This document shows, piece after piece, positions 1-64,000 of a DNA stretch of 64,000 nucleotides (position 1 is its first letter; each line of letters begins with the position of its first letter). The notes under the pieces are model-generated. The model was given only the letters and a program-made list of their open reading frames with translations. It did no database searches and was not told the DNA's origin. A program made the position numbers and the translations under genes. Source of the stretch: Actibacterium pelagium (lineage in GTDB: Bacteria > Pseudomonadota > Alphaproteobacteria > Rhodobacterales > Rhodobacteraceae); contig NZ_NSBU01000004.1 in NCBI RefSeq assembly GCF_002285415.1, positions 496,001 through 560,000 of the forward strand, given 5' to 3'.

Positions 1-2
1 CA

Positions 3-1454
<1,452 letters not shown>

Positions 1455-1464
1455 CAAACCTTTT

Positions 1465-1498
1465 TGGGCGGCCCCTCACGGGCCGCCCATTCTTTTTC
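1465..1498 (+). terminator. rho-independent terminator after katG
   Basis: A perfect 9-bp GC stem (GGGCGGCCC at 1466-1474 with GGGCCGCCC at 1480-1488, loop CTCAC) is followed by a T-rich tail. A run of five T residues precedes it, so it may also work on the other strand. Confidence 0.9.
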
Positions 1499-1876
1499 CC
1501 GCAAGGCTTACACCCTCCGCAAAAATTGGCGGACCGACACACAGATGTGCAGGCCAAGCTTCGGCGCAGACTGCGTGATCGCCACGGGATTACTCTTCCA
1601 AAATTTAACTTGGTTTCGGCCCTTACTCTGCATCATGGCAGGCTGAAGATGCGCAAGCCTTTGCAATTCCGACGCCTATCGAATGTTGCCGACAATGATG
1701 CGCGGCAATTAGTTGGACAGTTCAAGCATCGAGGCTTTGAAAGGGCAACCGCGATCTGATTGAATGCGGTTAAATGAACTCTAAAGCTTCACACCGGCTG
1801 AAAATCTGCAAAGGTGCCAATGGGAAACTATAAAAATGGACAAGAGTTCAAATAATTCTCAACCAGGGAGAAAGAG
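1499..1876. other. 378-base leader region upstream of the ABC operon
   Basis: No convincing gene. Short open frames here have no recognisable product and no good ribosome site. The right half is AT-rich and includes TATAAA at 1829-1834, a possible -10 element, but no good -35 lies at the right distance. A clear Shine-Dalgarno (GGGAGAAAGAG) directly precedes the ATG at 1877. The region probably holds the promoter of the 1877-6387 operon; nothing else is seen. Confidence 0.5.
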
Positions 1877-3007
1877 ATGAAGAAAATCTTGGCGACAACA
1901 GCGGCTCTTGCGATGGCCGCTTCGGCTGGTATGGCGGAAGTCAAAGTCGGCCTTATCACCACCCTGTCTGGCGGTGGCGCCGGACTTGGGATCGATGTGC
2001 GTGACGGGTTTATGCTGGCGATCAATCAATCGGGTCGCACTGATGTAGAAGTTGTTATCGAAGACGATCAACGCAAACCGGATATCGCCGTGCAGCTGTC
2101 CGACAAGATGATCCAGTCTGAAAAGGTTGACGTTCTGACGGGGATCATCTGGTCCAACCTTGCGATGGCGGTTGTGCCCGCAGCGGTTAATCAGGATGTG
2201 ATCTATCTGTCGCCAAACGCCGGCCCATCTGCGCTGGCTGGCAAGGGATGCCACAAGAACTATTACAACGTGGCATGGCAGAACGATAACCTGCACGAAG
2301 CGGCGGGTGCCTATGCAAACTCGGCCGGTTACAAGAACAGCTTCATCCTCGCGCCGAACTATCCGGCGGGCAAAGATGCTTTGACCGGTTACAAGCGCTT
2401 CTTCGAGGGCGAGTTGGCGGGCGAGCTGTACACCAAGCTTGGCCAGACCGATTATGCGGCAGAACTGGCGCAAATCCGTGCCAGCGGTGCGGACAGCGTG
2501 TTCTTCTTCCTGCCGGGCGGCATGGGGATCTCTTTCCTGAAGCAATATGCGGACAGCGGTATTGATCTGCCGGTTGTCGGTCCGGCGTTTAGCTTTGACC
2601 AAGGTATCCTGCAGGCCGTTGGCGGTGCTGCGCTGGGTGTTGTGAACACCTCGCAGTGGAACAAGGACATCGACAACCCAACCAACGCGGCGTTCGTCGA
2701 AAGCTTCCAGGCGGAATACGGTCGTCTTCCCTCGCTCTATGCAAGCCAGGGCTTTGACACTGCAAACCTGCTGCTAAGTGCGCTGGAAACTGCTTCTCCG
2801 GATGATGGCGACGCCTTCCGCGCAGCCTTGTCTGCGGCAAACTTCAACAGCACCCGTGGTGACTTCAGCTTCGGTCCGAACAACCACCCGGTTCAGACGA
2901 TCTATGCGCGTGAGGTCATCAAGGAAGGCGATGTCTTTACCAACAAGATCATCGGCGTTGCTTTGGAAAACCACTCTGACGCCTATGCAGCCGAGTGCAA
3001 AATGTAA
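1877..3007 (+). CDS. ABC transporter substrate-binding protein, branched-chain amino acid (LivK) type
   Basis: Periplasmic binding protein of 376 residues. The first ~20 residues form a typical Sec signal peptide (MKK, a hydrophobic core, then AGMA-E). The mature part has the type-I periplasmic fold of the Leu/Ile/Val-binding family (VGLITTLSGGGAGLG at the start, QGFDTANLLL near the end). It opens a five-gene operon with two LivH/LivM permeases and two LivG/LivF ATPases. The family binds amino acids but also urea, amides and aromatic compounds. With an 8-oxoguanine deaminase directly downstream and purine degradation genes beyond, I infer a purine- or ureide-type ligand, which the sequence alone does not prove. 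A perfect hairpin follows the stop. Confidence 0.9.
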   Translation: MKKILATTAALAMAASAGMAEVKVGLITTLSGGGAGLGIDVRDGFMLAINQSGRTDVEVVIEDDQRKPDIAVQLSDKMIQSEKVDVLTGIIWSNLAMAVVPAAVNQDVIYLSPNAGPSALAGKGCHKNYYNVAWQNDNLHEAAGAYANSAGYKNSFILAPNYPAGKDALTGYKRFFEGELAGELYTKLGQTDYAAELAQIRASGADSVFFFLPGGMGISFLKQYADSGIDLPVVGPAFSFDQGILQAVGGAALGVVNTSQWNKDIDNPTNAAFVESFQAEYGRLPSLYASQGFDTANLLLSALETASPDDGDAFRAALSAANFNSTRGDFSFGPNNHPVQTIYAREVIKEGDVFTNKIIGVALENHSDAYAAECKM

Positions 3008-3018
3008 TGACTGAACCT

Positions 3019-3045
3019 GTCTGACCCGAGGTCTTCGGGTCAGAC
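3019..3045 (+). promoter_or_regulatory. intra-operon hairpin after the binding-protein gene
   Basis: Perfect 11-bp inverted repeat (GTCTGACCCGA at 3019-3029, TCGGGTCAGAC at 3035-3045, 5-base loop) between the binding-protein gene and the first permease. It has no tight T-run, so it looks more like a 3' mRNA-stabilising or partial-termination hairpin than a full terminator. Such a structure would let the binding protein be made in excess over the permeases (inference). Confidence 0.7.
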
Positions 3046-3061
3046 AGACACAATATTTTCC

Positions 3062-3982
3062 ATGTCTACTGTTCTCATCATCGAGCAGGTCCTGAACGGT
3101 CTGCAATTCGGGGTCATGCTGTTCCTGATGGCGGCCGGGCTGACGCTGATCTTTGGCGTCATGGGGTTGATCAACCTTGCCCACGGGTCGTTCTACATGA
3201 TTGGCGCGTTCGTAGCGGCAGCAGTTGCCGCAGCGACCGGGTCGTTCCTGTTGGCCTTGATCGCGGCGCTGATCGCGGCGGCCGCGGCGGGGGCGATTGT
3301 CGAAATGGTCGTGATCCGACGGCTTTATGCCACTGATCACCTTGATCAGGTTCTGGCGACCTTTGCCCTGATCCTTGTGTTTTCCGAAGGAACCCGCTGG
3401 ATTTTCGGCTCATTCCCGCTGTTTCTGGATATCCCCGGTTATCTGTCGGGCCCGGTCACCCTTCCCGGCGGCATCCAGTACCCGCTGTATCGCCTGACCT
3501 TGATTGGTGCGGGTCTTGCCGTTGGCCTTGGACTGTGGGCGTTGATCGAGCGTACGCGGGTCGGCATCCAGATACGCGCGGGTGAGAACGACCGCGAGAT
3601 GATTGCCGCCTTGGGCGTGGATATCTCGAAGCTTTATACGCTGGTTTTCGCCCTTGGCGCGGCCTTGGCCGGGCTATCAGGCGCACTGGTTGGTGCCATC
3701 CAGTCGGTGCAGGTTGGCATGGGCGAGCCCGTCCTGATCCTTGCATTCGTGGTCATCGTCATTGGTGGCATCGGCTCGATCAAAGGGGCCTTTGTCGGCG
3801 CGCTTCTGGTTGGGCTGACAGACACTTTGGGTGGCATCTTTCTGCCCCAGCTTTTCAAGCTGTTCATGGAACAATCCGCCGCCACAAACGCCGGATCGGC
3901 CGTCGCCTCGATGTCGATCTACATCCTGATGAGCATCGTGTTGATCTGGAAACCCACCGGCCTGTTCGGAGCGCGCCCATGA
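3062..3982 (+). CDS. ABC transporter permease, LivH type
   Basis: Inner-membrane permease of 306 residues with about eight hydrophobic segments. It starts with the LivH-like pattern QVLNGLQFGVMLFLMAAGLTL followed by MGLINLAHGSFYMIGAF, and ends with the conserved AFVVIVIGGIGSIKGAFVGALLVG. It pairs with the LivM-type permease whose start overlaps its stop by four bases (ATGA). The start at 3062 lacks a strong Shine-Dalgarno, which suits lower expression than the binding protein. Substrate unknown; from context, purine-related or ureide. Confidence 0.92.
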   Translation: MSTVLIIEQVLNGLQFGVMLFLMAAGLTLIFGVMGLINLAHGSFYMIGAFVAAAVAAATGSFLLALIAALIAAAAAGAIVEMVVIRRLYATDHLDQVLATFALILVFSEGTRWIFGSFPLFLDIPGYLSGPVTLPGGIQYPLYRLTLIGAGLAVGLGLWALIERTRVGIQIRAGENDREMIAALGVDISKLYTLVFALGAALAGLSGALVGAIQSVQVGMGEPVLILAFVVIVIGGIGSIKGAFVGALLVGLTDTLGGIFLPQLFKLFMEQSAATNAGSAVASMSIYILMSIVLIWKPTGLFGARP

Positions 3983-4962
3983 TTCAGGAACGCTATCTCA
4001 ATGCGCTGGTCCTGTTCGGCCTGATCGCCGTGCCGCTTTATGCAATGGCCACGGAAGAGCTGTTCACCATCACCTTGGCCACACGCGCTGTCATTCTGGC
4101 CTTGGCCGCGGTTGGCCTGAACCTTGCCCTTGGGCTTGGCGGACTTGTCAGCTTTGGCCACGCGACCTTTTTCGGGATTGGTGGCTATACGATGGGGGTG
4201 CTGGCCTATCACGCACAGACCTATACGGCGCTGGATTTGGGCCTGTTCACGATCGAAGGCACAAAGTCGATGCCGATCATCTGGCTTGTGGCGATCATCT
4301 TGTCATCGCTGGTGGCGGTGGTCATCGGGATGCTCTCGCTTCGTACCAGCGGCGTGTATTTCATTATGATCACGCTGGCCTTCGGTCAGATGTTCTTCTT
4401 CTTCACCATCTCATGGGCCGCTTATGGCGGTGAAGACGGGTTGTCGATCTATGTGCGAAACGGGTTCCCGGGCCTGAATACTCTGGTTCCGATCCAGTTT
4501 TACGGCATCTGTTTCGTCATTCTCTGCGCGGTTCTCTTCTTAAATGCGCGGCTGGCGAAATCGCCCTTCGGCCTTGCCTTGAACGCCGCGCGACAAACGC
4601 CGATGCGGACGCAGACCGTTGGCCTTGACCCGACACGCTTGAAACTGGTGGCCTTCGTGATTTCAGGGGCAATCACTGGGCTGGCCGGGGCGCTTTTTGC
4701 CGACCTCAATCGCTTTGTCAGCCCGACCATGTTCAGCTGGCAGTTCTCGGGCGAGATCATGCTGTTCATCATTCTGGGCGGTGTCGGGCGACTGTTCGGC
4801 CCCGTGATTGGTGCGGTCATCTTCGTGACGCTGGAACATTTCCTAGGAGAGATCACAGATTTTTGGCACATCTACCTTGGTGTCATTCTAGTGATCATCG
4901 TGCTGTTTGCCCGTGGTGGTATCGTTGGGCTGCTTTCCGGCCGAGGAGGTGGTCATGACTGA
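3979..4962 (+). CDS. ABC transporter permease, LivM type
   Basis: Second inner-membrane permease, 327 residues and strongly hydrophobic. LivM hallmarks are visible: GLNLALGLGGLVSFGHATFFGIGGY near residue 50 and the C-terminal FIILGGVGRLFGPVIGAVIF. Its start overlaps the LivH-type gene by 4 bases and its end overlaps the ATPase gene by 8, so all are translationally coupled. It forms the channel heterodimer of the importer. Confidence 0.92.
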   Translation: MIQERYLNALVLFGLIAVPLYAMATEELFTITLATRAVILALAAVGLNLALGLGGLVSFGHATFFGIGGYTMGVLAYHAQTYTALDLGLFTIEGTKSMPIIWLVAIILSSLVAVVIGMLSLRTSGVYFIMITLAFGQMFFFFTISWAAYGGEDGLSIYVRNGFPGLNTLVPIQFYGICFVILCAVLFLNARLAKSPFGLALNAARQTPMRTQTVGLDPTRLKLVAFVISGAITGLAGALFADLNRFVSPTMFSWQFSGEIMLFIILGGVGRLFGPVIGAVIFVTLEHFLGEITDFWHIYLGVILVIIVLFARGGIVGLLSGRGGGHD

Positions 4963-5704
4963 CCTTGTTCTGGAAACCCGCGGGATCACCAAAAGCTTTG
5001 GCGCTTTGAAAGCCAGCGACAGCATCGACTTTGACCTGCGCCCGGGTGAAATTCACGCCATCATCGGTCCGAACGGGGCAGGTAAATCGACCCTGATCAA
5101 ACAGATCTCAGGAGAGCTGCGCCCGGATGCGGGGCAGGTGTTTCTGGCAGGCACGGACGTGACCCAGCAAACCACGCGCGCCCGCGCGCGGGCCGGTTTG
5201 GGGCGCACCTTTCAGATCTCTGAACTGGCGATGGAAGACACGGTACTTCAGAATGCCGTTCTGGGGGCCCTGGGCGCCTCTGGTTCGGTCTGGCGATTCC
5301 TGAAACCGGTGTTAAGCGATGCAGAGCTTGTCACGCGCGCGGAAGAGGCGCTTGACCGTGTCGGGCTGCTTGACGCGCGCAACCAGCGAACGGCTGAACT
5401 TAGCCACGGACAGCGCCGCCAGCTAGAGGTCGCCGTTGCCCTGACCCTGCGCCCAAAGGTCTTTGTGATGGACGAACCCATGGCAGGCCTTGGTGCGGAA
5501 GGGTCCTTGACCATGACGCGCTTCCTTGATGGCCTTCGGTCCGAGGCGCCGATCCTGTTGGTGGAACACGATATGGATGCCGTTTTCGCATTGGCCGACC
5601 GGATCAGCGTATTGGTCTATGGCCGCCTGATCGCCACCGGCACAGTCGATGAGATCAGATCAAACGCCGAGGTGCGCGAAGCCTATCTTGGAGAAGACGC
5701 ATGA
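4955..5704 (+). CDS. ABC transporter ATP-binding protein, LivG type
   Basis: Cytoplasmic ATPase of 249 residues. Walker A GPNGAGKST, the signature LSHGQRRQLEVA and Walker B VFVMDEPMAGLG are all present, with the long LivG insertion (GRTFQISELAMEDTV) between them. I chose the ATG at 4955 because GAGGAGGT lies just upstream (4943-4950) and the family N-terminus (LVLETRGITKSFG) starts there. The frame runs further upstream, but that part only repeats the permease tail. It overlaps both neighbours. Confidence 0.93.
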   Translation: MTDLVLETRGITKSFGALKASDSIDFDLRPGEIHAIIGPNGAGKSTLIKQISGELRPDAGQVFLAGTDVTQQTTRARARAGLGRTFQISELAMEDTVLQNAVLGALGASGSVWRFLKPVLSDAELVTRAEEALDRVGLLDARNQRTAELSHGQRRQLEVAVALTLRPKVFVMDEPMAGLGAEGSLTMTRFLDGLRSEAPILLVEHDMDAVFALADRISVLVYGRLIATGTVDEIRSNAEVREAYLGEDA

Positions 5705-6387
5705 GCCTGTTGAGCGTTGAAAACCTGACGGCGTCATACGGCGTGTCCCAGGCCTTGTTCGGGGTGGACCTGTCCATCGAAGAAGGACAGGTCGTCGCCC
5801 TGATGGGGCGCAATGGCATGGGTAAGTCCACCACGGTCAAGTCGATCTGCCGGATGATCGCATCGCAAGGCGTGCTGAATTTCGGCGGCACTGATCTTCA
5901 TGCACAGCCAAGCCATCGCGTGGCACGTCTTGGTATTGGGCTGGTACCCGAGGGCCGCCGCTGTTTCCGGGACCTGACAGTCTATGAGAACCTGATCGCC
6001 TCGGCGCGTCCGGGCGAATGGACGGAAGACACGATCGGAGATCTCTTTCCCCGGCTGACCGAACGACGCCAACAGCGCGCGCGATCCCTATCCGGGGGCG
6101 AGCAGCAAATGCTGGCCATCGGACGGGCCCTGATGACCAATCCCAAGCTTCTGATCTTGGATGAGGCCACCGAAGGCCTTGCGCCCATTATCCGTCAGGA
6201 AATCTGGGCCGCGATCAAACGCATCAAGCGGGACTCTGGCGTGGCGATTTTGTTGGTCGACAAGTCGCTGAAAGAGCTTTCCAAAGTGTCGGACCGCGCG
6301 GTCATTCTGGAGCGTGGCAAAACCGCGTGGAGCGGAAACATCACTGATTTGACGAAAGAAATCTCGGAAAAATTCGTGGGGGTTTAG
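5701..6387 (+). CDS. ABC transporter ATP-binding protein, LivF type
   Basis: Cytoplasmic ATPase of 228 residues. Walker A reads GRNGMGKSTT, signature LSGGEQQMLAIGRAL, Walker B LLILDEATEGLAP, all typical of LivF. Its ATG overlaps the LivG-type stop (ATGA at 5701-5704). It is the last gene of the five-gene importer. The following deaminase gene is 165 bases away and may have its own promoter. Confidence 0.93.
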   Translation: MSLLSVENLTASYGVSQALFGVDLSIEEGQVVALMGRNGMGKSTTVKSICRMIASQGVLNFGGTDLHAQPSHRVARLGIGLVPEGRRCFRDLTVYENLIASARPGEWTEDTIGDLFPRLTERRQQRARSLSGGEQQMLAIGRALMTNPKLLILDEATEGLAPIIRQEIWAAIKRIKRDSGVAILLVDKSLKELSKVSDRAVILERGKTAWSGNITDLTKEISEKFVGV

Positions 6388-6447
6388 GCGCCTCAGCCTG
6401 ATGGGTGACGCGTGTTTTCAGACGGTTTATGGCGCTTTCGGCAATTG

Positions 6448-6477
6448 TTGACTTAGTCCTAGCAGGCTCGCTAGAAC
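6448..6477 (+). promoter_or_regulatory. possible promoter of the deaminase gene
   Basis: TTGACT at 6448-6453 is followed, after 18 bases, by TAGAAC at 6472-6477, a fair match to sigma-70 boxes. A CTAGC/GCTAG inverted repeat (6459-6463 and 6470-6474) overlaps the -10 and could be an operator. Pattern match only. Confidence 0.3.
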
Positions 6478-6552
6478 CGTCCTGACCGGTTCTTTGCCCC
6501 GCTTTCCGCCGGTTCGAACACTCTGTTGAGGCGGGTCACATAGGGGTGTTCC

Positions 6553-7887
6553 ATGTCCGAAATCCTGATCAAAAACGCCGATGCCATTCTGACGATGGAT
6601 GATGACCGGCAAGAACTGGCGGGGGCCGACATCCTGATCCGGGATGGCGCCATCGCCAAAGTTGGCCGCAAACTGACCGCATCGGCAGAAGTGCACGACG
6701 CCAAGGGCTGCGTAGTGACGCCAGGGTTGGTGAACACGCACCACCATCTCTACCAGTCGCTGACCCGGGCCGTCCCCGGCGGGCAGGATGCATTGCTGTT
6801 CGGCTGGTTACAGACGCTTTATCCGATCTGGTCGCGGTTTGGTCCGGAAGAGATGTTCGTCTCGGCCCAGATCGGCTTGTCAGAGCTGGCTTTGTCGGGC
6901 TGTACGCTGAGTTCAGATCACCTGTATCTGTATCCAAACGGATCCACGCTGGACGATACGATCGCGGCTGCGTCCGAGGTTGGGTTGCGTTTTCATCCAA
7001 CGCGCGGCTCGATGAGCATTGGCGAAAGTGACGGGGGTCTGCCGCCCGATAGTCTGGTCGAACAAGAGGCCGCGATCCTTGAGGACTCGATCCGTGTCAT
7101 CGACCGGTTCCACGATGCCACTGACGGGGCCATGGTGCGGGTTGGTCTGGCCCCCTGTTCGCCCTTCTCGGTGTCGCGAGAGCTGATGAAACAGTCCGCG
7201 CTTCTGGCGCGTGACAAAGGTGTGATGCTTCACACTCATCTGGCCGAAAACGACGAGGATATCGCCTATTCGCAGGAAAAATTCGGGTGCCGTCCGGGTC
7301 AATATGCCGAGGATCTTGGCTGGACCGGTGCGGACGTCTGGCACGCCCATTGCGTGAAGCTGAACGATCAGGAAATCGACCTCTTTGCCAAAAGCCGGAC
7401 CGGGGTCGCGCATTGCCCCTGTTCGAATTGCCGACTGGGCAGCGGAATTGCACCGGTTCGGGCGATGCGCGACGCGAAGGTTAAGGTGGGTCTGGGGGTG
7501 GACGGCTCGGCCAGTAACGACGCCGGGAACATGATCCTAGAGGCGCGCCAGTCGATGCTGTTGCAGCGGGTCGCACTGGGGGCCGATGCGATGTCTGCCC
7601 GCGAAGTGTTAGAGATTGCGACGCGCGGCGGGGCCGAGGTGCTGAACCGCCCCGATTGCGGGCAGATTGCCGTGGGCAAACGCGCCGACATCGCGGTTTG
7701 GGATGTCACCGGTATTGAAAGTGCGGGCAGTTGGGATCCGGCCGCGCTGCTCTTGGCGGGGCCGACGCGGGTGAAGCACCTGTTTGTTGAAGGACGGCAG
7801 GTTGTCCGCGACGGACACATGGCCACGATCGACCTGCCCCGGGTGATCGAGCGGCAGAACCAACTGGCGCGCGGGCTTCAGGGCTAA
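6553..7887 (+). CDS. 8-oxoguanine deaminase / guanine-type amidohydrolase
   Basis: Metal-dependent amidohydrolase of 444 residues. Metal ligands visible are H63-x-H65 in VNTHHHLYQ, a later His in LHTHLAEND, the His in WHAHCVKL, and the Asp in GLGVDGSASND. The stretch LTRAVPGGQDALLFGWLQ is typical of the group annotated as 8-oxoguanine deaminase, which also includes triazine and guanine deaminases. The expected reaction is hydrolytic removal of the exocyclic amino group from 8-oxoguanine (giving urate) or guanine (giving xanthine). Either product feeds the xdh/puuD pathway downstream. A Shine-Dalgarno (AGGGGTG) precedes the ATG. The amidohydrolase call is sure; the exact purine is inferred. 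Confidence 0.82.
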   Translation: MSEILIKNADAILTMDDDRQELAGADILIRDGAIAKVGRKLTASAEVHDAKGCVVTPGLVNTHHHLYQSLTRAVPGGQDALLFGWLQTLYPIWSRFGPEEMFVSAQIGLSELALSGCTLSSDHLYLYPNGSTLDDTIAAASEVGLRFHPTRGSMSIGESDGGLPPDSLVEQEAAILEDSIRVIDRFHDATDGAMVRVGLAPCSPFSVSRELMKQSALLARDKGVMLHTHLAENDEDIAYSQEKFGCRPGQYAEDLGWTGADVWHAHCVKLNDQEIDLFAKSRTGVAHCPCSNCRLGSGIAPVRAMRDAKVKVGLGVDGSASNDAGNMILEARQSMLLQRVALGADAMSAREVLEIATRGGAEVLNRPDCGQIAVGKRADIAVWDVTGIESAGSWDPAALLLAGPTRVKHLFVEGRQVVRDGHMATIDLPRVIERQNQLARGLQG

Positions 7888-8004
7888 CCCGGTCTTTGTC
7901 AAAAAAACCAAGCTAATCTTTCAGGATTTTGAGCGCCGGTTTGACATTGGAAAAGCCAATGGATCGCGGTTCAATGCATTGGTTCCCAAAGGCAGAGGAC
8001 CGAT

Positions 8005-8850
8005 ATGTCAAAGACTTCTTACTACGCGCCGAAAGGCGGTCTGCCACCGCAAAGCCAGTTGCTGACCGACCGCGCCATGTTCACCGATGCCTATGCGGTG
8101 ATCCCCAAAGGCACGTTCAGCGATATTGTCACCAGCTATCTGCCGTTCTGGGAAAAGGCACGGTTCTGGGTAATCGCGCGGCCCATGTCCGGTTTCGCTG
8201 AGACGTTCTCGCAATATATTGCCGAAGTGCAGCCGGGTGGCGGTAGCGACCGGCCCGAAACCGAACCCGATGTCGAGGCGGTGCTGTTCGTGGTTGAGGG
8301 ACAGATCACCGTGACCGTCGACGGCGCGACCCATGAACTGGAGGAGGGCGGCTACGCCTTTCTGCCGCCGGATAAACCCTATGCCGTGCACAACACTTCG
8401 GATGCGGTGGCGCGGTTTCATTGGGTTCGAAAGCGGTTTCAGCGGGTCGAGGGGCTGGAACTGCCCGATGTGCTGATCACCAACGAAAAGGACGTCGCTC
8501 CAACGCCGATGCCTGACACCGACGGGGTTTGGGCAACGACGCGGTTTGTCGACCCCGAAGATCTGCGGCACGACATGCATGTCACCATCGTAACTTTCCA
8601 GCCCGGTGGCGTGATCCCCTTCCCGGAAACCCATGTGATGGAGCACGGGCTTTATGTCTTGGAAGGTAAGGCGGTCTATCGCCTGAATCAGGATTGGGTC
8701 GAGGTCGAGGCCGGCGATTTCATGTGGCTGCGCGCTTTCTGCCCGCAGGCCTGCTATGCCGGGGGGCCGGGGCCGTTTCGGTATCTGCTTTATAAAGACG
8801 TCAACCGGCACATGGGCTTTGGTGGGCCCACGGCTATTCCGGGGCGGTGA
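8005..8850 (+). CDS. allE: (S)-ureidoglycine aminohydrolase
   Basis: Bicupin of 281 residues, the family's usual length. It converts (S)-ureidoglycine to (S)-ureidoglycolate plus ammonia. The first cupin carries EAVLFVVEG; the second carries ETHVMEHGLYVLEG with the Glu/His metal ligands, and the tail LLYKDVNRHM resembles E. coli YlbA/AllE. Some databases call this family 'bifunctional allantoicase/ureidoglycine aminohydrolase', but I see no allantoicase domain. Its 3' end overlaps by 17 bases the convergent ureidoglycolate lyase gene, which encodes the next enzyme. Confidence 0.88.
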   Translation: MSKTSYYAPKGGLPPQSQLLTDRAMFTDAYAVIPKGTFSDIVTSYLPFWEKARFWVIARPMSGFAETFSQYIAEVQPGGGSDRPETEPDVEAVLFVVEGQITVTVDGATHELEEGGYAFLPPDKPYAVHNTSDAVARFHWVRKRFQRVEGLELPDVLITNEKDVAPTPMPDTDGVWATTRFVDPEDLRHDMHVTIVTFQPGGVIPFPETHVMEHGLYVLEGKAVYRLNQDWVEVEAGDFMWLRAFCPQACYAGGPGPFRYLLYKDVNRHMGFGGPTAIPGR

Positions 8851-9319
8851 CCGTATAGGGCGTTTCGAACCAATGTTCCTGCAGATTCGGGCCGTCCCCA
8901 ATACGATCGACGACGATGAACTGGCCGCCTGACCCAAGCGGGGCCAGCACCCCGTGCCAGACGTTGCGGAACAGGTTGATGGATTGCCCCGGCGCGGTCA
9001 CGAAGGCTTGCAGGTTGACCGGCGTGCCGTCCTGATCATCCGCGACGACCACGATCATCGGGACGCCAGAGACGGGGATAAAAGCCTGACTTCCATCGGG
9101 GTGGCGTTCGACCATATCGACAATGTGCGGAAACTGCCGGGCCTGTGCGTCGAACAGGCTGATCCCGGCACGACCATCCCCGAAATCAAGCCTCGCCTTG
9201 TCATGGTGCCGCCCGCAAAGCCCCTGATTGATCAGCTTGTCGGGGGTGCCATCGACCTGAATCAGGTCTCCGTAGGGTGCAAAGGCCTGCGCCGAGATGG
9301 GTTTCGCGGTGATGGTCAT
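8834..9319 (-). CDS. allA: ureidoglycolate lyase
   Basis: 161 residues, typical AllA length. It splits (S)-ureidoglycolate into glyoxylate and urea. Family patterns include FAPYGDLIQ at the N-terminus, DMVERHPDGSQAFIPV in the middle and NVWHGVLAPLG near residue 120. It overlaps the upstream puuE-OHCU decarboxylase gene by 4 bases, so the two form an operon. Its glyoxylate product is the substrate of malate synthase G at 13491-15641. Confidence 0.93.
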   Translation of the reverse strand: MTITAKPISAQAFAPYGDLIQVDGTPDKLINQGLCGRHHDKARLDFGDGRAGISLFDAQARQFPHIVDMVERHPDGSQAFIPVSGVPMIVVVADDQDGTPVNLQAFVTAPGQSINLFRNVWHGVLAPLGSGGQFIVVDRIGDGPNLQEHWFETPYTVTAPE

Positions 9320-10731
9320 GGCAACAAGTCCTGCAGGCGGAATTGCGCGATACGTTCGACCTGGCGACAGGCCTCTTCGAACTCTACCTCGGTTGTGTGG
9401 TCGATCCGGCGGTGGAAGGCCTGAAGGATCGAGGCCTTGTCGTAGTCGCGGACGGCGATGATGAAGGGGAAGCCGTGTTTTTCAACATAGGCTTTGTTCA
9501 GGCGGGTGAAGGTCGCGCGTTCCTCATCTGTCAGAAAGTCCAATCCGGCGCTGGCTTGTTCGGATGTGCTTTCCGCGGTCAGTTGACCCGCCGCCGCTAG
9601 TTTCCCGGCAAGGTCCGGGTGGGCGTTGAGAACACCAAGACGTTTGTCATGGCTCGCGGTGCGGAAAACCCGACAAAGCGCATTGTGAACCCCGGCCGCA
9701 CAGTCATGGGCGGGTCCAAGTTCCAATTCCCACGCGCGATCTGCGACCCATGGCGAGTGTTCAAAGATCCCGCCGTAAAGCGCCACGAACCTTTCGCGCT
9801 TCATCTTGCTGGGGCGTTCGAACCGTTTCGGCGGGTGTGTCGCGGCCCAATGTTCGGCGATATCGATGCGGCGCGGGCACCAGACATCTGCGTGCGACTG
9901 AACATGGTCGATGAACCGTTTCAGCCCGGCGATTTTGCCGGGGCGACCCACAAGGCGGCAGTGCAGACCGATAGTCATCATGGCCGGGCGACCCTCTGAA
10001 CCCTCAGTATAAAGCGTGTCGAACGCGTCGGTCAGATAGTCTTCGAAATCGCGCCCCGTGACCCAACCGGGGGCGGTTGCGAAGCGCATGTCATTGGCTT
10101 CCAGCGTATAGGGGATAATCAACTGGTCATGGTCTTCCAGCTCCAGCCAATAGGGAAGGTCGTCGTCATAGGTGTCCGAGATATAGTCGAGATCACCAAT
10201 CTCGGATGCCAGATGCACCGTGTTTTCCGAGCAACGTCCCGTGTACCAGCCGCGTGGAGGGGTGCCGACCACCTCGGTATGCAGGCGGATTGCCTCGGCG
10301 ATGGCGTGGCGCTCTTCGCGTTCGGACATGTCCTTGTGTTCGACCCACTTCAGACCGTGGCTGGCGATCTCCCAGCCGGCGTCTTTCATCGCCTGAACCT
10401 GCTCGGGGTTGCGGGCAAGGGCCGAGGCGACGCCGTAGATCGTCAGCGGAATACCCGCTCCGGTGAACAGACGGTGCAGCCGCCAGAACCCGGCGCGCGC
10501 GCCGTATTCATAGATCGATTCCATGTTCCAATGACGCTGGTTCTGCCACGGGGCCGCGCCGGGAATGTCCGACAGAAACGCCTCGGATGCGGTATCGCCA
10601 TGCAGCAGGCAGTTCTCGCCGCCCTCTTCGTAATTCAGGACGAATTGCACGGCGACCTTGGCCCCGCCGGGCCATTTCGGATCGGGGCGGTCAGGGCCAT
10701 AGCCCCGCATGTTGCGAGCATATCTATTCAA
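9316..10731 (-). CDS. puuE: fused allantoinase (PuuE) - OHCU decarboxylase
   Basis: 471 residues with two domains. Residues 1 to about 300 are the polysaccharide-deacetylase-fold allantoinase PuuE (VQFVLNYEEGGEN, ASHGLKWVEH, WYTGRCSENT, GLHCRLVGRPG), which opens allantoin to allantoate. From about 305 to the end is an OHCU decarboxylase domain (FVALYGGIFEHSPWVADRAWE, LGVLNAHPDLAGKLA), which makes (S)-allantoin from OHCU. The start is a TTG at 10731 with AGGAG at a good distance; it is preferred because PuuE proteins begin with this (N/S)RYxRxMxGYG pattern. One chain thus runs two consecutive steps of the pathway. Co-transcribed with allA. Confidence 0.93.
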   Translation of the reverse strand: MNRYARNMRGYGPDRPDPKWPGGAKVAVQFVLNYEEGGENCLLHGDTASEAFLSDIPGAAPWQNQRHWNMESIYEYGARAGFWRLHRLFTGAGIPLTIYGVASALARNPEQVQAMKDAGWEIASHGLKWVEHKDMSEREERHAIAEAIRLHTEVVGTPPRGWYTGRCSENTVHLASEIGDLDYISDTYDDDLPYWLELEDHDQLIIPYTLEANDMRFATAPGWVTGRDFEDYLTDAFDTLYTEGSEGRPAMMTIGLHCRLVGRPGKIAGLKRFIDHVQSHADVWCPRRIDIAEHWAATHPPKRFERPSKMKRERFVALYGGIFEHSPWVADRAWELELGPAHDCAAGVHNALCRVFRTASHDKRLGVLNAHPDLAGKLAAAGQLTAESTSEQASAGLDFLTDEERATFTRLNKAYVEKHGFPFIIAVRDYDKASILQAFHRRIDHTTEVEFEEACRQVERIAQFRLQDLLP

Positions 10732-10879
10732 GCGGACGGCTCCTGTCTTTTTGCGTCTTATAGATCAAATGAATTCTGCCAACTTTTAATATATTTTTGA
10801 AAGAGCTAGTTGGTGCTAGGCTCTGTTTTCCTGCCAAAAGCCCCGACATAACTGGGTGTGATGAATTTAGGAGCGTGAA

Positions 10880-11233
10880 ATGACCGGTTACCTGACCACC
10901 CATGTTCTGGATACTGCGCGCGGTTGCCCGGCGCAGGGGTTGAAGATTGACCTCTACCGGGTCGATGGTGACAGCCGTGAACACATCCGGTCGTTGGTGA
11001 CCAACGACGATGGGCGCACTGATCAGCAGATCTTGCCTGCGGAAGAGTTTCAGACCGGCACCTATGAGTTGATGTTCCATGTCGGCGCCTATCTGGACGC
11101 GAACGGAACGCCGCCCGAAGATCCGCGCTTTCTGGATCAGGTCCCGATCCGCTTTGGCATGTCTGAGGCCGCGCATTACCACGTGCCGCTTCTGGTTTCG
11201 CCCTTCGGCTATTCCACCTATCGCGGCAGCTAG
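10880..11233 (+). CDS. uraH: 5-hydroxyisourate hydrolase
   Basis: 117 residues, a transthyretin-like protein. It hydrolyses 5-hydroxyisourate to OHCU. The N-terminus [14 protein letters not shown] with the active-site His, the middle RTDQQIL, and the C-terminal signature ending in YRGS are all intact. Shine-Dalgarno TAGGAG lies just upstream. It is transcribed away from puuE (148-base shared promoter region) and its last bases overlap the convergent LysR gene. Confidence 0.96.
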
Positions 11234-12132
11234 GGCGCAAGCGCGTCCTGAATTTTCTTCACCATGAAGTCGATGAACAGGCGCGCCTTGGGGTCCTGCA
11301 TGCGTCGGTGCATGAACAGGCAGGCCAGCTGAATCGGCGTGGGCGGTTCGTTCTCCAGCACCGGGACCAAAGCGCCCGAGGCCACGTGGTCCGAGACCTC
11401 GAACATCGGTTTCAGGATGATCCCGTGACCCTCTAGCGCCCAGTTGGTCAGAACCTCGCCGTGGTCTGATTCAAACGGCCCTGTGACGGTGACGCGTTTG
11501 ACGCCCTCGGATGTTTCCAGCGGCCACTGAAACTCTCGCGCGCCGGGATAGCGCAGGTTCAGACAGGCATGTTTGCCTTTCAGATCGGCGCTGGTTTCGG
11601 GTTGCCCATGTTTGGCAAGATAGTCAGGCGACGCATATAGCTGCCGCGGACAATCCATGATCTTGCGCAGCTTCAGCGTGCTGTCCTCGGGCACCCCAAG
11701 GAAAAAGCTGGCGTCCAGACCCTCTGCCGCCAAGTCCAACCGCCGGTCCGACAGCCGCAGACGGATGTGAACATGGGGGTATTCGGCGTGAAACTCTGGC
11801 ACGAAAGGCGCGATGATCTTCTGGCCCAGACCCAAGGGCGCCGCGATATACAGCGACCCGCGTGGAACGCTGGTGATATTGCTGATATCGGCCTCGGCAT
11901 CCTGAACTGCATCCAGAATTTTGGTCGCGCCCTTGTAGAAGGTATTTCCTTGCTCTGTTGGGTTCAGTTGACGGGTTGTGCGTTGAAACAGGCGGACGCC
12001 CAGATGCTCTTCCAGCTGCGAAATCCGGGACGAGGCAACCGCAGCCGAAATGCGCAAATCCCGCGCCGCTGCCGACATATTCCGCAGCTCAAAGACGCGC
12101 ACGAAGGTTTTTACGTTATCAAGGTAGGCCAT
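11230..12132 (-). CDS. LysR family transcriptional regulator
   Basis: About 300 residues. Residues 1-60 are a LysR-type winged helix-turn-helix ([47 protein letters not shown]); the rest is a substrate-sensing domain. The ATG at 12132 fits the family N-terminus; an in-frame ATG at 12189 would add 19 unusual residues. It is divergent from puuD (102-base gap) and sits amid the urate-pathway genes, so it probably controls puuD and perhaps the whole block in response to a purine or ureide. Its ligand cannot be read from the sequence. Confidence 0.93.
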
Positions 12133-12150
12133 GCGGGATTTTTCTGATTT

Positions 12151-12179
12151 TTTTGAAGTACCTGAGTCCTTTTTCAAAA
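12151..12179. promoter_or_regulatory. inverted repeat between LysR gene and puuD
   Basis: TTTTGAA (12151-12157) and TTCAAAA (12173-12179) form an inverted repeat in the divergent gap, a plausible site for the neighbouring LysR protein. Pattern only. Confidence 0.35.
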
Positions 12180-12234
12180 TACAAGACAATCCCCGGCTAC
12201 GCTATAGAGGGGCAAGAGTTTTCGGAGACCGCCA

Positions 12235-13494
12235 ATGCAAGACCTTCTGATCATCTGGGACTGGCTGGAATTTGCCGTGCGCTGGCTGCACGTCATCACT
12301 GCAATCGCGTGGATCGGGTCGTCGTTCTACTTCATTGCGCTTGATCTGGGTCTGCGCAAAACGCCCAACCTGCCGGTTGGTGCCCATGGCGAGGAATGGC
12401 AGGTGCATGGCGGGGGGTTCTACCACGTTCAGAAATACCTCGTGGCGCCCGAGAACATGCCCGACCATCTGACTTGGTTTAAATGGGAAAGCTATTCGAC
12501 CTGGTTGTCAGGCGCGGCGCTGTTGATGATCGTCTACTGGGCGGGCGGAGAGCTGTATCTGATCGACGCCAGCAAGGCTGATCTGGCGCTTTGGCAAGGG
12601 ATTTTGATCTCGGCCCTGTCGCTGACCGTGGGCTGGATCGTCTATGACCGGCTGTGCAAATCGGGGCTGGCCGAGAACCCAACCGTTCTGATGGTGCTGC
12701 TGTTCGTGCTGCTGGTGGCGATGGGCTATGGCTATAACCAGATCTTCACGGGCCGCGCCGTCATGCTGCATCTGGGGGCGTTCACCGCCACGATCATGAC
12801 GGCCAACGTGTTCTTCATCATCATGCCGAACCAGCGCATCGTGGTGAAAGACCTGCAAGAGGGCCGCACGCCCGACGCCAAATACGGCAAAATCGCCAAG
12901 CTGCGGTCAACTCATAACAACTATCTGACCCTGCCGGTCGTGTTCCTGATGCTATCGAACCACTATCCGCTGGCCTTTGGCACAGAGTACAATTGGGTCA
13001 TTGCGGCGTTGGTCTTCCTGATGGGGGTCACGATCCGGCATTACTTCAACACCCGTCACGCCCGCGCGGGAAACCCGACGTGGACGTGGCTGGCCACCGT
13101 CATCCTGTTCCTGCTGGTGATGTGGATTTCGACCCTGCCACTGCGACAGGACACTTACGAGGAATCCGAGGCGCGTGAGTTGACCAAAACCGAACAGGTC
13201 TTTGCAAGCGCCGAGGGGTTTGAAGACATCACGTCGATCGTCCCCGGCCGTTGCGCGATGTGTCACGCGCGCGAACCCTTCTATGATGGCATCCGCCGTG
13301 CGCCAAAGGGTATCTTGCTGGAAACGCCGGCCGACATCGCTCATGCCGCCCGGCTGATCTATTTGCAATCCGGCGTCAGCACCGCGATGCCGCCCGCCAA
13401 CGTGTCCTACATGGAAGAGGATGAGCGGCGCGCGATCATCAACTGGTATCGCAACGCCGCAAAAGACCTTCCCTTCCGAATCAGCGCGAACTAG
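12235..13494 (+). CDS. puuD: membrane urate hydroxylase with cytochrome c domain
   Basis: 419 residues. The N-terminal ~300 residues have several transmembrane helices ([24 protein letters not shown] at the start) and match the PuuD urate hydroxylase family. The C-terminus is a small cytochrome c domain with haem motif C340-AM-CH (residues 340-344) and a later Met ([12 protein letters not shown]) as likely sixth ligand. It oxidises urate to 5-hydroxyisourate and should pass electrons to the respiratory chain rather than to oxygen with peroxide release, unlike soluble uricase. uraH, encoding the next enzyme, lies just beyond the LysR gene. It ends on a CTAG shared with the convergent glcB stop. 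Confidence 0.93.
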
Positions 13495-15641
13495 GTCGCG
13501 GCGGCCTTAAGCTTCAAGCGATAGCTATGCAGCAGCGGCTCGGTATAGCCCGACGGCTGGGTGGCGCCTTGCAGCACCAGATCACGCGCGGCGGCAAAGG
13601 CAAAGGACCCTTCGCCATCCCCCATTGGAATATACCCCGGATCGCCTTCGTTCTGACGATCCACGACCTGTGCCATCTCGTGCAGGGCCGCAAGAATGTC
13701 ATCCTCTGAGACCAGCCCGTGATGCAGCCAGTTGGCCAGAAGCTGGGCGCTGATCCGACAGGTTGCACGGTCCTCCATCTGGCCGACATCATTGATATCG
13801 GGCACTTTCGAACAGCCAACACCTTGGTTCACCCAACGCACGACATAGCCCAGAATGCCCTGCGCGTTGTTGCGCAGTTCCTGCTGGATGTCCTCATCGG
13901 TCAGGTTGCGCCCGCGCTGAACCGGGTAGGTCAGCAGATCGCTTAGGCTGCCTCGCGGACCGCCTGCGGCCAGTTCAGCCTGCCGCGCGGCCACGTCCAC
14001 CTTGTGATAGTGCGTCGCGTGCAAGACAGCGGCGGTGGGCGAGGGCACCCATGCGCAGTTCGCGCCCGACATCGGATGACCGATCTTGGCCTCCAGCATG
14101 TCGGCCATCAGGTCGGGCATGGCCCACATGCCCTTGCCGATCTGCGCCTTGCCGGCAAAGCCACAGGATAGCGCGATATCGACATTGCGATCCTCATAGG
14201 TGGACAGCCACTTGGCGGATTTCATATCGGCCTTGGGCACCATCAACCCGGCTTCCATCGAAGTGTGAATCTCGTCCCCGGTCCGATCCAGGAAGCCGGT
14301 GTTGACGAAGATGATCCGGTGTTTTGCGGCACGGATACACTCTTTGAGGTTCACGCTGGTCCGGCGCTCCTCGTCCATCACACCCATTTTCACGGTGTTG
14401 CGGGGCAGGCCAAGAATATCTTCGACCGCGCCGAACAGCTCGTTGGTAAAGGTAACCTCGGCCGAGCCATGCATCTTGGGCTTCACGATATAGACCGATC
14501 CAGCCGGAGAATTGAGACGCGCGCCGTTCAGGTCGTGCATCGCAATCGCGACGGTGAACATCGCGTCCATGATGCCTTCGGGAATTTCGTTGCCCTCGGG
14601 GTCCAGAACCGCCGGGGTCGTCATCAGGTGACCCACGTTGCGCACGAACATCAGCGCGCGGCCCTTCAGGATGGCGCTGCCACCGTCGGGGGTCGTGAAC
14701 TGCAGATCGTCTTCCAGTTTGCGGTCGACGGTCTGAGAACCTTTCTTGAACGACACCGAAAGATCGCCGCGCATCAGGCCCAGCCAGTTGCGGTAGACAA
14801 GCGTTTTGTCTTCGCCATCAACGGCGGCGACACTGTCTTCGCAATCCATGATGGCGGTCAGGGCGGCCTCCATCTTGACGTCACTGACGCCGGCCTTGTC
14901 CATCTGCCCGATGGTGTGATCTGGGTTGATCTCGATGATGATGTGCAACCCGTTGTTCTGCAGCACCAGCGACTGCGGAGCATCAGGCGCACCAGTGTAG
15001 CCTGCGAAAGCGGCAGGTGTTGCCAGCGGAGTCGATACGCCATTCACGGTGGCGACGAACTGCCCGTCTTCGACAGTGTAGCTGCTGACATCGGCATGGC
15101 TTGCGCCTGCCAGCGGAACAGCCTCGTCCAGAAACGCGCGGACCCAGGCGATGACTTTGGCCCCGCGTTCCGCGTCGAACCCGCCCGCTTTCGGTGTGCC
15201 GCTAATGGCGTCGGTCCCATAAAGGCTATCGTACAGGCTGCCCCAACGCGCATTCGCTGCGTTCAGTGCAAAACGCGCGTTCGAGATCGGAACCACCAGC
15301 TGCGGTCCGCAGATCTGGGCAACCTCGGGATCGACCCCTTCCGGAGAAATTTTAAAGTCGCCGCCCTCGGGCTCGATATACCCGATCTCACGAAGGAACT
15401 CTTCGTAGGCCGCCGGGTCCGCGCCATTCGACGGGTCCTTGTGCCAGTTCGAAATCGCGGACTGAATGTCCTCGCGTTTGGCAAGCAATGCCTTGTTGCG
15501 CGGAGCGAACTCGGCAACCAGTTTCGCAAGACCGTCCCAGAAGGCCTCGGCAGACACTCCTGTGCCTTCGAGCATCTCTGTCTCGACAAATTCATGAAGG
15601 TCGTCGGCAACCGACAGACCACTTTTCGTTAGAAGCGCCAT
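13491..15641 (-). CDS. glcB: malate synthase G
   Basis: 716 residues, usual for isoform G. It condenses glyoxylate with acetyl-CoA to malate. Family landmarks include [32 protein letters not shown], the long catalytic region [34 protein letters not shown], and [22 protein letters not shown] set the start at the ATG at 15641 (MALLTKSGL); the frame continues upstream without family similarity. Its place in the purine block suggests it uses glyoxylate released by AllA. Convergent with puuD, sharing the CTAG at 13491-13494. Confidence 0.95.
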
Positions 15642-16046
15642 CTTTATCCCTGCAGTTCCGGAATTATTGTGAAAACACCATATAGAAGCGCCTTTGACTT
15701 GGTCCACCCCACGTAGGCGCACAGAAACACCTTTGGCATAAGGCTATTCCGAAAGGTCTTTCGCCTTTTTTTGATAGACCGCGCCTACGGAAAGCGGATT
15801 AAGCTGTCGCCTGAACGGCGATTTGAGGTGGGCGCAAGGGACCGGGTGCGAAATAGGCGGACAACAGTAAGGACCGTGCAGCACGCGTAAGTTTGGCTAG
15901 CAACTGATCGTAAATTCATCAAAAATGCCCCGCATTGGGGAAAAAATAAGCGCGGAACAGCAATCGAACCGGGAAATTGTTAATCCTATCCACTGTCTGG
16001 AACCGCAGCCCTAAGAATTTGAACGTACCCAACGTAGGAGGTCCAC
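15642..16046. other. 405-base divergent gap between glcB and the NMT1-type operon
   Basis: No gene seen. It must hold promoters for glcB (leftward) and the transporter operon (rightward). A short CCCC/GGGG stem (15928-15931 and 15937-15940) followed by an A-run is too weak to name. I looked for TPP-riboswitch features, because NMT1-type transporters can carry thiamine precursors, and saw none. Confidence 0.5.
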
Positions 16047-17066
16047 TTGTTCAACCGTTTCATCTCTGCAGCTTTCGCTGCCTCTGTTGCTGTCATGGGC
16101 GTGTCCGCGCCCGCTTCGGCAGAGACCAAAGTTCCCTTCGCCCTTGATTGGAAGTTCGAAGGCCCATCCGCCCCCTATTTCCACGCCGTTGATGCGGGCC
16201 TGTTCGGGGCTGCCGGTCTGGATGTGGAAATCTCGGAAGGCAAAGGGTCGCTGGACGCGATCCCGAAGGTCGCGACCGGTGCGTTCCCAATCGGCTTTGC
16301 GGATATCAACAGCCTGATGCGCTTTTTGGATCAAAACCCTGACGCGCCGGTGAAGGCCGTCATGATGGTCTATGACAAGCCGCCATTTGCCGTTGTTGGC
16401 CGCAAATCGCTGGGCATTGAAGCCCCGAAAGACCTTGAGGGCAAGGTTCTGGGCGCTCCGCCCCCCGATGGTGCCTGGGCGCAATTCCCGATCTTCGCCG
16501 CCGAAAACGGCCTGAATGTCGATGCGATCACGGTCGAGCCGGTTGGCTTCCCAACCCGCGAGCCGATGCTAGCCGAGGGCAAAGTGGCCGCTGTCACCGG
16601 GTTCTCGTTCTCGTCGACCCTGAACCTGAAGCGTCTTGGCGTGCCGATGGACGATCAAAGCGTTCTGTTGATGGCTGACTATGGCGTTGCGCTTTATGGT
16701 AACGCGATCATCGTGAACACCGACTTTGCCAGTGCCAATCCCGAGGTGATCACCGGTTTCCTTGGAGCGGTTGCTGCCGGCTGGAAAGAGGCGATCGCCA
16801 ACCCGGGTGCCGCCGTTGAAGCGCTGATCAAACGCAACCCGGCCGCGGATCCCGATCTGGAGACCGAGCGCCTGCAGATGGCAATCGATGCCAACGTCCT
16901 GACCGACTATGTCATGGCGAACGGTATGGGAGGGATCGACGCGGACCGCATGGCCACCGCGATCGAACAGACCAAGTCGGTCTACGAGTTCAACTCGGAG
17001 CCTGATGCGTCGAAGTATTTCGACGACAGCTATCTGCCTGCCGCTGACGCGCGTATGCTGAAGTAA
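16047..17066 (+). CDS. ABC transporter substrate-binding protein, NMT1/SsuA-like
   Basis: 339 residues with a Sec signal peptide (FISAAFAASVAVMG, then APASAE). The mature domain is NMT1/THI5-like (FALDWKFEGPSAPYFHAVDAG, EISEGKGSLDAIPKVATG). The start is a TTG with a near-perfect Shine-Dalgarno (TAGGAGGT at 16035-16042). Relatives bind pyrimidine thiamine precursors, taurine/sulfonates or nitrate. As the genes for its ATPase and permease lead into xdhA, I infer uptake of a purine or related heterocycle. A perfect GC hairpin follows. Confidence 0.88.
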   Translation: MFNRFISAAFAASVAVMGVSAPASAETKVPFALDWKFEGPSAPYFHAVDAGLFGAAGLDVEISEGKGSLDAIPKVATGAFPIGFADINSLMRFLDQNPDAPVKAVMMVYDKPPFAVVGRKSLGIEAPKDLEGKVLGAPPPDGAWAQFPIFAAENGLNVDAITVEPVGFPTREPMLAEGKVAAVTGFSFSSTLNLKRLGVPMDDQSVLLMADYGVALYGNAIIVNTDFASANPEVITGFLGAVAAGWKEAIANPGAAVEALIKRNPAADPDLETERLQMAIDANVLTDYVMANGMGGIDADRMATAIEQTKSVYEFNSEPDASKYFDDSYLPAADARMLK

Positions 17067-17074
17067 AGGTGACA

Positions 17075-17099
17075 GACGCCGGCGTTTGTCGCCGGCGTC
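17075..17099 (+). promoter_or_regulatory. intra-operon hairpin after the NMT1-type binding protein
   Basis: Perfect 10-bp inverted repeat (GACGCCGGCG at 17075-17084, CGCCGGCGTC at 17090-17099, 5-base loop) eight bases after the stop, ending 10 bases before the ATPase start. It lacks a T-run, so it is probably an mRNA-stability or attenuation element. It also leaves little room for a ribosome site for the next gene. Confidence 0.7.
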
Positions 17100-17109
17100 C
17101 TTCCTCCAC

Positions 17110-17916
17110 ATGGAAAATCTCATTGAAATAAAAGGCGTCACCCACGCCTATAAGACCCCGAACGGCCTGTTGCCGGTTCTGGACGATCTGAACGTGACCG
17201 TGCCAGAGGGCGAATTCGCTGCCGTCGTCGGCCCCTCGGGCTGTGGCAAGTCTACCCTGACCCGCCTTGTTGCGGGGCTGATGAAACCCGATGAGGGTGA
17301 GGTCTGGCTGCATGGCGAGCTGGTGAAATCCCCGCGCAAAACCGTTGGGATGGCTTTCCAGAACCCGGTGCTGCTGGAATGGCGGACCATTCTGGACAAC
17401 GTGATCCTGCCGCTGGAAATCGTGGCCCCCTCTATGCCGCGCGCCGATCGTATCGCCCGCGCCGAAGAATTGCTGGAACTGGTGGGTCTTGCCGGTTTCG
17501 AAGACAAACGCCCGTCAGAACTGTCGGGCGGGATGCGCCAGCGGGCCTCTTTGTGCCGGTCCATCGTGCACAAGCCTGACGTGCTGATCATGGACGAACC
17601 GTTTGGTGCCCTTGATGCCTTCACGCGTGAGGATCTGTGGCAGACCATGCACAAACTGCGCGCGCAGGAACCTTTTACCGCCGTGCTGATCACGCATGAC
17701 CTTCGCGAAAGCGTTTATCTGGGCGATCAGGTCATCGTCCTGTCCGGCCGCCCCGCCACAACGCAATACGTGCTGGACGTGCATTACCCAATGGAAGACG
17801 GCGAACGGAAGCTCGACGGGCTGTACTCGCCTGAATGCGCCGAGATGCTGGCGACCCTGCGGGACCAGATCAAGATCGCCCAAGGCCGCGTGCCTGCAGC
17901 AGCGGGGGCCGCGTGA
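17110..17916 (+). CDS. ABC transporter ATP-binding protein, nitrate/sulfonate/taurine type
   Basis: 268 residues from the ATG at 17110. Walker A GPSGCGKST, Q-loop AFQNPVLLEWRT, signature LSGGMRQRASL and Walker B VLIMDEPFGALDAFTRE all match the SsuB/TauB/ThiZ group. The Shine-Dalgarno is poor and the preceding hairpin ends only 10 bases upstream, which would limit its expression. An upstream TTG at 17086 would start inside the hairpin. The stop overlaps the permease ATG (TGATG). Confidence 0.92.
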   Translation: MENLIEIKGVTHAYKTPNGLLPVLDDLNVTVPEGEFAAVVGPSGCGKSTLTRLVAGLMKPDEGEVWLHGELVKSPRKTVGMAFQNPVLLEWRTILDNVILPLEIVAPSMPRADRIARAEELLELVGLAGFEDKRPSELSGGMRQRASLCRSIVHKPDVLIMDEPFGALDAFTREDLWQTMHKLRAQEPFTAVLITHDLRESVYLGDQVIVLSGRPATTQYVLDVHYPMEDGERKLDGLYSPECAEMLATLRDQIKIAQGRVPAAAGAA

Positions 17917-18680
17917 TGAAGACAGTTCAAAAGATCGCTGTTCCCATGATCGCCATCGGCCTTTTCGTGGCATTTTGGGAGTTCATCGTCTGGTTCAATG
18001 GCTGGCCCAACTATGTCATGGCATCGCCGTCCGACCTGCCTGCCGCCTATAGCAAGTTCTGGAACCTGTTCCTGTCGGGCAGCTGGCAAACCCTGTGGCG
18101 CACCGTCGCCGGGCTGGGTCTGGCCGTGTTCTTTGGCACGCTACTGGGCATGATCATGGGCTTCTCGCGCGTGGCGCGGGACGGGCTTTACCCGCTTCTG
18201 GTCGGCTTCAACGCCATCCCGAAGGCGACGCTGGTGCCGGTTCTGGCCCTGCTGTTCATTGGCGAGCACAACTTCAACACCGTGTTGATGGCCTTTCTGA
18301 TCTCGTTCTTCCCGATCGCGGTTTCGGTTGGCATCGGCCTGTCGACGCTAGAGCCTGAATACAGGGACATTCTGGCCTCTCTTGGTGCCAGCCGTTTCAC
18401 GATCTTCCGCAAGATCGCCCTGCCCAAGACCCTGCCAGAGTTCTTCGGGGCCCTTAAGGTCTCGGTCACGCTGGCCTTCATCGGCACCAACCTGGTCGAG
18501 ATCATCTCGCCGCATGGCAAAGGTTTGGGGGCGCTGTTCCTGTCGGGGCAGACGAACTCTAACTATCCGCTGATGTTCGCGGTCTTGATCGCTTTGGCGG
18601 TGCTTGGCATCCTGTTGTACTACTGCGTGGTCGCGCTGGAACGCATCTTCGCGGGCTGGGCTGAACGGCCGCATCAATAG
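17916..18680 (+). CDS. ABC transporter permease, SsuC/TauC type
   Basis: 254 residues, about six transmembrane helices. The EAA-type loop (LEPEYRDILASLGASRFTIFRKIALPKTLPEF) that contacts the ATPase is clear. The ATG at 17916 shares one base with the ATPase stop; longer readings of the frame only repeat ATPase-gene DNA. It is the last gene of the three-gene importer, 213 bases before xdhA. Confidence 0.92.
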   Translation: MKTVQKIAVPMIAIGLFVAFWEFIVWFNGWPNYVMASPSDLPAAYSKFWNLFLSGSWQTLWRTVAGLGLAVFFGTLLGMIMGFSRVARDGLYPLLVGFNAIPKATLVPVLALLFIGEHNFNTVLMAFLISFFPIAVSVGIGLSTLEPEYRDILASLGASRFTIFRKIALPKTLPEFFGALKVSVTLAFIGTNLVEIISPHGKGLGALFLSGQTNSNYPLMFAVLIALAVLGILLYYCVVALERIFAGWAERPHQ

Positions 18681-18727
18681 GAAAAGCTTCCAGCCTTGTC
18701 CGCGATGTGGGTAGGGCGACTTACCAG

Positions 18728-18746
18728 TCGATTAATATTTGATCGA
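18728..18746. promoter_or_regulatory. inverted repeat upstream of xdhA
   Basis: TCGAT (18728-18732) and ATCGA (18742-18746) flank an AT-rich centre; TATAAA follows at about 18751-18756 as a possible -10. It may be an operator/promoter for xdhABC; weak evidence. Confidence 0.25.
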
Positions 18747-18893
18747 ATGGTATAAAATTAACACAGCCCGACGGGTGAGAGTGGCGATTTGCCAAAATAC
18801 TCCGTCAAATAGGGCGACAGCCGCGTCTCCGCTTTACGTCGCATCGGGTGGGGGCGCCGGGGCTGAATGCAGAGAAAGCGGCGGGTCTCGTTC

Positions 18894-20279
18894 ATGGAGA
18901 TCATATTTCTTCTGAATGGCGAAGAGGTGCGCGTCAGTGGTGCCTCTCCTACTACCACATTACTGGATTGGCTGCGGGAAGAGCGCGGCCTGAAGGGCAC
19001 CAAGGAAGGGTGTAACGAAGGCGACTGCGGGGCCTGTACGGTCGTGGTCACTCATACGCCCGGCACCGAGAAGGGTGCGCAGGCGGTGAATGCCTGTATT
19101 ACCTTCCTGCCGCAGCTTCATGGGTTAGCCGTACGCACCATCGAAGGTGTCAGCGGGCCTGACGGGGCGCTTCATCCGATCCAGCAGGCGATGATTGACG
19201 AGCATGGCTCGCAATGCGGGTTCTGCACGCCGGGCATTGTGAATTCGCTTGTCGCGGCGCAAATCCGGGGGGATCGCGGTTTCGACCGTGTCTTGTCGGG
19301 CAACCTGTGCCGCTGCACCGGCTATGCGCCGATCATCCGCGCGGCGGAAAGCGTTGGCGATGATCCCGAAAGAGACATCCCAAAGTGGCTGCACGAGTTT
19401 CCCGCCGATGACCTGGGCGGGTCCATTGCCTGCGCCCCTGAATCGTCGGACGAGCTGGCCGATTGGTACGCGGCCAACCCCGATGCCACCCTGATCGCCG
19501 GGGCTACCGACGTGGGTCTGTGGGTCACGAAAGGTCTGCGCGACCTGCCCAAGCCCTGCTTCCTGACCCGATGCTGGGATCTGCACCGCTTTGATTTCTC
19601 TGGTGACCAGATGCGCTTTGGCGCGATGGTATCGATCGAAGAGCTGCGCACCCATATCGCCACGGCGCACCCCCACTTTGCCGACATGCTGGACCGGTTT
19701 GCCAGCCAGCAGGTCCGTTCGACCGCGACGATTGGCGGGAATATCGCGAATGGCTCGCCCATCGGCGACAGCCCACCCGCGTTGATCGCCCTTGGTGCAC
19801 GTCTGCATCTGCGCAAAGGCGACACCCGGCGCGAGATCGCGCTGGAAGATTTCTTCATCGACTATGGCAAGCAGGATCGCGCACCCGGAGAGTTCGTCGA
19901 GGCGATCTCTATCCCGCGCCAGCCTGACCGCCTGAAATGCTACAAGCTGTCGAAGCGCTTCGATCAGGATATCTCGGCGGTTTGCGGCTGTTTCAATATC
20001 ACGGTTGAGGGTGGCAAGGTCACCGCCGCCCGCATCGCCTTTGGCGGCATGGCAGGCACCCCCAAACGGGCCAATGCTGTCGAGGCTGCCTTGATCGGGC
20101 AGGACTGGACAGAGGCCACTGTGAGTACCGCCTTGCCGAAATTCGCTCAGGACTACACGCCGCTGTCTGACATGCGGGCCTCGGCTGACTATCGCCTGCA
20201 AACCGCGCAGAACATGCTGCGCCGGTATTTCCTAGAGGATCAGGGTACAGCCACAAACGTGTTGGAGGTGTCGGTATGA
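18894..20279 (+). CDS. xdhA: xanthine dehydrogenase small subunit (FeS/FAD)
   Basis: 461 residues from the ATG at 18894; an in-frame ATG at 18867 would add nine residues. Two [2Fe-2S] domains: plant-type cysteines at about 40, 45, 48 and 68 (CNEGDCGAC), then C108/C111 (CGFC) and C139/C141 (CRC). From about 170 onward comes the FAD-binding domain ([18 protein letters not shown]). It takes electrons from the molybdenum subunit to NAD+. The stop overlaps xdhB by 4 bases. With XdhB it oxidises hypoxanthine and xanthine to urate. Confidence 0.95.
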
Positions 20280-22549
20280 GCGTCGCTAAACCCCTTCCCC
20301 ACGATTCAGCGCGCGGGCACGTGACGGGTGCGGCCCGCTATGTCGATGACATTCCGGTTCCCGTCGGGTGCCTGCATCTGGCCTTTGGCCTGTCAGAGAT
20401 CGCGCATGGCCGAGTGACCGAAATGGACCTTTCTGCGGTGAAATCCGCGCCGGGGGTTCGGCTGGTTCTGTCCCCGGACAATCTGATCCCGATGCCCGAT
20501 TGTTCGCCGTCGATCCATGACGAGCCGCTGCTTGGCGGGCCAGAGGTCAAGTACCTCGGCCAACCCCTGTTCATCGTCGCGGCAACCAGCCATCTGGCAG
20601 CCCGGCGCGCGGCGCGTCTGGCCAAGGTCAGCTATGAAAAAGCCCCGGCCATCCTGACGATCGACGACGCTCTTGCGGCGAACAGCCGGTTCGAAGACGG
20701 CCCGCGCATCTGGGCACGCGGGGATGCAGAGGCCGCTATCGCCTCGGCCCCGAATATGCTGGAAGGTCAGCTAGAGATTGGCGGGCAAGAGCATTTCTAT
20801 CTGGAAGGTCAGGCCGCTATGGCCCTGCCGCAAGAGGGGGACGATATGCTCGTTCATTCCTCGACCCAGCACCCGACCGAGATTCAGCACAAGGTGGCCC
20901 ATGCGCTAGAGGTTCCCATGCATGCGGTCCGGGTCGAAACCCGCCGTATGGGCGGTGGCTTTGGCGGCAAGGAAAGTCAGGGCAACGCGCTGGCGATTGC
21001 CTGCGCGATGGCCGCGCGGGCCACGGGCCAGCCCTGCAAGATGCGCTATGACCGCGATGACGACATGATGATCACCGGTAAGCGTCATGACTTCCGGCTG
21101 GGGTATCGCGTTGGTTTCGACGATGACGGCCGTGTGCAAGGGATAGAGTTCCTGCACTGGGCGCGATGCGGCTGGGCGCAGGACCTGTCACTGCCGGTTG
21201 CCGATCGCGCTATGCTGCATGCGGACAATGCCTATTGGCTGCCGCATGTCCGGATCGAAAGCCACCGGATGAAGACCCACACCCAATCCGCCACCGCTTT
21301 TCGCGGCTTCGGCGGGCCGCAGGGGATGATCGGTGTCGAGCGTGTGATGGACCACATCGCCCACCATCTGGGGGCCGACCCGGTCGAGGTGCGGCAGCGG
21401 AATTACTATTCCTCGGAAGGGTCAACAACGCCCTATGGTCAGACGGTTGAGGATTTTGAACTCGACGGGATAACAGAGGCGCTTTTGGCCTCTTCCGAAT
21501 ACGCCGCCCGAAAACAGGCCGTGGCGGATTGGAACGCCAAGAACCCGGTTCTGAAGAAGGGGATCGGCTTTAGCCCGGTGAAGTTCGGGATCAGCTTTAC
21601 GCTGACCCACCTGAACCAGGCGGGGGCCCTCGTGCATGTCTATCAGGACGGTTCGATCCACATGAATCACGGTGGGACAGAGATGGGGCAGGGCCTGTTC
21701 CAGAAGGTGTCACAGGTCGCGGCCAGTGTGTTCGGGGTGGACCCGAGCGTCGTGAAAATCACCGCAACAGATACGGCCAAGGTGCCGAATACCTCGGCCA
21801 CAGCGGCCTCTAGCGGGGCCGATCTGAACGGCATGGCGGTCAAGATCGCCTGTGAGACCCTGCGCACCCGGATTGCAGAGCATCTATCCGAGATCCATCA
21901 GGCCGACCCTGCAACGGTGCAATTCGCTGACGGTCAGGTTCGGGTGGGTGATCGCACGATCAGCTTCAGCGACGCCGCGAAAAGCGCCTATGAGGCGCGT
22001 ATCAGCCTTAGCGCTACTGGGTTCTACAAGACCCCGAAACTGGCATGGGATCGGATCAAGGGCGAAGGCCGCCCGTTCTTCTATTTCGCCTATGGCGCGG
22101 CCGTGACCGAGGTGGTCATCGACACGCTGACCGGCGAAAACCGCATCCTGCGCACTGATATCCTGCACGATGCGGGCAACTCTTTGAATCCCGCCCTTGA
22201 TATCGGGCAGGTCGAAGGGGCCTATGTGCAGGGCGCGGGCTGGCTGACCACCGAAGAGCTTGTCTGGGACAATGACGGTCGCCTGCGCACCCACGCGCCT
22301 TCGACGTACAAGATCCCGGCCTGTTCGGACCGGCCCGATCTGTTCAACGTCGATCTTTGGAACCGTGAGAACCGCGAAGAAACCATCTATCGGTCAAAAG
22401 CTGTGGGTGAGCCGCCCTTCATGCTGGGCATCTCGGCCTTCATGGCGTTAAGCGATGCGGTCAGCGCCTGCGGTGACACCTATCCAGACCTGCAGGCCCC
22501 CGCCACCGCCGAACAGGTGTTGGCAGCCATCGGAAGGGCGCAGCGATGA
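20276..22549 (+). CDS. xdhB: xanthine dehydrogenase large subunit (molybdenum)
   Basis: 757 residues, full length. It binds the molybdopterin cofactor and oxidises hypoxanthine/xanthine. Key features: [11 protein letters not shown] with an active-site Glu, [22 protein letters not shown] with the substrate-orienting Arg, and the catalytic Glu in [11 protein letters not shown] near the C-terminus. It overlaps xdhA and xdhC by four bases each. The intact Arg and Glu support a purine substrate rather than an aldehyde or aromatic one. Confidence 0.95.
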
Positions 22550-23505
22550 GCTTCGATCGGGACACCCTGCTGGACCTGATCCAAGTTCACGGCCCCGTTG
22601 TCCGCGTGGTTGTGGCCCAAGTTGCGGGTTCCACCCCACGCGAGGTCGGCGCAGCGATGGTTGTCTGGGCGGACGGTCAGTCGGGCACAATCGGCGGCGG
22701 CGCGCTTGAATTCGAAGCGGCCACTTTGGCCCGGGCGATGCTGGAATCTGGCCGCAAGCAGTCTTTGCAGAAGATCCCGCTTGGCCCGGCACGCGGGCAA
22801 TGCTGTGGGGGATCGGTCAGCCTGTTGTCCGAGGCCTATGACGAGGCGGCGCTCGCCGAAACCGGCGCGATTGTCGCCCGATCCGTTTCTGGCGACACGG
22901 TGATGCCGTTGCGGGTTCAGAAGCTGCTGGCCCAGATGCGCAACGGAACCACACCGCTGGCCCCGCAACTGCTGGATGGTTGGATGGTAGAGCCTTTGGC
23001 CAACCCCTCTCGCCCGATATGGGTTTGGGGTGCGGGCCATGTGGGTCGAGCTATCGTGCAGGTCATGGCACCACTGCCGGATTTCGCGGTGACGTGGGTG
23101 GATACCGGCGCAGACCGTTTCCCGGCGGACATCCCTAAGGGAGTGAACCAACTGGTCGCCGCCAAGCCTGCTGATGTGGTCCGATTTGCCCCCCGAAACG
23201 CCGAACACCTGATCCTGACCTACAGCCATCCGCTGGATCTAGAGCTGTGTCATCAGGTGCTGCACCACGGTTTTTCCTTCGCCGGAGTCATCGGCTCGGC
23301 GACCAAATGGGCGCGCTTTAGGAAACGGCTGCGTGATCTGGGCCACTCTGAAGCCCAAATTTCACGCATTTGTTGTCCAATTGGGCAACCAGAGCTTGGA
23401 AAACACCCGCAGGCAATTGCCGTCGGCGTCACCTCCGAGTTACTAAAAGGTCAACCAGAACAAACAACAGGGGAATTGCCGGGTGACAGCGCTGTTGAAA
23501 CTTGA
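22546..23505 (+). CDS. xdhC: xanthine dehydrogenase accessory protein XdhC
   Basis: 319 residues. The N-terminal XdhC/CoxI domain (RVVVAQVAGSTPREVGAAM, GGGALE, GQCCGGSVSLL) is followed by a Rossmann-like domain (WVWGAGHVGRAIV). It binds and sulfurates molybdenum cofactor and loads it into XdhB. Its final 23 bases overlap the next gene, coupling cofactor loading and transporter synthesis. Confidence 0.94.
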   Translation: MSFDRDTLLDLIQVHGPVVRVVVAQVAGSTPREVGAAMVVWADGQSGTIGGGALEFEAATLARAMLESGRKQSLQKIPLGPARGQCCGGSVSLLSEAYDEAALAETGAIVARSVSGDTVMPLRVQKLLAQMRNGTTPLAPQLLDGWMVEPLANPSRPIWVWGAGHVGRAIVQVMAPLPDFAVTWVDTGADRFPADIPKGVNQLVAAKPADVVRFAPRNAEHLILTYSHPLDLELCHQVLHHGFSFAGVIGSATKWARFRKRLRDLGHSEAQISRICCPIGQPELGKHPQAIAVGVTSELLKGQPEQTTGELPGDSAVET

Positions 23506-24994
23506 AGGGCTGACGAAAGCCTATCCCGGTGTCGTGGCCAATGACGATGTCTCGTTCGAGATTCGTAAGGGCGAGGTTCATGCCTTGCTGGGCGAGAACG
23601 GCGCTGGCAAATCGACCCTTGTGAAAATGATCTACGGGCTGGTCAAACCCGACCGTGGACAGATGGAGTTCGATGGCGTGCCCTTCGCCCCGGTCGAGCC
23701 ACGCGCGGCGCGGGCCACCGGCGTCGCGATGGTGTTCCAGCATTTCTCGTTGTTTGAGGCGCTGGACGTGGCTGAGAATGTCGCCCTGGGGATGGAAAAC
23801 CCCCCGTCGCAGCGCGAACTGGCCGCCCGTATCCGCGAGGTTAGCGAGGCTTACGGCCTGCCGCTGGACCCGCATCGCACCGTTGGAGACCTTAGCGCCG
23901 GCGAGCGTCAGCGGGTCGAGATCATTCGCTGCCTTCTGCAGGACCCCAAGCTTCTGATCATGGACGAACCGACCAGTGTTCTGACCCCGCAAGAGGTTGA
24001 AATCCTGTTCCAAACCCTGCGCAAGCTACAGTCCGAAGGCACCTCTATCCTGTATATCTCGCATAAGCTGGAAGAAATCCGCGCGCTTTGTGATGGTGCG
24101 ACGGTTCTGCGGCTTGGCAAAGTGGTCGGCCGCTGCGACCCGCGCGAGAAATCGGCCGCCGAATTGGCCGAGATGATGGTGGGCAGCAAGCTGCAACCGC
24201 CCATACGCGACGCCCATGAACCGGGTGACGTGGTGCTAGAGGTCTCGAACCTCTCTCAGGCCTCGCATTCGGCATTTGGGACGGCGTTGAAGGATATCTC
24301 TTTTACTGTCCGCGCGGGTGAGGTTTTGGGCATCGGTGGTGTTGCGGGCAACGGGCAGGACGAATTGCTGTCGGCCCTGTCGGGTGAAAGCCCTGCCGCC
24401 CGCCACGCGGTTAAGATCGGTGGGGAAGAGATCGGGCATATGGGCCCCAACCAGCGTCGCCAGATCGCGGTTCTGGCCGCCCCCGAAGAACGGCTTGGCC
24501 ATGCTGCCGCGCCGGGGATGAGCCTGACCGAAAATGCCTTGCTGACCGGCGCAGTCCGGCAGGGTCTGACCAAGAACGGGTTCCTGAAGTGGGGCGATAC
24601 CCGCGCCTTTGCGGAACTGATCATCAAGGAATTCGACGTTCGCACGCCGGGCCCCGAAAACGCGGCGCGGTCCCTGTCGGGCGGCAACCTGCAGAAATTC
24701 GTGATCGGACGAGAGGTCCTGCAGCGCCCCGAGGTTCTGGTGGTGAACCAGCCGACGTGGGGCGTTGACGCCTCTGCCGCTGCAGCGATCCGCCAGTCGA
24801 TCCTAGATCTGGCCGAGGCCGGCGCGGCGATCGTCGTAATCTCGCAGGATTTGGATGAGCTTATGGAAATCTCGGACCGTTTCGCGGCCCTGAACGAAGG
24901 GCGCATGTCTAAGCCGCAACCGGCACGCGGCCTGACCATGGAAGAGATCGGCCTGATGATGGGCGGCGCCCATGACATGGAGGTGGCATCATGA
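23483..24994 (+). CDS. ABC transporter ATP-binding protein, BMP/nucleoside type
   Basis: 503 residues with two fused ATPase halves, as in sugar and nucleoside importers. The first half has GENGAGKST, LSAGERQRVEI and LLIMDEPTSVL; the second has a degenerate P-loop (GVAGNGQDELL) and LSGGNLQKFVIGREV. The GTG start at 23483 overlaps xdhC and is confirmed by the family N-terminus (LLKLEGLTKAYPGV). It powers the importer formed with the two permeases and BMP protein downstream. Likely cargo: nucleosides or purine bases. Confidence 0.92.
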   Translation: MTALLKLEGLTKAYPGVVANDDVSFEIRKGEVHALLGENGAGKSTLVKMIYGLVKPDRGQMEFDGVPFAPVEPRAARATGVAMVFQHFSLFEALDVAENVALGMENPPSQRELAARIREVSEAYGLPLDPHRTVGDLSAGERQRVEIIRCLLQDPKLLIMDEPTSVLTPQEVEILFQTLRKLQSEGTSILYISHKLEEIRALCDGATVLRLGKVVGRCDPREKSAAELAEMMVGSKLQPPIRDAHEPGDVVLEVSNLSQASHSAFGTALKDISFTVRAGEVLGIGGVAGNGQDELLSALSGESPAARHAVKIGGEEIGHMGPNQRRQIAVLAAPEERLGHAAAPGMSLTENALLTGAVRQGLTKNGFLKWGDTRAFAELIIKEFDVRTPGPENAARSLSGGNLQKFVIGREVLQRPEVLVVNQPTWGVDASAAAAIRQSILDLAEAGAAIVVISQDLDELMEISDRFAALNEGRMSKPQPARGLTMEEIGLMMGGAHDMEVAS

Positions 24995-26076
24995 TCCGTC
25001 TGGAAAAACGCCCCTCGCCGTCACGCTTCTGGGCGGCAGCTACCCCGGTTCTGGCCGTTATCGCGACGATGATCGCGGGCGGTATCCTGTTCGCGGCCCT
25101 TGGCAAGAACCCGTTCGAAGCCATTCGCACCATTTTCTGGGACCCGCTGTTCCATGAAAGCTTTGCCGCTTATTCCCGCCCACAACTTCTGGTCAAAGCC
25201 GGGCCGCTGATCCTGATCGCCATCGGCTTGTCGATGGGCTTTCGCGCTGGCATCTGGAACATCGGGGCCGAGGGTCAGTACATCATGGGTGCCATCTTTG
25301 GCGCGGGGGCTGGTCTGGCCTTTTACCCGTCGGAAAGCTTCCTGATCTTCCCGCTGATGGTGGTTGCAGGGGCCGTTGGGGGTTGGGCCTGGGCGATGAT
25401 CCCGGCGGTCTTGAAAACCAAGTTCGGGACCAATGAAATCCTTGTCTCGCTGATGCTGGTCTATGTGGCCGAGAACATCTTGGCCTCGGTTTCTTCTGGT
25501 CTGTTGCAAAACCCCGATGGCATGGGCTTCCCCGGCAGCCGGAACTTCGGTCAGTGGCCTGCCGCGGCCAACACCGAGATTTTCGTGAATTCCGGTATGC
25601 ATTGGGGCGTCGTGACCGCGTTTATCGTGGTGATCTTCGCCTATGTCATGCTGACGCGCCACATCCTTGGCTTCCAGATCCGCCTGACCGGGGAAAGCCC
25701 GCGTGCGGCACGGTTTGCTGGTGTGAACCCGACCCGTCTGATCCTGATCTGCCTTGGCCTTTCGGGTGCTCTGGCCGGGATGGCAGGCTTGTTCGAGGTC
25801 TCTGGCCCCGCCGGTCAGATCAGCATCGACTTCGGCTCTGGCTATGGCTTCACCGCGATCATCGTGGCCTTCCTAGGTCGCTTGAACCCGATCGGCATCC
25901 TGCTGGCGGGTCTTCTGATGGCGCTGACCTATATCGGCGGCGAGCTTGCACAGCTGATGCTGGGCCTGCCCTCGGCCGCGATCCAGCTGTTCCAAGGCAT
26001 GCTGTTGTTCTTCCTGCTTGCGATGGACGTGCTGTCCAATTATCGCATCCGCATCGGCAAAACGGAGGTCGCGTGA
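24991..26076 (+). CDS. ABC transporter permease, BMP/nucleoside type (first)
   Basis: 361 residues, about ten hydrophobic segments. Family features are GLSMGFRAGIWNIGAEGQYIMGAI and FQIRLTGESPRAARFAGVNPTR. It starts on the ATGA overlap with the ATPase gene and ends on TGATG shared with the second permease. Confidence 0.92.
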   Translation: MIRLEKRPSPSRFWAAATPVLAVIATMIAGGILFAALGKNPFEAIRTIFWDPLFHESFAAYSRPQLLVKAGPLILIAIGLSMGFRAGIWNIGAEGQYIMGAIFGAGAGLAFYPSESFLIFPLMVVAGAVGGWAWAMIPAVLKTKFGTNEILVSLMLVYVAENILASVSSGLLQNPDGMGFPGSRNFGQWPAAANTEIFVNSGMHWGVVTAFIVVIFAYVMLTRHILGFQIRLTGESPRAARFAGVNPTRLILICLGLSGALAGMAGLFEVSGPAGQISIDFGSGYGFTAIIVAFLGRLNPIGILLAGLLMALTYIGGELAQLMLGLPSAAIQLFQGMLLFFLLAMDVLSNYRIRIGKTEVA

Positions 26077-27008
26077 TGGACCTTTCTTCGATCAACCCCG
26101 TCTTTCTGATTGCCTCACTAATGGTGGCGGCAACCCCGATCCTTCTGGCCGCATTGGGCGAGATGGTGGTCGAGAAAGCCGGTGTCCTGAACCTTGGTGT
26201 TGAAGGCATGATGATCACCGGCGCGGTCTGTGGGTTCATCGTCGCGGTGGAAAGCGGCAGCCCGACGCTTGGCTTCATCTGCGCGGCCCTGGGCGGCGCG
26301 CTTTTGTCGTTGCTTTTTGGTGTGCTGACCCAGTTCCTTTTGTCGAACCAAGTGGCCACCGGTCTGGGTCTGACCCTGTTCGGTCTGGGCCTGTCGGCGC
26401 TGATGGGGCAGGGCTATATCGGGATCAAAGCACCCGAGGTATTTCGGCTGGATATCCCGGTCATCTCTGACATTCCGGTCCTTGGGCCGATCCTGTTTTC
26501 CCATGATCTGATGGTCTATCTGTCGCTGGCTCTGGTCGCCGGGGTCTGGGCCGGGCTGAAATATACCCGCGCCGGGATGATCCTGCGCGCGGTGGGGGAA
26601 AACCACGATGCGGCCCATGCTTTGGGTTATAAGGTTGTGCGCATCCGCCTGATGGCGATTGCTTTTGGCGGGGCCTGCGCAGGGCTGGGCGGGGCATACC
26701 TCAGCCTGATCCGTGTTCCGCAATGGACCGAGGGCATGACCGCAGGGGCTGGCTGGATCGCGCTGGCGCTGGTGGTTTTTGCCAGCTGGAAAGCGGGCCG
26801 CGTCCTGCTTGGCGCCTATCTGTTCGGCGGAATTACGGTATTGCAGCTGAACCTACAGGCCGCAGGTGTTGCAATTCCTGTCGAATATCTGTCGATGTCG
26901 CCCTACTTGATCACTATAATCGTTCTGGTCATCATCTCTGCCGATAAGAGTCGGGCTGCGCTAAACGCCCCGGCGTCTTTGGGCCGAAGTTTCCACGCCT
27001 CTAACTAG
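26076..27008 (+). CDS. ABC transporter permease, BMP/nucleoside type (second)
   Basis: 310 residues and hydrophobic. Features: LAALGEMVVEKAGVLNLGVEGMM and YTRAGMILRAVGENHDAAHALGY. The ATG at 26076 is preceded by GGAGGT (26064-26069); the same frame is open far upstream, but only through antisense-like DNA of the first permease. It forms the membrane heterodimer with the first permease. Confidence 0.92.
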   Translation: MDLSSINPVFLIASLMVAATPILLAALGEMVVEKAGVLNLGVEGMMITGAVCGFIVAVESGSPTLGFICAALGGALLSLLFGVLTQFLLSNQVATGLGLTLFGLGLSALMGQGYIGIKAPEVFRLDIPVISDIPVLGPILFSHDLMVYLSLALVAGVWAGLKYTRAGMILRAVGENHDAAHALGYKVVRIRLMAIAFGGACAGLGGAYLSLIRVPQWTEGMTAGAGWIALALVVFASWKAGRVLLGAYLFGGITVLQLNLQAAGVAIPVEYLSMSPYLITIIVLVIISADKSRAALNAPASLGRSFHASN

Positions 27009-27040
27009 GGGCAACTGCTTAACCAACCTGGGAGTAATCC

Positions 27041-28114
27041 ATGAAAATCACCACCATTCTGACAGGGGCCGCCCTTGCCCTTGGTCTGGCAGGCGCTGCT
27101 GCTGCCCAAGACAAACTGAAAGTGGGCTTTGTCTATGTGGGCCCCGTCGGCGACGGCGGCTGGACCTACGAACACGATCAAGGCCGTCTGGCCGTGGAAG
27201 AAGCCTTGGGTGACAAGGTCGAAACCATCTATCAGGAAAGCGTCCCAGAAGGTGCAGACTCCGAACGCGTGATGACCCAGATGGCCCTGTCCGGCGCCAA
27301 GCTTATCTTCACCACCTCGTTTGGTTACATGGACCCGACCATCAACGTTGCGGCCAAGTTCCCCGATGTGAAATTCGAGCACGCCACTGGCTATAAGCGC
27401 GCGGACAACGTCTCGACCTATTCGGCGCGTTTCTACGAAGGCCGTGCGGTTCAGGGCCACATCGCAGGCAAGATGACCAAGACCAACAAGATTGGTTACA
27501 TCGCTTCCTTCCCGATCCCGGAAGTTATCCGTGGCATCAACTCTGCCTATATCCACGCCAAGAAAGTGAACCCCGATGTCGAGTTCTCGATCGTTTGGGC
27601 CTACACATGGTTCGACCCGGCGAAAGAGGCTGACGCAGCCAAAGCGCTGATCGAACAGGGCGCCGACGTGATCCTGCAGCACACCGACTCGACCGCGCCT
27701 CAGGCCGCGGCAGAGCAGGCGGGCGGCGTTGTCACCTTCGGTCAGGCCTCGGATATGGCGGAATACGCGCCGTTCCCGCGCGTCAGCTCGATCATCGACA
27801 ACTGGGCGCCTTACTATGTTGCCCGGACCCAAGCGGTTCTGGACGGCACTTGGGAAAGCGTCGACACCTGGGACGGTATCCCCACCGGCATGGTTGAAAT
27901 CGGTGAGATCACCGACGCGGTTCCGGCCGACGTGAAAGCCGAAGCTCTGGCAATGATCGAAGCCATGCGCACCGGCGATTACCACCCGTTCACCGGCCCG
28001 CTGAAAAAGCAGGACGGCAGCGACTGGCTTGCAGACGGCGAAGTAGCAGATGACGGCACTCTGGCCGGCATGAGCTTCTATGTCGAAGGCCTGACCGGCG
28101 ACATCCCGAACTAA
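27041..28114 (+). CDS. BMP family substrate-binding protein
   Basis: 357 residues with a Sec signal (MKITTILTGAALALGLAGAAAAQ) and no lipobox cysteine, so a soluble periplasmic protein. The BMP domain shows VGFVYVGPVGDGGWTYEHDQG, SFGYMDP, GYIASFPIPEVIRGINSA and LQHTDSTAPQAA. The family (PnrA/BmpA-like) binds purine nucleosides or related compounds. Last gene of the xdhC-linked operon; a strong terminator follows. Placing the binding protein last, behind its own good Shine-Dalgarno (GGGAGT), contrasts with the other two importers. Confidence 0.92.
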   Translation: MKITTILTGAALALGLAGAAAAQDKLKVGFVYVGPVGDGGWTYEHDQGRLAVEEALGDKVETIYQESVPEGADSERVMTQMALSGAKLIFTTSFGYMDPTINVAAKFPDVKFEHATGYKRADNVSTYSARFYEGRAVQGHIAGKMTKTNKIGYIASFPIPEVIRGINSAYIHAKKVNPDVEFSIVWAYTWFDPAKEADAAKALIEQGADVILQHTDSTAPQAAAEQAGGVVTFGQASDMAEYAPFPRVSSIIDNWAPYYVARTQAVLDGTWESVDTWDGIPTGMVEIGEITDAVPADVKAEALAMIEAMRTGDYHPFTGPLKKQDGSDWLADGEVADDGTLAGMSFYVEGLTGDIPN

Positions 28115-28134
28115 TATTCCGGATGACCCAATAG

Positions 28135-28163
28135 AAAGGCCCGCCGTCGTGCGGGCCTTTTTT
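28135..28163 (+). terminator. rho-independent terminator of the xdh/BMP operon
   Basis: Perfect 10-bp stem (AAAGGCCCGC at 28135-28144, GCGGGCCTTT at 28151-28160) with a 6-base loop and six T residues. Confidence 0.93.
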
Positions 28164-28281
28164 GATTCAGGGGCGACAGTTCTGCGAATTGTCGGCGCAA
28201 ATGATTGAACTGCGGCAAGCGCAAGTTTACATGGGGTCAACAAGCCCTGAAAGCCGACGCCGTCTTTGAAGGAGACCCCAC

Positions 28282-29802
28282 ATGGCCGCCCCCAAACCTG
28301 TTGTTTTGTGTATTCTCGATGGCTGGGGCGCGCGGAGCGAGGCCGAGTATAACGCGCCGGTTCAGGCCCATACGCCGACATTCGACGCGATCATGGCCGA
28401 TTGCCCCAGTGCAACGCTGATCACCCACGGTCCGGATGCCGGGCTGCCTTCGGGCCAGATGGGCAATTCTGAGGTCGGCCACACCAACATTGGTGCCGGT
28501 CGCGTTGTTGCGATGGATCTGGGCCAGATTGATCTGGCGATCGAAGATGGCTCTTTCGCGAAAAACGAGGCGCTGCAGGATTTCATTGCCAAGCTCAAGG
28601 CCACCGATGGAACCGCGCACCTGATGGGTGTGATCTCGGATGGTGGGGTGCATGGCCACATCAATCACGTTCTGGCCGCGGCAGAGGTTATCACCTCGGC
28701 GGGTGTACCGGTCTCCATTCACGCGATCACCGATGGCCGCGATGTGGCCCCGAAATCGGCCGATGCCTTCATCCCCGAACTGGTCGCCAAACTGCCCGAG
28801 GGCGCAACCGTCGCCACGGTAATTGGCCGCTATTATGCCATGGACCGCGACAACCGGTGGGAGCGCGTTCAACAAGCCTATGACGCGATGATCAAGGGCG
28901 AGGGGCTTAGCGCAGGCTCGGCCACCGCCGCCGTGACAGAGGCCTATGCTCGTGAGGAAAGCGACGAGTTCATCAACGCCACCGTGATTGGCGATTTTGC
29001 AGGCGTGAAGGACGGCGACGGCATCTTCTGCCTGAACTTCCGCGCTGACCGCGCGCGCGAAATTCTGCGCGGTATCGGCGAGCCGGGGTTCACCGATTTC
29101 AATACCGGCCCCCGCCCGAACCTTGCCGCGCTTTTGGGCATGGTCGAATATTCGGACGGCCATAACGACTATATGACCACGGCTTTCCCGAAGCGCGAGA
29201 TCGTGAACACTTTGGGTGCGTGGGTGGCCAAACACGGTCGGACCCAGTTCCGGCTGGCCGAGACCGAGAAATACCCCCATGTCACCTTCTTCCTGAACGG
29301 TGGCAAAGAGGTCCCCGAGACGGGCGAAGACCGCTTCATGCCGAAATCGCCCAAGGTCGCGACCTATGACCTGCAGCCGGAAATGTCCTCGGTCGAGGTG
29401 ACGGACAAGTTCGTCGAGGCCATTCAGAAAGGCTATGACCTGATCGTTGTGAACTATGCCAACCCTGACATGGTTGGCCACACCGGCGACCTGAACGCGG
29501 CGATCAAGGCGTGCGAGGCGGTGGACGCCGGGCTCGCCCGGGTCCTGCCCGCGCTGAAAGCGGCTGGCGGCGCGATGGTTGTCACCGCCGACCATGGCAA
29601 CTGCGAGCTGATGTGGGACGAAGAGACCAACGGCCCACACACCGCCCATACGCTGAACCCGGTGCCTGTCGCCCTGATCGGCGGTCCCGAAGGTGCCCGC
29701 CTGCGCACGGGCCGTCTGGCTGACTTGGCGCCGACTGTTCTGGCGTTGATGGGGCTGGAAAAACCCGCCGAGATGACCGGGGAAAGCCTGATCGAAGCAT
29801 GA
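28282..29802 (+). CDS. gpmI: 2,3-bisphosphoglycerate-independent phosphoglycerate mutase
   Basis: 506 residues, full length. It interconverts 3- and 2-phosphoglycerate in glycolysis/gluconeogenesis using two metal ions. Visible are LCILDGWG with a metal ligand, the phosphorylated Ser in GQMGNSEVGHTNIGAGR, ITDGRDVAP, ADRAREI, and the C-terminal VTADHGNCE and GPHTAHTLNPVP. Shine-Dalgarno GAAGGAGA lies upstream. First gene of a tight four-gene operon with envC, ctpA and rppH. Confidence 0.96.
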   Translation: MAAPKPVVLCILDGWGARSEAEYNAPVQAHTPTFDAIMADCPSATLITHGPDAGLPSGQMGNSEVGHTNIGAGRVVAMDLGQIDLAIEDGSFAKNEALQDFIAKLKATDGTAHLMGVISDGGVHGHINHVLAAAEVITSAGVPVSIHAITDGRDVAPKSADAFIPELVAKLPEGATVATVIGRYYAMDRDNRWERVQQAYDAMIKGEGLSAGSATAAVTEAYAREESDEFINATVIGDFAGVKDGDGIFCLNFRADRAREILRGIGEPGFTDFNTGPRPNLAALLGMVEYSDGHNDYMTTAFPKREIVNTLGAWVAKHGRTQFRLAETEKYPHVTFFLNGGKEVPETGEDRFMPKSPKVATYDLQPEMSSVEVTDKFVEAIQKGYDLIVVNYANPDMVGHTGDLNAAIKACEAVDAGLARVLPALKAAGGAMVVTADHGNCELMWDEETNGPHTAHTLNPVPVALIGGPEGARLRTGRLADLAPTVLALMGLEKPAEMTGESLIEA

Positions 29803-30935
29803 TCGCGCGCTGGGTCCTGACCATTGCCCTTGCCGCAATGACGGCGGGGGCAGGCCTTGCCCAGGATGATCCGGGTTTGCAGGCGCGTCTGGCCACCGAA
29901 AAGCTGGACGCTGCTGCCCTGTCCCTGACACGGGCCCAAAAGGGGCGCGACCGGGTCAAGGCGCTGGTCCGCACGGTTCAGGCCTATGAGGCCGGGTTGT
30001 CTGCCCTGCGTGAAGGGCAGCGGCAGGTCGCCCTGCGCGAAGCCGCGCTGAGCCAATCCTTGTCCAAGGAAGAGGCTCGCCTGTCCCGCCTTCTGGGCGC
30101 GCTTCAGGCCCAGCAAACCTCGCCCGAGGCGATGGTTTTGATGCATCCAGCTGGTCCCGTGGCCTCGGCCCGGGCGGGGATGCTGATGGCGCAGGCCGCG
30201 CCCGCCTTGCAGACAGACGTGGCCGCGCTGCGTGACCAGATGCAGGAATTGCAGCAGTTGCGCACCGTGCAATTGGCCGCCGCTGCCAAGTTGACCGAAG
30301 GTCTAATCGGCGCGCAAGAGGCCCGCACCGCCCTGTCCTTTGCTGTGGCCGAGCGTAAGGACCTGCCGCCGCGCTTCGCCGCCGACCCCACCGCCATGCG
30401 CCAGCTTCTGGAAAGCAGCGACACCATGCAAAGCTTTGCTGACGGTCTGCTTTCGACCCCGCTGCCCGCCGGGGACAGGCCGATCCTGTCCTTCAAGGCG
30501 CTGAAAGGCACCTTGCCGCTGCCCGTCCGTGGAACCCTGTTGCGCGGTTTCAACAAAGCGGATGCCGCGGGTATCCCGCGTCCGGGCGTGATCCTGTCGA
30601 CCGAGGCCCAAGCGCTGGTCACGGCCCCCTCGGGCGGAACCATCCGCTATGTCGGGCCGCTTCTGGACTACGGAAATGTGATTATTGTCGAGCCGGAACA
30701 AAGCTATCTTGTGGTTCTGGCGGGTATCGCAGAGGTTTTCGTGAAGACCGGACAGGTTCTGAGAACCGGCGATGCACTGGGTCTGATGAGCAAGGACACG
30801 CTAAATGCACAGGGTTTTGACCCTAAAATACAACAAGATGGTGGAAACCCGACCCCAGAGACGCTTTATATTGAGGTAAGAGAGGGCAACATGCCCGTGG
30901 ACCCGGCTGCGTGGTTCAGGTTCAACAAGGATTAG
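29799..30935 (+). CDS. EnvC-like murein hydrolase activator (degenerate M23/LytM)
   Basis: 378 residues: signal peptide (to about AGLAQ), a long coiled-coil section (about 30-190) and a C-terminal LytM/M23 fold (about 235-370, GTLLRGFNKADAAG, TAPSGGTIRYVGPLLDYGNVIIVEP). The zinc-binding His residues of active M23 peptidases are absent: the usual HxH position reads VVLAGI. It should therefore activate cell-wall amidases at division rather than cut peptidoglycan. Starts on the ATGA overlap with gpmI; ctpA follows after 6 bases. Confidence 0.85.
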   Translation: MIARWVLTIALAAMTAGAGLAQDDPGLQARLATEKLDAAALSLTRAQKGRDRVKALVRTVQAYEAGLSALREGQRQVALREAALSQSLSKEEARLSRLLGALQAQQTSPEAMVLMHPAGPVASARAGMLMAQAAPALQTDVAALRDQMQELQQLRTVQLAAAAKLTEGLIGAQEARTALSFAVAERKDLPPRFAADPTAMRQLLESSDTMQSFADGLLSTPLPAGDRPILSFKALKGTLPLPVRGTLLRGFNKADAAGIPRPGVILSTEAQALVTAPSGGTIRYVGPLLDYGNVIIVEPEQSYLVVLAGIAEVFVKTGQVLRTGDALGLMSKDTLNAQGFDPKIQQDGGNPTPETLYIEVREGNMPVDPAAWFRFNKD

Positions 30936-30941
30936 GATGAG

Positions 30942-32273
30942 ATGAAGAAATTTGTCATGGCCGCAATGCTCGGCACCGTCGCCGGGGCTGTAATGACCAC
31001 TCAGGTCGCAGGCCCCCTGCTGGCGCAGGAAGCCAAGGAAGAGGTCTCGGTCTACGAACAGCTGGACCTGTTCGGTGATATCTTCGAACGCATCCGTGCC
31101 CAGTATGTCGAAGAAGTTGATGACGGCGAGCTGATCGAGGCCGCGATCAATGGCATGCTGCAGTCGTTGGACCCGCATTCCAGCTATCTGCCGCCGCAGG
31201 ACTTTGACGACATGCAGGTTCAGACCCGCGGTGAATTTGGCGGTCTTGGCATCGAGGTCACGCAGGAAGAGGGCTTTGTAAAGGTTGTCTCGCCCATCGA
31301 CGACACCCCGGCGGACGAGGCCGGTATTCTGGCGGGCGACTTCATCACCCATGTCGATGGTGAAAGCGTTCTGGGCCTGACCCTGAACGAAGCTGTCGAA
31401 CAGATGCGCGGCCCGGTCGGATCCGAGATCGTGATCACGGTCGTGCGCGAAGGCGTGGACGAACCCTTTGACGTCACCATCGTCCGCGACACGATCAAGC
31501 TGACCGCTGTCCGTTCGCGCGTGCAGGGTGAAACCGTCGTTCTGCGGATTACCACGTTCAACGACCAGACCTCGCCCAACCTTGAAGAGAAGTTCAACGA
31601 AGCCGTGGAAGAGCTTGGCGGTCTGGACAATGTCAACGGCGTTGTCATCGACCTGCGCAACAACCCCGGTGGTCTGCTGACCGAGGCGATCGCCGTTTCG
31701 GACGCCTTCCTTGATGCGGGCGAGATCGTCTCGACCCGTGGCCGCGACCCGCGCGACAGCGACCGGTTCAACGCCACCAAGGGCGACCTGACCGAGGGCA
31801 AGCCGCTTGTCGTGCTGATTAACGGCGGGTCTGCCTCGGCCTCTGAGATCGTTGCGGGTGCGCTGCAGGATCACCGCCGCGCGATCATCGTCGGCACCAA
31901 GAGCTTTGGTAAAGGTTCGGTCCAGACCGTGATGCCGCTGCGGGGCAATGGCGCGATGCGCCTGACCACCGCGCGTTACTACACGCCGTCGGGCCGCTCG
32001 ATCCAGGCGCTTGGCGTTTCGCCCGATATCATCGTCGAACAGCCGCTTCCGGTCACCGAGGAGGTCGAAGAAGAAACACCGCGCAACTCGCGGTCCGAGG
32101 CCGACCTGCGCGGTAGCCTCGACAATGACAGCCTGACCGAGGACGAGCGTCGCCAGATCGAAGAAGACCGCGCCCGTGCCGAAGAGGCCGCCGAACTGCG
32201 GGAAGAGGATTACCAGCTGGCCTATGCCATCGACATCCTGAAAGGCCTGTCGGCGCTGGACCCGGCTGACTAA
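30942..32273 (+). CDS. ctpA: S41 carboxy-terminal processing peptidase
   Basis: 443 residues. N-terminal signal or anchor, a PDZ domain (about 95-175, [36 protein letters not shown]), then the S41 catalytic domain with Ser in [13 protein letters not shown] and Lys in [12 protein letters not shown], the usual Ser-Lys dyad. It trims or degrades periplasmic proteins from the C-terminus; with EnvC next to it, a role in cell-wall enzyme turnover is likely. The C-terminal ~90 residues are acidic and charged. Confidence 0.94.
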
Positions 32274-32275
32274 CC

Positions 32276-32746
32276 ATGGCGATCAATCCTGAAAGCCTGC
32301 CCTACCGCCCTTGTGTGGGGGTGATGCTGGTGAATGCCGACGGGGATGTCTTCGTCGGCCAACGCCGCGATTCCGAGGTCGCCGCATGGCAGATGCCCCA
32401 AGGCGGGATCGATGACGGCGAAGAGGCAGAGGCCGCCGCCCTGCGCGAGTTGTGGGAAGAAACCGGCGTCACGGCCGATCTGGTCACGATCGAGGGCAAG
32501 ACCGGCGACTGGGTCTATTACAACCTGCCGCCAGAGCTGTTGGGTAAGGTTTGGAAGGGCAAGTATCGGGGGCAAAAGCAGATCTGGTACCGGCTGCGCT
32601 TCACCGGCACAGACGACCAGATCAATATTCAGACAGACCACCCGGAGTTTTCCGAATGGTGCTGGCTGCCCGCCGATCAGCTGGTCGCCAATATCGTGCC
32701 CTTCAAGCGCGAGGTTTACGAGACGGTCGTCAAGGAACTGACCTGA
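32276..32746 (+). CDS. rppH: RNA pyrophosphohydrolase
   Basis: 156 residues. Complete Nudix box at about 43-65 ([20 protein letters not shown] plus TGV) and the RppH N-terminus [13 protein letters not shown]. It removes pyrophosphate from 5' ends of mRNA to start decay, and may also cut dinucleoside polyphosphates. Two bases after ctpA, the last gene of the operon; its 3' end overlaps the convergent glycosyltransferase gene by 31 bases. Confidence 0.94.
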
Positions 32747-33621
32747 TCCGCTAGCGGCGTCTTGTGCTGCGTCCGACGAGGGTTGCTGGCGAAGCCCTGC
32801 GCCCCACGCATCACCTGTTTCAGATGCTGAAAACAGGGGCTGTCCAGCTCGTACCAGATCTCTTCCAAGGCGCGTTGGTTGATCTGGTGCCAGCTTCGGT
32901 GCTCTCCTCGCAGGACCATGCCGACGCGTTGTCCGAACGCGCGAAATCCGTGGTTCAGGCCCAATGCGTTGTTTTCGTGCTGGCGGTACAGAAGCGTTGG
33001 GTGAGTGTCGTACAGGATGTCGCCCCCCACCCCCGTCACCAGCAAGTTCAGCCACCAGTCGTGAAAGGGCACCGCCCGCGGCCCGGCCCGGCGTGCAAGG
33101 TCAACGGTCTGGGGCGGCAGCATCATCGTCGCGCCGCACAGCCGGTTGCGTTGTAGCGCGGCGCGAAACCCAAGCGGGCCAACCGGACGCTGTGTGATCT
33201 TGATCGGCATCAGGTTCGGGTCGACCGGTCGATAGCCACTGGCATAGAGCGTTGGCCGCCCGTGCCCATGCCGGGCCAGCATCTGCACCCCGCGTTTCAG
33301 TTTTGCGGGCAGCCACACATCGTCCTGATCCGACAGGGCAACGATCCCCTTGGGAATGTCGCTTCGGCAGATCAGTGACAGATAGTTCGCGCCGATCCCC
33401 TGTCTGGGTCCCCGGAACAGGCGCACGATGCGGGATGGATGCGCCGCCCGAAACTCGCGCAAAATCTTCAGCGTTGCGTCATCCGACCCGTCATCGCTGA
33501 CCCACAGCGACCAGTCCTCATGGGACTGGGCCAGAAAGCTGTTCAGCTGAGAGGGCAGAAACCGTGCGCCGTTGCGGGTGCACATCAGGATCGTAACATG
33601 GGACTTCGAGTCGTGGGTCAT
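32716..33621 (-). CDS. family 2 glycosyltransferase
   Basis: 301 residues from the ATG at 33621; a TTG at 33639 would add six residues. GT-A fold: [24 protein letters not shown], the nucleotide-binding SDDGSDD, and [12 protein letters not shown] as the metal-binding DxD region. It resembles rhamnosyl- or galactosyl-transferases that build surface polysaccharide. It lies last in the minus-strand run mutY-alkB-glycosyltransferase, 36 bases after alkB, which gives no hint of acceptor. Confidence 0.88.
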
Positions 33622-33657
33622 GTCCCCAGACTGGGGCAAAATTGGTTACCAACTCGT

Positions 33658-34782
33658 TCAGCGCGGCAGAGGGTTGGTCCCAGCTTTGTAAGGACCCCAG
33701 TCCTCGATCTCGGGGTAATATTGCCGCCGCCACGCCCGGACGCGCGGGTTCATCACCCGCCGCCACAGGGGCGGAACCATCGCGGCCATTGTCATCAGCG
33801 GATAGCCATAAGGCAGCAAAGGCGCCTCGTCCGTGTCATAGGTCTGCAAGACGGGGAAGCGACGGTCAGGCTTATAGTGGTGATCCGAATGGCGCTGCAG
33901 GTTGATCAAAAGCCAGTTAGAGGCCTGCTGCGCCGCATTCCAGCTGTGACGGGGTTTCACGTGCTCGTATTTCCCGTCGCCCAGATGTTTGCGGGTCAAC
34001 CCGTAGTGTTCGATGTAGTTCACCAGTTCCAACTGCCATACGGCGACGAAGGCCTGAAACAGGAATAGCCCCAGACCCATCCAACCGCCCAGCCCGATGG
34101 CCAAAGCGACCATTCCGGCCTGCAAGGTCCAATAGCGCCAGAAGGGGTTGGCGCGGTTCCACCACGGCAGGCTTTTTCGCGCCAAGAGCGCAGCCTCGGC
34201 CCGGAAGGCAGAGCGCAGACATCCCAGCAAGACACGTGGGAAGAACCGGTGGAACCCCTCGTTATACAATGCGGTGACCGGGTCGCGTGGGGTGCCGACA
34301 TAAAGGTGATGGACCCGCAGATGCTCGGACCGGAAATGGCTGTACAGCACCGAGGCCAGCAGCAGGTCGCCCAGCCACCGTTCCCCGCGGTTCTTCTGAT
34401 GCATCAGCTCGTGGCTGTAGTTGATCCCGATCGTGCCAGAGATCACGCCGACGCCGAAGAACAGGCCCCAGGCCTCTCCGGTGCTAAGACGGTCGCTGTG
34501 GGTGACCCACCAGATCAGCCCGAATTGGGTGATGAATTGTAGTGGGAACCAGATCAGCGTAACCGCGCGATACCAAAACAGCTGGGGTTCGGGTGTTTCA
34601 GGGTCGGCATTGCCTTCGTAAAGACCGGTGACGAAGTCCAAAACGGTGAACAAGCCCCACGTGCAGATGGGCAGCATCCAGATCCAGAATCCGCCATTCG
34701 CACCCCCGGCCCATGCAAGGGGCACCGTCAAAATCGACAGCCAGAAGGGCAAAGTAGCAGGAAGGTCGGCCCGGTAGGGCAT
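33658..34782 (-). CDS. alkB: alkane 1-monooxygenase
   Basis: 374 residues with about six membrane segments. All three His motifs of the non-haem di-iron hydroxylases are present: H124-ELM-H128, H154-LRV-HH159 and QRHSDHH, plus the AlkB signature NYIEHYGL. It would hydroxylate the end carbon of medium-chain alkanes. No rubredoxin or rubredoxin reductase gene is nearby, so electrons must come from elsewhere. Three bases after mutY. It could prefer another terminal-methyl substrate. Confidence 0.9.
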   Translation of the reverse strand: MPYRADLPATLPFWLSILTVPLAWAGGANGGFWIWMLPICTWGLFTVLDFVTGLYEGNADPETPEPQLFWYRAVTLIWFPLQFITQFGLIWWVTHSDRLSTGEAWGLFFGVGVISGTIGINYSHELMHQKNRGERWLGDLLLASVLYSHFRSEHLRVHHLYVGTPRDPVTALYNEGFHRFFPRVLLGCLRSAFRAEAALLARKSLPWWNRANPFWRYWTLQAGMVALAIGLGGWMGLGLFLFQAFVAVWQLELVNYIEHYGLTRKHLGDGKYEHVKPRHSWNAAQQASNWLLINLQRHSDHHYKPDRRFPVLQTYDTDEAPLLPYGYPLMTMAAMVPPLWRRVMNPRVRAWRRQYYPEIEDWGPYKAGTNPLPR

Positions 34783-34785
34783 GGG

Positions 34786-35838
34786 TCAGTCCTTGGTCAA
34801 CGGGTCCCGCGCCAGATCGAAAGCCTTGCGCATCACGGTCGGCAGGTTGGCGGGACGGAATTCGGTTTGCGAAAGGAATGTGCCACGTTCGGGCGCAGCC
34901 GTCATCGGCAAGGTGGCCAGACGTAACGTCAAACGCAGGTGGAAATGCGTGAAGGTATGGCGAACCTCGGCGTTTGGGTCATGCCAGTCGGCCTCAATCG
35001 GCGGCGCCGGGAGGGGATCGGCCTCGGTCCAGTCGCTGCCCGGCCATCCCAGCATGCCGCCCAGCAGGCCCTTGTCGGGGCGTTGTTCCAGAAGCCACGC
35101 GCCGTCTTCCCGGCGGGCGACATAGGCAATGCCGTGGCGGATGGGTTTGGGTTTCTTTGGGGTCTTCTTTGGCAGTTCTGCGGCCGTCCGGTTGACCCGG
35201 GCAATGCAAGCCGCCGACCATGGGCAAATCCCGCAGGCCGGGTTGCGAGGCGTGCAGATCGTGGCGCCAAGGTCCATCACGGCCTGCGCATAATCCCCGG
35301 GCCGCAAATCCGGCGTCAGACCGGCGGCTTTCTCTGTGAGTTCGGGCTTGGCTGCAGGCAAGGGTGTGTGAATGTCGTAAAGTCGCGCCATAACCCGCTC
35401 GACATTGCCATCGACCACAGTCTCGGCCCGGTCAAAGGCGATGGCCGCAATGGCCGAGGCCGTATAGGGACCGATTCCCGGCAGTTTCAGCAAGTCCTCG
35501 CGCTGATCTGGGAAACGCCCGCCATGTGCGTCCCGCACAACCCGCGCACATTTCAGCAGGTTCCGCGCCCGGGCATAATAGCCCAGACCGGCCCATTCCC
35601 CCATTACGGCCTGATCCTCGGCATCGGCCAGATTAGAGACCGTGGGCCAAAGCGTCGTAAACCGCTCAAAGTAAGATTTTACAGCCGCAACAGTGGTTTG
35701 CTGCAACATGACCTCGGACAGCCACACGCGATAGGGGTCGGGATCGACCTCGGCCCCGGGCGGCACCCGCCACGGCAGGTTCCGCGCATGACGGTCATAC
35801 CAGTGCAGTAAATCAGCGGATTGTGGCTTCTCACGCAT
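34786..35838 (-). CDS. mutY: A/G-specific adenine DNA glycosylase
   Basis: 350 residues. It removes adenine mispaired with 8-oxoguanine. Seen: LSEVMLQQTTV with the catalytic Glu, the helix-hairpin-helix LPGIGPYTASAIAAIAF, the catalytic Asp in VVDGNVERVMARLY, the [4Fe-4S] cysteines C-x6-C-x2-C-x5-C (CTPRNPACGICPWSAAC), and a C-terminal Nudix-like MutT-related domain (HTFTHFHLRL). Interesting next to MutT at 56946 and the 8-oxoguanine deaminase at 6553, though unlinked to either. Confidence 0.95.
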   Translation of the reverse strand: MREKPQSADLLHWYDRHARNLPWRVPPGAEVDPDPYRVWLSEVMLQQTTVAAVKSYFERFTTLWPTVSNLADAEDQAVMGEWAGLGYYARARNLLKCARVVRDAHGGRFPDQREDLLKLPGIGPYTASAIAAIAFDRAETVVDGNVERVMARLYDIHTPLPAAKPELTEKAAGLTPDLRPGDYAQAVMDLGATICTPRNPACGICPWSAACIARVNRTAAELPKKTPKKPKPIRHGIAYVARREDGAWLLEQRPDKGLLGGMLGWPGSDWTEADPLPAPPIEADWHDPNAEVRHTFTHFHLRLTLRLATLPMTAAPERGTFLSQTEFRPANLPTVMRKAFDLARDPLTKD

Positions 35839-35897
35839 TCTTTATCTTTATCTATTCCCACTGGCCTTTTTACCAATCGGTCGCCAAGCTAAGTTAG

Positions 35898-36443
35898 GTG
35901 GAAGAAAAGGAAAAGACAGGTTTGAGCAAACCCGAACAGCAGAACTCGCCGCCCAAACGGCGCAAGCGCGGCTTCGAGCGCGCCGCTGGCCTGTTGTCGG
36001 ATCGTATCCGGCAAGCCGGGGAAACCCGCGGCTTTGCCCTGTCTCGCCTTCTGACCCACTGGGAAGAGATCGTCGGCCCGGAAACTGCAGACCACGCCCG
36101 CCCCGTCAAAGTCAGCTACAGCCGCGAAGGCTTTGGCGCGACACTGACCCTGCTGACCCCCGGTGCCATGGGCCCAATGCTGGAGATGCAGAAGGAACAG
36201 ATCCGCGACAAGGTGAATGCCTGCTATGGCTATGCCGCGATCTCGCGCGTACGGTTCACCCAGACCGCCGCCATGGGCTTTGCCGAGGACAAGCCCGGGT
36301 TCAAATCCGCCCCCAAACGGCGCGAACCCACTCAGGCCGAACAAGAACACGCGACCAAGCTGGCAAGCTCGGTCCAGGACGACACCCTCCGTCAGGCGTT
36401 AGAGCGTCTGGGGGGCCATGTATTAACCCGCTCTAAGTCTTAA
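35898..36443 (+). CDS. DUF721 / DciA-like protein
   Basis: 181 residues. Basic N-terminal segment (NSPPKRRKRGFERAAG), then the DUF721 core (LSRLLTHWEEIVGPETADHARPVKVS, LTLLTPGAMGPMLEMQKEQIRDKVNA). DciA proteins load the replicative helicase DnaB in bacteria lacking DnaC. The start is uncertain: GTG at 35898 or an in-frame TTG about 24 bases later. Divergent from mutY and followed after 11 bases by the thiol oxidoreductase gene. Confidence 0.8.
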   Translation: MEEKEKTGLSKPEQQNSPPKRRKRGFERAAGLLSDRIRQAGETRGFALSRLLTHWEEIVGPETADHARPVKVSYSREGFGATLTLLTPGAMGPMLEMQKEQIRDKVNACYGYAAISRVRFTQTAAMGFAEDKPGFKSAPKRREPTQAEQEHATKLASSVQDDTLRQALERLGGHVLTRSKS

Positions 36444-36454
36444 GGAGAGCACAT

Positions 36455-37063
36455 ATGATCAATCGCCGTACCTTTCTGGCAAGCACCGCCGCCACCGCAG
36501 GCGTCGCTGGTATGCCCCTGACCGCATGGGCCGAAGAGGGCCACGAGATCAAAGACATGTTCCTGGGCGACGAAAACGCCCCGCTTACTGTGATCGAATA
36601 CGCCTCTTACACCTGCCCGCACTGCGCCAATTTCCACAAGAATGTCTTCAAGGACGTCAAGAAGAACTACATCGACACCGGTAAGGTGAAGTTCATCATC
36701 CGCGAGGTCTATTTCGACCGTTACGGCCTGTGGGCCAGCATCGTCGCCCGCTGCGGTGGCGAGTCGCGCTTCTTCGGCATCAACGACATGCTGTATGAAA
36801 AGCAGAAGGAATGGGTCAGCGGCGCCACCCCAATGGATGTTGTTGCAAACCTGCGCACGATTGGCCTGACCGCCGGCCTGACCAACGAAGAGCTGGACGC
36901 CTGCCTTGCCGACCAAGAGGGCGCCAAGGCCCTGCACGAGTGGTACAAAGCCAATGCCGAGCGTGACAAGATCGAAGGCACCCCGACCTTCCGCATCAAC
37001 GGCGATACCCATGGCAACATGAACTACGCCGATTTTGCCAAGACGCTGGACGGGTACCTCTAA
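36455..37063 (+). CDS. DsbA-like thiol:disulfide interchange protein
   Basis: 202 residues. N-terminal signal with NRRTFLAST, a possible Tat-type twin arginine, ending near AWAEE. Thioredoxin fold with active site C54-PH-C57 (YASYTCPHCANFH) and cis-Pro loop EGTPTFRING. It would form disulfides in periplasmic proteins. The single CPHC pair and ~200-residue size fit the alphaproteobacterial DsbA/DsbG-like group. Downstream of dciA and ended by a terminator. Confidence 0.9.
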   Translation: MINRRTFLASTAATAGVAGMPLTAWAEEGHEIKDMFLGDENAPLTVIEYASYTCPHCANFHKNVFKDVKKNYIDTGKVKFIIREVYFDRYGLWASIVARCGGESRFFGINDMLYEKQKEWVSGATPMDVVANLRTIGLTAGLTNEELDACLADQEGAKALHEWYKANAERDKIEGTPTFRINGDTHGNMNYADFAKTLDGYL

Positions 37064-37095
37064 GGGCGACTGCCCTAGCATTCGAACTTTGGATG

Positions 37096-37121
37096 ACGGG
37101 CCTTCGGGCCCGTTGTTTTTT
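37096..37121 (+). terminator. rho-independent terminator after dsbA
   Basis: ACGGGCC (37096-37102), a TTCG tetraloop, GGCCCGT (37107-37113), then a T-rich run. The UUCG loop makes this a very stable hairpin. Confidence 0.92.
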
Positions 37122-37192
37122 GGCGGCACTCGTCCAGATGGTTCGTTGCCTGAACCAATACCTGCTACCGTGCTGTAGCGAACGCCTGCTAG

Positions 37193-37828
37193 TCAGTTAG
37201 CTTCATGTTCCTGCGCATTTCCCATCCGCCGCTCTTCCAATGCTTGGCGGATGATCTGGAAGGACGACGACAGGAACAGGCTCGCCATTATCCCGGCAAC
37301 AATGAGATCAGGCCATCCCGATGCCGTGCCCCAAACGCCCAAAGCGGCGATCATGACGGCGACATTGCCAATCGCATCGTTCCGAGAGCAGAGCCAGACC
37401 GAGCGCACATTTGCATCCCCGTCCTTGTATTTCATCAGAAGCAAGACGCTTGTGACGTTCGTCGCCAAAGCCAGTGCGCCAATGATGCCCATGATCTCGG
37501 CTTCGGGTACGCCGACATAGAAAACGCGGTAGACGGTAGAGCCGAAAACCCATGCGCCCATCAAGAAAAGGCTGATACCCTTCGCCAGTGCTGCGTTTGT
37601 CCGAGCGCGGATCGAAGCGCCGATAACGGCAAGCGAGATACCGTAGGTCAGCGCGTCCCCAAGGAAATCAAGCGCATCTGCCTGAAGCGCCTGAGATTTG
37701 GCCACGTGGCCCGCCGTCATCTCGACCAAAAACATGGTGGCGTTCAGGGCAATGACGATCCACAGCCGCCGCTTGTACTCGGCCGACATTCCGTCGAACT
37801 TCGCGTCATTTCCGCAGCATCCTGCCAT
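37193..37828 (-). CDS. short cation diffusion facilitator family transporter
   Basis: 211 residues with about six membrane segments. Metal-site positions of the family: in helix 2 ADALDFLGD (D-x3-D), and in helix 5 LCSRNDAIGN, where the usual first ligand (His) is Cys or Asn and the Asp is kept. There is no C-terminal cytoplasmic domain (full-length members reach ~300 residues). N-terminal Cys-Cys (MAGCC) and a His near the C-terminus could bind metal. Likely exports a divalent metal such as zinc, cadmium or cobalt. No regulator gene is adjacent. Confidence 0.8.
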   Translation of the reverse strand: MAGCCGNDAKFDGMSAEYKRRLWIVIALNATMFLVEMTAGHVAKSQALQADALDFLGDALTYGISLAVIGASIRARTNAALAKGISLFLMGAWVFGSTVYRVFYVGVPEAEIMGIIGALALATNVTSVLLLMKYKDGDANVRSVWLCSRNDAIGNVAVMIAALGVWGTASGWPDLIVAGIMASLFLSSSFQIIRQALEERRMGNAQEHEAN

Positions 37829-37991
37829 CTCAAGACCTCTTCAGTTTCATCTTGAGTACAATCTCGTGTCTGTAGTGGCCAGAGTTCATAGCCAATCCCC
37901 CTTTTCCATCGCCGGGCCTTCTTAGCGCACTCTGGTTCGAAACTATCAAATCTGGAATAATGTGTGGCCTTAGGACAAGAGGGTACGAACC

Positions 37992-38417
37992 ATGGATCGC
38001 GAGCTCATTCATCAAGCGCCAAATCTTGTTGACGTCACCTACCGCCCGGAATTGGCGGCTGTGTATCTAAAGTGGTTCAATGAATATGATGAGGGTACGC
38101 GTGTAAGGGAGGCTGTTCTGGCCGCTCTAAACTGGGTCCGTACCAACAACGTCAAGCACTGGGTTGCGGATGTTTCGACTTCTCAACGCGGGTTATCTGA
38201 CACCGACTATCAATGGGTCAGCGGAGATGAGTTTCGATCAGAAATCATTAACTCAACGTTGCGAAAATTTGTTCTGTTGCCACCTTTGCCTGAGACGGGA
38301 CAAGACGTTGCATGGGTGACCGATTGGGAGGCGAACACACTTGCAAAATTCGGGGAACGCATTCGCGCGAAAGTCTGTCATAGCATGGACGAGGTAGAAG
38401 CGTTTCTGAACTCCTGA
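37992..38417 (+). CDS. hypothetical protein, possible SpoIIAA/STAS-like fold
   Basis: 141 residues, not recognised with confidence. It alternates predicted strands and helices (VTYRPELAAVYLKWF, VKHWVADVSTSQRG, KFVLLPPL, DEVEAFLNS), which recalls the SpoIIAA/STAS-like proteins, one of which is at 49166. Base composition is visibly more AT-rich than nearby core genes, which suggests acquisition. ATG at 37992; the intergenic sequence around it holds no obvious operon partner. Confidence 0.65.
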   Translation: MDRELIHQAPNLVDVTYRPELAAVYLKWFNEYDEGTRVREAVLAALNWVRTNNVKHWVADVSTSQRGLSDTDYQWVSGDEFRSEIINSTLRKFVLLPPLPETGQDVAWVTDWEANTLAKFGERIRAKVCHSMDEVEAFLNS

Positions 38418-38759
38418 CACGAACGGTTGAGAGCGCTCTTTTGTCTGCTGACGGACTCCGCAGGGCGCGGGATCGGTCAAATATCTTTTATTTCTAAGCC
38501 ATTAACTTGCTAACCAGCCGTGCGCGGTGGCTACGACCTTCGATATAAATTCGCGGAAAGTTTGCAAATGGCCGATTGTAGCCCGCAGCTAAAGACTCTG
38601 TGCGGTTTAAAATGGACCGACTTAGCACAAGGGCGCTTTTCCATTTAGTTCTTCGGTCCAACCGCGTAACACTTGAGGTCCACGAAAGATTTGCGCCGTG
38701 CTTCTGATGCCTGACCTCAACACTGGCGTGCTCAGAGCGCGAACATAAGGACAAAGCCA
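38418..38759. other. 342-base intergenic region, AT-rich
   Basis: No gene supported. A 90-residue minus-strand frame overlapping the next gene's start shows no domain and mixed composition. The left part is AT-rich like the preceding hypothetical gene. It should contain the promoter of the tartrate dehydrogenase gene; no clear boxes seen. Confidence 0.5.
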
Positions 38760-39839
38760 ATGCCAAAGAACAGCTGGAAAATTGCCGTCATCCCCGGTGA
38801 CGGGATCGGGAAAGAAACCACCCCGGAAGGCGTTCGCGTTCTAGAGGCTGCGTCGAAACGGTTCGATCTTGGCTTTGATTTTGTCGATCACGATTTTTCC
38901 TCTGCTGATTACTACCAAAAGCACGGGCAAATGATGCCTGATGACTGGAAGGAGCAGCTTAGCGGAAGTGATGCCCTGTTTTTCGGGGCCGTTGGTTGGC
39001 CCGAGGTTGTGCCTGATCACATCTCGCTTTGGGGATCGCTGATCCAGTTTCGCCGGGAATACGATCAATACGTAAGCCTGCGCCCTGCGCGCGCCATGCC
39101 CGGCGTTCCGCTGCCACTGGCGGGTCGCGCTCCGGGTGACATCGACATGATGATTGTGCGCGAGAATACCGAGGGCGAATATTCGTCCATCGGCGGCAAG
39201 ATGTTCCCCGGCACCGATCGAGAGATCGTCATGCAGGAAACCGTCATGAGCCGGGTCGGCGTCGACCGCATCTTGAAATATGCATTCGATCTGGCCGCAA
39301 AACGGGGCAAGCATCTGACATCGGCGACCAAATCCAACGGCATTTCGATCACGATGCCCTATTGGGACGAGCGGGTCGCAGAGATGGCGACGAAATATCC
39401 CGACATTAAGGTCGACAAATACCATATCGATATTCTGACGGCGCAGTTCGTCCTGCACCCGGACTGGTTCGATGTTGTTGTGGCGTCCAACCTGTTTGGC
39501 GACATCCTGTCTGATCTTGGCCCCGCCTGCACCGGCACAATCGGGATCGCACCTTCAGGAAACATCAACCCGGAAGGCAAGTTCCCCTCGCTGTTCGAGC
39601 CGGTCCATGGGTCCGCGCCGGATATCGCCGGAAAAGGCATCGCCAATCCGGTCGGGCAGATTTGGGCAGCGGCCATGATGCTAGAACATCTGGGCGCTCA
39701 AGAGGCCAGCACCTCGATTGTCTCTGCGATTGAAAAAGTCTTGTCAGAAGAGGCCTTGCGCACGCCTGACCTTGGCGGAGCGGCCGACACCAAAACCTGT
39801 GGCGCTGCCATCGCGGACGCCGTGCTGGACGGGGTGTAA
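38760..39839 (+). CDS. tartrate / D-malate dehydrogenase (decarboxylating)
   Basis: 359 residues of the isocitrate/isopropylmalate dehydrogenase family. Near the N-terminus it has IPGDGIGKE; substrate Arg residues lie in SLRPARAMPGV; then IVRENTEGEYSSIGG, TKSNGISITMPYWDE, the metal-binding VASNLFGDILSDLG and the cofactor loop EPVHGSAPDIAGKGIANP. The WGSLIQFRREYDQYVSLRP region favours tartrate/D-malate over 3-isopropylmalate. The next gene's GTG follows its stop directly. Confidence 0.88.
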   Translation: MPKNSWKIAVIPGDGIGKETTPEGVRVLEAASKRFDLGFDFVDHDFSSADYYQKHGQMMPDDWKEQLSGSDALFFGAVGWPEVVPDHISLWGSLIQFRREYDQYVSLRPARAMPGVPLPLAGRAPGDIDMMIVRENTEGEYSSIGGKMFPGTDREIVMQETVMSRVGVDRILKYAFDLAAKRGKHLTSATKSNGISITMPYWDERVAEMATKYPDIKVDKYHIDILTAQFVLHPDWFDVVVASNLFGDILSDLGPACTGTIGIAPSGNINPEGKFPSLFEPVHGSAPDIAGKGIANPVGQIWAAAMMLEHLGAQEASTSIVSAIEKVLSEEALRTPDLGGAADTKTCGAAIADAVLDGV

Positions 39840-40730
39840 GTGGCCGCCTCTGCCTTTCTGAAGGGCTTTGAGGTCCAAAAGGTCCAGTTGCCCGATCTTG
39901 ACATCAACTATGCCAGTGCGGGAACAGGGCCGCCGGTCTTGCTGTTGCACGGTCATCCGCAAACCCATGTTGTCTGGCGCAAGGTTGCCCCGCGCCTTGT
40001 AGGGGCGGGCTATCAGGTGATCGCGCCCGACCTCAGGGGGTATGGTGACAGTGACAAGCCTGATAGCGATCCGTCGCACTACCCCTATTCCAAAAGGGTG
40101 ATGGCGGCCGACCAGATCGCCTTGATGAACCACTTGGGCCACGAAACGTTTTCGGTTGTTGGTCATGATCGCGGGGGGCGCGTCGCGCATCGCCTTGCGC
40201 TTGATTTCCCGGATGCGGTCGAACGGCTGGTCGTCCTAGATATCGCTCCGACGCTGACAATGTATTCGCTCACCAATCAGGAGTTTGCCACGCGCTATTT
40301 CTGGTGGTTTTTCTTGATACAGCCAGATGGGCTGCCCGAGAAAATGATCGCCTCGGACCCGGAATATTTCCTGCGCAGACATATCTCGGGCCAAGTGAAG
40401 ATCGAAGGGTCTGTGGATGAGGCCGCGATCGCCGAATACCTGCGCAGCTACAGTGATCCGGCCACGCTCCATGCGATTTGCGAAGACTACCGCGCCTCCG
40501 CAAGCATTGATCTAAAGCACGACCGGGAAGCCCAGACCAATCGCATCAAGGCGCCGCTGTTGGCCATATGGGGCGAGCAAAGCGTCGTCGGAGAGCTTTA
40601 TGACGTCAAGGCGACTTGGCAGGAAAAAGCAAACCACGTCTCGGGTGTCGGCCTGCCATGTGGGCATGCGATCCCCGAAGAAGCACCAGAAGAATTAGCC
40701 AAGCATATCCTTGGATTTCTAGCGGGCTGA
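39840..40730 (+). CDS. alpha/beta hydrolase, haloacetate dehalogenase-like
   Basis: 296 residues. HGHP oxyanion region, nucleophile D110 in VVGHDRGGR with R111 and R114, D134 in VVLDIAPT, and H276 in LPCGHAIPEE complete a dehalogenase-type triad; the Asp nucleophile, not Ser, is the mark of haloacetate dehalogenases. The halide pocket of the studied fluoroacetate dehalogenase uses His-Trp-Tyr; here the first two read W155-W156, so the His is lost. Substrate may therefore differ. GTG start touches the dehydrogenase stop, so the two are co-transcribed. Confidence 0.8.
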   Translation: MAASAFLKGFEVQKVQLPDLDINYASAGTGPPVLLLHGHPQTHVVWRKVAPRLVGAGYQVIAPDLRGYGDSDKPDSDPSHYPYSKRVMAADQIALMNHLGHETFSVVGHDRGGRVAHRLALDFPDAVERLVVLDIAPTLTMYSLTNQEFATRYFWWFFLIQPDGLPEKMIASDPEYFLRRHISGQVKIEGSVDEAAIAEYLRSYSDPATLHAICEDYRASASIDLKHDREAQTNRIKAPLLAIWGEQSVVGELYDVKATWQEKANHVSGVGLPCGHAIPEEAPEELAKHILGFLAG

Positions 40731-40836
40731 ACCTGCTCTGGGCAGTGCCGAATTCGGTTTTCAGCCGCTGGTGATCTATTGTGGACGAAGGGCCTGTCAC
40801 GTTTTTGGGCCAAGTTCGCAAATGAAAGGCTGCAAA

Positions 40837-41271
40837 ATGGCTGTACATACTCCGCTGACGGGAACATGGGCGCTGGTGGCTTGGTATAATGAGAGACCGG
40901 ACGGAAAACGGCTTTATCCACTGGGGGAATACGCCACGGGCTACATAAGTTATTCGCCCGACGGGTTTGTCTTCGTGCACCTCAGTGCGGCTAAACGGAC
41001 GCCTTATGCTGTGAACGATCCTTTCGGGGGGACCGCGGACGAGGACGCCGCTGCCATCAAGTCACAGATCACTTACGCCGGGCCTTTCGAATATTTTGGC
41101 GACCACGTGATCCACCGCGTCACCCATTCATCCTGCCCGAATTGGGTTGGGACAGAGCAACGCCGCAACGTCGAGTTCCGGGGCGACGGCCTAAGGCTAA
41201 GTGCGTCAGGGGCGCTTTTTCAAGGAGAGCAAGTTACGGCGATCGTGGACTGGCAACGGGCAGCGCGATAA
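40837..41271 (+). CDS. lipocalin-like domain protein
   Basis: 144 residues matching the Lipocalin_5 pattern: LTGTWALVAWYNERPDGKRLYPLGEYATGYISYSPDGFVFVHL at the start and repeated beta strands to the end. No signal peptide, so cytoplasmic. Start chosen at the ATG at 40837 after AAAGG; an ATG at 40822 is also in frame. Lies 106 bases after the hydrolase gene, maybe in the same transcript. Such proteins bind small hydrophobic ligands; function unknown. Confidence 0.75.
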   Translation: MAVHTPLTGTWALVAWYNERPDGKRLYPLGEYATGYISYSPDGFVFVHLSAAKRTPYAVNDPFGGTADEDAAAIKSQITYAGPFEYFGDHVIHRVTHSSCPNWVGTEQRRNVEFRGDGLRLSASGALFQGEQVTAIVDWQRAAR

Positions 41272-41344
41272 CAGGCCGCGTTCTCGACAAACCAGACCCG
41301 CATGGTTCTCAGGCCCCCGGACTTCCGGCGCCACCCAAATCGTA

Positions 41345-41382
41345 TGTACGGTTTCTGTACAGGTTTTGTACGCATTCCATAC
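41345..41382 (+). repeat. three to four 11-base repeats with TGTAC boxes
   Basis: TGTAC occurs at 41345, 41356 and 41367, exactly 11 bases apart, with a weaker fourth box (CATAC at 41378). Between boxes the spacers are T-rich. The site lies in the 126-base convergent gap between the lipocalin gene and lpxK. A second, related array is at 49083-49109 on the other strand. Confidence 0.7.
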
Positions 41383-41397
41383 GTCGATTTCAGGGCC

Positions 41398-42405
41398 TCA
41401 GGTCTTGGTGGGCAGCCCGATCCGGTCCAGCGCCTGATCCAGAGGGTCGGGGTTGGAAATGTCTAGTCGGACGGGCAGGGTCAGCACTTTCATCCGAAAG
41501 GCATCGGGCAGGCGGACGGCGTCTTTTTCCGTGGTAACCAGTTGTGCGCCAAGGGTTTTCGCATCGTTCGACAGGCGCTGCATCAGGGCGGGTGTCAGGG
41601 GTTGGTGGTCCGACAGGGCCTCGGCGTGCAGCACCTCGGCGCCGATCAGGCGAAGGGTGGCAAAGAACTTCTCTGGGTGGCCGATGCCAGCAAAGGCCAG
41701 AACCCGCTGACCTTCCCATGGCATCCCCGTAAATAGCGGTTTTAATTGACCTTTCAGGTGGGGCAATGCGATCTGCGAGCCCCATGTTTCGGCAAAGCGG
41801 TCCTGCGCATCGTCTGGCCCGATCGACAGAACCAGATCGCCGCGCGCCATGCCGGCTGCGACGGGCTCTCGCAGGGGGCCAGCGGGCAGGCAGCGGCCAT
41901 TGCCAAAACCCTTGGCCGCATCCACCACGATCAGTGAAAGGTCCTTGTGAACCAAGGGGTTCTGGAACCCGTCGTCCATCAGGATGACGTCGGCACCGGC
42001 CTCTACGGCCTTCACAGCCCCGGCGGCGCGGTCCTTGGCGACCCAGACCGGTGCAAAAGCAGCCAGCAGCAAGGGTTCGTCACCAACCTCGGCCGCCGTA
42101 TGGCTGCGCGGGTCGACTTGGATTGGGCCTTCAACACTGCCGCCATAGCCACGCGACAGGAACTGCGGGTTGTAGCCCTGCGCGATCAATCGTTCGGCCA
42201 GCGAGATGGCAGTGGGCGTCTTGCCGGTGCCGCCTGCATTCAGGTTGCCGATGCAAATCACGGGGACCGACAGCTTCAGCGGCGTCCCCTTGGCAAGCCG
42301 CCGCGCCGTTGCCCGCGCATAAAGCGCCCCCAATGGGGCCAGCGCCAGCGCACGCGGGTCGATAGAGGACGGCGATTTGTACCAGAACCGGGGCGGCTGC
42401 ATCAC
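41398..42405 (-). CDS. lpxK: tetraacyldisaccharide 4'-kinase
   Basis: 335 residues. It phosphorylates the 4' position of the lipid A disaccharide at the inner membrane. The N-terminal membrane-associated helix, Walker A at about 53-63 ([12 protein letters not shown]), [11 protein letters not shown], and [22 protein letters not shown] are intact. ATGA overlap with the upstream waaA-like gene places it as the last gene of an envelope operon. Confidence 0.95.
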
Positions 42406-43646
42406 GATGCCTTCCTTTTGGCGACCTCTGCCAGGATCACGTCAGAGATCAGCGCCGTCGCCTCGGCGCTTTTGGTGGCGAGATCCCAAGCGGCATGGGC
42501 CATCTGCGCCACTTTGTCAGCTGCCTGAAGCTCGATCAATACGCGCGATAGCTGGTCGACGTCGCGCACCACCCGCGCGGCACCGGCCCGATCCAACTCT
42601 TGGTAGTCGGACGCAAAGGTGCCAAAGCGGGGACCGTGCAGGATGGCGGCGCCAAGGGACGCGGGGACAAACGGGTCGCTGGACCCACCGACGCCGCGCA
42701 GGGTCTGGCCGATAAAGGTCAGGGGGACGATCCGCGCCCAAAGGGCGTCCTCTGCCGGAACATCGGCGATGACGATCTGGGTCTCGGACTGGATTTTCTG
42801 ACCTGTCGAGCGCTGAACGACCTGCCGACCCTGTGCTCGGGCTTTTTCGGTCATCGCGGCGGCTCGCTCGGGCGAGGATTGCTGGACAACCAGAAGGCTG
42901 CGGTGTGCCTTTTGCGCAGTGCGCTCATAGGCGGTCAGGATGATGTCTTCTTCTTCCTCGCTCAGATCAGATGCCAGCCAACTTGGGCGGCCAGCCAGTT
43001 GCGCGGCCAAGGCCTGACTGGCGGTGGTATCGACCGGGTCGGGGGCCGGACGGTTGGGCAGACAACCGGTGACAAGGCTTCGCCCCGAGGGCAGTCCCGC
43101 CAGATGCAGGGTATGCGCCTGCGCGTCCGTCGCTGTCAGAACGGTGGACACCTGCCGCAGCAACCCACGCAGCACAAGGCGGCTGGCATCGCCAAACCCG
43201 TGATCGCCCGGTTGTTCGGTCGGCGCGTAGATCAGGACGCAGGCCCCAGAGGCGCGCAGCTTCAGCAACAGGCCGGGGTCGGCCAGCTCGGCGAAGATCA
43301 GCGCGATCGGCGGTTCCCAGTCGCGCAGGAAATTGCGCATGGCCTGAGCGCCATCAAGGGGCGCATCGAGGCGCAGCAGGTCTGGGGGTGCATCTTCGGC
43401 CACAAACCCATCAGGGTGGGTCAGCAGAACCGGCAGTTCGGGGTTGCCGTTGATCAGATCCGCAGCGACGTCTTGCGCTGGAATTGCCCCGGCCTTTGGT
43501 GCGTGGATCCAGACCAGAACCTCTTCCGGGGACAGGATGGTCTGACGCTCTTGCAGGGCAGGAGCGTCGGGGCCGCGCACCAGTCGGGCGCGCAGCTGAG
43601 ACAGTCGCAGCGCAAGGCTGGACAGAATGCGGGTTAGAAGGCTCAG
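42402..43646 (-). CDS. Kdo-transferase-like protein with lost signature motifs
   Basis: About 414 residues. Overall layout and length match WaaA/KdtA (N-terminal ligand domain [14 protein letters not shown]-terminal GT-B domain [24 protein letters not shown]), and it sits beside lpxK, the family's usual place. The catalytic Glu of the normal SVGE motif reads AGA (about 52-54), the THxGEE stretch reads DLSEEEE (about 227-233), RHPER reads QSSPER, and HNPLEP reads SSDPFVP (about 322-328). It may not be an active Kdo transferase. No ATG is near; a CTG at 43646 overlaps the DUF4170 stop, so the start is uncertain. Confidence 0.65.
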
Positions 43647-43885
43647 CCGAGTTCCTCGGTCGAGCTGGCTGCGGCTTCTTCGTCCCGCAGGCGGTGCAGA
43701 TGCGCAATGAAATAGCGCATATGGGCGTTGTCGACGGTGCGCTGAGCTTCGGCCTTCCACGCATCATAGGCGGATTGATAGTTCGGGAAGATGCCGACGA
43801 TGTGAATATCGTCCACGTCTTTGAAGACAGACTTGGTCGGGTCGACCAGTTCGCCGCCGAAGACCAGGTGCAGTCGTTGGGCCAT
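43643..43885 (-). CDS. DUF4170 domain protein
   Basis: 80 residues: MAQRLHLVFGGELVDPTKSV, FPNYQSAYDAWKAEAQRTVDNAHMRYF. A small cytoplasmic protein conserved in alphaproteobacteria next to lipid A genes; its function is not known to me. It lies 69 bases after the IMPase gene and overlaps the waaA-like gene by 4 bases. Confidence 0.85.
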   Translation of the reverse strand: MAQRLHLVFGGELVDPTKSVFKDVDDIHIVGIFPNYQSAYDAWKAEAQRTVDNAHMRYFIAHLHRLRDEEAAASSTEELG

Positions 43886-43954
43886 TTTTTAACTCCTCGC
43901 GGGTGGCGCGTTTCGCGGCGGACCCTAGACCAAGGGGCGGGCCGGGGAAAGGGG

Positions 43955-44725
43955 TCAGGCCAGCCGTTTGATGGTTTCGGCGTGAAGCGCCCCCGCCGTG
44001 GCGACGATGCCTTGAGATTGGGCAACTGGCGAATTGAAAGTCAGGTCCGCCCCGGTTTTGTCGGTGGCGGCCCCGCCAGCTTCGGCGACAATCACCGCCC
44101 CGGCGGCGATGTCCCAATGCCACGTGTCGCGCAGGGTCAGCATCGCGTCAAAGCGACCCTCGGCCACAAGGCACAAACGGTAGGCCAGAGAGGTGCGGAA
44201 ATGGCGTTGGACGTTCGGCATGTCACGCCAGTGATGCGCCTGAAACGTGGGTTTAGCGGCCAGAATGTCGGCCCCGTCCAGCGCGACCCGGTCCGAGGTC
44301 TGGATAGCTGCTCCGTTCAGCGCGGCGCCAGCCCCAATCGCGCCCGTGTAAAGCTTGTCGAGCGCAGGTAGGTAAACGACCCCGGCGATGGCGCGCCCGT
44401 TCTGGACAAGGCCGATAGAGGTCGCAAAGGTTGGTTCCCCATTCAGAAACGCGCGGGTCCCGTCGATCGGATCCACGACGAACACCGTATCGGCCTGCAG
44501 ACGTGCAAGGTCGTCCTCGGTTTCTTCGGACAGCCAGCCATAGTTCGGACGGGCATCGGTCAGTATTTCACGCAGGGCGCGGTCCACGGCGATATCGGCC
44601 TCGGATACGGGGCCTTGGCCATCGGATTTCTCCCAGACTTCCGGAGAGTTCCCCCAAAAATGGGTGGCAATGCGCCCGGCCTCTTTCGCAGCCTCGATCA
44701 GAAGGGGCAGGTCACTTTCCGGCAA
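43955..44725 (-). CDS. inositol monophosphatase family protein (CysQ-like)
   Basis: 256 residues. Lithium-sensitive phosphatase fold: metal-binding LSEETEDD (about 66-72), D85-PID88-GT, and the C-terminal WDIAAGAVIVAEAGG. The substrate could be 3'-phosphoadenosine-5'-phosphate (CysQ role), inositol phosphate or histidinol phosphate; sequence alone does not decide. Its start overlaps the upstream pmbA gene by 14 bases. Confidence 0.87.
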   Translation of the reverse strand: MPESDLPLLIEAAKEAGRIATHFWGNSPEVWEKSDGQGPVSEADIAVDRALREILTDARPNYGWLSEETEDDLARLQADTVFVVDPIDGTRAFLNGEPTFATSIGLVQNGRAIAGVVYLPALDKLYTGAIGAGAALNGAAIQTSDRVALDGADILAAKPTFQAHHWRDMPNVQRHFRTSLAYRLCLVAEGRFDAMLTLRDTWHWDIAAGAVIVAEAGGAATDKTGADLTFNSPVAQSQGIVATAGALHAETIKRLA

Positions 44726-46058
44726 GGGTCAGACCTTCGACCAGAAGCGAGGGGATCGGGCGCGACAGGTGCATCCGCGCGTCATTTCCGGGGATCAGCG
44801 TCTTCAGCATGTCGCGCAGGTTGCCCGCGATGGTGCATTCGTTGACGGCATGGGTGATCTCGCCGTTTTCAACCCAGAAGCCAGCGGCGCCCCGGGAATA
44901 GTCGCCGGTATTCGGGTTGATCGTCGCCCCGATCATCGAGGTCACCAGAAGGCCCGTGCCCATCTCGGCGATCAACTCGTCGCGCGTCTTGTCGCCAAGC
45001 GTCAGGCTAAGGCTGCCCGCGCTGGGCGAGGGCGGGGCGGTGGTGCCGCGTGCTGCATGCGCGTTGCTGGTCAGGCCAAGCTGGCGGGCCGTGGCCAGAT
45101 CCAGCACCCAGTTCTTCAGAATACCGTCTTCGACAAATGTTACTTCGCGGGTCGCCAGCCCTTCACCGTCGAAGGGTTTTGATCCCGCGATCCGTGCCCG
45201 ATGCGGGGATGATGTCAGCGACATGCCTTTGGGCAGTACCTGCTCTCCCATCGCGTCCAGCAGCCACGATGATCCCCGCGCGACCGACACGCCATTGATG
45301 GCCGAGGTCAGATGCGCAATCAGCGAGGTCGAGATACGTTCATCAAACAGCACCGGATAAGCGCCGGTGGCCGGTTGCCGCGCATTAGCGCGGGCCAGGG
45401 CGCGTTCGGCGGCCTGCTGGCCGATCGATTCCGGCGACGGCAGATCGTTCTGATAGATGCGGGCCTCGCCGGCGAAGTCACGCTCCATATTCGCGCCGGT
45501 GCCGGTGATGGCAGAGCAAGAGATGCCCCGATCCGTCCGGGCGTAGCCGCCGGAAAACCCGTTGCTGGTCGCCAGATGGATTTGCTGGTGGCTATAGCCA
45601 GCGCTTGCGCCTTCGACCTGCGAAATCCCATCAACAGCAAGGGCCGCGGCCTCGACCCGTTGGGCGTCATCCTGCAGGGCCGCGGGCGAGGGTTCGTCTG
45701 ACGGGTCCGCCAGTTCCAGCGCCGCGACATCCCAGTCGCTTGCCAGTTGGTCAGGCTCGGCCAGACCGATATAGGGATCCTCGGGCGCTTCTTTCGCCAT
45801 GGCCACGGCGCGTTCGGCCATCGCCTGCATCGTGGCAAGGCTGGTGTCAGAGGCCGACACGCAGGCCTGACGTTTGCCGATCAGCACCCGAAGACCCAGA
45901 TCAATCCCCTCTGACCGCTCTGCCTGTTCCAGCGCCCCGCCGCGCACGTCGATGGAAATCGCAGTGCCCTGTACGGCCAGCACATCGGCGGCCTCGGCAC
46001 CTGCGCGTTTGGCGGTTTCCAACAGGGTTTGGGTAAGCGTGTCTAGCGATTGCGTCAT
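44712..46058 (-). CDS. pmbA: TldD/PmbA family metalloprotease subunit
   Basis: 448 residues from the ATG at 46058 (an ATG 15 bases upstream is possible). PmbA (TldE) works with TldD to cut small peptides such as antitoxins and microcin precursors. N-terminal domain VDVRGGALEQAERSEGIDLGLRVLIGKRQA; C-terminal GTGLLVTSMIGATINPNTGDYSRGAAGFWVENG is the family mark. PmbA lacks the HExxxH of TldD, as here. tldD is not in the window. Confidence 0.92.
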   Translation of the reverse strand: MTQSLDTLTQTLLETAKRAGAEAADVLAVQGTAISIDVRGGALEQAERSEGIDLGLRVLIGKRQACVSASDTSLATMQAMAERAVAMAKEAPEDPYIGLAEPDQLASDWDVAALELADPSDEPSPAALQDDAQRVEAAALAVDGISQVEGASAGYSHQQIHLATSNGFSGGYARTDRGISCSAITGTGANMERDFAGEARIYQNDLPSPESIGQQAAERALARANARQPATGAYPVLFDERISTSLIAHLTSAINGVSVARGSSWLLDAMGEQVLPKGMSLTSSPHRARIAGSKPFDGEGLATREVTFVEDGILKNWVLDLATARQLGLTSNAHAARGTTAPPSPSAGSLSLTLGDKTRDELIAEMGTGLLVTSMIGATINPNTGDYSRGAAGFWVENGEITHAVNECTIAGNLRDMLKTLIPGNDARMHLSRPIPSLLVEGLTLAGK

Positions 46059-46101
46059 AAAGGGGCCCTTCAATGCGTCCCAATGGACCTAGGTCAACAA
46101 A

Positions 46102-46129
46102 ACGCCCCGCGCAAGGTGGCGCGGGGCGT
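46102..46129 (-). terminator. terminator-like hairpin after the DUF2125 gene
   Basis: Perfect 11-bp stem (46102-46112 with 46119-46129, 6-base loop). Read on the minus strand it follows the DUF2125 gene by about 24 bases and ends in TTTGTT, so it probably terminates that transcript. Confidence 0.7.
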
Positions 46130-46152
46130 GAAGCATTCAAACTGAGGCAGGA

Positions 46153-47658
46153 TCAGCGCAGACGCTGGCCGTTGGCAAGAACCTGACCATCTTTGGTGAC
46201 CTGAATTTCAGACACCAGTTCGTCCGCACCCGCACCCGGACGCGCGAACATGCCCAGCATCATGCGGACACCCATGACCTGATCCTGTGGTACGAAGCCC
46301 AGCTTGACCAGATTGTCCATCACGGCGTTTGCGCCTTGCAAGTTCAGCGAGACCGACCCGCTTGGCGCAGGCATGCCCGGGAAGGTCGTGGTGTCGGAAT
46401 TGTCGAAGGTAAAGCTGCCGTTGCCGGTGAGGTTTGCTCCGATAAGCGACAGAACCAGTTCGTTGATATCCAGCGCTTCGATCTCGGCGGGCTGACCACC
46501 GGTGGCTTCGACAAGCTCGGCGGCTTCGGGATCAAAGAGATCAAACAGCCAGCGCAGTTTGCCGGTTGTGTCGATCACCAGCGTCGCCGGATCGCGCGGC
46601 AGAACGGCGGTGGGGTCGAACATGCCCCAGATCTGTTCGCTGACGGTCAGGCCGACCAGTTCCAGCTTCATCGCGAAATCGCCTGCCTCTTCGGCGCCGA
46701 CGGGGATCTGGAAGCGACCACCGACTTTCTCGAACGCGACGTCGATCTGCGGGAAGGGAATCTGCATGCCCGAGATTTGCATGGTTACATCCGAGGCCGC
46801 TCCACCATAGTCGATGGTCTGTTCGTTCAGCTCTAGATCCAGCGCACCGTTGGACGCGCCCATGACGACGGTGCCCGCCTCGGTCGGGCTTTCGATATCC
46901 ATGTTTAATTCATAGCTGTCGTAGGCATAGCTGCCCTTAATATTCAGACCTGCCTTCAGCATTGCGGTGAAATCGGCCGGATCCATGGTCGATGGGATAG
47001 CAAAGACCGCTTCCGAGGTCAGGTTCTGGATCGAACCCGACAAGTTCACACCCTCGCCATCCTCAATAACGGTGACCGCATAGGTGGTCTCTTCGATGTT
47101 GGTCTCGGAGAGGCCGTTGACCATGTCGCTGTCGGTCATCTCGTATTTGCCGTCCAGCCCGGACATTGTCACAGAGCCGTTCAGCTCTGCCTCTTCGCCT
47201 TCCACATCGAAATCGACGAATTCCATCGTCAGCATGTCAGCCGAAAAGTCATAAGCGGTTTTGTCGCCCTCGGCAGAGGCGATGGTTTTCATCCCTTCCT
47301 GCGTCACGACAATCGTCATCGAGACGGATTCACCCTCTTCCGGGTCGACGTCCATCTTATAGGTGATCTGGGGGCCGGTTTCGATCAGGACCGTGCCGTC
47401 GCCTTGTTCTGTGAAGATCAGGTCACCGATGGTGGCTTTGATGTCGGCCTCCGGAACGGTCATCGCCATCTCGACATTCGAGACGGTCAGAACGCCGCCG
47501 CTCATGCTTTCGTCACCCGTTACACGCTGGCCGTATCGTGCGCCGAAATCCTGGAAACTCTGCCAGGCTTCCTGGGCCGAAATGTCGGCAAATGCGGCCG
47601 ACCCGGACAACAGCGCGATAGCAGCCGAGCTTGTGAAAAGGGTTTTTGGATTGGTCAT
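46153..47658 (-). CDS. DUF2125 periplasmic protein
   Basis: 501 residues. Signal peptide (TSSAAIALLSGSAAFADI), then a long run of short beta strands with repeats of the pattern EVAMTVPEAD / LTMEFVDFDVEGEEAE / GSYAYDSYELNMDIES. Very acidic. It matches the DUF2125 proteins common in Rhodobacteraceae, with no known function; the many beta strands and exported state fit an envelope or lipid-binding role. Stands alone, with its own promoter region of ~130 bases shared with the SDR gene. Confidence 0.82.
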   Translation of the reverse strand: MTNPKTLFTSSAAIALLSGSAAFADISAQEAWQSFQDFGARYGQRVTGDESMSGGVLTVSNVEMAMTVPEADIKATIGDLIFTEQGDGTVLIETGPQITYKMDVDPEEGESVSMTIVVTQEGMKTIASAEGDKTAYDFSADMLTMEFVDFDVEGEEAELNGSVTMSGLDGKYEMTDSDMVNGLSETNIEETTYAVTVIEDGEGVNLSGSIQNLTSEAVFAIPSTMDPADFTAMLKAGLNIKGSYAYDSYELNMDIESPTEAGTVVMGASNGALDLELNEQTIDYGGAASDVTMQISGMQIPFPQIDVAFEKVGGRFQIPVGAEEAGDFAMKLELVGLTVSEQIWGMFDPTAVLPRDPATLVIDTTGKLRWLFDLFDPEAAELVEATGGQPAEIEALDINELVLSLIGANLTGNGSFTFDNSDTTTFPGMPAPSGSVSLNLQGANAVMDNLVKLGFVPQDQVMGVRMMLGMFARPGAGADELVSEIQVTKDGQVLANGQRLR

Positions 47659-47787
47659 GAGGAACCTTCATAAATTCTAAATCTGGGTCAAAGCATCCCT
47701 GTCCGGGTCAAGATGGTCAAGGGTGGTTTCCGGTGTTAAGCATGTTTTCGCAGCCGGTTATTATTGGTGCGTAAGGGGGACGAAATT

Positions 47788-48543
47788 ATGACAGACCTAA
47801 CAGGAAAAGTAGCCCTGATCACGGGCGCAAGCCGGGGGATCGGTGCCGCCGCCGCCCGCACTTTTGCAGAGGCTGGCGCGAAGGTGGCGCTTTTGGCGCG
47901 CTCGCGAGAGTCGATCATCGAGCTGGCCGGAGAGCTGGGCGATGCGGCGCTGGCCATTCCCTGCGACGTCAGCCGCTACTGGGAAGTCGAGGCCGCCGTT
48001 CAGGCGACGCTGGATACCTTTGGTCGCTTGGATATCGTGATCAACAACGCAGGCGTTGTCGAACCCATCGGGCGGCTAGAGGACATTGACCCCGAAGGCT
48101 GGGCCCATGTCATCGACATCAACCTGAAGGGTGTTTTCAACTGCGTCCGCGCGGCCCTGCCAGTGATGCGCGCCGAAGGGGGCGGGACGTTTCTGGGCGT
48201 CAGCTCTGGCGCGGCGCATGGGCCGGTCGAAGGTTGGAGCCACTATTGCTCTTCGAAAGCCGGGGCCGCGATGCTGACCCGCTGCATCGACAAGGAAGAG
48301 CGTGAAAACGGGATCCGCGCGATAGGCCTGTCCCCGGGCACCGTCGCGACCCAGATGCAGAAAGAAATCAAGGCCAGTGGCATCAACCCGGTCAGCCAGT
48401 TGGAATGGTCTGATCACATCCCGCCCGAATGGCCCGCGAAGGCGCTGTTGTGGATGTGTGGTGCCGAGGCGGACGAGTTTCTGGGGCAGGAAATCTCTTT
48501 GCGTGACCCCGACATTCGCAGCCGTGTGGGAGTAACCTCATGA
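47788..48543 (+). CDS. short-chain dehydrogenase/reductase
   Basis: 251 residues. TGASRGIG cofactor loop (12-19), NNAG (86-89), catalytic S139/S140, Y153 and K157 (YCSSK). Length and end (FLGQEISLRDPDIRSRVG) are typical of classical SDRs. Start at ATG 47788 with AAGGGGGA upstream. It overlaps the enoyl-CoA hydratase gene by 4 bases, so it likely oxidises or reduces a hydroxyacyl intermediate; the exact substrate is unknown. Confidence 0.88.
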   Translation: MTDLTGKVALITGASRGIGAAAARTFAEAGAKVALLARSRESIIELAGELGDAALAIPCDVSRYWEVEAAVQATLDTFGRLDIVINNAGVVEPIGRLEDIDPEGWAHVIDINLKGVFNCVRAALPVMRAEGGGTFLGVSSGAAHGPVEGWSHYCSSKAGAAMLTRCIDKEERENGIRAIGLSPGTVATQMQKEIKASGINPVSQLEWSDHIPPEWPAKALLWMCGAEADEFLGQEISLRDPDIRSRVGVTS

Positions 48544-49169
48544 TCCGCTTGGACAAGGCCGACAACATCTGGACCGTCACCATCGACCGTCCGGACAAGG
48601 CGAACTCTTTGACCAAGGCGATGCTCACCGAATTGGCGGTGATCGCAGAAGAGGCTCAGCAAGCCGAGATTGCCGCCCTGATCCTGACCGGCGAGGGCAA
48701 GGTCTTCAGCGCCGGGGCCGATCTGGACGAGGCGCGCGCCGGTCTGGCCACCGATGACGTGTGGGAGCGTCTTTCGGGTGCCATCGCCCGCCTTGACGGA
48801 ACCCTGACAATCGCCGCGCTGAACGGGACGCTGGCGGGTGGGGCCTTTGGCATGGCGCTGGCCTGCGATCTGCGTATCGCGGTGCCCGAGGCCAAGTTTT
48901 TCTATCCGGTGATGAAGCTGGGGTTCCTGCCGCAGCCATCTGATCCAGCGCGGATGCGGGCCCTGATCGGGCCGGCGCGCGCCAAGATGGTGCTTTTGGC
49001 GGGTCAGAAACTGACTGCGGACGAGGCGCTTTCCTATGGTCTTGTCGACCGTCTGGTCCCCAAAGACGAGCTGGCAGAGTGCGTACAGAACCTGTGCACA
49101 GACTGTGCAGCCGGTCAGCCGCATATCCGCCGCGGGATCAAGGCGCTTTGCGCAGCCGAACTGACCTAA
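48540..49169 (+). CDS. enoyl-CoA hydratase/isomerase family protein
   Basis: 209 residues, short for the family (usually ~260). Crotonase core: VTIDRPDKANSLTK, GKVFSAGADLDEA (oxyanion hole), ALNGTLAGGAFGMALACDLRIA. The second catalytic Glu position reads FFYPVMKLGFLPQ, and the C-terminal helical domain is short. Hydratase or isomerase activity cannot be decided. Co-transcribed with the SDR; its 3' end carries the TGTAC-type array and meets the convergent SpoIIAA-like gene. Confidence 0.88.
   Translation: MIRLDKADNIWTVTIDRPDKANSLTKAMLTELAVIAEEAQQAEIAALILTGEGKVFSAGADLDEARAGLATDDVWERLSGAIARLDGTLTIAALNGTLAGGAFGMALACDLRIAVPEAKFFYPVMKLGFLPQPSDPARMRALIGPARAKMVLLAGQKLTADEALSYGLVDRLVPKDELAECVQNLCTDCAAGQPHIRRGIKALCAAELT
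49083..49109 (-). repeat. second TGTAC-type 11-base array
   Basis: On the minus strand TGCAC, TGCAC and TGTAC boxes lie exactly 11 bases apart. Over a 19-base core (ACAGGTT-Y-TGTACGCA-Y-TC) it matches the 41345 array at 17 positions. Here it lies inside the 3' end of the enoyl-CoA hydratase gene, so it may be a coincidence of coding sequence. Confidence 0.45.
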
Positions 49170-49531
49170 ACAGCATTCGCCAGCCAGATCTGCGCGGCTT
49201 CGACCTCATCCAGATTGAAGGTCTTCATCTTGATCGGGGTCATGGCCCCAGCGGCCTTGGCCATGGGGCTCATCCACGGAATGTCGGACACGACAGCGCA
49301 GTGGGTGATGTGCGGGATGGCTTTGAAGTCGAAGATCATACCGTCCCACATGATCGAGGGGTCGAACCCGTCGAAGGATTCGACGATCTCCAGTAGGCGT
49401 ATCTTGTCGTGCCTTTCCATGAAGGCTTCGAACTTGGGCAGAATCTCATCAAAATCCTGCCGTGTGACCGATCCTCTGACGATCAATGCGATCATCTTGT
49501 TGGGGTGGTCCTCGGTATAGCTGACTGACAT
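49166..49531 (-). CDS. SpoIIAA-like (STAS/SEC14) protein
   Basis: 121 residues: MIALIVRGSVTRQDFDEILPKFEAFMERHDKIRLLEIVESFDGFD near the start, then HITHCAVVSDIPWM and DEVEAAQIWL. This is the small SpoIIAA-like family of unknown role, possibly lipid or partner binding. Convergent with the enoyl-CoA hydratase gene (4-base overlap). Confidence 0.8.
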   Translation of the reverse strand: MSVSYTEDHPNKMIALIVRGSVTRQDFDEILPKFEAFMERHDKIRLLEIVESFDGFDPSIMWDGMIFDFKAIPHITHCAVVSDIPWMSPMAKAAGAMTPIKMKTFNLDEVEAAQIWLANAV

Positions 49532-49590
49532 TTTGCGGCCCTCCTGACCGTCAGCTTAGCGCGGATTTTTCTGGGCTGGTGTGATCTGGC

Positions 49591-49893
49591 TCAACGTTGG
49601 CGGCGTTTCCCGGGGGTTTTCGAATGAAACGCCGGGGGGCGTTTCTGCACCCACTTTATGAATTTGGCCAACCTTGGATGTGCTTGAAGCGCCTCGATCG
49701 TATGAAAGTCCCGGGCGAGTTCCGTTTCGGTCAGGGTGGCGTGAATCTCGTTGTGGCAGATCTGGTGCAGCAGGACCGTTGGCCCGCCCTTGCCGCCGCG
49801 CAGCCGCGGAATAAGGTGATGCAGGCTTTGCTTGGCCTCGGGCGGAATCGGGCGGCCGCAAAGGGGGCAGGCAGGCAAGTTTTCCTGTGGCAT
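49591..49893 (-). CDS. small HNH endonuclease-like protein
   Basis: 100 residues from the ATG at 49893; the frame is open further upstream without similarity. Zinc-binding CPLCGRPI near the start, then LHHLIPRLRGGKGGP and LLHQICHNEIHATLTE give the HNH arrangement with Cys-x2-Cys. Basic C-terminus. A stand-alone protein of this size occurs in many proteobacteria; DNA cutting is plausible, role unknown. Confidence 0.8.
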   Translation of the reverse strand: MPQENLPACPLCGRPIPPEAKQSLHHLIPRLRGGKGGPTVLLHQICHNEIHATLTETELARDFHTIEALQAHPRLAKFIKWVQKRPPAFHSKTPGKRRQR

Positions 49894-49986
49894 CTGGTGG
49901 TGAACTCTTGCGATAGTCGGTTTCGGGTGTAACACCCGTCCTAATAAGTGATGTGGGCCCACTGGCTGGCAAGGAGGTTCTGTTCG

Positions 49987-51309
49987 ATGGAAAACCAACC
50001 TGAAATCATTCAGAAAGCGCTGGGCTTTGCCGAGCAAGGTAAAGAGATCGCGCTAGAGTGGCTGACCAGCCCCGCCGCCTGGTCGCAGTTCGGGTTGCTG
50101 GTTGTGGCGTTCATCGCGGCACTTTTGCTGACGCGCCGGGCCTCGCCCATTATTTCCAAATGGCTGACCCCGCCCGAAGAACAGACGCATTTCATTGCCC
50201 GCAGCCGTCGGTTCCTGTTGCAGTTCCTGCCCCTGTTGATGCCGCTTCTGGCCTATGTCTTCACCGGGATCGGTGAGGGGATTGTCCGGTCGATCTTTGA
50301 AACAGGTGCAGTAATCGCCTTTGGCAAACGGGTGTTCATGTTCCTTGCGGTCCGCATTCTGGTCAAAGACATCCTGAACGACGGATTCCTCAAGCTTTTG
50401 GGCCGCTACGTCGCGTTGCCCTTGGCCGCTGTCTACGCCGTTGGCCTGATGGAGCCGTTGATCGCCTATCTGAACTCGCTGAAGTTCACCTTGGGCAATA
50501 TCACCATTTCGTTGATGGCGCTGATACGTGGCGCGGTGGCGGGTGGCATCCTGTTCTGGCTGGGCCGCTGGTCGAACGACCAATCCGCCTCTTACCTCAA
50601 ATCGCAGGACCAGATGCGCCCCGCGACGCGCGAACTGGCGATCAAGGCCAGCGAGATCGCAATTTTCGGCGTCGCCTTCCTGTTGCTGATGAACATCATG
50701 GGCATCAACCTGTCGACCCTTGCGGTTCTGGGTGGTGCGATTGGTGTTGGTCTGGGTTTTGGCCTGCAAAAGATCGCGTCGAACTTCATTTCGGGGATCA
50801 TTCTGCTGCTGGAAGGGCAGGCCACTGTCGGTGATTATGTCGAGCTGGACGGGGGCGAAGCCGGGACGATCGTGAAGATGACCTCTCGCGCGACCATTCT
50901 GGAGACCTTCGACGGTCGGTGGATCGTCGTCCCGAACGAGGATTTCATCACCACGCGTGTCGTGAACTATTCCGATGCGGGCAGTGCCAACCGGTACGAG
51001 GCACCGTTCTCGGTCAGCTATGACACCGACATCAACAAGCTTCCCGAGATCATCGAGACCGCTGTGGGCAAGCTGGATTTCGTGTTGCAAGAGCCTGATG
51101 GCCCCGACTGTGAACTGCGTGGCTTCGGTGACAGCGGTATCGATTTTGCGGTGGAGTTCTGGGTCGAAGGGATCGACGACGGCCAGAACAAGTTCACGCC
51201 GAAAGTGCTGTTTGCCATCTGGAATGCCCTGAAAGAGAACAATATCGAAATCCCCTATCCGCATCGCGTGGTCGAATTCAAAGGCACGCCGCCGCAGGCA
51301 ACGTCTTGA
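49987..51309 (+). CDS. mechanosensitive ion channel, MscS family
   Basis: 440 residues from the ATG at 49987, with AAGGAGGT at 49971-49978. Several N-terminal membrane helices, then the MscS pore helix and signature (GGAIGVGLGFGLQKIASNFISGIILLLE, about 250-278), the beta domain (VGDYVELDGGEAGTIVKM) and C-terminal domain. Opens under osmotic downshift to release solutes. Its stop overlaps the TTG start of the flavoprotein gene. Confidence 0.92.
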   Translation: MENQPEIIQKALGFAEQGKEIALEWLTSPAAWSQFGLLVVAFIAALLLTRRASPIISKWLTPPEEQTHFIARSRRFLLQFLPLLMPLLAYVFTGIGEGIVRSIFETGAVIAFGKRVFMFLAVRILVKDILNDGFLKLLGRYVALPLAAVYAVGLMEPLIAYLNSLKFTLGNITISLMALIRGAVAGGILFWLGRWSNDQSASYLKSQDQMRPATRELAIKASEIAIFGVAFLLLMNIMGINLSTLAVLGGAIGVGLGFGLQKIASNFISGIILLLEGQATVGDYVELDGGEAGTIVKMTSRATILETFDGRWIVVPNEDFITTRVVNYSDAGSANRYEAPFSVSYDTDINKLPEIIETAVGKLDFVLQEPDGPDCELRGFGDSGIDFAVEFWVEGIDDGQNKFTPKVLFAIWNALKENNIEIPYPHRVVEFKGTPPQATS

Positions 51310-52499
51310 CCGACGCGCTTGTCATTGGTGCAGGCCCCGCCGGGCTGATGGCGGCCGAGGCTTTGGCCAAAGCGGGCCGAAAGGTCGTCGTGGCCGAGGC
51401 CAAGCCTTCGGTCGGTCGCAAGTTCCTGATGGCGGGCAAATCAGGGCTGAACCTGACCAAGGACGAGCCTTTCGATGCGTTCTGCACCGCGTTTGATCCG
51501 GCAAGCCCTTTACTTCCGATGCTAAACGCTTTTGGCCCCAAGCAGGTGCAGGACTGGGCCCGCGATCTGGGGCAAGAGGTGTTTACCGGATCCACGGGCC
51601 GCGTCTTTCCCAAGGTGATGAAGGCCTCGCCCCTGCTGCGGGCGTGGATGGGTCGGCTGGATGGGCTTGGCGTAACGGTGCACACCCGCTGGCGTTGGCA
51701 GGGCTGGGATGGGGCCGAGGCCCTGTTCGATACGCCAGACGGTCGGCAGACCCTGCGCCCGAAGGTGACAGTGCTGGCGCTTGGCGGGGCAAGCTGGGCG
51801 CGGTTGGGATCAGACGGGGTTTGGGTCGATCATCTGGCGGGCGCGCCGATTGCGCAGTTTCAATCGGCCAACATGGGGTTCCGGGTCAACTGGTCCCCGC
51901 ACATGCAGAAACACTTTGGCCAGCCGGTCAAAGCCGCAGCCCTGCTGGTGGATGGCAAGGCCCATCGCGGTGAGTTTGTCATCTCGGAACGCGGGCTAGA
52001 GGGCGGCGGGATCTACGCAATCTCGAAACCCCTGCGTGAAGGCGCGACGCTGGCGCTGGACCTGTTGCCGGATCTGACATCCGATCAAGTTGCCGCCCGC
52101 CTTTCGCGTCCGCGCGGTAAGGCCAGCATGTCGAACCATCTGCGCAAGGCCTTGCGGCTTGATCCGGTGCGCATTGCGCTGTTGCAGGAATTCGCCCGTC
52201 CTTTGCCAGAAGGCGAAGACCTGGTGGCGCGCCTGAAGCACCTGCCTGTCCCTCTGCAAGGACCGCGTCCGATGGACGAGGCGATCTCGGTCGCGGGCGG
52301 TGTGTCTTGGGACGGGTTGGACGCAGGTCTGATGTTGACCAGCCGCCCCGGTGTCTTTTGCGCCGGAGAGATGCTGGACTGGGAGGCGCCAACCGGCGGG
52401 TACCTTCTGACCGGCTGTCTGGCGACGGGCCTTTGGGCCGGGCAGCACGCCGCCGCAAGGGTGGCCGGAACCGATGTTCCCGGCACGCCCGTTTCCTGA
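51306..52499 (+). CDS. BaiN-like flavoprotein (TIGR03862-type)
   Basis: 397 residues. FAD-binding GAGPAGLMAAEAL at residues 8-20, GKSGLNLT, TGSTGRVFPKVMKASPLLRAW, and C-terminal CAGEMLDWEAPTGGYLLTGCLATG. It belongs to the HI0933/BaiN flavoprotein family, reductases of unknown physiological substrate. TTG start at 51306 overlaps the channel gene stop (TTGA), so the pair is coupled. Confidence 0.88.
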   Translation: MTDALVIGAGPAGLMAAEALAKAGRKVVVAEAKPSVGRKFLMAGKSGLNLTKDEPFDAFCTAFDPASPLLPMLNAFGPKQVQDWARDLGQEVFTGSTGRVFPKVMKASPLLRAWMGRLDGLGVTVHTRWRWQGWDGAEALFDTPDGRQTLRPKVTVLALGGASWARLGSDGVWVDHLAGAPIAQFQSANMGFRVNWSPHMQKHFGQPVKAAALLVDGKAHRGEFVISERGLEGGGIYAISKPLREGATLALDLLPDLTSDQVAARLSRPRGKASMSNHLRKALRLDPVRIALLQEFARPLPEGEDLVARLKHLPVPLQGPRPMDEAISVAGGVSWDGLDAGLMLTSRPGVFCAGEMLDWEAPTGGYLLTGCLATGLWAGQHAAARVAGTDVPGTPVS

Positions 52500-53564
52500 T
52501 CAGACCTTCCTGAGCTGGCCTGAGTCGATCATCTGCTGGAACATCTCTTCCATTGATGTACGCAGGGGCCGATAGGACAGGCCAAGCTCTTTCAAGGCTT
52601 TGGAATTGTCGGCCCGGAAGGGCACGTTCACATTGCGCTCGACAGCTTTGCGGGTGACGCCGTCGCCGACCATTGGGCCGATCAGCCAGGCCAACCACTT
52701 GGGAATTGGGCGGGTCGGGATAGGGTAGTCGGCGCCAAAGGTGTCACGCAGTTCTTGCGACATGTCGAACAAGGTTGTCTCATGCGCCGAGATTATGTTG
52801 CGCCCGTTAGCCTGAGGGAGGAATCCAGCAGCCAGATGCGCCTGCGCAAGGTCGCGTACATCGACAACGCCAATGCCCCATTTCGGCGCACCCGTTTTCA
52901 TGGAGCCGTCGCCCATCTGACGCAATATATTAAAGCTTTCCGATGTCGGCCTGTCCTGCAGCGCCGGACCGATTACAAGGCTGGGGTTGATGACGACCAG
53001 TTTCCACTGACTTTGCGCTTCGGCGATTTTCCACGCTGCCTTCTCGGCCAGCGTTTTGGAATAGCTGTAGGCGTTGTGATTGATCGATGAAGAGGTGTTC
53101 CAGACGCTTTCGTCCAAACGACCACTCGGCGCATTGGCGCAGTCGATCGTGTCGCCATAGATCGCGGCACAGGACGAGGTCAGGACTACGCGTTCGACTG
53201 ACGGGGTCTTGTTGGCCTGTTCCAGAATGTTTTCGGTGCCTTTGACTGCAGGCTCAATCAGATCCTTCTGGGGGTCCTTCACGTTGATGTTAAAGGGCGA
53301 GGCTGTGTGGAACACAGTTGCGCAGCCGTCCATCGCTTCGGCGTACGAGCCCTCTGCCAGCAGATCAGCCGCGAACAGTTTCAAAGTGCCAGAAGAGGCC
53401 TCTGCAATTTCGGTCAGGTGTTTCACCTTTGCGGCATCATCCGGGTTGCGAACAGGGGCGTGAACAGTGGCCCCGGCTTCAAGCAGGCCTTTGACGATCC
53501 AGCCAGCCACATAACCAGTGGCCCCGGTCACCATGACGGGTTTTGAGGTGTCGATCGTGAACAT
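52500..53564 (-). CDS. NAD(P)-dependent epimerase/reductase (dihydroflavonol reductase-like)
   Basis: 354 residues from the ATG at 53564. VMVTGATGYVAGWIVKGLLE is the nucleotide-binding loop; VERVVLTSSCAAIYG and the YSYSKTLAEKAAW catalytic Tyr-x3-Lys motif are present. Extended SDR, of the group that includes dihydroflavonol 4-reductases, cinnamoyl-CoA reductases and aldehyde reductases. The longer frame to 53702 has no family similarity. The gene upstream on this strand is the AraC remnant. Confidence 0.87.
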   Translation of the reverse strand: MFTIDTSKPVMVTGATGYVAGWIVKGLLEAGATVHAPVRNPDDAAKVKHLTEIAEASSGTLKLFAADLLAEGSYAEAMDGCATVFHTASPFNINVKDPQKDLIEPAVKGTENILEQANKTPSVERVVLTSSCAAIYGDTIDCANAPSGRLDESVWNTSSSINHNAYSYSKTLAEKAAWKIAEAQSQWKLVVINPSLVIGPALQDRPTSESFNILRQMGDGSMKTGAPKWGIGVVDVRDLAQAHLAAGFLPQANGRNIISAHETTLFDMSQELRDTFGADYPIPTRPIPKWLAWLIGPMVGDGVTRKAVERNVNVPFRADNSKALKELGLSYRPLRTSMEEMFQQMIDSGQLRKV

Positions 53565-53779
53565 AGCGGGATCCTTCAGAAGCAGACGTTTTGGGAAGGG
53601 AAAGATGCGCGAGGATTTAAGCCGCGCGGTTGGAGCACTGAGGTGTTGGTTATGGTCCTGATCCTTGTTCTTTTCGCCTTCGTTGAGTGGACTATACGAC
53701 AAACCCAGAGAATTTCACGCGCGGATCGTGCCAACCGTATATCGAAGGGCGCCAGGCTGTGGTGAGTGTTTCTGGTGAA

Positions 53780-53878
53780 TCAGTTCAGCAACTGGTCGCG
53801 AACGTCTGCCGGGGTGCGACCGGTACAGCCTTGGAAGGCCCTATAGAACGAGCCCGGATTCTGAAATACAAGGTCTGG
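53780..53878 (-). pseudogene. C-terminal remnant of an AraC family regulator
   Basis: On the minus strand the frame from 53878 to the TGA at 53780 reads FQNPGSFYRAFQGCTGRTP followed by ADVRDQLLN, which is the second helix-turn-helix end of an AraC regulator. Compare the intact AraC protein at 55968, whose matching end is FSEPSAFYRAFRKWTGQTP. Everything upstream of it is gone: the fragment begins directly against the terminator of the thiolase gene. It is a true fragment too short to work. Confidence 0.82.
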
Positions 53879-53899
53879 CGGGCGCGTTGAACGCCCGCC
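53877..53899 (-). terminator. hairpin after the thiolase gene
   Basis: 8-bp stem (GGCGGGCG at 53877-53884, CGCCCGCC at 53892-53899) ten bases after the thiolase stop on the minus strand. No strong T-run follows, so termination may be partial. Confidence 0.6.
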
Positions 53900-53908
53900 G
53901 AAAAGGGA

Positions 53909-55096
53909 TCAGTTCATAAGTTCAACGGCAATGGCGGTGGCCTCGCCACCCCCGATGCAAAGCGAGGCCATGCCTCGTTTCAGGTCGTATTTCTGAAGGG
54001 CTGCCAACAGGGTCACCATGATCCGCGCGCCAGACGCGCCGATGGGATGGCCAAGAGCACAGGCGCCGCCGTGGACGTTGACCTTGTCATGCGGCAGGTC
54101 CAGCGACTTCATCGCGGCCATGGCGACGACGGCGAAGGCCTCGTTGATCTCGAACAGGTCAAAGTCAGATCGCGACAGGCCGATCTTCTGCTCTAGTTTT
54201 TCGATAGAACCGATGGGCGCTGTCGGGAACAGGTTCGGTTTATCCGCATGGGTCGCGTGGCCAAGGATGCGGGCGATGGGTGTCAGCCCCCGCTTTTCGG
54301 CCTCGGAAGCGCGCATCAGAACCAGCGCCGCCCCGCCGTCCGAAATCGAGCTAGAGTTTGCAGGCGTCACCGTGCCGCCATCGCGGAAGGCGGGCTTCAA
54401 CTGGCGGATCTTGTCCAGACGGGCCTTTAGGGGCTGTTCATCGTCAACCACAGTGCGGGCCGTGCGGGTTTTGACCTCTACCGGCACGATCTCGGCTTCG
54501 AAGGTTCGGTCGGTGATCGCTTTCGACGCGCGTTCCAACGAAGCGATGGCATAGTCGTCCTGCGCTTCGCGAGTGAACTGATAGCTTTCGGCGCAGTCTT
54601 CGGCGAAGGTGCCCATCAGGCGGCCGCGGTCATAGGCGTCCTCCAACCCGTCAAGGAACATGTGGTCCATGACCTTGCCGTGGCCCAGACGATAGCCGCC
54701 GCGCGCGCGGTCCAGCAGGTAAGGCGCTCGGGTCATGCTTTCCATGCCGCCGGCGACCATGATGTCGGTCGACCCCGCAAGGATCATGTCGTGGGCGAAC
54801 ATCGCCGCCCGCATGCCAGAGCCGCACATCTTGTTGATCGTCGTGGCGCCAGCCGACAGCGGCAGGCCCGCACCTAGCGAAGCCTGCCGTGCCGGGGCCT
54901 GGCCTTGGCCTGCGGGGAGGACGCAGCCCATGACAACCTCGTCGATCTGGTCGGGGGAAAGGCCCGCGCGATCCACCGCAGCCGCAATCGCGGCGGCGCC
55001 CAGATCAGCGGCGGGGACAGTTTTGAAATCTCCGTCGAACCCGCCCATGGGCGTACGGGCAGAGCCAACGATGACAATCGGATCAGATGCAGACAT
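53909..55096 (-). CDS. acetyl-CoA acetyltransferase (thiolase)
   Basis: 395 residues. Catalytic C91 in INKMCGSGMRA, GGACALGHPIGASGARI with the active His, and CIGGGEATA with the second Cys. A biosynthetic-type thiolase (PhaA/AtoB group) that joins or cleaves acetoacetyl-CoA or 3-ketoacyl-CoA. It follows the HSD10-like gene by 14 bases, so the pair probably does two consecutive beta-oxidation-type steps. Confidence 0.94.
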   Translation of the reverse strand: MSASDPIVIVGSARTPMGGFDGDFKTVPAADLGAAAIAAAVDRAGLSPDQIDEVVMGCVLPAGQGQAPARQASLGAGLPLSAGATTINKMCGSGMRAAMFAHDMILAGSTDIMVAGGMESMTRAPYLLDRARGGYRLGHGKVMDHMFLDGLEDAYDRGRLMGTFAEDCAESYQFTREAQDDYAIASLERASKAITDRTFEAEIVPVEVKTRTARTVVDDEQPLKARLDKIRQLKPAFRDGGTVTPANSSSISDGGAALVLMRASEAEKRGLTPIARILGHATHADKPNLFPTAPIGSIEKLEQKIGLSRSDFDLFEINEAFAVVAMAAMKSLDLPHDKVNVHGGACALGHPIGASGARIMVTLLAALQKYDLKRGMASLCIGGGEATAIAVELMN

Positions 55097-55110
55097 GTTC
55101 GTCCCTTTCC

Positions 55111-55860
55111 CTATTTGGGGGCCATGCGCAGGGCGCCGTCGACGCGGATGACCTCGCCGTTCAGCATGCGGTTGGTGATGATGTGCTTGGCCAGTGAAGC
55201 ATATTCTGCAGGATTTCCAAGCCGTGCCGGGAAGGGCACGCTGGCGCCAAGGCTGTCCTGAACCTCTTGCGGCAGGCCAGCCAACATCGGTGTGCCAAAG
55301 ATGCCCGGCGCGATGGTCATGACGCGAATGCCGGACGAGGCCAGCTCACGGGCCGCCGGCAGGGTCAGGCTGGCGACGCCCCCTTTCGAGGCCGCATAGG
55401 CCGCTTGCCCGATCTGGCCGTCAAAGGCGGCAATAGAGGCGGTGTTGATGATCACGCCGCGCTCTTCGTCCTCGCCCGGTTCGTTCTTGGCGATGGCCTC
55501 TGCCGCGAGGCGCAGCATGTTGAACGTGCCGACCAGGTTGATGTTGATCGCACGGGCAAAGGTTTCCAGCGCATGGGGGCCTTTGCGACCGTTGATCTTC
55601 TCACCCGGCGCGATCCCGGCGCAGTTGACCAGACCGTGCAGGGCACCAAAGGTCGACACGGCCGCGTCGACACAGGCCTGTGCATCCTCGGCCGACGTGA
55701 CGTCGGTTTTCTGGAAAACGGTGTTTTCTGCCATCTCGGCCGGTGCGTTGATGTCGGCGATGACGACTTTAGCGCCCTCGGCCACCAAAGCCTCTGTTAC
55801 GGCTGCGCCCAAACCTGACGCTGCGCCTGTCACGATGAATACGCGATCACGGATATCCAT
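55111..55860 (-). CDS. 3-hydroxyacyl-CoA dehydrogenase type II-like SDR
   Basis: 249 residues. TGAASGLG cofactor loop, [21 protein letters not shown], catalytic Ser/Tyr/Lys in [24 protein letters not shown], and [18 protein letters not shown]; the pattern matches HSD10-type dehydrogenases. It oxidises 3-hydroxyacyl-CoA to 3-ketoacyl-CoA for the thiolase next door. Divergent from the AraC gene. Confidence 0.92.
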
Positions 55861-55910
55861 GTTGCCTCCTTGATACCGGTGATTTTGGATCAGTCTACGG
55901 CAGAAGTGAC

Positions 55911-55958
55911 TTGCAAGTGATGATAATTCGCCTCAATTCTATGAGCGATTTTGCAAGT
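55911..55958. repeat. direct repeat TTGCAAGT, 40 bases apart
   Basis: TTGCAAGT at 55911-55918 and again at 55951-55958, in the gap between the SDR/thiolase operon and the AraC gene. The 40-base spacing is close to four DNA turns; AraC proteins often bind such direct repeats. Confidence 0.5.
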
Positions 55959-55967
55959 ATCAGGCCC

Positions 55968-56951
55968 ATGACAAAGAAACCCATCTCCGCCGATTTCGTG
56001 ACCGAGGCGTTGGGCTGCGCGGTCCGGGCGGGTGTGGATACGGCGGCTTTGATGGCCGCGGTGGGAATGCGGTTTCCGCCCAAGGGTCATTACAGCGCCG
56101 AAGAGTTCGGGCAGTTATGGCGGGCCTTGGCGGTTGAGATGGGGGATGAGTTCTTCTGTCTGGGCGACCGCCCGATGCGACCCGGGGCCTTTGCGTTAAT
56201 GAGCCAATCCACCCTTAGCGCCCCCACCCTGCGGGTCGCGCTGAAGCGTATTCTGAAGTTCATGGCCGTGGTGCTGGATGAACCCTATGGGCGTCTGACG
56301 GTCGAGGACGGGCAGGCGGTCATTCGATTGACGGACCATGCGCGGGATCGGTCGGCCTTTGCCTATCGTACCTATTGGATCATCGTGCATGGGCTGACCT
56401 GCTGGCTGGCCGGGCGCAGGTTGCCACTGCTGCGGGTCGATTTCGCCTGCCCAGAGCCCGTGCAATACGAGGACTATCGCCAGTTCTTCGGGGCTCCGGT
56501 GCAGTTCGACGCAAGCCAAAGCCTGCTGGCGTTTGATGCCCGACATCTGGATATTGCCCTGTCCCGGACCGAACGCGAGCTAAAGGGGTTTCTGCGCAAA
56601 GCGCCTGCGAACATCCTTGTCGGCTATGTGCATGACACCGGCTTTCAGGGGGAAGTCACACGGATTTTACGGGCCACGCCTCCGCGGGACTGGCCCCGCT
56701 TTCATGAACTTGCCGCGCAGTTGAAGACCAGCGTGCCGACCCTGCGGCGCAATCTGGCGCAACAGGGGACCTCGTATCAGGATATCAAGGATACCTTGCG
56801 CCGCAGCCGTGCCAGAGCCTTGCTGAAAGAGACGTCTCAACCCGTTGAAGACATCGCAACAGAGTTGGGGTTTTCCGAGCCGAGCGCCTTTTATAGGGCC
56901 TTCCGAAAATGGACAGGACAGACGCCCGACCAATTCCGGCGTGGATTATAG
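55968..56951 (+). CDS. AraC family transcriptional regulator
   Basis: 327 residues if started at the ATG at 55968 (MTKKPISADF); upstream in-frame starts exist at 55941 (ATG) and 55911 (TTG) but would place the repeat inside the gene. N-terminal domain of the OruR/ArgR-type (VGMRFPPKGHYSAEEFGQLWRAL), C-terminal two helix-turn-helix motifs (LKTSVPTLRRNLAQQGTSYQDIKD, VEDIATELGFSEPSAFYRAFRKWTGQTP). Divergent from the thiolase operon, which it probably controls in response to an acyl compound. Confidence 0.92.
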   Translation: MTKKPISADFVTEALGCAVRAGVDTAALMAAVGMRFPPKGHYSAEEFGQLWRALAVEMGDEFFCLGDRPMRPGAFALMSQSTLSAPTLRVALKRILKFMAVVLDEPYGRLTVEDGQAVIRLTDHARDRSAFAYRTYWIIVHGLTCWLAGRRLPLLRVDFACPEPVQYEDYRQFFGAPVQFDASQSLLAFDARHLDIALSRTERELKGFLRKAPANILVGYVHDTGFQGEVTRILRATPPRDWPRFHELAAQLKTSVPTLRRNLAQQGTSYQDIKDTLRRSRARALLKETSQPVEDIATELGFSEPSAFYRAFRKWTGQTPDQFRRGL

Positions 56952-57344
56952 CCAGTCACGCAGGATCGGGATCAGCGGGATATCGGCGGGCGGCATCGGA
57001 TAGTCACGCAGCGCCTTGGGGGCGACCCATTTCAGGGTTTGCCCTTCCTTGGGCATGGGGGTGCCCTCCCACTTGCGGCAGGCAAACAACGGCATCAGCA
57101 GGTGAAAGTCGTCATAGCTGTGGCTGGCGAAGGTCAGGGGCGCAAGGCAGCTTTGCCATGTGTCGATCCCCAGCTCTTCGTGCAGCTCGCGGATCAGAGC
57201 GTGTTCGGGGGTTTCGCCCAACTCGACCTTGCCACCGGGAAACTCCCACAGGCCGGCCATCGACTTGCCTTCGGGGCGTTGTGCCAACAGCACCCGCCCG
57301 TCGACGTCGATCAGCGCAACCGCTGACACCAGAACCGTTTTCAT
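56946..57344 (-). CDS. mutT: 8-oxo-dGTP diphosphatase
   Basis: 132 residues. Nudix box at about 38-60 (GGKVELGETPEHALIRELHE plus ELGI) in full, and the MutT N-terminus VSAVALIDVDGRVLLAQRPEGKSMAGLWEFP. It clears 8-oxo-dGTP from the nucleotide pool. The stop overlaps the AraC gene end by 6 bases and the start overlaps argJ by 4, so it is expressed with argJ. Confidence 0.93.
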   Translation of the reverse strand: MKTVLVSAVALIDVDGRVLLAQRPEGKSMAGLWEFPGGKVELGETPEHALIRELHEELGIDTWQSCLAPLTFASHSYDDFHLLMPLFACRKWEGTPMPKEGQTLKWVAPKALRDYPMPPADIPLIPILRDWL

Positions 57345-58687
57345 GAGCGATAGTCCGCGTTGATCTCGATGTAGCGTTTGGTGAAGTCACAGCTCCATGC
57401 CTTTGCCGCGCCATCGCCAAGGCCAAGGTCAACGTTGATGACCAGTTCCGGCTGTTTCATGTAGGCGGCACCGGCCTCTTCGGTATAGCTTTGCGCGACC
57501 CAGCCCTTCTCGGCGACAAGGATATCGCCGAAACGGATGGTGATCTCGTCACGGTCTGCCTTGGCGCCGGACTTGCCGATCGCCATGACGATGCGGCCCC
57601 AGTTCGGGTCTTCGCCAGCGATCGCGGTTTTCACCAGAGGCGAGTTTGCCGTGGCCATCGCCACAAGACGGGCGTCGGCATCGTCTGCGGCCCCGGTGAC
57701 CGAGACCTCGAAGAACTTCGTGGCGCCTTCACCGTCTTTCACCACCAGATGCGCAAGGTCCATCATGACGGTGCGCAGACCGGCCTCGAACGCGGCGGCG
57801 TGTGGGTCGTCAAGCGAGGTGATCGGGGTCGCCCCGCTTTGGCCTGTTGCGGCCATCAGCAACGTGTCAGAGGTCGAAGTATCGCCATCCACGGTGATCG
57901 AGTTGAAGGTCGCATCGGTCAGGCGCGACAGCATCGCCTGCAGCGGTTCACGGTCCACGGCGGCATCGGTGAAGATATAGACCAGCATTGTCGCCATATC
58001 CGGCGCGATCATGCCAGAGCCTTTGGCGATGCCGTTGATGCGCACCTTGGTGCCGTCCAGATCGACCTCTGTTGTCGACAGTTTGGCGAAAGTGTCGGTG
58101 GTCATGATCGCCTCTGCGGCGCCCATGATCCCGTCAGGGGACAGGGTGTCGACCAAGTCCTGCACTTTCGAGGTGATGCGATCATGCGGCAGACGCACGC
58201 CGATCACACCGGTCGAAGAGGTAAAGACCCGTTCTGCCGGAAGACCGGTGGCCGAGGCAACGGCCTCGCAGATGGCGGCGACAGAGCCGTCTCCGGCACT
58301 GCCCGTAAAGGCGTTCGAGTTGCCAGAGTTCACGATGATCGCCGCGCCTTCGCTGCTGTCGATCCCGATCTTGGCTTCGCAATCCAGAACGTTGGCAGAC
58401 CGCGTGGCAGAGCGTGTGAACACGCCCGCGACGGTCGAGCCCGCATCCAGTTTGGCCAGCATCACATCTTTGCGGCCTTGGTATTTCACCCCTGCCGCAA
58501 GCGCGCTGAACTGAACCCCCGCCAGTGGCGGAAGCTCCGGGAATTCTGTCGGGGCCAAGGGCGACACTTGGGGTGCCGGTTTCGCCGAGGTTTCCTTGCG
58601 CAGATCCTTCAGCTTGCCACGCAACTTGCGCAGCTTTTTCTTCAGCTTCTTGATCTCGGATTTCGGGGTATCACTGTCCTTGGCCAT
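57341..58687 (-). CDS. argJ: glutamate N-acetyltransferase / amino-acid acetyltransferase, extended
   Basis: 448 residues. It transfers acetyl from N-acetylornithine to glutamate and also acetylates glutamate (arginine synthesis). The self-cleavage site is in KGSGMIAPDMATML (cut before T233); the core begins at about residue 41 (VSPLAPTEFPELPPLAGV). Residues 1-40 are an extra, lysine-rich, coiled-coil-like segment (SEIKKLKKKLRKLRGKLKD) that usual ArgJ lacks. The ATG is well supported by AGGAG at good spacing, so the extension is likely real. Confidence 0.94.
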   Translation of the reverse strand: MAKDSDTPKSEIKKLKKKLRKLRGKLKDLRKETSAKPAPQVSPLAPTEFPELPPLAGVQFSALAAGVKYQGRKDVMLAKLDAGSTVAGVFTRSATRSANVLDCEAKIGIDSSEGAAIIVNSGNSNAFTGSAGDGSVAAICEAVASATGLPAERVFTSSTGVIGVRLPHDRITSKVQDLVDTLSPDGIMGAAEAIMTTDTFAKLSTTEVDLDGTKVRINGIAKGSGMIAPDMATMLVYIFTDAAVDREPLQAMLSRLTDATFNSITVDGDTSTSDTLLMAATGQSGATPITSLDDPHAAAFEAGLRTVMMDLAHLVVKDGEGATKFFEVSVTGAADDADARLVAMATANSPLVKTAIAGEDPNWGRIVMAIGKSGAKADRDEITIRFGDILVAEKGWVAQSYTEEAGAAYMKQPELVINVDLGLGDGAAKAWSCDFTKRYIEINADYRS

Positions 58688-58702
58688 GCGGGACGCTCCT
58701 GA

Positions 58703-59572
58703 TTAGTTCTGCAGCAATTCCATATTACGAATGGCGGCAGGGTCAATCTCTTGTGCAGAGACTCGGGTCACAGTCGCAGAGGCGGCGATGTCTTCAACCG
58801 CGTCTTCGACAGCGGCTTGCTCTACCTCGGCAGCCAGTTGGTCGCGCATTTCGTCCAGCGTCGGCACGGGGGTATCGCGGGTGTCGTTCAGCTTGATCAC
58901 GTGCCAGCCGAACTGGGTCTGAACCGGCGCAGAAATCGCGTCTTTTTCCATCGCGATCACGGCCGCTTCGAACGGCTGAACCATCATGCCTTTGCCGAAC
59001 CAACCCAGTTGGCCGCCATTCGGACCAGAAGGGCCGGTGGATTTCTCTTTTGCCAGTTCTGCGAAATCGGCGCCGCCGCTCAGCTCTTCAACCAGTGCTT
59101 TGGCTTCTTCTTCGGTTTCGACCAGAATATGCGAGGCGTTGAACTCTGGCTCGGGCGCGACGTTGGCGAAGCGCTGATCATAAAGAGCCTGCACTTTCTC
59201 GTCGGTGACAATGCCCTCAGAGACCTTCGACAGGGCCTCACCGGCGCGCAGCGCGCGGGTTTGGTTTTCAATCACCAGACGCGCGACGACCGACAGATCC
59301 TCGGCCGAGGTCTGGGCGACGGCCTCTTCCCGGATCAACTGGTCCAGAACCGCCTCGTACAGCACGTCATCTGGCAGGTTGCGATAGTTCTGCGGCAGTT
59401 GCGCCGCGGACAGGATCATGTGGCCCAAGGTGATTTCGGTCTCACCCACAGTGGCAACGACCATGCTGATATCAGGTGTGGCTGTCGCCGTTTCTGCGTC
59501 CTGCGACAAGGCAGGGACGGCCATCAGGCAAACCGCGGCAGGCACAGCGAGGAATTTCAGGGGATTTGGCAT
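58703..59572 (-). CDS. parvulin-type peptidyl-prolyl isomerase
   Basis: 289 residues. Signal peptide (LAVPAAVCLMAVPALSQ), N-terminal SurA-like helical part, then a parvulin domain (FNASHILVETEEEAKALVEEL, NGGQLGWFGKGMMVQPFEAAV, FGWHVIKLNDTRD). A periplasmic folding helper for outer-membrane proteins. Start at 59572 with AAGGAG upstream. Fifteen bases before argJ on the same strand, and divergent from secA, whose export substrates it would help fold. Confidence 0.92.
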   Translation of the reverse strand: MPNPLKFLAVPAAVCLMAVPALSQDAETATATPDISMVVATVGETEITLGHMILSAAQLPQNYRNLPDDVLYEAVLDQLIREEAVAQTSAEDLSVVARLVIENQTRALRAGEALSKVSEGIVTDEKVQALYDQRFANVAPEPEFNASHILVETEEEAKALVEELSGGADFAELAKEKSTGPSGPNGGQLGWFGKGMMVQPFEAAVIAMEKDAISAPVQTQFGWHVIKLNDTRDTPVPTLDEMRDQLAAEVEQAAVEDAVEDIAASATVTRVSAQEIDPAAIRNMELLQN

Positions 59573-59760
59573 ATAGGCCACTCCTTTTTCCGCCCGACAG
59601 GGGGGCGGCGTTGACACTCTATAGACAGGCGCTTACATCGCTTTGGGTTAGTTTGCGCCCGAGCTTGAACTATTTTCCTGAACCTACCTAAGGGTCCACG
59701 TGAATCAGGACAAGAGAGCGCAGATAAAGAAGCCGTCAGTCGCGTCCGATCGGAGAGAAT

Positions 59761-62421
59761 ATGCTGGGCCTAGGAACACTCGCCAAATCCGTTTTTGGCA
59801 CCCCAAATGATCGCAAGGTCAAAGCGACCCGTAAGATCGTTGACGAGATCAACGCGCTGGAACCAGAGTTCGAAGCCCTGAGCGACGAGGGCATCATTGC
59901 CAAGACGCACGAGTTTCAGGAACGCGCCAAGGGTGGCGAAAGCCTTGAATCGCTGCTGCCCGAAGCCTTTGCAAACTGCCGCGAGGCCGCGAAGCGGGCG
60001 CTGGGCCTGCGTGCCTTTGATACCCAGCTTCTGGGCGGGATCTTCCTGCACGAGGGCAATATCTCGGAAATGAAAACCGGTGAGGGTAAAACCCTTGTGG
60101 CGACCTTCCCGGCCTATCTGAATGCGCTGACCGGCAAGGGCGTGCACATCGTTACCGTGAACGACTATCTGGCCAAGCGTGACAGCGACTGGATGGGTAA
60201 GGTCTATGGTGCGCTGGGTCTGACCACTGGCGTGATCTATCCGCAGCAGCCCGAGGACGAAAAAAAGGCGTCCTATCAGGCCGACATCACCTATGCGACC
60301 AACAACGAGCTTGGCTTCGACTATCTGCGCGACAACATGCGCTCGTCGCTGGCCGACATGGCGCAGCGTCCGCATCACTATGCGATCGTGGACGAGGTCG
60401 ATTCGATCCTGATTGACGAGGCACGGACGCCGCTGATCATCTCTGGCCCTGCTGACGACCGGTCGGAACTGTATATCGCGATCGACCAGATCATCCCCGA
60501 AGTCACCGAAGAGCACTTTGATCTGGACGAGAAAAGCCGCAGCGTGACCTTCACCGAGGAAGGCAACGATTTCCTTGAGGCGCGTCTGCACGAGGTTGGC
60601 ATCCTGCCCGAGGGCCAGTCGCTGTACGATCCCGAAAGCACCACGATCGTGCACCACGCGACCCAAGGTCTGCGTGCGCACAAGCTGTTCACCCGTGACA
60701 AGGACTACATCGTCAAGAATGACGAAGTTGTTCTGATCGACGAATTCACCGGCCGTATGATGTCGGGGCGCCGCCTGAACGAGGGCCTGCATCAGGCGAT
60801 CGAAGCCAAAGAGCGCGTTTCGATCAAGCCCGAGAACGTCACGCTGGCCTCGGTCACTTTCCAGAACTACTTCCGTCTTTATGAAAAGCTGGCTGGTATG
60901 ACCGGGACGGCCCTGACCGAGCAGGAAGAATTCCAGGAAATCTATGGTCTTGGTGTGGTCGAAGTGCCGACCAACCGCCCGATCGCGCGCGAAGACCAGA
61001 ACGACAAGGTCTATCGCTCGGCGCAGGAAAAATACCAGGCCATCGTCGAAGAGATCAAAAATGCCAACGAGAACGGCCAGCCGATCCTTGTGGGTACGAC
61101 CTCGATCGAGAAATCCGAAGTGCTTAGCAACCTGCTGAAACAAGCTGGCGTGAAGCATAACGTTCTGAACGCCCGTCACCACGAGCAGGAAGCGCAGATC
61201 GTTGCAGACGCCGGTCGTCTGGGCTCTGTGACCATCGCGACCAACATGGCGGGCCGCGGGACCGACATTCAGCTGGGCGGCAACGTCGAGATGAAGGTGA
61301 TGGAGGCGCTGAACGCGGACCCCGAAGCCGATCCCGAAGAGCTGCGCGAGAAGATCGAAGCCGAACACGCGGGCGAGAAGGAAAAAGTGCTAGAGGCCGG
61401 TGGCCTGTTCGTTCTGGCGACAGAGCGTCACGAATCCCGTCGTATCGACAACCAGCTGCGTGGCCGTTCCGGCCGTCAGGGTGACCCGGGTCGCTCTGTC
61501 TTCTTCCTAAGCCTCGAAGACGACCTGATGCGCATCTTCGGGTCCGACCGTCTTGAAAAGGTCCTGACCACGCTTGGTCTGGAAGAGGGCGAATCCATCG
61601 AACACCCGTGGGTGAACAAGTCGCTGGAGCGCGCGCAAGCCAAGGTCGAAGGCCGCAACTTTGACATCCGGAAACAGCTGCTGAAGTTCGACGACGTGAT
61701 GAACGACCAGCGGAAAGTGGTCTTTGGCCAACGCCGCGAGATCATGGAATCCGAGGATGTCTCGGAAATGGTCACCGACATGCGTCACCACGTGATCGAC
61801 GATCTGGTTGATCAGTTCATCCCCGAGAAATCCTATGCAGACCAGTGGGATATCGACGGTCTGGATGAAGCGATCCGCGAAAAGCTGAACATCGAAACCG
61901 CCGTGAAAGACTGGGCCGCTGAAGAGGGGGTCGACGATGATGACATCGCGGAGCGCCTGTACAAAGCGTCGGATGAGGCGATGGCGAAGAAGGCTGTCGA
62001 TTTCGGTTCCGAGCGGATGCGCAATGTCGAGAAGCAGATCCTTCTGCAGATCATCGACGAGAAATGGCGCGAGCACCTGCTGACGCTGGAACACCTGCGT
62101 TCGGTCATCGGGTTCCGTGGCTATGCACAGCGCGATCCGCTGAACGAGTACAAGCAGGAAAGCTTTGCCCTGTTTGAAAGCATGCTGGACAGCCTGCGTA
62201 CTGACGTGACCCAGAAGCTGGGTCAGGTGCGGATGCTGACAGAGGAAGAACAGCAAGCAATGGTCGCACAGATGGCGGCGCAGGCGACCGCAGCTCCGGC
62301 AGGAGACGCGGCCCCGGGCTTTGACGAGAATGACCAAACGACATGGGGCAACCCAAGCCGGAACGATGTCTGCCCCTGCGGATCAGGCAAGAAGTTCAAG
62401 CATTGCCACGGCAAGATCTAG
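59761..62421 (+). CDS. secA: preprotein translocase ATPase SecA
   Basis: 886 residues, full length. Motor domains with Walker A in [11 protein letters not shown], Walker B in [13 protein letters not shown], helicase motif in [28 protein letters not shown], then the scaffold/wing domains and a C-terminal zinc-binding tail [14 protein letters not shown] that contacts SecB. It drives Sec export through the inner membrane. 188-base gap to the divergent parvulin gene holds both promoters. Confidence 0.97.
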
Positions 62422-62490
62422 TCAACTGATGTTCTTTCCCGGCCTCATCGGCGCGATTCCTGCAGGTTCCCATTTTTGTCGTTGGCCGAA

Positions 62491-63339
62491 ATGAAGAAGC
62501 AGTTTGTCTTGGGAATCGGAGCTCAGAAGGCGGGAACATCGTGGCTATCCGCGCGACTGAGAGCTGAAGAGCATTACAAAGTTGGCAAGCTGACCCAAAA
62601 GGAGCTTCATGTTTGGGATGCCCTTGAGATTCCAGAGCAACGCAATTGTCTGGTAAGAAAGAAACTCTTCGCTTCAAGACGGCATCGGCTGCTTTGGTCG
62701 ATGCAAAATACCGAAGGGTTCTACTTTGACTACTTTTCCGCCTTACTTCAGGAAGGTGGGTTGGCGGCAGATATTACCCCCTCGTACAGTGGCCTGTCTT
62801 CGAAAACACTAAAGAATATTGAAAGTCGGTTTGCCGCCAGCGGGATCGATTTTTCAGCAATTTTCATAATGAGAGACCCGGTCAGCAGGTGTGTCTCGGC
62901 GTTCAACATGAACCACGGACGCCTGAGGGCGGGGAAGAGCCAAGAAGGAGTCTTGTGTGACGATGATCATGACCAAGCCTTCCGCGACTACTTTGTTTCT
63001 TCACATGCCACCTTTCGGACCCGCTATGAGCAGACGTTATCCACGATGCGTGAGTCTTTTAACCGGGAGCAGATGGCAGTTAACCGGGAACAGATGGCAG
63101 TCTTCATTTATGAGACGCTTTTTTCGCGACCGGAACAGCAAAGACTTCAGGATTTTCTAGAGATTTCAGATCGTCCGGATTTCGTGAAAGTTCGATCCAA
63201 CGTCGCGAAGAAGAAGCTATCGCTTGGTGAAGAGGTGCTCTGTGAGTGCGCTCAGCATTTTAAGGTGACATATCAAGCTATTGAGAAAGATTTTCCTGAA
63301 ACCCGAACCCATTGGTCTGGTTGGAAGTACCTTTCTTAA
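62491..63339 (+). CDS. sulfotransferase
   Basis: 282 residues from the ATG at 62491 (an upstream TTG exists). PAPS-binding loop GIGAQKAGTSWLSARL near the N-terminus, the second PAPS site IMRDPVSRCVSAFNMNHGR in the middle. It would put sulfate on a sugar, lipid or small molecule. Its AT-richer codons differ from secA and radC on either side, suggesting transfer. A 21-base tandem duplication at 63061-63102 repeats NREQMAV twice in frame. It has no partner genes nearby. Confidence 0.85.
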   Translation: MKKQFVLGIGAQKAGTSWLSARLRAEEHYKVGKLTQKELHVWDALEIPEQRNCLVRKKLFASRRHRLLWSMQNTEGFYFDYFSALLQEGGLAADITPSYSGLSSKTLKNIESRFAASGIDFSAIFIMRDPVSRCVSAFNMNHGRLRAGKSQEGVLCDDDHDQAFRDYFVSSHATFRTRYEQTLSTMRESFNREQMAVNREQMAVFIYETLFSRPEQQRLQDFLEISDRPDFVKVRSNVAKKKLSLGEEVLCECAQHFKVTYQAIEKDFPETRTHWSGWKYLS

Positions 63340-63345
63340 CTCGAT

Positions 63346-64000
63346 TCAAAGGTAGCCGTCCGCGCGGAAGCTTAGTTCCTGAGATTTCCCGATAATCAGG
63401 TGGTCGTGCAGCGTTAACCCAAGCGCCTGCGCGGCCTCGTCGATTTGGCGGGTCATGTCGATGTCGGCACCAGACGGCGTGGGATCGCCCGACGGGTGAT
63501 TGTGCACCAGAATGATGGCCGAGGCGTTCAGTTCCAACGCCCGTTTCACCACTTCGCGGGGATAGACCGGCACGTGATCAACGGTGCCCTGAGCCTGTTC
63601 TTCATCGGCGATCAGCACGTTCTTGCGGTCAAGGTACAGGACCCGGAATTGCTCTGTCTCTCGGTGGGCCATGGTGGTGTGGCAATAATCCAGCAGCGCG
63701 TCCCAGCCTGATACCACGTGGCGCTGCAACACCTTGGACCGCGCCAGACGTTGCGCTGCGGCCTCGACGATCTTCAGCTCGCATATCACCGTGTCACCGA
63801 CGCCTTTGACCTCTTTCAACCGGTGTTCGGGGGCCGAGAGCACCCGGTTGAAGTCGCCGAACCGGTCCAGAAGTAGCCGTGTCAAAGGTTTCACATCTTG
63901 CCGGGGGATGGCGCGGAACAAGACCAGTTCCAACATCTCGTAATCCGGCATCGCCTGTGCGCCACCTTCCATGAAACGCTGGCGCAGTCTTTTGCGGTGA
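63346..64000 (-). CDS. radC: RadC family JAB-domain protein, 3' part
   Basis: The start lies beyond the right edge; the frame stays open with the family sequence HRKRLRQRF preceding [21 protein letters not shown]. Helix-hairpin-helix part ([18 protein letters not shown]), then the JAB/MPN metalloprotease-like domain with [17 protein letters not shown] as the zinc motif. Named as a DNA repair protein, but the true role of RadC is unclear. Convergent with the sulfotransferase gene. Confidence 0.94.

Follow-up and report, generated by a model that had tools for sequence, protein, structure and literature searches.

The closest characterised relatives of the protein described here are the WaaA (KdtA) enzymes of family GT30, represented by Aquifex WaaA (structure 2xci) and E. 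coli WaaA (b3633). In passages of PMC6286764 on the Aquifex enzyme, E31 is given as the catalytic base, E98, K162 and R212 are tied to activity, and N273 and E276 are CMP contacts, with E276 binding the ribose. The waaA-lpxK pair is an often-found cluster, and the passages on this cluster in PMC3087551 do not mention duplication of waaA. Two annotated waaA copies with the same lpxK neighbourhood as at our locus are already in print: a section of PMC11225332 lists 'two copies of kdtA, waaA' in Tritonibacter mobilis AK171, the locus tag of one adjoining lpxK (GM002500/GM002501) and the other lying beside lpcC. This arrangement resembles our genome by annotation alone, and that section of PMC11225332 gives both copies as transferases and leaves motif loss unmentioned. 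A further GT-B protein for comparison is KdoT of Acinetobacter baumannii, whose role is inner-core assembly; according to parts of PMC12856342, KdoT transfers the third Kdo, works without an essential catalytic base and has not been placed in any characterised family of glycosyltransferases. By title or abstract, we found in the open-licence literature no description of a motif-less WaaA paralogue that is family-wide and under selection.

The gene analysed here, which we call WaaX or the slot copy, resembles WaaA in its full-length fold, its PF04413 match and its place beside lpxK. Unlike WaaA, it lacks the catalytic-base, Kdo-positioning and CMP-phosphate residues, and a motif-bearing WaaA is encoded elsewhere in the same genome. 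On balance, we think it probable that WaaX is a displaced ancestral waaA that now assists lipid A/core assembly without catalysis.

A WaaA homologue with altered motifs beside lpxK

The window (the whole stretch of 64,000 nucleotides of Actibacterium pelagium contig NZ_NSBU01000004.1 that was analysed) carries the gene order pmbA-suhB-DUF4170-WaaX-lpxK on its minus strand. These genes encode a PmbA/TldD family protein (44712..46073; PF19289, E=8.5e-67), an inositol monophosphatase family protein (suhB/hisN/cysQ-like; 43955..44725; PF00459, E=1.7e-50), a small protein of 80 residues known from its reading frame, which we take to be of the DUF4170 type (43643..43885, directly upstream of WaaX), WaaX itself (42402..43646; 414 codons) and the tetraacyldisaccharide 4'-kinase LpxK (41398..42405; PF02606, E=1.2e-97; TIGR00682 above cut-off). 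Most slot loci have a DUF4170-type homologue in this position. WaaX ends with TGA at 42404-42402, and the junction sequence places the lpxK start, GTG at 42405 or ATG at 42402, in overlap with this stop. The true start of WaaX is uncertain and may be CTG 43646 or GTG 43760: no ATG, GTG or TTG stands at 43646, where the frame opens with CTG, and the first listed start in this frame is the GTG, which belongs to a longer frame. A CTG start is possible, since CTG 43646 overlaps the stop of the DUF4170-type gene (CTGA) and GAGGA lies a few bases upstream (43640-43660, minus strand).

Sequence models assign WaaX weakly to the GT30/WaaA family, with a match to PF04413 (E=1.4e-7, 31.7 bits; Pfam cut-off 23.9). 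The best NCBIfam WaaA model reaches 116.6 bits (1.2e-33), below its cut-off of 617; the second WaaA of the same genome also falls under its own equivalog cut-off (302.1 versus 438), so these cut-offs do not discriminate here. At the sequence level WaaX further matches the WaaA C-terminal domain in the PDB, 4bfc, with E=3.4e-9. An AlphaFold2 model (mean pLDDT 88.3, pTM 0.82) has Aquifex WaaA 2xci as its best PDB match (Foldseek E=3.7e-15), and the two superpose with Z 29.7 over 344 residues at 3.6 Å and 16% identity in the structural alignment. The CMP-Kdo domain 4bfc superposes with Z 25.4 over 190 residues at 2.0 Å, and the next GT-B proteins reach Z 20-23 (top 22.6) with larger rmsd. WaaX is thus predicted to have the two-domain GT-B fold of WaaA, matched along its whole length.

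Alignment with E. coli WaaA bears out the claim of the preliminary description that the SVGE, RHPER, THxGEE and HNPLEP motifs are all altered; to call them all gone would overstate the case, as fragments (PER, EE, a single G and P) are left in WaaX. Among 16 signature residues that we picked from conserved columns, WaaX keeps one and the second copy of the same genome keeps 15. We located the columns of Aquifex G30, E31, E98, R212, N273 and E276 through the alignment and an inferred numbering offset of 21, and K162 by conservation. Of these seven literature residues tied to activity or CMP binding, WaaX keeps only the glycine (G59): it has A, A, P and S at E31, E98, K162 and R212, and D and V at the CMP contacts N273 and E276. 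The second copy itself has T in the N273 column, so this position is not strict. This upholds the earlier view of a WaaA homologue without active-site residues at the waaA position beside lpxK.

Motif-poor copies across the family

We sampled 100 genomes of the family, one per genus, of which 94 have an lpxK match. The slot next to lpxK holds a motif-poor copy in 80 of these 94, a canonical WaaA in ten and no GT30 gene that we could find in four, where a remnant shorter than 80 residues would escape detection. By this sample, naming the slot gene waaA would be wrong in most genera of the family. The 80 motif-poor and ten canonical slot copies were aligned with 78 rows of copies found elsewhere in the genomes (68 loci of 67 genomes, with 16 further genomes that have such a match left out), 13 class outgroup sequences and E. 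coli WaaA. The median number of signature residues kept is 2 in motif-poor copies (range 0-6), 16 in canonical slot copies (15-16), 15 in elsewhere copies (11-16) and 15 in the 13 class outgroups (14-16).

The individual columns tell the same story. The 80 motif-poor copies keep G30 in 7 cases, E31 in 4, E98 in 12, K162 in 1, R212 in 5, N273 in 10 and E276 in 49; none of E31, E98, K162 and R212 is kept in 62 of the 80, and no copy keeps more than two. In 58 copies from named species, which partly overlap the 80-genus sample, the corresponding counts are 15, 1, 1, 0, 2, 8 and 51, and 54 copies keep none of the four residues tied to activity while 4 keep one. As judged from these columns, the donor-phosphate and catalytic residues are gone almost everywhere in motif-poor copies, whereas the ribose-contact glutamate (E276/E338) is often kept (49/80 and 51/58), though not in WaaX. 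Since this glutamate is kept, many motif-poor copies may still bind a nucleotide. Sequencing error or frameshift is an unlikely cause of the motif loss: the frame is open, and similar losses occur in 79 other motif-poor slot copies.

A second, motif-bearing WaaA

A search for a second waaA in the window's genome, as the preliminary description had proposed, was positive. The second clear GT30 gene lies on the same contig (G000:C4:755795-757027), about 217 kb from WaaX, and carries the motifs HGASNGE, ENEIW, STHPGE, PRHP and GGHTPFEP. The genome also has lpxK, together with kdsA (371 bits) and lpxC above their cut-offs; kdsB scores 152 bits, 3 bits below the curated cut-off of 155.2, and among the 18 genomes that have a kdsB match, the best one falls under this cut-off in 14. 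Given the second copy and the presence of kdsA, kdsB, lpxC and lpxK, the core of this genome probably begins with Kdo. The earlier suggestion of a core oligosaccharide that is built differently, and with it a core without Kdo, finds no support here. Annotation by gene order or PF04413 would call WaaX waaA and may miss the working copy.

The same division holds across genera. Another PF04413 match above 100 bits is present in 77 of the 80 motif-poor genomes versus none of the ten canonical-slot genomes (Fisher p=5e-11, ignoring relatedness), and the E-value-sorted matches behind these counts extend well below 100 bits. We read elsewhere copies from 61 of the 77 genomes, and every one keeps 11-16 of the 16 signature residues. 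Neighbours of the window's type, which we take from translated frames to be FmdB-, NUDIX- or LysC-like, recur at 21 of the 67 other elsewhere loci, so in part of the family the elsewhere copy sits in a common genomic setting. The intact elsewhere copy probably does the Kdo-transfer job.

The motif-poor slot genomes G041, G045 and G050 show no other GT30 copy above 100 bits, and a canonical-WaaA profile found none further. G041 is the single genome examined from its genus, and G045, in which kdsA has no match, is a fragmented draft. G050 belongs to genus g51 (G050, G120-G123; L049, L276, L279-L281), where the motif-poor copy is the only GT30 match in all five genomes, which are drafts of 68-100% completeness. 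These genomes have lpxC (5/5), kdsA (3/5) and KpsC/KpsS-type genes (PF05159; 5/5), and lpxK adjoins the motif-poor copy, as seen for G050. An assembly gap that hides a canonical waaA in all five is unlikely.

Genus g51 is the main reason to consider that WaaX remains a lipid A Kdo transferase working by a different route, with the second copy adding further Kdo or serving another polymer. We regard this as quite improbable. The ten canonical-slot genomes, with a full or nearly full site, have no second match above 100 bits, whereas nearly all motif-poor genomes do. Kdo also has another likely user in g51, the KpsC/KpsS-type genes, and kdsA and kdsB occur together in G067 and G105, both without an lpxK or WaaA match. 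A different account of g51 is that the displaced WaaA became, in most genera, a dedicated non-catalytic partner that controls lipid IVA or hands it over from LpxK to the incoming WaaA, and that g51 then lost the active partner, so that its lipid A would have no Kdo or a different linking sugar. This is a speculative and rather unlikely scenario. Genus g51 makes a question testable: is there Kdo on lipid A in a bacterium with lpxC and lpxK and without canonical WaaA?

Origin of the motif-poor copies

Quick trees were built from 24 of the 80 motif-poor copies, the ten canonical slot copies, 36 or 33 of the 78 elsewhere rows, the 13 class sequences and E. coli WaaA, with SH-aLRT as the only support measure and long branches in play. 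The motif-poor copies fall into a single clade (SH-aLRT 99 and 98) within a group that includes seven of the ten canonical slot copies (98 and 96); G004, G017 and G092 are the canonical slot copies that fall outside it. A smaller tree recovers the motif-poor clade (98) and its union with the slot group (95). WaaX itself sits on a long branch (1.8-2.5), and its position inside the clade is weak. A recent duplication of the elsewhere copy, which would unite motif-poor and elsewhere copies, was rejected on the smaller tree (p-AU 0.003), in a test whose groups were named after the first tree had been seen and whose rows omit nine of the 24 motif-poor copies (most of the longest) and E. coli, and include 15 of the 36 elsewhere and seven of the 13 class rows.

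Two shared residues point to an origin in the slot lineage, as the trees do. W387 (window numbering) is present in 80/80 motif-poor and 7/10 canonical slot copies and in 0/91 other copies; R249 is present in 79/80, 3/10 and 4/91, respectively. The descent of motif-poor copies from the slot lineage is thus well supported by these comparisons. The elsewhere copies are scattered in the tree, with five label changes, two of them forced by starred branches, and since they fall in several places this suggests that the displacement drew on different WaaA lineages.

When LpxK, SuhB and PmbA serve as a proxy for the species tree, the canonical-slot genomes L048, L093 and L106 nest among motif-poor ones, which may reflect a later return of a canonical copy to the slot or parallel loss in the others.

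Constraint on the motif-poor form

A scan of named genomes, at least 575 relatives, left 80 loci, in 78 of which lpxK lies directly downstream of the slot gene; the other two stretches have no LpxK match. From these we drew 27 pairs, each locus being used once, in order of increasing LpxK dS and within dS limits; going by record titles, none includes the species or genus of the window. In the five closest named-species pairs (LpxK dS 0.20-0.57), dN/dS is 0.048-0.165 for the slot copy and 0.076-0.214 for LpxK. Over all 27 pairs, of which the later ones are near saturation, the slot copy and LpxK have medians of 0.26 and 0.27, respectively, and a maximum of 0.62 each. The motif-poor form is thus shown by these codon comparisons to be under purifying selection in close relatives. 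The combination that marks a pseudoenzyme, active-site loss across orthologues with purifying selection, is therefore found here.

These data also bear on whether the slot copy could be a decaying relic, kept only as a frame that leads translation into lpxK. WaaX and lpxK overlap by one base in 47 of the 80 motif-poor slot copies, the window's included, and by four in seven; a possible lpxK start lies within five bases of the WaaX stop in 64/80 genomes and 13 bases upstream in nine more, and the four lpxK regions where no GT30 gene was found would also fit such a relic. However, a leader role requires an open frame, not the residues that are invariant in 80/80 genera at 34% mean identity. The low dN/dS in close pairs and the confident predicted fold likewise argue against decay, as does the fact that none of the 90 slot genes detected is truncated; all 80 motif-poor copies have an open frame of 362-428 residues. 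Of the readings considered here, decay is the least credible, and we give it very little weight.

Constraint is uneven along the protein. Mean column entropy of the C-domain is 1.91 in motif-poor versus 1.90 in motif-bearing elsewhere copies, and that of the N-domain 2.62 versus 2.00; canonical slot and class copies taken together are tighter in both domains (1.65 and 1.57). We found no special co-evolution with LpxK beyond shared descent (partial Mantel 0.26 versus 0.30 for PmbA and 0.41 for SuhB). The rate of LpxK at empty-slot loci permits no inference of faster evolution (z=-3.1 for L125, -1.4 for L119 and -1.1 for L126; canonical-slot loci reach -3.5).

A non-catalytic role or a rebuilt enzyme

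We propose that WaaX is the family's ancestral lpxK-linked waaA, superseded in its function by a WaaA encoded elsewhere in the genome. The slot copy would then have lost its CMP-Kdo-binding and catalytic residues while staying in the operon just ahead of lpxK, where purifying selection would still maintain it as a folded GT-B protein. It probably acts without catalysis, in an accessory or regulatory capacity, at the hand-over of lipid IVA from LpxK to the active WaaA. It is well supported by the genomic comparisons that the old waaA was displaced, that it lost its Kdo site and that selection has retained it. That WaaX does not transfer Kdo and has a non-catalytic role is what we infer from the loss of donor and putative acceptor site residues, with constraint mainly in the C-terminal domain; the partner and step are a guess from operon position alone.

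The main rival to a non-catalytic accessory is an active glycosyltransferase whose rebuilt site uses a different donor or acceptor, such as one of the later core sugars, and manages without the WaaA base, perhaps via conserved arginines. Loss of motifs does not prove inactivity, since KdoT is a precedent for a base-free inverting GT-B enzyme (PMC12856342, in the parts cited above). Purifying selection in close pairs resembles that on LpxK, and polar residues of the C-domain are near-invariant (R220 80/80, E232 74/80, R249 79/80, R305 77/80); R220, E232 and R305, however, are inherited, being present in 9, 10 and 10 of the ten canonical slot copies, and only R249 is new among these. In 35 of the 80 motif-poor copies an acid (D or E) occupies position 59, which adjoins the lost base, yet no new acid or base is shared at the E60, E130 and R269 columns. 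Similarly, the widespread ribose-contact glutamate would suit an enzyme, but WaaX itself is without it, and the N-domain, thought to bind the acceptor in WaaA, is the relaxed half. We therefore regard a rebuilt enzyme as possible, though doubtful.

This family offers a many-genus natural experiment in enzyme displacement, in which the original gene is kept in the operon and under selection after its active site has gone. Should WaaX prove to be regulatory, it would add to lipid A/core assembly a point of control that the E. coli picture lacks.

Other observations on GT30 genes in the family

We further note that G105, assembled as one contig, has kdsA, kdsB and KpsC/KpsS-type genes; it may lack LPS, since it has no lpxC, lpxK or WaaA match. 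In G067, G080 and G106, lpxC is present, and there is no lpxK or WaaA match.

A further GT30 type occurs in tandem with canonical waaA in ten of the 68 elsewhere loci examined (L151, L152, L154, L158, L160, L161, L163, L170, L175 and L183) and singly in L172 and L179. It keeps six of the seven literature residues, and the K208/K162 lysine is missing in 12/12; the sole elsewhere copy of G118 is of this type. This type may transfer a second Kdo-like sugar.
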